A stretch of 21,265 nt of DNA, from contig JBFLYA010000050.1 in assembly GCA_040757115.1 (NCBI GenBank), positions 1-21,265 of the forward strand, read 5' to 3'. Of the stretch, positions 1 to 21,265 are shown one piece after another. Below the pieces are notes generated by a model. It saw nothing but the letters and a program-made list of their open reading frames with translations. It was not told the DNA's origin and searched no databases. Within the stretch, counting starts at the first letter, position 1. Every line of letters starts with the position of its first letter. The position numbers and the translations under genes were made by a program. The DNA comes from a bacterium (lineage in GTDB: Bacteria > UBA9089 > CG2-30-40-21 > SBAY01).

Positions 1-232
1 CCCGTTTACGCCAATATTCTATCTTTCCTTTACGAACATACCGATGCCTAGTTTTTCCATCTATAGACGCAGAAAGATAATAGACTAAAGGTGCATCCTT
101 TCTTAATCTGCGCGGTATAAATGATGCCGCTACCATAGGAGATCGCCCTATCGCTATCTCCTCAAATCTGTCTCTTTCCTTCTTTAAAATACTAATCTTC
201 TTGCGATGAATAGATATCTCTTCAAAATTCAT
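1..232 (-). CDS. Small basic protein, N-terminal part (transposase-associated DUF6788-like?)
   Basis: The reading frame begins at an ATG at 232 on the minus strand and runs off the window after 77 codons. It starts MNFEEISIHRKKISILKKER, a charged helix, followed by a segment with RSPMVAASFIPRR, then YYLSASIDGKTRHRYVRKGK. The order helix, YYLS, GK-R-RYV-KG resembles small proteins encoded just upstream of DDE transposases (DUF6788 type), although the usual Cys residues are not visible here. That similarity is from memory and weak; the function is unknown. A very good promoter ends immediately before the ATG, and an AGGTG lies 3-7 bases upstream, so the start is well supported. If a transposase follows, it is outside the window. 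Confidence 0.55.
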   Translation of the reverse strand, partial: MNFEEISIHRKKISILKKERDRFEEIAIGRSPMVAASFIPRRLRKDAPLVYYLSASIDGKTRHRYVRKGKIEYWRKR

Positions 233-260
233 AACACCTATTATATATATTAGGTGTTAT
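231..260. repeat. Operator-like palindrome overlapping the promoter
   Basis: ATAACACCTA (231-240) and TAGGTGTTAT (251-260) are perfect 10-bp inverted arms separated by a 10-bp AT-only centre (TTATATATAT). The palindrome covers the -10 box, part of the spacer, the predicted start and the first two bases of the ATG, exactly where a dimeric repressor would block transcription. A repressor is not identified; the downstream gene itself could be autoregulatory. Confidence 0.6.
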
Positions 261-268
261 TTTGTCAA
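240..268 (-). promoter_or_regulatory. Sigma-70 promoter for the minus-strand gene at 1-232
   Basis: On the minus strand TTGACA (268-263) is followed by exactly 17 bp and TATAAT (245-240). The expected transcription start falls at or within a base or two of the ATG at 232, so the mRNA may be leaderless. The -10 box and spacer lie inside the palindrome at 231-260. Confidence 0.8.
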
Positions 269-425
269 GAAAAAAAATAATAAAATCTAAATTTTTTATT
301 ACTTTGTTACCCTACTTCTATCTAACACTCTATCAACTCTACCTTTTATTGGTGTTATCCCTTATGTCTGAATTGAACTAATGACCCTTGTAATGGGTCA
401 GCTATCGGTGGTAAAAGATATTCCT

Positions 426-515
426 CTCGCAAAGACGCAAAGAACATAAAGTAGTCAGAAATTCCAAATTTCAAGCTGATTTGAAATTTCTTTGCGTTCT
501 TTGCGCCTTTGCGAG
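426..515. repeat. Palindromic dispersed-repeat-like unit (CGCAAAGACGCAAAG type)
   Basis: The arms CTCGCAAAGACGCAAAGAAC... (426-451) and ...GTTCTTTGCGCCTTTGCGAG (490-515) pair at 23 of 26 positions. A second shorter inverted pair (AAATTTCAA / TTGAAATTT) lies inside. It occupies the 270-580 gap, where I see no gene. It is separate from the helicase promoter that starts at 581. Confidence 0.7.
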
Positions 516-580
516 AAATTTAATCTTTGTTCCTTTCTCCCACCAATAACTAACGCCTTACTAAAAAATGTAATAAGGTC

Positions 581-609
581 TTGACAAAAGATTTAAATTA
601 TGATATTAT
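581..609 (+). promoter_or_regulatory. Sigma-70 promoter for the SNF2 helicase
   Basis: TTGACA (581-586), 17 bp, TATTAT (604-609). Transcription should start near 616, giving a leader of about 20 nt that contains the Shine-Dalgarno GGAGGG at 625-630, five bases before the ATG at 636. Confidence 0.8.
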
Positions 610-635
610 AAAAAACAATAAACTGGAGGGAGATA

Positions 636-3410
636 ATGTCGGGGGTTGATATTTTTGAGAGATTAAAGAGGAAGAAGAAAATCTCTATTAAGAAAAAAAG
701 ACCTGCCTCTTCAATATTCTTTCAGTTACACTTCAATGAGATTGGTGCCTATATTACGGTTGTTGATAAGGATAGAAATGAGGTTGAACCAGATTTTGAA
801 TATTATACTGGTCGCACACACGATATATTGAAATCTATTGCCGCTATTAGAGATAAAAGTAACTTTCGAATTAACTGGGAAATCCCAGACAATAAAATCT
901 ATCTATCGGAACATGAATATCTTCTCTGGCAACTTCAACATTGTAACAATTTTGTTGATGCACAATTTAGACCGATTGGTTTTATGGACGGATTGGCAAA
1001 GATTGTTGTTTCTATTGAAGGGGAAGATACTTTAGCAATCAAAATCTTCCTTTTATATCAAGGTAAAGGCTTCAAAGAGTTTTCGTTCTTAAATGAGAAT
1101 TATGTCTTTGCCGAAGGTAATATCTATAAAATCCCACCCGTTGGTGAAAATTTCAAGGAACTTCACCTCTTTCAAACATCCCTGCTGCCAATGAATCTTG
1201 AGAAGTATCTTTCCTTGCTTTACTCCTATTTTGAAAATATCTTCATAGATTACCAGGATTACAAACAGATAGAAGGAGAGATTAAAGAAAGTCAGCCAAC
1301 ACTCATCTTTGAAAAAATAGATGCGGATAATTCTTTGTATATCAGACTTACTACCTCTTTGCCTGGATTTGATGCAGATTTTTTTGATAATTATGATATT
1401 ACCAGAATTGCCGCGCTTAATGTGTTAGAGAAAAAGATTATTATTAGTGATATTACCTCTGAAGAGATTCATTTCACTATGGATGAGATTGAAACAGCCT
1501 TAAAAAGGTATCGGAAATCGGTTGCTGACAAAAATGACTATTTTGTCGAAGATAACCTCTTCATCATCGAAGAATCATTAGCCAGGGAGTTCATCTATAA
1601 TGAATTGGGACACTTTATTACTCGATTTGTCATCCTGGGGGCTGAAAAACTCAAGTCTTATAATATTCGACCTGTGAGCCCAAAACTTACTTTCTCATTA
1701 TCACACGGTATCGATTTCCTTGAGGGGGATGTTAATTTAGAGGTAGAAGGAGAAAATTTCTCTCTTTTTGATGCCTTAACTCAATATAAAAAGAACTCTT
1801 ATATCTTATTAAGCGATGGGACTTGTGCCATAATTAATAAGCATTACATTGAGAAATTAAAACGGGTATTCAAAAAGCAAAAGGATAAAGTCAGGGTCTC
1901 TTTTTTTGACCTGCCAATTGTCGAAGAGATGATTGATGAAAAGGTCGCCGCTGAATCTCTTAAGTGGTCAAGAGAGATATTTTTAGGCTTCAATAGGCTT
2001 GAAGAATCAAGATATAAGTTTCCGCAGTTAAATGAAGAGCTTCGAGGGTATCAAAAGCAAGGTTATAAATGGATAAGATACCTCCATCAACATAGCCTTG
2101 GTGGATGTCTGGCTGATGATATGGGGCTTGGTAAAACGGTGCAAGCAATTGCCTTGCTATCTTTTATCTATCCAGATGAAAAGAAGCCTTCCTTGATTAT
2201 TATGCCAAAGACATTACTTTTTAACTGGGCAAATGAGATAAATAAATTCAATCCTCAATTATCATATTATCTCTATCACGGCAATAACCGCAATTTAGAG
2301 GAAGCCAAAAAGAGTAATCTTATCCTGACTACTTATGCGATGGTTCGTAATGATATTGAGCAATTTAAAGAAGAGGAATTTTATTACATCATCCTTGATG
2401 AATCACAGAATATAAAGAATATCAATTCCCAGATTTCAAAAGCAGTAATGCTTCTTTCGTCCAAACATCGGCTTGCCTTAAGTGGGACACCGATTGAAAA
2501 TAACCTATCTGAACTCTATTCACTCTTTCGGTTTCTCAACCCTTCTATGTTTAGTTCGATTGATGATTTTAATCAGTCATACATCATTCCCATTCAGAAG
2601 GAAAATGACAAAGATGTCCTGTATGAATTGAAGAAGAAGATATATCCCTTTGTGTTGAGGCGTCTAAAAAAAGAGGTGTTAAAAGACCTACCTGACAAGA
2701 TTGAGCAGATACTATTTGTCGATATGAGCCAGGAACAACAGATTTTTTATGAAAATAGGCGTCGTTTTTATTATCAAACAGTAAAGACTCAAATTGCCCA
2801 GAGTGGGCTTGAAAAGTCTCAGTTTTTTATCTTTCAGGCATTAAGCGAACTGCGTCAGATTGCCTCTATCCCGGAATCTAAAAGCCAGATGCAAATAATC
2901 TCTCCCAAGCGTGAAGCACTTTTAGACAATATCATGGATGTGGTTGCCAATGACCATAAAGTTTTACTCTTTGCCAATTTCTTAGATGTAATTGATTGTG
3001 TTTCAGCTGACCTTGAAAAAGCGGGCATTGAGTATTTGACAATGACAGGTGCTACCAAAGATAGAAAGCAACTTGTAGAGGCATTCCAGAATGATGATAC
3101 CTACAAGGTATTCTTAATGACCCTGAAGACAGGTGGATTGGGACTTAATTTGACCGCGGCTGACTATATCTTTATCTTTGACCCATGGTGGAATAAAGCC
3201 GCAGAAGAACAGGCGATTGATAGAACCCACCGTATCGGGCAGGATAAAACGGTATTCAGTTATAAACTAATAACCAAAGGAACGATTGAAGAGAAGATAC
3301 TGGAATTGCAAAAGAGAAAAAAGGTGCTTTTTGAGTCTTTGATTTCAAGTGATGGATTGGCACTGAAAACCCTGGATAATCAAGATATAGAGTTTGTATT
3401 AGGAGAGTAG
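636..3410 (+). CDS. SNF2/RapA-family DNA-dependent ATPase (helicase superfamily 2)
   Basis: This is a 924-residue Swi2/Snf2-type motor that would translocate on double-stranded DNA using ATP. The C-terminal half carries the full set: Walker A DDMGLGKT (494-501, Lys500), motif II DESQ (588-591), SGTPIENN (616-623), the RRLKKEVLKDLP segment, TGGLGLNL, and arginine-finger motif VI AIDRTHRIGQ (860-869). Motif II is DESQ rather than DEAH, which is acceptable for this superfamily. The first roughly 460 residues are not a motif-bearing domain I recognise, and no Cys-rich SWIM finger is seen. The start is fixed by GGAGGG five bases upstream. The gene stands alone with its own promoter, so the context gives no specific job; repair, transcription recycling or phage defence are all possible. 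Confidence 0.9.
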   Translation: MSGVDIFERLKRKKKISIKKKRPASSIFFQLHFNEIGAYITVVDKDRNEVEPDFEYYTGRTHDILKSIAAIRDKSNFRINWEIPDNKIYLSEHEYLLWQLQHCNNFVDAQFRPIGFMDGLAKIVVSIEGEDTLAIKIFLLYQGKGFKEFSFLNENYVFAEGNIYKIPPVGENFKELHLFQTSLLPMNLEKYLSLLYSYFENIFIDYQDYKQIEGEIKESQPTLIFEKIDADNSLYIRLTTSLPGFDADFFDNYDITRIAALNVLEKKIIISDITSEEIHFTMDEIETALKRYRKSVADKNDYFVEDNLFIIEESLAREFIYNELGHFITRFVILGAEKLKSYNIRPVSPKLTFSLSHGIDFLEGDVNLEVEGENFSLFDALTQYKKNSYILLSDGTCAIINKHYIEKLKRVFKKQKDKVRVSFFDLPIVEEMIDEKVAAESLKWSREIFLGFNRLEESRYKFPQLNEELRGYQKQGYKWIRYLHQHSLGGCLADDMGLGKTVQAIALLSFIYPDEKKPSLIIMPKTLLFNWANEINKFNPQLSYYLYHGNNRNLEEAKKSNLILTTYAMVRNDIEQFKEEEFYYIILDESQNIKNINSQISKAVMLLSSKHRLALSGTPIENNLSELYSLFRFLNPSMFSSIDDFNQSYIIPIQKENDKDVLYELKKKIYPFVLRRLKKEVLKDLPDKIEQILFVDMSQEQQIFYENRRRFYYQTVKTQIAQSGLEKSQFFIFQALSELRQIASIPESKSQMQIISPKREALLDNIMDVVANDHKVLLFANFLDVIDCVSADLEKAGIEYLTMTGATKDRKQLVEAFQNDDTYKVFLMTLKTGGLGLNLTAADYIFIFDPWWNKAAEEQAIDRTHRIGQDKTVFSYKLITKGTIEEKILELQKRKKVLFESLISSDGLALKTLDNQDIEFVLGE

Positions 3411-4148
3411 AGAGAATTGGAGGGAATATTGTAAATTCATTTGACAGGCAAAAAGTTAGATGGTAAAATACTGACAACGGACAGACAGAAAATCTGACCA
3501 GACATTTTATGGCTTGAGTTGTAAGGACAGAAATTATAGCGGTTATTAACCTGGAAGTCTACATAGGCTAGAGTTTCGTGATTTTTAGAAGATTGAAATC
3601 CCTTGAAAACACAAGGAAGAGGAATTATTGCAAAGTTATGGCTAAACCATGAGTTGCAAAAAATAGTGAGTGAATTACAAAATTCCAAATCACAAATTAC
3701 AAATTACAAATAAATTCCAATGACCAAAAATCAAAATTCCAAACAAAAGAAAGAGAAGTGCTTTTCAATGAGGCAATAGAATTAAAGAAGAGTTATATTC
3801 CCCTCTTGAGAGGGGTTAGGGGTGTATCCTTCAATTATTGAAAAACCTAAATCTGACATTATTGAGTAAAATATTCAACTCCCTTTAACAAAATTGACAA
3901 AGCAATAGGTTTTGGAATTTGGTGTTTGGAATTTATTTGGAATTTGGTATTTGAAATTTGGAATTTATATTGCAAGGTTATGGTTAAACCATGATGAATA
4001 AATTCACGAAACTCCAGTTTCTCCAAAATGTCAAAAAATACAAAAAGATGGCAAGAAATGAGGTAACACAATGCCAGGGACCATAGATATAACTTTATGT
4101 CCTACGCAACGCTCTCCCCAGATATGGGTAAGTTTCAGAATATTTCTC
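3411..4148. other. Intergenic region with repeats, no gene seen
   Basis: No reading frame here has a ribosome binding site or a recognisable product. The stretch holds a 26-bp direct repeat (ATTGCAARGTTATGGYTAAA..., 3627-3652 and 3969-3994, 24/26 identical), the AT-rich repeat at 3680-3967, and a small hairpin CCCCTC-TTGA-GAGGGG at 3800-3815. The 26-bp repeat brackets the AT-rich repeat closely. Short reading frames in this stretch, mostly on the minus strand, look like products of repetitive sequence. Confidence 0.6.
3680..3967. repeat. AT-rich inverted dispersed repeat, copy 1
   Basis: The left arm (3680-3744, AAATTCCAAATCACAAATTA...) is built of AAATTCC/CAAATTAC units and is roughly complementary to the right arm (about 3911-3966, TTTGGAATTTGGTGTTTGGA...). 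The left arm matches 18701-18765 at 61 of 65 positions, and the core TTCAATTATTGAAAAA at 3830 recurs at 18788 (22 of 23 over the longer match). Copy 1 has about 50 extra bp, including the 3800-3815 hairpin. Confidence 0.75.
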
Positions 4149-4185
4149 TTGACAAATAATTTTTATGCTGTTATAATGCATAAAA
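4149..4185 (+). promoter_or_regulatory. Promoter with overlapping inverted repeat for the DUF4143 ATPase
   Basis: TTGACA (4149-4154), 17 bp, TATAAT (4172-4177). TTTTATGC (4161-4168) and GCATAAAA (4178-4185) form perfect 8-bp inverted arms around the -10 box, so a repressor binding there would occlude it. The leader to the ATG at 4218 is about 33 nt. Confidence 0.75.
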
Positions 4186-4217
4186 AAGAAAAAAATTGTG
4201 TATTAGGAAATTAAACT

Positions 4218-5504
4218 ATGGAACTTAAAGATATAAAACAGATCTTAATTGACCAAAAAGAAGAATTAGAAGATTCCTTAAAAGGGAAAAAGATTATTGA
4301 AAGAGAGGTTTTAGGGGAATATAAAAAATTTCTAAAATCTTCTTTAATCAAAATAATCACTGGACCCAGAAGAGCTGGGAAATCAGTTTTGGGCTATGAG
4401 ATGTTAAAAGATAAAAATTTTGCCTATGTAAATTTTGATGATGAACGGCTTTTTACTTTAGAAACTAAAGACCTGAATTTACTTCTTCAGACAATTTATG
4501 AAATATATCAAAAACCCGATTTTATCTTTCTTGATGAAATCCAGAATGTTAATAATTGGGAACTTTTTGTAAACCGGTTGAAAAGAAGAGGATTTAATTT
4601 AATCATAACTGGCAGTAACGCCAGGATGTTGAGTAAAGAATTGGCTACTCATCTTACGGGAAGATATTTTTCCTTGGAACTTTATCCATTTTCTTTTCGT
4701 GAATATTTATATTTTAATAATTTTGACTATCAAAAAAAGGACATTAGCACAAAAGATACGGCTTCGATAAGAAGATTCTGGGAGAACTATTTATCCTCTG
4801 GAGGATTTCCTGAGGTTATTCAAGGTGAATATTATAAGAAATATCTTATTTCGCTATATTCAACAGTTATAACCAAAGATGTAATTATAAGACATAACAT
4901 AAAATATATAAATACCTTAAAGGAATTTGCAAATTATTTAATTTCTAACTTTGCCCGCCAGATTACTTTTAATAAACTTAAAAATATCTTCTCTTTAAAA
5001 AGTGTTCATACGGCAAAAAACTACTTTTCTTTTATTGAGGAATCATATTTAATCTTCCAAATTGAGAGATTTTCCTATAAAAGTAAGGAAAGGTTAACTG
5101 CACCAAGAAAAATTTATGCAGTTGACACAGGGCTGATAAATGCTTTGTCCACAAAATTTTCTCAAGAAATAGGAAAAATTTATGAGAATGTTGTAGCAAT
5201 TGAACTAATGAGAAGAAAGTTTCTTAATCCCAAGGAAGATATCTATTATTGGCAGAATTCTTATAATTATGAGGTTGATTTTGTAATTAAAGAAGAATTA
5301 AAGGTTAAGCAGTTAATTCAGGTTTGTTATGACATCAAGAATTACGATACCAGAAAAAGAGAGATTAACTCCTTACTTAAGGCAAGTGGAAATCTAAAAT
5401 GCAACGATTTACTAATTTTGACTGATGATGTAGAAGAAAAAGAAAAGGTTAAGGGTAAAATAATAACCTTCATCCCATTATGGAAATGGATAATTTGCCA
5501 TTAA
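4218..5504 (+). CDS. AAA_14/DUF4143 family ATPase
   Basis: This 428-residue protein has the two-part layout of the widespread AAA_14-DUF4143 proteins. The ATPase part carries Walker A GPRRAGKS (49-56, Lys55), Walker B FIFLDEIQN (102-110), and the sensor-like ITGSNARML followed by HLTGRYFSLELYPFSFREYL. The C-terminal DUF4143 part carries KIYAVDTGLINAL, YENVVAIELMRR and YYWQNSYNYEVDFVIK, where the E-x-D-F-x-x-K pattern resembles a PD-(D/E)XK nuclease-type core. Family members are common, often horizontally transferred, and mostly of unknown role. The start is supported by AGGAAA at 4205-4210, seven bases upstream. It is a single-gene unit with its own promoter. Confidence 0.88.
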   Translation: MELKDIKQILIDQKEELEDSLKGKKIIEREVLGEYKKFLKSSLIKIITGPRRAGKSVLGYEMLKDKNFAYVNFDDERLFTLETKDLNLLLQTIYEIYQKPDFIFLDEIQNVNNWELFVNRLKRRGFNLIITGSNARMLSKELATHLTGRYFSLELYPFSFREYLYFNNFDYQKKDISTKDTASIRRFWENYLSSGGFPEVIQGEYYKKYLISLYSTVITKDVIIRHNIKYINTLKEFANYLISNFARQITFNKLKNIFSLKSVHTAKNYFSFIEESYLIFQIERFSYKSKERLTAPRKIYAVDTGLINALSTKFSQEIGKIYENVVAIELMRRKFLNPKEDIYYWQNSYNYEVDFVIKEELKVKQLIQVCYDIKNYDTRKREINSLLKASGNLKCNDLLILTDDVEEKEKVKGKIITFIPLWKWIICH

Positions 5505-5599
5505 AACCCGGGTAAAACTATTAAATTGATTTTGTGAGCATATAGTGTCAAAACTTATTTTTTGAAAGTATGAAGTTGGGTTATTGAAAGGTTTAACTA

Positions 5600-5848
5600 A
5601 TGAAAATTATTGCTGACAAAAGACTATTTTGGTTTTTAAAAGAGGGAACAAACTTTGATCTTTCACAACCCTCTGTGTTAGATATGTATGTCCAGCAGAT
5701 AATTACCAGAGGTAGAACAGAAGACATCAAGGAACTCTTAAAGTTGCTCAACCTCAAGGAGTTGCAAACGGTATTGGAAAGAATAAAGCATTTTATCACT
5801 GATGAGGTAAGAAGATTTTGGGAGGATTTTATTAAGGATGATAAATAA
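5600..5848 (+). CDS. Antitoxin-like small protein (DUF6922-type partner of an AbiEii toxin)
   Basis: This 82-residue protein begins MKIIADKRLFWFLKEGT and continues with DLSQPSVLDMYVQQIITRGR and an acidic, Trp-containing tail (FWEDFIKDDK). From memory, proteins of this shape sit directly upstream of nucleotidyltransferase AbiEii/AbiGii toxins and act as their antitoxin partner. The context agrees: an ATG overlapping the end of this gene (5838) opens the characteristic first codons of such a toxin, but the toxin is cut off after 22 codons. So this appears to be an orphan antitoxin. AAAGGT at 5587-5592 lies seven bases before the ATG. No strong promoter is seen in the 95-bp gap before it. Confidence 0.7.
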   Translation: MKIIADKRLFWFLKEGTNFDLSQPSVLDMYVQQIITRGRTEDIKELLKLLNLKELQTVLERIKHFITDEVRRFWEDFIKDDK

Positions 5849-5906
5849 TCTTCAAAGGGCAATACTTTTGGAATTTGGCAAAATCCCAGAGAGTGAAGAT
5901 TTTTAA
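5838..5906 (+). pseudogene. 5' stub of an AbiEii-type nucleotidyltransferase toxin
   Basis: An ATG at 5838, overlapping the antitoxin-like gene by 11 bp in the next frame, reads MINNLQRAILLEFGKIPE-SEDF and stops at TAA 5904-5906. Family members typically begin with a similar LQ-x-x-(I/L)L-x-x-F-x-x-(I/L)P segment, then YLTGGTAL with the catalytic Gly-Gly-Thr motif. Here the frame ends exactly where the Tyr would be. The DNA at the break (TTTTTAACTGATAGGAAATT, 5900-5919) closely matches 19554-19573 in the FIST leader, suggesting that unrelated repeat DNA replaced the rest of the gene. The toxin would be inactive. Recognition rests on one short segment plus context. Confidence 0.55.
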
Positions 5907-5991
5907 CTGATAGGAAATTGCTTTTCGGCTCTTTGGGAGTGTCTGGTAATAAAAGATTAAACTACCAATTTCCCCATTTCACAGCCCCGTT

Positions 5992-6319
5992 ACGGATGTC
6001 ACTACTGTGATTCAGACAGTAGACTATAGACATCAGATCTCAGACTAAAGCGGGCAGAAATTGCAGAAGAATGAAGGCTTGGGAGACCTGCCTATACTTC
6101 TGCTGGAAGAGTTGAAAGAGTAGAAAGAGTTGGAAGTGTTGGATGAGTTGAAGGAGTTTCTTCACTGACACTGACACTGTCACTGACATAGGTAAGGCTT
6201 AGGAAAAATTCAGGGAGTGAAGTTTTGAGGATAGTTTCCCAAATGTCACTAATTTCCTGCATAAATAGAGTCTATAGTCTTGTGTCTGATGTCCAGTGTC
6301 TGAATCACGGATGTCACTA
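5992..6319. repeat. Inverted-repeat unit bracketed by a 13-bp direct repeat
   Basis: ACGGATGTCACTA occurs at 5992-6004 and 6307-6319. Just inside are GTGATTCAGACA (6007-6018) and its exact complement TGTCTGAATCAC (6297-6308), with further imperfect pairing (ATAGACATCAGA region against TCTGATGTCC). The interior contains purine-rich GTTGAAAGAG-like repeats and a CTGACACTGACACTG simple repeat, and no gene. Direct repeats outside inverted ends look like a small inserted element. The stretch fills the gap before topA. Confidence 0.6.
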
Positions 6320-6327
6320 AAAAAAAG

Positions 6328-6356
6328 TTGACAAAAGTAAAGAGAAAAGATATAAT
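6328..6356 (+). promoter_or_regulatory. Promoter for the topA operon
   Basis: TTGACA (6328-6333), 17 bp, TATAAT (6351-6356), both perfect. The expected start near 6363 leaves a leader of only about 8-11 nt before the topA ATG, with no Shine-Dalgarno sequence (the bases before the ATG are CCCAACAACA). Confidence 0.85.
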
Positions 6357-6370
6357 AATCCCCAACAACA

Positions 6371-8767
6371 ATGATGAAATCTTTAATTATCGTCGAATCA
6401 CCGGCAAAAACAAGAACTATAAATAAATATTTAGGTGCAGAATTTAAGGTTGCCTCATCTATGGGACATATAAAAGACTTGCCAAGAGATGCACTTGGCG
6501 TAGATGTTACAGATAACTTCAAACCAAAATATGTCGTTATCCCTGACCGAAGAAAAATACTAAAAGAACTCAAAGAGTTTGCCTTGAAAATGGACAATAT
6601 CTATTTAGCCACTGACCCTGACCGTGAAGGAGAGGCAATATCATGGCATTTATCCCACGAATTAAATGCCAGGCAGATATATCGACTTACCTTTAATGAA
6701 ATTACTAAACCCGCTATCTTAGAGGCATTAAAACATCCTGGTAAAATTGATAACAATAAGGTTGATGCCCAGCAGGCGAGAAGAATACTGGATAGATTGG
6801 TTGGGTATCTTATTAGCCCAATATTAAATAAAAATGTGCAAAAAGGGTTAAGCGCTGGCAGGGTGCAATCTGTGGCGGTTAGACTTATTTGTGAGCGAGA
6901 ACAGGAAATCGAGGCATTTGTTCCGGAAGAATACTGGTCTATCACCGCTAAACTACAAAAGGAAACTAAAGAGGTATTTAACGCAAAATTAGAGAAGATA
7001 GATGCCAAAAAGATAAAAATTCCGAATAAGGAGACATCTGAGCAAATCTTAACAGAACTAAAAGGTAAGGAATTCATTGTTGATAAGGTTATCAAGAAAG
7101 ATAAGCAACAAAATCCCGTTCCACCCTTTATTACTTCAACACTTCAACAAGAGGCGGCACGAAAACTAAACTTTAAGGCAAAAAAGACGATGCTCGTTGC
7201 CCAACAATTATATGAAGGTCTGGATGTTGGTGAAGAATCGCCAGTTGGAATTATAACCTATATGCGAACGGATGCCGTAAGAGTATCTACAGAGGCACAA
7301 ACACAGGCAAGAGAGTATATTAAAAAGGAATTTGGCTCACAATATCTACCGCTAAAACCGCCTCAATACAAAAGTAAAAAATCAGCTCAAGAGGCACATG
7401 AGGCGATTCGTCCAACCTCTGTTTTCAGAAAACCAGATGAAATTAAAGAATATTTAACCCCAGACCAATACAGGTTATATAAACTCATCTGGACCCGATT
7501 TATTGCCTCACAGATGACAGCGGCTTTATTAGAAGTTACAAGGGTTGAGATTTTAGTTGAAAATAAATTTTTATTTGTCGCCACCGGCACAGTCGTCAAA
7601 TTCGATGGGTTTATGGCTGTATATACCGAAGGAAAAGACGAGGAAGAAGAAAAAGAGGATATTTTACCACAACTTAAAGAAAAAGAACGATTAATTTTAT
7701 TAGAATTAATTCCAAAACAACATTGGACTCAACCCCCGCCGCGATATACAGAGGCAACATTAGTTAAAGCACTGGAAGAAAAGGGTATTGGCAGACCAAG
7801 CACTTATGCGGCTATTATCAGCACTATCCAGGAAAGAAATTATGTTCGGCTGGAAGAGAAAAAATTCTTCCTGACAGAACTGGGTAAATTGGTTACACAA
7901 TTATTAATCAAAAGTTTTCCGGATATTTTAGATGTAGGATTTACCGCCCAATTAGAAGATAAACTCGATAAGATTGAAGAGGGGGAGGTGAACTGGATTG
8001 ATGTTTTGCAGAATTTCTACATTCCTTTTAAAAATTCCCTGAGTAAGGCACAGGAAGAAATGAGAAATGTGAAAAAAGAGCAGGAAAAAGTAACCTCAAT
8101 CTTATGTGAAAAATGTCATAAACCAATGGTTGTCAAAATTGGTAAACATGGGAAATTCTTAGCGTGCTCTGGATTCCCTAACTGCCGGAATATCAAAAAC
8201 ATTGAATTAAAAGAAAATGGTGAAATACAGGTAAAACAAGTTGAAGAAACAGAAATACTTTGTGATAAATGCCATAAACCAATGATAATTAAAGAAGGCA
8301 GGTATGGTAAATTTTTAGCCTGCTCCGGGTATCCAAAGTGTAAAAATCTGAAATCCCTTGAAAAAAAGGAAGAAAAACCACCAGTCATAACTGAGACAAA
8401 GTGTGAAAAATGCGGGGCAAATATGCTTTTACGAGAAGGTAAATATGGTAAATTTTTAGCCTGTAGTAATTATCCCAAATGTAAATTTACTCAATCTGTT
8501 AGTTCGGGCCTACTGTGTCCGACGGGCTGTGGCGGAGAATTGACGAGGAAAAGAAGTAAAAAGGGTTTTTTCTATGGCTGTTCTAATTATCCTAAGTGTG
8601 AATTTGCTACCTGGGGCAATCCAGTTGAGACAAAATGCCCTGAATGTGGATATATGGTTGTTGAAAAGAAAAGCAAAAGTGGTTTGAAAATATTAGCCTG
8701 CACACGCAAGGGATGTAATTATGAAGAAGATGTATCCACAGATTTCGCAGATTATAAAAGGAGATAA
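6371..8767 (+). CDS. topA: DNA topoisomerase I (type IA)
   Basis: This 798-residue enzyme relaxes negatively supercoiled DNA by cutting and rejoining one strand. It opens with the TOPRIM segment SLIIVESPAKTRTINKYLG and has the metal-binding DPDRE at 82-86. The active-site tyrosine is Tyr297 in GIITYMRTDAVRVS. The C-terminus carries five consecutive zinc-ribbon-like modules between residues 579 and about 790 (C-x-x-C ... C-x-x-x-x-x-C; the fourth is CPTGC and the last ends CTRKGC). Two ATGs are adjacent (6371, 6374); the family normally begins M-K-x-L, so 6374 is also possible. It is the first gene of topA-yicC-gmk-coaBC and ends three bases before yicC. The near-leaderless start is unusual. 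Confidence 0.97.
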   Translation: MMKSLIIVESPAKTRTINKYLGAEFKVASSMGHIKDLPRDALGVDVTDNFKPKYVVIPDRRKILKELKEFALKMDNIYLATDPDREGEAISWHLSHELNARQIYRLTFNEITKPAILEALKHPGKIDNNKVDAQQARRILDRLVGYLISPILNKNVQKGLSAGRVQSVAVRLICEREQEIEAFVPEEYWSITAKLQKETKEVFNAKLEKIDAKKIKIPNKETSEQILTELKGKEFIVDKVIKKDKQQNPVPPFITSTLQQEAARKLNFKAKKTMLVAQQLYEGLDVGEESPVGIITYMRTDAVRVSTEAQTQAREYIKKEFGSQYLPLKPPQYKSKKSAQEAHEAIRPTSVFRKPDEIKEYLTPDQYRLYKLIWTRFIASQMTAALLEVTRVEILVENKFLFVATGTVVKFDGFMAVYTEGKDEEEEKEDILPQLKEKERLILLELIPKQHWTQPPPRYTEATLVKALEEKGIGRPSTYAAIISTIQERNYVRLEEKKFFLTELGKLVTQLLIKSFPDILDVGFTAQLEDKLDKIEEGEVNWIDVLQNFYIPFKNSLSKAQEEMRNVKKEQEKVTSILCEKCHKPMVVKIGKHGKFLACSGFPNCRNIKNIELKENGEIQVKQVEETEILCDKCHKPMIIKEGRYGKFLACSGYPKCKNLKSLEKKEEKPPVITETKCEKCGANMLLREGKYGKFLACSNYPKCKFTQSVSSGLLCPTGCGGELTRKRSKKGFFYGCSNYPKCEFATWGNPVETKCPECGYMVVEKKSKSGLKILACTRKGCNYEEDVSTDFADYKRR

Positions 8768-8770
8768 AAT

Positions 8771-9643
8771 ATGCTCAAAAGTATGACGGGATATGGTGCT
8801 GGGAGTAATGAATATTTTAGTGTAGAAATTCAGGCGGTCAATCATAAATTTTCCGAGATAAAGATTTTAACACCTTCTTTTATGACTTTTCTTGAGAATA
8901 AAATTAAAGAATATGTCCAGGAAAAAGTCAACCGTGGAAAACTCTATATTCCTATCAACACAAAAAACAGCGTGACATCGTCTTTTAATAAATTTCAAAT
9001 AGACCATAATTTAGTAAAGGCATATTTGGATTCTTTCCGCCAGGTAGGTAAATCATTCCGATTAAAAGATGACCTTAAACTAAGCCATATCATTGGAATA
9101 AGTAATATTATCAGTAAAAATTCTGATATGGAAATAAAAGATAAATTATGGGAGTGGTTGAAGGAACCATTAAATAAAGCCGTTAAGGGATTATTATCAA
9201 CAAGAATAAGTGAAGGGAAAAAGATAGAGACTGAGTTAAAATTAAGAATTAACAACATAAAAGAATTAGTGGCAGAAATTGAAAAAAAAACACCACAGGT
9301 AATTTTAGAATATCAGGAGAAATTAAAAAATAGACTGTCCACACTAAAAATAGATAAAGAGTTTTTTGATGAAACCCGACTTTATCAAGAGATAGCTATT
9401 TTTGCGGATAAGTGTGATATTACTGAAGAATTAGTCCGACTAAAAAGCCATATTCAGCAATTTGATGATACATTAGCCGTAGATAAGCCAATAGGCAGAC
9501 AATTAGAGTTTTTAGCCCAGGAATTACATCGAGAGATAAATACCATTGGTTCTAAAACAGGGGATATAAAAATTATTCAGTTTGTCCTTCAGGCAAAAAA
9601 TGAATTAGAAAAGGTTCGTGAACAAATTCAAAATGTAGAGTAA
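8771..9643 (+). CDS. yicC: YicC/YloC family endoribonuclease
   Basis: A 290-residue protein of the YicC family, now regarded as endoribonucleases involved in RNA turnover. The hallmark N-terminus MLKSMTGYGAG is present, and the C-terminal DUF1732 domain ends GRQLEFLAQELHREINTIGS followed by KTGD and a helix. The length is typical. AAGGAG at 8758-8763, inside the end of topA, lies seven bases before the ATG, and only three bases separate the genes, so they are co-transcribed. The yicC-gmk-coaBC order matches a widely conserved bacterial neighbourhood, though remA and rpoZ, which can occur in it, are absent here. Confidence 0.93.
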   Translation: MLKSMTGYGAGSNEYFSVEIQAVNHKFSEIKILTPSFMTFLENKIKEYVQEKVNRGKLYIPINTKNSVTSSFNKFQIDHNLVKAYLDSFRQVGKSFRLKDDLKLSHIIGISNIISKNSDMEIKDKLWEWLKEPLNKAVKGLLSTRISEGKKIETELKLRINNIKELVAEIEKKTPQVILEYQEKLKNRLSTLKIDKEFFDETRLYQEIAIFADKCDITEELVRLKSHIQQFDDTLAVDKPIGRQLEFLAQELHREINTIGSKTGDIKIIQFVLQAKNELEKVREQIQNVE

Positions 9644-9658
9644 GCATAATGGTAGAAA

Positions 9659-9731
9659 GTTTATAGTTGATAGTTTATAGTTGATAGTTGAAGGACTATA
9701 GACTATAAACTATAAACCATAAACTATAAAC
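9659..9731. repeat. Long AT-rich hairpin repeat between yicC and gmk
   Basis: GTTTATAGTTGATAGTTTAT... (9659-9690) can fold back on CTATAGACTATAAACTATAA... (9696-9731) over about 30 bp with few mismatches and a 5-bp loop. The same unit type (GTTGATAGT / ACTATAAACTATAAAC) surrounds the cassette at 12991-13271. Immediately downstream, TTTTGCAGAACCCTAA (9743-9758) matches the end of that cassette, so a second repeat remnant abuts it. Confidence 0.75.
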
Positions 9732-9788
9732 GAGTTCCTGGTTTTGCAGAACCCTAAAGTCATCATCAAAGAGGAGGAAAATATTTCT

Positions 9789-10406
9789 ATGGGGAAAAAT
9801 CTACTTATTGTCATCTCCGCTCCTTCGGGTGCAGGGAAAACAACGATATGTAAAAGATTAATCAAAACTACACCTAATCTTGTCTTTTCTGTATCAATGA
9901 CTACCAGACAACCACGCGAGAATGAAATTAATGGAGCTGATTATATTTTTGTTGATGTTGATGAATTTGAGGATAAAATTAAAAAGGGTGAATTTATCGA
10001 ATGGGCAAAGATTTATGATGATTATTATGGCACCCCTAAAAAATTCCTTAATGAATCACTTGCCTCTGGAATGGATGTTCTCCTCGACATTGATGCTCAA
10101 GGGGCAATGAATGTTCAGGGAAGATATAGAGATAACAGTGTCCTGATATTTATTATCCCACCTTTCATAGAGGATTTAAAAACACGATTATCCAATCGAA
10201 TGACAGATAGCCTGGAAGAAATAGAAAAACGACTTTCACTGGCAAAACAAGAATTAAAAAATCTTGAGAAGTATGATTATTGCGTCGTCAATGACGACAT
10301 AGGAGTAACGGTCGGAAAATTAAAATCTATCATTATTGCGGAGAAAAATAAGGTAAAAAAAATTGGGAAAGAGATTTTAGAGCAATTGGGAATAGAAGAT
10401 GTATAA
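9789..10406 (+). CDS. gmk: Guanylate kinase
   Basis: A 205-residue guanylate kinase, phosphorylating GMP (and dGMP) with ATP. It has the P-loop SAPSGAGKTT (residues 10-19, Lys17), the GMP-binding segment SVSMTTRQPRENEINGADY, YGTPK, and DIDAQGAMNV in the LID/core region. I place the start at ATG 9789 (MGKNLLIVISAPSG), which gives the usual family length. An upstream in-frame TTG at 9744 would add 15 residues encoded by dispersed-repeat DNA and is unlikely. The strong AGGAGG at 9772-9777 is 11 bases from the ATG, longer than usual. The gene overlaps coaBC by 8 bp (GATGTATAA), implying coupled translation. Confidence 0.95.
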   Translation: MGKNLLIVISAPSGAGKTTICKRLIKTTPNLVFSVSMTTRQPRENEINGADYIFVDVDEFEDKIKKGEFIEWAKIYDDYYGTPKKFLNESLASGMDVLLDIDAQGAMNVQGRYRDNSVLIFIIPPFIEDLKTRLSNRMTDSLEEIEKRLSLAKQELKNLEKYDYCVVNDDIGVTVGKLKSIIIAEKNKVKKIGKEILEQLGIEDV

Positions 10407-11619
10407 CGGTAAAAATATTATTCTGGGAATAACAGGAAGTATAGCGGCTTATAAATCTGCAGAGATAACCAGTCAGTTAGTCAAACTTGGAGCAAATGTT
10501 ACGGTTATAATGACTAAATCTGCGATACAATTCATCTCACCTCTTACCCTTCAAACCATATCTAAAAATAAAGTCATCACAGACCTTTTTGAGATACCTG
10601 CTTCATCCGGGGTAGAGCACATAACTTTGGTAGATAAAGCGGATATTTTCTTAATTGCCCCAGCCACAGCAAATATTATTGGTAAAATAGCCTGCGGTAT
10701 AGCCGATGATTTTTTAACCACTTTTGCCCTTGCCTGTCATTGTCCTATTCTCATTGCCCCGGCGATGAATGAAAAAATGTATCTTAACCCAATGGTCCAG
10801 GCAAATATCAAAAAATTAAAATCTTATGGTATCCAGTTTATTGAACCAGAAGAGGGCATTTTAGCCTGTGGTGAAAAAGGATTAGGCAAATTAGCCCATG
10901 TAGATAAAATACTTACCGAGATTGACTTGATTTTAAATTCATCATCTCTACTGAAGGGTAAAAAGATTTTAGTTACTGCTGGTGGCACACGCGAGCCAAT
11001 TGACCCAGTTCGCTATATCGGAAATCGCTCTTCAGGTAAAATGGGTTACGCCCTGGCTTTGGCGGCTAAAGAATTTGGTGCTGAGGTAACATTGATTAGT
11101 GCCCCGACTCAATTAGAGCCGCCTCAAGGTGTAAAAACTATTTTTGTAGAAACCGCCTTACAAATGCAAGATGAGGTATTAAAGGCATTTCCAGAGGTTG
11201 ATGTCGTCATATCTGCGGCGGCAGTTGCCGATTTTTCACCCATCCAGGTTGCCCCACAAAAGATTAAAAAAACTACCGCAAGCCTATCTTTGGAATTAAA
11301 AAAGACCCCTGACATCCTCGCCCAACTGGGCAAAAATAAAAAAGATAAAATACTCATAGGCTTTGCCGCTGAATCTGAAAACCTTATCTTAAATGCAAAA
11401 AAGAAATTAAAAGAAAAAAACTTAGACCTGATTGTGGTTAATGATATTAAAACAGGATTTGGTCAAGACACAAGCCAGGTAACAATTATTACTAGGGATG
11501 ATAGAATTGAGGAATTACCACTTCTACCTAAAAAAGAGATTGCAAGACGAATCCTTGCAGAAATCAGATTTGGGCGGGTGCGTGTAAAATTTATGGGTAA
11601 AAAATATTCTGAGAGTTAG
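10399..11619 (+). CDS. coaBC: Bifunctional phosphopantothenoylcysteine decarboxylase / phosphopantothenate-cysteine ligase
   Basis: A 406-residue bifunctional coenzyme A biosynthesis enzyme. The N-terminal flavin-dependent CoaC domain shows GITGSIAAYKSAE, catalytic His74 in GVEHITL, Asn124 in APAMNEKMY and Cys157 in ACGEKGLGKL. The CoaB ligase domain begins around residue 190 with VTAGGTREPIDPVRYIGNRS and includes KIKK at 288-291. The ending is odd: after ARRILAEIRFG, the last residues RVRVKFMGKKYSES are encoded by the left end of a mobile element (from 11576). The sequence beyond the element (11962-11983) preserves what looks like the original ending, LTKK-stop. The catalytic domains are intact, so the enzyme is probably functional. 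Confidence 0.95.
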   Translation: MYNGKNIILGITGSIAAYKSAEITSQLVKLGANVTVIMTKSAIQFISPLTLQTISKNKVITDLFEIPASSGVEHITLVDKADIFLIAPATANIIGKIACGIADDFLTTFALACHCPILIAPAMNEKMYLNPMVQANIKKLKSYGIQFIEPEEGILACGEKGLGKLAHVDKILTEIDLILNSSSLLKGKKILVTAGGTREPIDPVRYIGNRSSGKMGYALALAAKEFGAEVTLISAPTQLEPPQGVKTIFVETALQMQDEVLKAFPEVDVVISAAAVADFSPIQVAPQKIKKTTASLSLELKKTPDILAQLGKNKKDKILIGFAAESENLILNAKKKLKEKNLDLIVVNDIKTGFGQDTSQVTIITRDDRIEELPLLPKKEIARRILAEIRFGRVRVKFMGKKYSES

Positions 11620-11632
11620 ACCTGAAATTAAA

Positions 11633-11897
11633 TCAAATATCAAATATCAAAATGCAAAATTACAAATCAAATTTCAAAAAGGACGGGACGGTTCCTTTTA
11701 TCGTTTTTCCTATGATTTTTGTTAGAAATTGGAAATTAGAAATTGGGCTTTTGTCTCTCTCCCTAATTTCTAATTTCAATCCGCAATCTTTCAAACAAAA
11801 GTGAACCGTCCCAAAAGGACTTCTATTTTAACGCTGAAAGGAAAGAGATAATTTTACATTTTGATATGTAATTTTTATATTTGCTTTTTGCATTTTG
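11633..11897 (+). mobile_element. Internal-deletion derivative A of the four-helix-bundle cassette
   Basis: 11633-11683 is identical over 51 bp to 20806-20856 (the start of the four-helix-bundle gene at 20825, including its ATG at 11652 here). 11824-11897 is identical over 74 bp to 21169-21242 (the end of that gene and its 3' flank). The roughly 310 bp of coding sequence between them are missing, and a separate 128-bp element has landed in the remnant. The outer flank CTGAGAGTTAGACC (11609-11622) also matches copy B with one mismatch. Confidence 0.9.
11685..11812. mobile_element. 128-bp MITE-like element with GGGACGGTTC ends
   Basis: The ends are GGGACGGTTC (11685-11694) and its complement GAACCGTCCC (11803-11812). 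The element is bracketed by perfect 8-bp direct repeats AAAAGGAC (11677-11684, 11813-11820). The centre has another inverted pair (GGAAATTAGAAATTGGG against CCCTAATTTCTAATTTC). No coding capacity. Removing it with one repeat restores a continuous deleted cassette. Confidence 0.85.
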
Positions 11898-11961
11898 CTC
11901 TTTGGAGGAGATTGATAAAAATAGAGGTGTAAAAGTTACCCACAAATTTTACATACACCCT

Positions 11962-11983
11962 ATTGGGGCTCACGAAAAAATAA
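11962..11983 (+). other. Relic of the original coaBC 3' end
   Basis: Joining the coaBC frame through the target duplication (ATTTGGGC / ATTGGGGC) continues as CTC ACG AAA AAA TAA, giving a natural ending ...ILAEIRFGLTKK-stop at 11981-11983. This would leave 38 nt to the xerC ATG, a normal operon gap. This is an inference from the reading frame. Confidence 0.65.
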
Positions 11984-12021
11984 TAAAGTAATAAATCTAA
12001 CCTGTCGATATTTATATTAGA

Positions 12022-12918
12022 ATGAAGTATTTAGATGAATTTTTGTTATATTTAAGGGTAGAAAAGGATACCTCTTATCATACACAGCGAGGTTATAAGG
12101 CGGATTTATTAGGGATAGATAGCTTTATAAAAACCCTCACCAAACGGAAAATAGAATTAGGGAATCCTGGTGTTGATAGATTAATAATTAGACAATACCT
12201 TGCCTATCTTCAAAAAGAAAATTATTCTCGTAAAAGTATGGCGCGAAAATTAGCCAGTCTGAGGACTTATTTTAAATTTTTATGCAGAAAAGGATATATT
12301 CAGACAAATCCCGCTAAAAGTATATTTACCCCCAAGTTGACACAAGACTTGCCAACATTTTTATACCAGAATGAGATAGTAGCACTAATTGAATTACCTG
12401 AAAACTCAACAGCATTGCTTTTACGAGATAGGGCAATAATGGAAACCCTTTATTCAACCGGGATGAGAGTAAGTGAATTGGTTGGAATGAACCTGTTAGA
12501 TATAGATGAAACAAGTGGAATGGTGAAGGTGTTAGGGAAAGGGAATAAAGAAAGATTGGTTCCAATTGGCTCTTATGCCCTGAGTTGCATAGAAAGGTAT
12601 CTTGGAAAACGAATAGAATTACTTAAAAAGAACCGCGAGCAAGAGGCGTTATTCCTGAATGGAAAAGGAGGACGATTGACTTCACGCGGGGTAAGACTCA
12701 TTGTTAATAAATATGTAAATAAAATGGCTATTTCAAAACATGTCAGTCCACATACCTTTCGTCATACCTTTGCCACGCATCTTTTAGATGCTGGGGCAGA
12801 TTTAAGGATTGTTCAGGAATTATTAGGACATGCAAGTTTAGCTACAACCCAGATTTATACCCACTTGACTAAAGAACGACTCAAATCTGTTTATGACAAA
12901 GCCCACCCCCGAGCATAA
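12022..12918 (+). CDS. xerC: Tyrosine recombinase XerC
   Basis: A 298-residue site-specific tyrosine recombinase of Xer length and layout. The N-terminal SAM-like DNA-binding domain (FLLYLRVEKDTSYHTQRGYK) is followed by a catalytic domain with Arg149 (STGMRVSEL), Lys173 (GKGNKERLVP), His244 and Arg247 (HTFRHTFATHLL), His270 (ELLGHASLATTQ) and the nucleophile Tyr279 (IYTHL). The ending SVYDKAHPRA favours XerC over XerD. It would resolve chromosome dimers with a partner recombinase. No Shine-Dalgarno sequence precedes the ATG. It probably followed coaBC directly before the 11576-11961 element arrived. An integrase of a mobile element is less likely given the exact Xer length and ending. Confidence 0.92.
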   Translation: MKYLDEFLLYLRVEKDTSYHTQRGYKADLLGIDSFIKTLTKRKIELGNPGVDRLIIRQYLAYLQKENYSRKSMARKLASLRTYFKFLCRKGYIQTNPAKSIFTPKLTQDLPTFLYQNEIVALIELPENSTALLLRDRAIMETLYSTGMRVSELVGMNLLDIDETSGMVKVLGKGNKERLVPIGSYALSCIERYLGKRIELLKKNREQEALFLNGKGGRLTSRGVRLIVNKYVNKMAISKHVSPHTFRHTFATHLLDAGADLRIVQELLGHASLATTQIYTHLTKERLKSVYDKAHPRA

Positions 12919-12990
12919 AAGGTAAAAGGTTTTATGGTTGAATGGTTGATAGTTGATGGTTGATGGTTGATAGTCTATGAAACTATAAAC

Positions 12991-13271
12991 TTAGAGTTCT
13001 GCAAAACTAAGAAACTGTAGTTTTTAAGCGGGTATTTAAAACCTCTTTTTATCAATTTCCTCCAAAGAGCAAAATGCAAAAAGCAAATATAAAAATTACA
13101 TATCAAAATGTAAAATTATCTCTTCCCTTTCAGCGTTAAAATACTTGAAGCAAAGATATTACCAATTTGAAATTTGATTTGTAATTTTGCATTTTGATAT
13201 TTGATTTTTTATCTCTAATTTCAGGTCTACCTCTCAGTTATCTCCCCCAAATCCTATTTTGCAGAACCCTA
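12991..13271 (-). mobile_element. Internal-deletion derivative B of the four-helix-bundle cassette (inverted)
   Basis: Read on the minus strand, this starts TTAGGGTTCTGCAAAATAGG, with 27 bp from TAGGG identical to 20763-20789. It continues through the ATGCAAAATTACAAATC start region, then jumps to TTGGTAATATCTTTGC; 13070-13165 matches 21147-21242 at 95 of 96 positions. About 295 bp of coding sequence are deleted. The ends TTAGGGTTCTGCAAAA and TTAGAGTTCTGCAAAA are near-perfect inverted repeats. ACTATAAAC (12982-12990 and 13272-13280) is a possible 9-bp target duplication within a host hairpin repeat (about 12940-13295). No gene is seen in 12919-13436. Confidence 0.85.
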
Positions 13272-13388
13272 ACTATAAACTATAAACTATCAACCCTGTT
13301 GCTATATCTGTTCTATGAGAAATTTTCGTTAATAACTACTATATTCCCCCATTTCACTGCCCCATTACGATTTACCTCTTTTTTCCCT

Positions 13389-13418
13389 TTGACAAATGGC
13401 ATTTGAATATGGTATAAT
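13389..13418 (+). promoter_or_regulatory. Promoter for the phosphatidyltransferase-flippase operon
   Basis: TTGACA (13389-13394), 18 bp, TATAAT (13413-13418). The start should fall near 13425, giving a leader of about 12 nt; AGAGGT (13424-13429) lies seven bases before the ATG at 13437. Upstream, CCCCATTTCACTGCCCCATT (13347 region) resembles sequence near 5971. Confidence 0.75.
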
Positions 13419-13436
13419 CTTGTAGAGGTATGATTA

Positions 13437-14204
13437 ATGACCACGATAGATAATAAACATCTTTCCATAAAAGAATTAAGAGCCTTTCAACCAGAAGAGA
13501 AAGACCCTACCTGGAAATTTTGTCTATTTTTTTCGATTTACATCACTAAATTGTTTTTATATACAAAGATTTCAGCCAATCAGGTGTCTTTTTTATTCTG
13601 TATTGTCAGTCTATTTGCGGCATTATTATTAATGGGGGGCATAGCAACCAATGATTGGAGATATTTTATCGGAGTTCCATTTTTTATTTATCTTTACTTA
13701 ATATTAGATTGTGTCGATGGAGAGGTAGCCAGGGCAAAAGCGACAGCCAATCCTATCACCGGGAAAATAGTTGATGTTTTATGTCATGAAATTTTTGATG
13801 ATGCGGTTATAGTCACGGTAACATTAGGTATATATTTTCGAATAGAAAATAATTTGCCTTTAATTATGGGCTTGTTTTTATTTTTTGGTAAAAGTATCAG
13901 CCGGAGATTAGAGGATATAATAATACGGGTAATTCGCTTGCATGCACAGGATAAAGTTCGTAAGGAAGATATTGTTAAGGTTTCTACTAATCATAAAATA
14001 AAAAGATTAATTCACTATATTCTACCTTCTAATTGTGAACATGGCTATATTCCATATAAAGGGATTTTTTTAATAATGATATGTAGTTTATTCGGAGACT
14101 TGATGTTATTAGGCGCTTTTGCTCTATGGGCATTTTGGTTTAATTTAAAATGGGTCTATAAAACCTGTAAATTTTTTAAAGCACCTTATAATTACCTTAA
14201 GTAA
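13437..14204 (+). CDS. CDP-alcohol phosphatidyltransferase family membrane protein
   Basis: A 255-residue multi-pass membrane protein with hydrophobic segments near 40-60, 63-85, 140-155 and 210-240. It carries the CDP-alcohol phosphotransferase signature D91-x-x-D94-G-x-x-A98-R99, then G109-x-x-x-D113-x-x-x-H117. Enzymes of this family move a phospho-alcohol group from a CDP-alcohol to an acceptor alcohol, making phospholipids or related polar lipids. The last residue of the signature, normally Asp and thought to be the catalytic base, is His117 here, with Asp121 and Asp122 shortly after. The substrate is unknown. Its promoter lies directly upstream, and the flippase gene follows after 14 bp, suggesting a shared envelope role. 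Confidence 0.85.
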   Translation: MTTIDNKHLSIKELRAFQPEEKDPTWKFCLFFSIYITKLFLYTKISANQVSFLFCIVSLFAALLLMGGIATNDWRYFIGVPFFIYLYLILDCVDGEVARAKATANPITGKIVDVLCHEIFDDAVIVTVTLGIYFRIENNLPLIMGLFLFFGKSISRRLEDIIIRVIRLHAQDKVRKEDIVKVSTNHKIKRLIHYILPSNCEHGYIPYKGIFLIMICSLFGDLMLLGAFALWAFWFNLKWVYKTCKFFKAPYNYLK

Positions 14205-14218
14205 AAAAGGATTTTTTT

Positions 14219-15688
14219 ATGACTTATGATGTCGGAGAAAAAACTAAAAGAAGTATTTTTTGGGTAACTTCTGGTCGAATATGCAATTATATAATTGAAT
14301 TTGTTGGTGGGGTAATAGTCGCCCGGATTCTATTTCCTCAAGATTTTGGGATTATGGCAATTGCCATGATTTTTATTCACTTCGCACAACGATTGGGTGA
14401 ATTTGGTTTTAATGTCGCCTTAATTCAAAAAGAAAAAATTACACAGGACCACATTTTTACAATATTTATGATTAATTTTGGGATGGGAACCATCTTATGC
14501 CTTTCTCTGGTCGGAACTTCTCCTTTTATTGGGAAGTTCTACGATAATGACCTGGTAGGAAAGGTATTGGCTGTTGTTTCCATAGAGTTTATCTTGAGAG
14601 GTTTAGCAAGCACTCCTGTGGCATTGTTGCAGAGGGAACTCAAATATGGTCAACATTCTGCAATTTCTTTGATAAGTATAATTTTATCAACCGGAGTAAC
14701 TATTCTATTAGCCTTAGCTAATTTTGAAATCTGGAGTCTTGTATTTGGCAGATTAGCTGCAAGTGTTGCGGAAATTATTAGTATTATGATTATAACTAAA
14801 TGGATTCCAAAATTTAGGTATAAACATTGGGCAATGAAAGAAATGTTTTCTTTTGGTATATGGATGTTTTTGAGGGCTCAACTTGCTTATTTCCTTAGAA
14901 ATATAGACTATCTTATTATTAGTAAAAGGCTGGGCGTTGTCCCGTTAGGTTTTTATGAAAGAGGAAATAACCTGGTCATTGCCTCTCAAAGACTAATTGG
15001 CATAGGTGTTCAGCAGGTAAGTTTTTCTTCGTTTTCCCGAATTCAAAAAGATAGTGAACTTTTGAAAAATACCTTTCAGAAAATATTAACAGGGCTCTCC
15101 CTCTATAACTATTCTATTTTAATAGGGATGTTTTTAGTTGCTCCTTCATTTATTCCTGTAGTCTATGGGGAAAAATGGATACCAACAATTTTACCTCTTC
15201 AAATTCTATGTTTCTCTGGTATCCCTCGCTCTTTAGAATTTTTAAGTAACTCATTTGCTACGGCCAAAGGAGACTTGAAAAAATTTACAGGAGTCCTGGC
15301 GATTCATTTTATCTTTTTATCTATCGCCTGTTTTATAGGGAGTTTTTATGGTATCATTGGAGTGGCTATTGGTGTAACTATCTCAAGCGTTTTCGTCTAT
15401 ATTCTTCTATTTAATTTCCTGATGCATCTTGGTGGGTTTAAATTAATGGATATTCTGTCACCGCAAATCCCTGCCTTAACCTATATTAGTATTATGGTAT
15501 TAGGGGTAAAATCATGGGAATTAATGATGAAAAACCTCTGGCAAATACAATCATTCCCTATGCTTATTTCCTCTATCCTTGTAGGAGGGATATTATATTT
15601 TGGCGCTTTATTTACGATAAGATTTAAACAGACGGAATTTTTAAGGCTGGAATTAATGACCAGGATTAAATCAGTTCTTAAAAGGTAA
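14219..15688 (+). CDS. Oligosaccharide flippase, MOP superfamily (WzxC-like)
   Basis: A 489-residue, highly hydrophobic protein with about twelve or more membrane segments. The N-terminus has the Polysacc_synt look (TKRSIFWVTSGRICNYIIEF, then VIVARILFPQDFGIMAIAM and EFGFNVALIQ), typical of WzxC-like flippases that move lipid-linked glycans across the inner membrane. AAAGGA ends eight bases before the ATG, and the preceding gene ends 14 bp away. The stop codon TAA at 15686-15688 is contributed by the first bases of the inserted element at 15685 (GTAAC...), so the C-terminus has been set by that insertion. No glycosyltransferases are in the window, so the transported glycan cannot be named. Confidence 0.9.
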   Translation: MTYDVGEKTKRSIFWVTSGRICNYIIEFVGGVIVARILFPQDFGIMAIAMIFIHFAQRLGEFGFNVALIQKEKITQDHIFTIFMINFGMGTILCLSLVGTSPFIGKFYDNDLVGKVLAVVSIEFILRGLASTPVALLQRELKYGQHSAISLISIILSTGVTILLALANFEIWSLVFGRLAASVAEIISIMIITKWIPKFRYKHWAMKEMFSFGIWMFLRAQLAYFLRNIDYLIISKRLGVVPLGFYERGNNLVIASQRLIGIGVQQVSFSSFSRIQKDSELLKNTFQKILTGLSLYNYSILIGMFLVAPSFIPVVYGEKWIPTILPLQILCFSGIPRSLEFLSNSFATAKGDLKKFTGVLAIHFIFLSIACFIGSFYGIIGVAIGVTISSVFVYILLFNFLMHLGGFKLMDILSPQIPALTYISIMVLGVKSWELMMKNLWQIQSFPMLISSILVGGILYFGALFTIRFKQTEFLRLELMTRIKSVLKR

Positions 15689-16177
15689 CTATTCACCCTG
15701 TAGGAAAGTAGGAGAGTAGGGAAGTAGGAAAGGGAAAGAAAATGAATGAGAAGTTAGATGATTTTAGACAACTTGTAGTATGGCAAAAAAGCCATCATTT
15801 AGTGATAAGAATATACGAAATAACCAAAAACTTCCCAACTGAAGAAAAATATGGATTGGTGCAACAGATGTGCCCAGCGGCTGTTTCTATTCCAGCAAAT
15901 ATTGCAGAAGGTTTTAAGAAACAAGGCATAAAGAATAAGTTAAATGCCTATAATATAAGCCAAGGATCTCTTGAAGAACTAAGGTATTATCTAATTCTAT
16001 CTAAAGATCTTAATTATCTGCCAGATTTTCAATCCATTTGGGATATATCTGAAGAAGTGAGTAGGATGCTTATAGGTTTAATCAAATCAATTAAGAGTAA
16101 AATAGTATGAAGTATTTTCCCCTCTTCCTACTTCCTACTTTCCTACTTCCTACTTGCTTGGTATGCTGAATAGTTAC
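15685..16177 (+). mobile_element. GTAACYRTTCA-end cassette carrying a four-helix-bundle gene (E1)
   Basis: GTAACTATTCA (15685-15695) and its exact complement TGAATAGTTAC (16167-16177) bound a 493-bp unit. Inside each end is a tandem array of GTAGGAA-like units: purine-rich at 15700-15734 and its pyrimidine-rich complement at 16119-16157. The only gene is the four-helix-bundle protein at 15742-16110. The Shine-Dalgarno AAAGGG of that gene lies in the left array and could be hidden by pairing with the right array. The unit splits the flippase-ACP gap. No clear target duplication is visible. Confidence 0.8.
15742..16110 (+). CDS. Four-helix-bundle protein (S23 / 23S rRNA intervening-sequence family)
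   Basis: A 122-residue, all-helical protein with the family pattern FRQLVVWQKSHHLVIRIYEI, FPTEEKYGLVQQM, AAVSIPANIAEG, then GSLEELRYYLILSKDL. This is the S23/IVS family first seen in intervening sequences of 23S rRNA genes and now found widely; its function is unclear. Related proteins such as Avd work with diversity-generating retroelements, but no reverse transcriptase or template repeat is present here. The gene is cargo of the element at 15685-16177. AAAGGG (15729-15734) precedes the ATG by seven bases. It is clearly different in sequence from the family member at 20825. Confidence 0.9.
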   Translation: MNEKLDDFRQLVVWQKSHHLVIRIYEITKNFPTEEKYGLVQQMCPAAVSIPANIAEGFKKQGIKNKLNAYNISQGSLEELRYYLILSKDLNYLPDFQSIWDISEEVSRMLIGLIKSIKSKIV

Positions 16178-16207
16178 TTATAAAGTAAGTAATCGGTTAA
16201 ATGGTAG

Positions 16208-16239
16208 CTGGTAACTAATTACCATTCACCAGTTACCAG
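16208..16239 (+). promoter_or_regulatory. Hairpin in the leader of the ACP gene
   Basis: CTGGTAACT (16208-16216) and AGTTACCAG (16231-16239) are perfect 9-bp inverted arms around a 14-base loop; a further GTTACC follows. It ends 12 bases before the AAGGAGG of the ACP gene. It could be a repeat remnant related to the GTAAC-ended elements, or a leader structure. No promoter is evident between the E1 element and the ACP gene. Confidence 0.5.
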
Positions 16240-16263
16240 TTACCAAAAATAAGGAGGCTTTGG

Positions 16264-16509
16264 ATGGAGATTGAAGGAGCAATTAGAAAATTTATCGAGG
16301 ATGACCTTTTAGAAGACTCAATGACTGAATTAAGTAATAATGATTCATTATTAGAAAAAGGCATCATCGATTCATTTAATATGGTCAAACTACTTACATT
16401 TATTGAATCTACATTTTCACTTAAAATTGACGATGAAGAACTTATGCCAGAAAACTTTGACTCAATATCAGCCATTGCAAATTTTGTTAAAAATAAGAGA
16501 CAAGAATGA
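16264..16509 (+). CDS. Acyl carrier protein
   Basis: An 81-residue acidic helical protein with an acyl/peptidyl carrier fold. The phosphopantetheine attachment serine is Ser37 in EKGIIDSFNMVKLLTFIE, where most carriers have DSL and this one has DSF. The acidic helix II that partner enzymes dock on and the C-terminal SISAIANFV are as expected. AAGGAGG (16251-16257) lies six bases before the ATG. Its stop overlaps the start of the LarA-like gene (ATGA, 16506-16509), so the two are translated together. It is a dedicated carrier rather than the housekeeping fatty-acid ACP, judged by the non-standard motif and by the absence of fab genes around it. Confidence 0.85.
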   Translation: MEIEGAIRKFIEDDLLEDSMTELSNNDSLLEKGIIDSFNMVKLLTFIESTFSLKIDDEELMPENFDSISAIANFVKNKRQE

Positions 16510-17717
16510 AAAATATATCTATTCCTTTTAAAGCCTGGTATGGAGATGAGCAATTTATCCTTGAATTCCCGGATAACTGGGAAATTCAGGAATATAATAT
16601 GGTAGATGCACCTCCAATACCCATTAATGAAATAGAAAAGGCATTTTATAATCCCATCGGTAGTAAAAGAATAAGCGAATTAGTCAGAGGCAAAACTACA
16701 GCCGCTATTGCTGTTGAGGATATGACAAGACCTTCTCCACTTGAGGATATTCTCCAATTAATCTTAAAAGAACTAAAAATAGGTGGGATAGAGGATAAAA
16801 ATATAAAAATAATTATTAGCACAGGCGGGCATAGACCGTTACTCCAGGATGATTTAATCAAAAAATTAGGCAGGGAAATAGTTAAGAGATGTGATATTTA
16901 TAATCATAATCCATTCGAAAATCTTTCAACTCTCCATGGTATCCGAATTAATAGATTCTTTCTTGAGGCAGAATTTAAAATTGTCGTCGGCAGTGTCATT
17001 CCACATCCATTTGCCGGGTTTAGTGGTGGGGCAAAGATAGTCTCGCCGGGATTAACAGGTATAGAGTGGTTAGTTAGAAGTCATAAGTCTGTTCTTATGG
17101 GATTGAAAGGTAGTATTGGGGTAGTTGAAGGGAATAAATTTCGGGCGGAATTAGAACAGATTGCTAAAAATATTGGCGTGGATATTGGGATTAATATTGT
17201 TCCTAATTCTAAAAGACAAATAGCAAAGGTAGTAGCAGGAGATATTGTTGAGGCACATCGCGAGGCAGTAAGATTTGCCCGCGAGATTTATATGACAAAA
17301 ATCCCTCATCAGGCAGATGTTGTTATCCTCAATGCCTATCCAAAGGATACAGAATTGTTACAATCAGAAAATGCCTTTGATTTCTATCGCTCGGCTAATG
17401 ATTCTATAATAAAACAAAATGGCGTAGTCATTTTAATAAGTGCCTGTAGTCTGGGTAGAGGTTACCATGCATTATTTGAACCAGGAATGCAATTATATAG
17501 ACTGCCAGGCAAGAAAAGATTCCTCGGCGATAAAAGGCTTTTTTTCTTCTCACCTTATATTAATCATCTGGATTTTTGTAAGGTTTTCTGGAGTGATTAT
17601 TTCTTTTTTGATAACTGGCAAAAACTCATTACCGAACTTAAAAAAATATATCCAGATAATTGTCAAATAGCCATTTTCCCTTACAGTTCAATTCAATTAG
17701 CCCAAAATGAAGGATAA
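16506..17717 (+). CDS. LarA-family nickel-pincer racemase/epimerase
   Basis: A 403-residue protein of the lactate racemase LarA family (DUF2088), which uses a nickel-pincer nucleotide cofactor to racemise or epimerise 2-hydroxy acids. The key positions known in LarA are all present with matching spacing: Asp72 and Arg75 (EDMTRPSP), His109 (STGGHRP), His167 (IPHPFAGFSGG), Lys177 (GGAK, the cofactor-linking lysine) and His193 (RSHKS). An active enzyme is therefore likely. The cofactor makers LarB, LarC and LarE are not in the window. The ATGA overlap with an acyl carrier protein is unusual for a lactate racemase and suggests a carrier-bound or lipid-related 2-hydroxyacyl substrate; that is inference. 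The C-terminal region is more divergent. Confidence 0.88.
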   Translation: MKNISIPFKAWYGDEQFILEFPDNWEIQEYNMVDAPPIPINEIEKAFYNPIGSKRISELVRGKTTAAIAVEDMTRPSPLEDILQLILKELKIGGIEDKNIKIIISTGGHRPLLQDDLIKKLGREIVKRCDIYNHNPFENLSTLHGIRINRFFLEAEFKIVVGSVIPHPFAGFSGGAKIVSPGLTGIEWLVRSHKSVLMGLKGSIGVVEGNKFRAELEQIAKNIGVDIGINIVPNSKRQIAKVVAGDIVEAHREAVRFAREIYMTKIPHQADVVILNAYPKDTELLQSENAFDFYRSANDSIIKQNGVVILISACSLGRGYHALFEPGMQLYRLPGKKRFLGDKRLFFFSPYINHLDFCKVFWSDYFFFDNWQKLITELKKIYPDNCQIAIFPYSSIQLAQNEG

Positions 17718-17724
17718 AAAATAA

Positions 17725-17792
17725 GTAACCGTTCAGGTAGTCCTTTACTGCACAGACGCTGTGTCTCTGCGGTGAACAGTTACCTCTTTTTT
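17725..17792. terminator. Bidirectional terminator-like hairpin from a short GTAACYRTTCA unit (E2)
   Basis: GTAACCGTTCA (17725-17735) and TGAACAGTTAC (17773-17783) pair at 10 of 11 positions, with a small inner hairpin CACAG-ACG-CTGTG at 17751-17763. T-runs follow on both strands (TTTTTT at 17787-17792; on the minus strand CTTATTTTTTATCC). It sits exactly between convergent genes, so it can end transcripts from both sides. Its ends match the larger units at 15685 and 19074. Confidence 0.7.
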
Positions 17793-17794
17793 AA

Positions 17795-18568
17795 TTATCC
17801 AGGTAAAGTGAACAAAAGCCATTTAAGAAAATAGATAGATTCGAAATGCGGGACTTCTTTTTCTTCAAGAATCTGATTAGTAAAGAAGAAGGAATCACCG
17901 ATAACGACAAATTTACCCTTGCCATAAGGTAGCTGAACAATAAGGGGGTAGCCGTAGGCACTGCATATCGTTTTAGCATTTTTATCCTCACAGAGGACTG
18001 GCCAACCCTTATAAAATGTTGCCACCTTATTTATACCTTCCATCTCTACCTGGAAATACCCCAGTGGAACATTGGCGAGTTTGAACCCAAAGTTATTCAA
18101 CAGCCTTAAAGAACCACCCTTTTCCTCAAACCCAACAGATAAAATCACAATGCCCCCTTGTTGAAGATATTCTTTAATAATTTCAATCTCTTTTTGGCAA
18201 AATGGTTTAGTTGGGGCTATAAAAATCAAAATATCTCCATTTAATATCTTTTCTCTGGAAAAATCCTTTAACATAAAGGAAAGATAGCCATTACGCATTA
18301 AATTAAGGTGTAATCCCATTATTCCTTGAGGTTTCCAGCTGTCTAATGTATAATATCCCGAATGGGAATTATCGACATAAGCAATATTTCCTTTAGGAAT
18401 TCGGGTTTGATTTCTTTTATTCAATTCAATAGAAACCAGAATAATAATGAGTGATAAAAAGACAAGAGAAATGAGAACAACAGTATTTCTTGAAAATATC
18501 AAGAAAAGGATTAAAGCAATTATTAAAGTAACGACTGGAAGGTAGGGATAATTAATGATTGATTCCAT
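17795..18568 (-). CDS. Membrane-anchored protein with a DUF4350/GATase-like domain
   Basis: A 257-residue protein. Two hydrophobic segments (about residues 9-26 and 29-46) anchor it in the membrane, followed by a soluble domain. That domain has alternating beta strands and helices: ILIFIAPTKPFCQKEIEIIK, then EYLQQGGIVILSVGFEEKGG and later GKGKFVVIGDSFFFTNQIL. This is the pattern of DUF4350-type, glutamine-amidotransferase-like domains that lack the catalytic Cys. Such proteins often accompany membrane ATPase or DUF58 clusters, but none is here. GGAGAC (18575-18580) lies six bases from the ATG. It has its own promoter and faces the LarA-like gene. Function unknown. Confidence 0.75.
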   Translation of the reverse strand: MESIINYPYLPVVTLIIALILFLIFSRNTVVLISLVFLSLIIILVSIELNKRNQTRIPKGNIAYVDNSHSGYYTLDSWKPQGIMGLHLNLMRNGYLSFMLKDFSREKILNGDILIFIAPTKPFCQKEIEIIKEYLQQGGIVILSVGFEEKGGSLRLLNNFGFKLANVPLGYFQVEMEGINKVATFYKGWPVLCEDKNAKTICSAYGYPLIVQLPYGKGKFVVIGDSFFFTNQILEEKEVPHFESIYFLKWLLFTLPG

Positions 18569-18585
18569 TTTTTTGTCTCCTTTTT

Positions 18586-18614
18586 ATTTTACTCTATTTT
18601 CTATTAATTGTCAA
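18586..18614 (-). promoter_or_regulatory. Promoter for the membrane-anchored DUF4350-like gene
   Basis: On the minus strand TTGACA (18614-18609), 17 bp, TAAAAT (18591-18586). The expected start near 18579 is only about 11 nt before the ATG and may fall inside the AAGGAGAC motif. The element at 18631 begins 17 bp upstream of the -35 box, so the promoter was spared. Confidence 0.75.
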
Positions 18615-18630
18615 CCTTTTTATTTGAAAC

Positions 18631-18996
18631 GGGTGCGTGTAAAATTTATGGGTAACTATTTAGCCGTCTGAAGTAACGGTTAAATCAATTGAAAATCACA
18701 AAATTCCAAATCACAAATACCAAATTACAAATAAATTTCAATGACCAAAATTCAAAATTCCAAACAATACAGGAAAAAGATTTTTTCTTCAATTATTGAA
18801 AAATCTAAATAAATTCCTCTCGTTGTCATATAATCTTTGGAATTTGAAACTTATTTGGAAATTGGAATTTGGAATTTATTTGAGATTTGGTGCTTGGAAT
18901 TTGTAATTTTCGCATTGAATTTCATCTATTTCTTTATATCGGCAAAAAGATGAATATTCCTCAATATTTTTTACCCACAAATTTTACATACACCTG
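18631..18996. mobile_element. GGGTGYGTG-end non-autonomous element, second copy, with 8-bp target duplication
   Basis: The left end (18631-18655) is identical over 25 bp to the left end inside coaBC (11576-11600). The right end TTACCCACAAATTTTACATA... (18971-18995) matches 11936-11960 at 24 of 25. Perfect 8-bp direct repeats TTTGAAAC flank it (18623-18630, 18997-19004). In both copies two extra bases follow ACACC before the duplication. The cargo differs: here it is the AT-rich repeat at 18701. No coding capacity is seen. Confidence 0.88.
18701..18910. repeat. AT-rich inverted dispersed repeat, copy 2
   Basis: AAATTCCAAATCACAAATAC... at 18701-18765 matches copy 1 (3680-3744) at 61 of 65 positions. 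The right arm of GGAATTTGGAATTTATTTGA-like units ends near 18910. It lies wholly inside the element at 18631-18996, so it is either cargo or a later insertion. Confidence 0.75.
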
Positions 18997-19015
18997 TTTG
19001 AAACCGAAAAACTGC

Positions 19016-19044
19016 TTGACAATTTCTCAGAGATATGCTACATT
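19016..19044 (+). promoter_or_regulatory. Probable original promoter of the FIST gene
   Basis: TTGACA (19016-19021), 17 bp, TACATT (19039-19044). A small hairpin CTCGA-TGT-TCGAG with a T-run follows at 19057-19073. The only downstream same-strand gene starts at 19615, and the 477-bp unit E3 lies between; without E3 the leader would be under 100 nt. Confidence 0.55.
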
Positions 19045-19073
19045 TTAAAGCAATACTCGATGTTCGAGTTTTT

Positions 19074-19550
19074 GTAACCGTTCAGGATATAACCACAGAG
19101 TCACAGAGAACACAGAGGGAATATATAACCACGAATGAACACAAATACAAAAAGATTTGTAGTGCGAGGCTTTAACCTCGCTTCTGGCAAGCAGGAAAGC
19201 GAACCTAATGGTTTTTGCAAAATTAACTTCCACTTTTCTGGAATACCATAAAATAAATTAAAAATCAAACATCAAAATGTAAAATTACAAATCAAAAATC
19301 AAAATATTCTCCAGCTACTTTGTTAATTTACAAGTATTTTTGCATTTTGCATTGTAATTTTGATATTTGCATTTTGATATTTACATTAAAGTTCTTCTTG
19401 CTATCGCTCTCCCCAAAAGAGGAACCTATTTATGAAAAAGCAATAAGGTTCGCACTACATTTATGGGATGTCAGAGGTTAATTCGTATCCATTTGTGGCT
19501 AATTTCCTTAATTCTCTGTGAACTCTGTGCCTCTGTGGCTGAACGCTTAC
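19074..19550. mobile_element. Nested palindromic unit with GTAACYRTTCA-type ends (E3)
   Basis: GTAACCGTTCA (19074-19084) and TGAACGCTTAC (19540-19550) are inverted ends (10 of 11), flanked by GAGTTTTT (19066-19073) and AAGTTTTT (19551-19558), a 7/8 possible target duplication. Inside, successive inverted pairs nest: CCACAGAGTCACAGAG / CTCTGTGCCTCTGTGG, then ACGAAT...CACAAAT / ATTCGT...ATTTGTGG, then GTAGTGCGA (19159-19167) / TCGCACTAC (19450-19458), then an AT-rich pair at about 19255-19387. A small stem GCGAGG-CCTCGC lies at 19164-19181. No gene is seen. Confidence 0.75.
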
Positions 19551-19614
19551 AAGTTTTTTAAGTGATAGGAATTTGCTTTTGGGGTGTTCTGACTATTCCA
19601 AAAGGAGGTGCCTT

Positions 19615-20724
19615 ATGTATCTTCCGGAAACTGATTCAATAAAGATTGTTGAGGCAATCAGAGGGTTTAATGTCCATGATAAAGAAGTTGCCTTGATTAT
19701 GCTTGGGGAAAAGAATAAGCCTGATGTTGACCAGATGATTGCCAGTCTTAATGAAATGGGTATTGAGTTTTTGGGCGGGGTATTTCCTGGGATAATCTAT
19801 GGTGACAAAAGCTATGAGCAAGGAGCGGTGGTAAGTGTTTTGCCTGCAGTAAAAACCCCTTACCTCATCAAAGGGTTTAATCAACAAAAGATTCAACTCC
19901 CGGAGCTGGGTCAAGAAGTCGAAGGATGCACAGCGATTGTTCTAATAGATGGACTGACCTCAAATATTGCCTTTTTCCTTTGTGAGCTTTTCAATCGGCT
20001 GGGTCAGACGGTTCATTATTTTGGAGGCGGGGCTGGGTCATTAAGTTTGAAACAGGCACCTTGCCTTTTTACCAGAGGAGGGTTTGTTCAGGATGCCGCG
20101 GTGATTACCTTTGTCCAACTAAAAAGCAATCTGGGGGTTCGGCATGGTTGGGAAAAAGTAATGACTCCCTTTGTCGCCACCAAAACCAATAAAAATGTTA
20201 TCTCTGAATTGAACTGGAAAAATGCCCTTCAGGCCTATCGGGAAGTAGTCGAGGCTGATTCAGGCAAGAAGTTATCTGAGAAAGATTTCTACTCCCTGAG
20301 TATGTCATATCCATTTGGGATGTTCAAGGAGAATGCTGAGGATATTGTCCGTGACCCGATTGCCACAAATGAAAAAGGAGAGTTAATCTGTGTTGGTGAA
20401 GTCCCACAAAATAGTGTTTTGAGTATTTTGAGAGGAAACAAGGCATCTTTGATTCAAGCCGCTGGTCAGGCGGCAAGTGATTGTCAAAATCTTGTAGGAG
20501 AAAAGGTATCTCATTGTTTAGTTGCTGATTGTATCTCAAGGGCACTTTTCTTAGGAGAGGATTTTGAAAAGGAATTGGCATTGGTGAAACAAAAGATTGC
20601 CACTATAAATGATAAGTGTATGCCAGAAGGTATGTTGACTCTGGGCGAAATAGCCTCTTATGGAGAAAGATTTCTTGAGTTTTTTAACAAAACTATTGTT
20701 GTGGCACTCTTACAGAAATTCTAA
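19615..20724 (+). CDS. FIST N/C sensor-domain protein
   Basis: A 369-residue cytosolic protein with FIST_N followed by FIST_C. The N half has VALIMLGEKNKPDVDQMIAS, GIEFLGGVFPGIIYG, VLIDGLTSNIAFFL and the glycine-rich HYFGGGAGSLS. The C half has VRHGWEKVMTPF, the SYPFGMF segment, LSILRGN and LVADCISRALFLG. FIST domains are proposed sensors of small ligands, possibly amino acids, often coupled to signalling proteins; none is adjacent here. The start is ATG 19615: AAAGGAGGTG (19601-19610), a perfect 10-base match to the 16S anti-Shine-Dalgarno, lies four bases upstream. An in-frame TTG at 19573 is not needed. It is probably transcribed from the distant promoter at 19016 across E3. Confidence 0.88.
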   Translation: MYLPETDSIKIVEAIRGFNVHDKEVALIMLGEKNKPDVDQMIASLNEMGIEFLGGVFPGIIYGDKSYEQGAVVSVLPAVKTPYLIKGFNQQKIQLPELGQEVEGCTAIVLIDGLTSNIAFFLCELFNRLGQTVHYFGGGAGSLSLKQAPCLFTRGGFVQDAAVITFVQLKSNLGVRHGWEKVMTPFVATKTNKNVISELNWKNALQAYREVVEADSGKKLSEKDFYSLSMSYPFGMFKENAEDIVRDPIATNEKGELICVGEVPQNSVLSILRGNKASLIQAAGQAASDCQNLVGEKVSHCLVADCISRALFLGEDFEKELALVKQKIATINDKCMPEGMLTLGEIASYGERFLEFFNKTIVVALLQKF

Positions 20725-20762
20725 TTTATTTACACCTTAACTCTTTACGCCCTGGCAAGAAA

Positions 20763-21265
20763 TAGGGTTCTGCAAAATAGGATTTGGGGAATTAGAGATA
20801 AAAATTCAAATATCAAATATCAAAATGCAAAATTACAAATCAAATTTCAAAAAGGATTTCAAGAAAAGACTGTATAACTTTACTCTGCGACTTATAGAAT
20901 TCATCGATAAGTTACCAAAGGATAGTGTTTCTCAAAGAATTGGTGATCAATTATTACGGAGTGGTACAAGCATCATTGGGAATTATATTGAAGGGCAGGC
21001 GGCGAGTAGTAAAAAAGATTTTACTAATTTCTTTGATACATCTCTAAAATCAACTAATGAAAGTAAGTTATGGCTTGCATTACTTCGTGATAGTAAACGT
21101 GCTAAACCAGAGGAAGTAGCATGGTTTCTCAAAGAGTTGGAGGAATTTGGTAATATCTTTGCTTCAAGTATTTTAACGCTGAAAGGAAAGAGATAATTTT
21201 ACATTTTGATATGTAATTTTTATATTTGCTTTTTGCATTTTGATTTTTGGAGAATACCCGCTTAA
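20763..21265 (+). mobile_element. Four-helix-bundle gene cassette, intact copy C (right end beyond window)
   Basis: It begins TAGGGTTCTGCAAAATAGG at 20763 (27 bp identical to copy B's end), then AATTAGAGATAAAAATTC and the AAATATCAAATATC flank leading straight into the ATG at 20825. After the stop, the 3' flank ATTTTACATTTTGATATG... continues to TACCCGCTTAA at the window end, also matching copy B. Gene plus flanks form one conserved unit; copies A and B retain the flanks without the gene body. The right terminus (expected to contain TTTTGCAGAAC) is outside the window. Confidence 0.85.
20825..21196 (+). CDS. Four-helix-bundle protein (S23 / 23S rRNA intervening-sequence family), cassette-borne
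   Basis: A 123-residue helical protein with the S23/IVS-family core: RLYNFTLRLIEFIDKLPKD, QRIGDQLLRSGTSIIGNYIE, GQAASSKKDFTNFF, NESKLWLALLRDS, then ELEEFGNIFASSILTLKGKR. The length is normal. There is no Shine-Dalgarno sequence: the ATG sits in the repeat sequence ATATCAAAATGCAAAATTAC. Both the first 10 codons and the last 15 or so are made of sequence that also occurs, without the gene body, at 11633-11897 and 12991-13271. It shares family but little sequence with the gene at 15742. Function is unknown; it may be cargo, or take part in spread of the cassette. Confidence 0.9.
   Translation: MQNYKSNFKKDFKKRLYNFTLRLIEFIDKLPKDSVSQRIGDQLLRSGTSIIGNYIEGQAASSKKDFTNFFDTSLKSTNESKLWLALLRDSKRAKPEEVAWFLKELEEFGNIFASSILTLKGKR

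Follow-up and report, generated by a model that had tools for sequence, protein, structure and literature searches.

An S23-bearing element resembling a mobile insertion cassette, found at a steady spacing from ribosome-binding sites

According to our analysis, the S23-type four-helix-bundle gene at the end of the 21,265-nucleotide stretch studied here (the window, which is contig C50 of a 4.3-Mb source genome in 462 contigs, G000) belongs to an element, referred to as A, which has spread to about 100 places, mostly as gene-deleted copies. Judged from sequence comparison, A appears to be a real multicopy mobile insertion cassette, with S23 as its selected cargo or helper. The surprising part of the element is a precise preference for ribosome-binding sites, and we found no description in the open-access literature of insertion anchored on Shine-Dalgarno sequences.

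Anatomy and copies of element A

The gene-bearing copy in the window runs on the forward strand from its 5' end at 20763 to the contig end at 21265, which cuts it, and its right end lies on contig C22 (L003). Terminal inverted repeats of ~15 bp, TAGGGTTCTGCAAAAT / ATTTTGCAGAACYCTA, are present at both ends; the ends read TAGGGTTCTGC, with CAGGG in a few copies. The left terminal inverted repeat TAGGGTTCTGCAAAATAG (20763..20780, forward strand) is followed by an A/T-rich, short-period left arm of the S23 cassette (20800..20858, forward), which overlaps the start of the open reading frame (ORF), while the right arm (21194..21252, forward) is a partial complement of the left one. S23 is the sole ORF and no transposase is encoded within. 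The whole element folds with its ends paired (z of -3.05). At the end of C22, the right part of A is followed by a gene whose product begins MNNKSKVLKD; since this gene also follows the corresponding locus in the sister species G001, we infer that the window copy is complete in the genome. Its neighbors are a FIST-domain gene on one side and another protein gene on the other, and its target duplication is about GGC(A/G)AGAAA.

The repeat identities that the earlier note had listed among three places of the window were all exact upon recomputation: 20806-20856 is identical to 11633-11683 over 51 bp, 21169-21242 is identical to 11824-11897 over 74 bp, and 21147-21242 shows one mismatch to the reverse complement of 13070-13165. 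A search of the source genome with the flanks, set beforehand as a test, excluded that they are unique to these three places, since the left end TAGGGTTCTGCAAAATAG occurs in 116 genome copies with no more than three mismatches (48 forward, 68 reverse). The 3' flank of the cassette has at least 40 scored copies. Reversed-pattern controls for the flank and end counts gave 0-1 matches (0 and 1 for the left end), and the repetition is not attributable to chance. The flank repeats were thus borne out but are too short as element ends, the true ends lying outside them (TAGGGTTCTGC, from 20763). They make up only a small fraction of a large family, so that the case had been understated, and terminal repeats, target duplications, and the fixed Shine-Dalgarno spacing had been overlooked.

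The complete copies first aligned are 258-584 bp long. A 584-bp copy on contig C211, with a duplication of about TGGTACCAA, keeps an S23 gene whose protein is 98% identical to that of the window, and these are the two copies of A that retain the gene. Of the other copies examined, nearly all have lost internal sequence: aligned to the C211 copy, the shorter ones keep both ends, many contain fragments of the S23 frame, and several have other repeats inserted within the right arm. The window itself holds a complete gene-deleted copy of 280 bp on the reverse strand (12992..13271), flanked on each side by the duplication AGTTTATAGT. A considerable share of the left ends is composite, the left half of A being joined to another repeat (GGTGGTGTC..GACACCACC). 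The alignment of copies supports the earlier proposal of a parent that bears the gene and of MITE-like derivatives that have lost internal sequence. Target duplications of 8-13 bp were called in 27 of 33 two-ended copies, a set which requires the left end by construction, and also in the window gene-bearing copy; because up to one mismatch was allowed, single lengths may err by one base.

Target choice at ribosome-binding sites

Among the 28 copies with a clear duplication, namely, the 27 two-ended copies and the gene-bearing copy of the window, GGAG stands at +7 after the duplication (6 nt between) in 18 and at +6 (5 nt between) in 3 more, and GG occupies bases 7-8 in 20. Both gene-bearing copies have GGAG at +7. 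The 18 of 28 correspond to a p of about 1e-41 against the GGAG frequency in the window and of about 1e-22 (binomial) against a uniform position within 40 nt. The spacing to GGAG is steady though the length of the duplication varies, so that the ribosome-binding site sets one of the two cuts but not the second. Among 17 copies selected for a readable GGAG and start codon, the standard deviation of the spacing was 0.4 nt to GGAG versus 1.6 nt to the start codon.

Insertion of A is in a single orientation with respect to the gene: 37 of 45 right ends, versus 1 of 33 left ends, have GGAG no more than 40 nt away on their outer side (background, 7%). The same GGAG spacing is kept by one copy of A in G001, and a different element on contig C260, which has A's end, shows a compatible GGAG distance. 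No such spacing was found in four other families of the source genome (GTAACTATTCA, GTAACCGTTCA, GGTGGTGTC, and AGTGCTCTGTCGC). General Shine-Dalgarno anchoring was likewise not seen for S23 cassettes of other phyla (13 of 71 versus a background of about 17-21%), in which a same-strand downstream gene is commoner to the right (13 versus 1).

The S23 gene and its cassettes

The S23 gene (20825..21196, forward strand) encodes a four-helix-bundle protein of 123 amino acids (TIGR02436, PF05635), and a profile of this protein and its relatives matches the solved chains 2rld and 2gsc. Between the two gene-bearing copies of A there are 3 nonsynonymous and 6 synonymous differences (pN/pS of 0.13; p of 0.003), and fragments in G010, a genome of the same phylum but another family, show 12 and 18 (pN/pS of 0.16; p of 1e-6). 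The reading frame is under purifying selection; the check on gene-bearing copies that the earlier note had put forward therefore came out as selection kept, with pN/pS of 0.13-0.16. Given this selection, the gene is most likely translated and useful to something, be it the host or the element. S23 has no known catalytic motif, and its similarity to the Avd model is weak (19.5 bits, with a cut-off of 80).

The S23 core also occurs with different outer ends in other elements. G010 has about three copies of it (at least three), which are 87% identical in DNA and split by contig ends, with outer ends ACTTTGGCAAATTTGC / TTTGCCAAAGTTGAG unlike those of A. In the window, 11577..11959 (forward) is a gene-deleted remnant of the core with other sequence inside; it had been taken as a further copy of the same unit, which holds for the shared core but not for the kind of element, since the outer ends are GGGTGCGTGTAAAATTT..AAATTTTACATACACCC. 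The gene-less copies of A have terminal repeats and duplications like those of the gene-bearing ones. That gene-less copies move, that S23 has no catalytic motif, and that its core is found with other ends point to S23 being not the transposase but cargo or an accessory factor.

A second S23 element (15685..16177, forward; gene at 15742-16110) has ends GTAACTATTCA..TGAATAGTTAC and arms (TAGGAAAG)n/(CTTTCCTA)n. A third subfamily is represented by two gene-deleted cassettes on the forward strand, 3668..3970, with arms AATTCCAAATCACAAATT.., and 18699..18909, whose coding remnant covers parent S23 residues 1-10 and 110-121. Nearly every S23 gene inspected in the source genome is flanked by complementary short tandem repeats, whose unit differs by subfamily, and across phyla the arms are complementary tandem repeats of 7-8 nt. 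Over 79 S23 loci from many phyla, the median score of left-right complementarity was 27, compared with 12 for swapped partners (p of about 1e-32) and 11 for other genes (p of about 1e-36). This layout is the plan of 23S intervening sequences; for S23 cassettes with tandem arms outside rRNA, we found no description in the open-access literature.

Comparison of the sister species showed a change in arm repeat number (C121) and the loss of the gene through recombination between the arms (C126). Unrelated S23 cassettes occupy the same intergenic site at gyrA and at the window locus, and a gene-less hairpin occupies the same site at rpmF and on C16. In the tRNA-Leu/gyrA interval, the unrelated cassettes L067 (C33:16754) and L360 (G001 C98) have near-identical outer junctions. 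Since most intergenic regions here are filled with hairpins, we do not regard the sharing of a site as proving exchange.

Some further observations concern S23 cassettes and related repeats in other surroundings. L061 (C42:6810-7124) and L066 (C7:38447-38767) are S23 cassettes among CRISPR-like repeats (..GACCTGATGAATAAGGGATTGCGAC), and the interval next to L061 contains a gene-less hairpin with identical arms. L062 (C301:2923-3237) lies between putative cas2 and cas4 genes; S23 genes in cas loci appear in a published survey (PMC3936711). Within the window, a repeat end at 11575-11619, which recurs at 18630, encodes the last residues of a coaBC-like ORF (10399-11619), so that an element end appears to be the source of this protein's C terminus. 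Positions 15665-15672 are the empty site for an element of G001 (L353), which is GTAA-ended and has short-period arms, no S23 gene, and an 8-bp duplication, ATTAAATC. In L370 (G001 C269), a small GxxExxY-like gene adjoins a reverse-transcriptase fragment and a formylglycine-enzyme-like gene; this locus, named by eye, is possibly a candidate broken diversity-generating retroelement.

Mechanism and the search for a mobilizing enzyme

We deem it probable that A is a transposase-less mobile insertion cassette moved by a trans-acting transposase which reads Shine-Dalgarno DNA. Such an enzyme would bind the terminal repeats of A, pick its target DNA by the motif A-rich-GGAGG, and cut one strand at a fixed distance from the motif and the other strand 8-13 nt upstream; deleted copies would persist because the same ends are used for movement. 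S23 would be useful cargo or an accessory factor, and we favor, speculatively, a nucleic-acid-binding role on the arms. DDE transposases do not usually make one fixed and one variable cut, which counts against this reading. Direct repeats of about 8-13 bp are described for the IS4 family (PMC2266710), so that a variable duplication length is known for DNA transposases. As regards the earlier suggestion that the S23 protein or a structure of the flanks takes part in a mobility system, the MITE-like relation between parent and deleted copies is supported, whereas S23 or its RNA is at most a possible driver of mobility.

No transposase with A's ends was found among the ISAs1 and DDE_Tnp_1 families searched in the source genome. 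An ISAs1-type partner, suggested by the CAGGG-like ends, is absent, and none of the nine DDE_Tnp_1 loci scanned for known end motifs has A's ends; flanking inverted repeats, computed for seven of the nine, include none like A's. A conventional insertion sequence accounting for all ends, which had been named as a possible explanation, was thus not found at the loci covered. A search of the fetched loci for A-ended elements, with a loose filter, gave a single clear case, the C260 element (L171); truncated by the contig end, it is distinct from A but shares A's right end, and it may belong to an autonomous relative. A 610-amino-acid transposase, considered as a partner of the third subfamily on account of an AGTGCT..-type end, was dropped because this end faces the wrong way. 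Neither the left end of A nor the right part of the cassette had an exact match in viral contigs.

A wider reading, which we regard as rather doubtful, is that S23 genes with 7-8-nt-repeat arms are widespread mobile hairpin cassettes, S23 aiding its own spread, and that A uses a Shine-Dalgarno-recognizing machinery, possibly with a primed RNA copy. Also unlikely is an RNA-mediated, target-primed insertion, in which the bottom strand would be nicked 6 nt from CCTCC and its 3' end would prime copying of the folded element RNA; a loose second nick would give the variable duplication, the terminal repeats would form a stem in the RNA, and S23, as a distant relative of the retroelement protein Avd, would assist a trans-supplied reverse transcriptase. 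This fits the junction fixed beside the 3' end of A with a duplication variable on the other side, the single orientation relative to the gene, the paired-end fold of the whole element (z of -3.05), the weak Avd similarity of S23, and the two reverse transcriptases of G000. However, among the copies inspected no 5'-truncated ones with their own duplication were recognized, although the two-ended set by its construction contains only copies with a left end, and Rfam gave no match to a known intron (group I/II) or RNA family. Moreover, no reverse transcriptase was detectable in G010, where the S23 core is present at least three times, so there is no consistent partner.

That the S23 hairpin cassette is itself mobile through its arms and protein, the outer repeats being elements it landed in, is quite unlikely. 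It would agree with the occurrence of one core with different outer ends in G000, G010, and window 11577-11959, with the selected S23 frame, with complementary arms at S23 genes of many phyla, and with the finding that two sister species carry different S23 cassettes or hairpins in shared intergenic sites. Yet no clean empty site or duplication was found for a cassette without outer repeats, the intergenic regions are so hairpin-rich that coincidence at one site is plausible, and loss by arm recombination was seen (C126 locus) but gain was not. Very improbable is selection, i.e., that only insertions just upstream of a ribosome-binding site are tolerated: insertions in a dense genome do survive in intergenic space, but tolerance predicts a range of distances instead of the 5-6 nt observed in most copies, and the other repeat families lack the spacing. 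An assembly artefact or tandem-repeat noise is hardly credible, for although the contig ends within a repeat and the assembly is in 462 contigs, dozens of complete copies have unique flanks and matching duplications, and the genes flanking the window copy are adjacent in a second genome.

Known systems and implications

Mobile insertion cassettes (MIC231 and its relatives) are mobilized in trans by IS231/IS4-family transposases. Like them, A is transposase-less, is bounded by terminal repeats, duplicates close to 10 bp of its target, and carries a passenger gene, but its passenger is S23, its insertion is anchored on GGAGG, and no partner transposase was found. Mobile insertion cassette terms occur in passages of PMC3913671 and PMC2266710. 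The duplications of A fall in the IS4 range, whereas its ends TAGGGTTCTGC are without the subgroup signatures (CAT.., CA.., -AATR.., and CT..). Similar to prokaryotic MITEs such as Correia/NEMIS, RUP, and BOX, which are reviewed in PMC10969869, the derivatives of A are short, A/T-rich, folded, and noncoding, with terminal repeats, and often lie beside genes; A differs in that its genome also contains the gene-bearing parent and in that its orientation and its ribosome-binding-site spacing are fixed. With Avd of diversity-generating retroelements, S23 shares a distantly similar four-helix-bundle protein, although it falls below the curated cut-off and no reverse transcriptase lies beside the S23 gene in the window.

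Intervening sequences of 23S rRNA with an S23 ORF were reportedly described by Ralph and McClelland in 1993. The Coxiella 23S intervening sequence carries such an ORF (PMC4990558). Both these sequences and A contain an S23 gene within complementary flanks able to form a long stem, but A lies between protein genes rather than in rRNA and has terminal repeats and target duplications. How S23-bearing intervening sequences move, and what S23 does, has been a question since the 1990s (discussed in PMC4990558). The selection on S23, the hairpin arms across phyla, and a multicopy family with intact and deleted members make this question directly testable. Were the wider reading given above correct, the rRNA intervening sequences would gain a mobility mechanism. 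A fixed six-base distance from ribosome-binding sites would constitute a new target choice for a bacterial transposon, and such targeting can put the insert in the mRNA leader while leaving the translation signal untouched.
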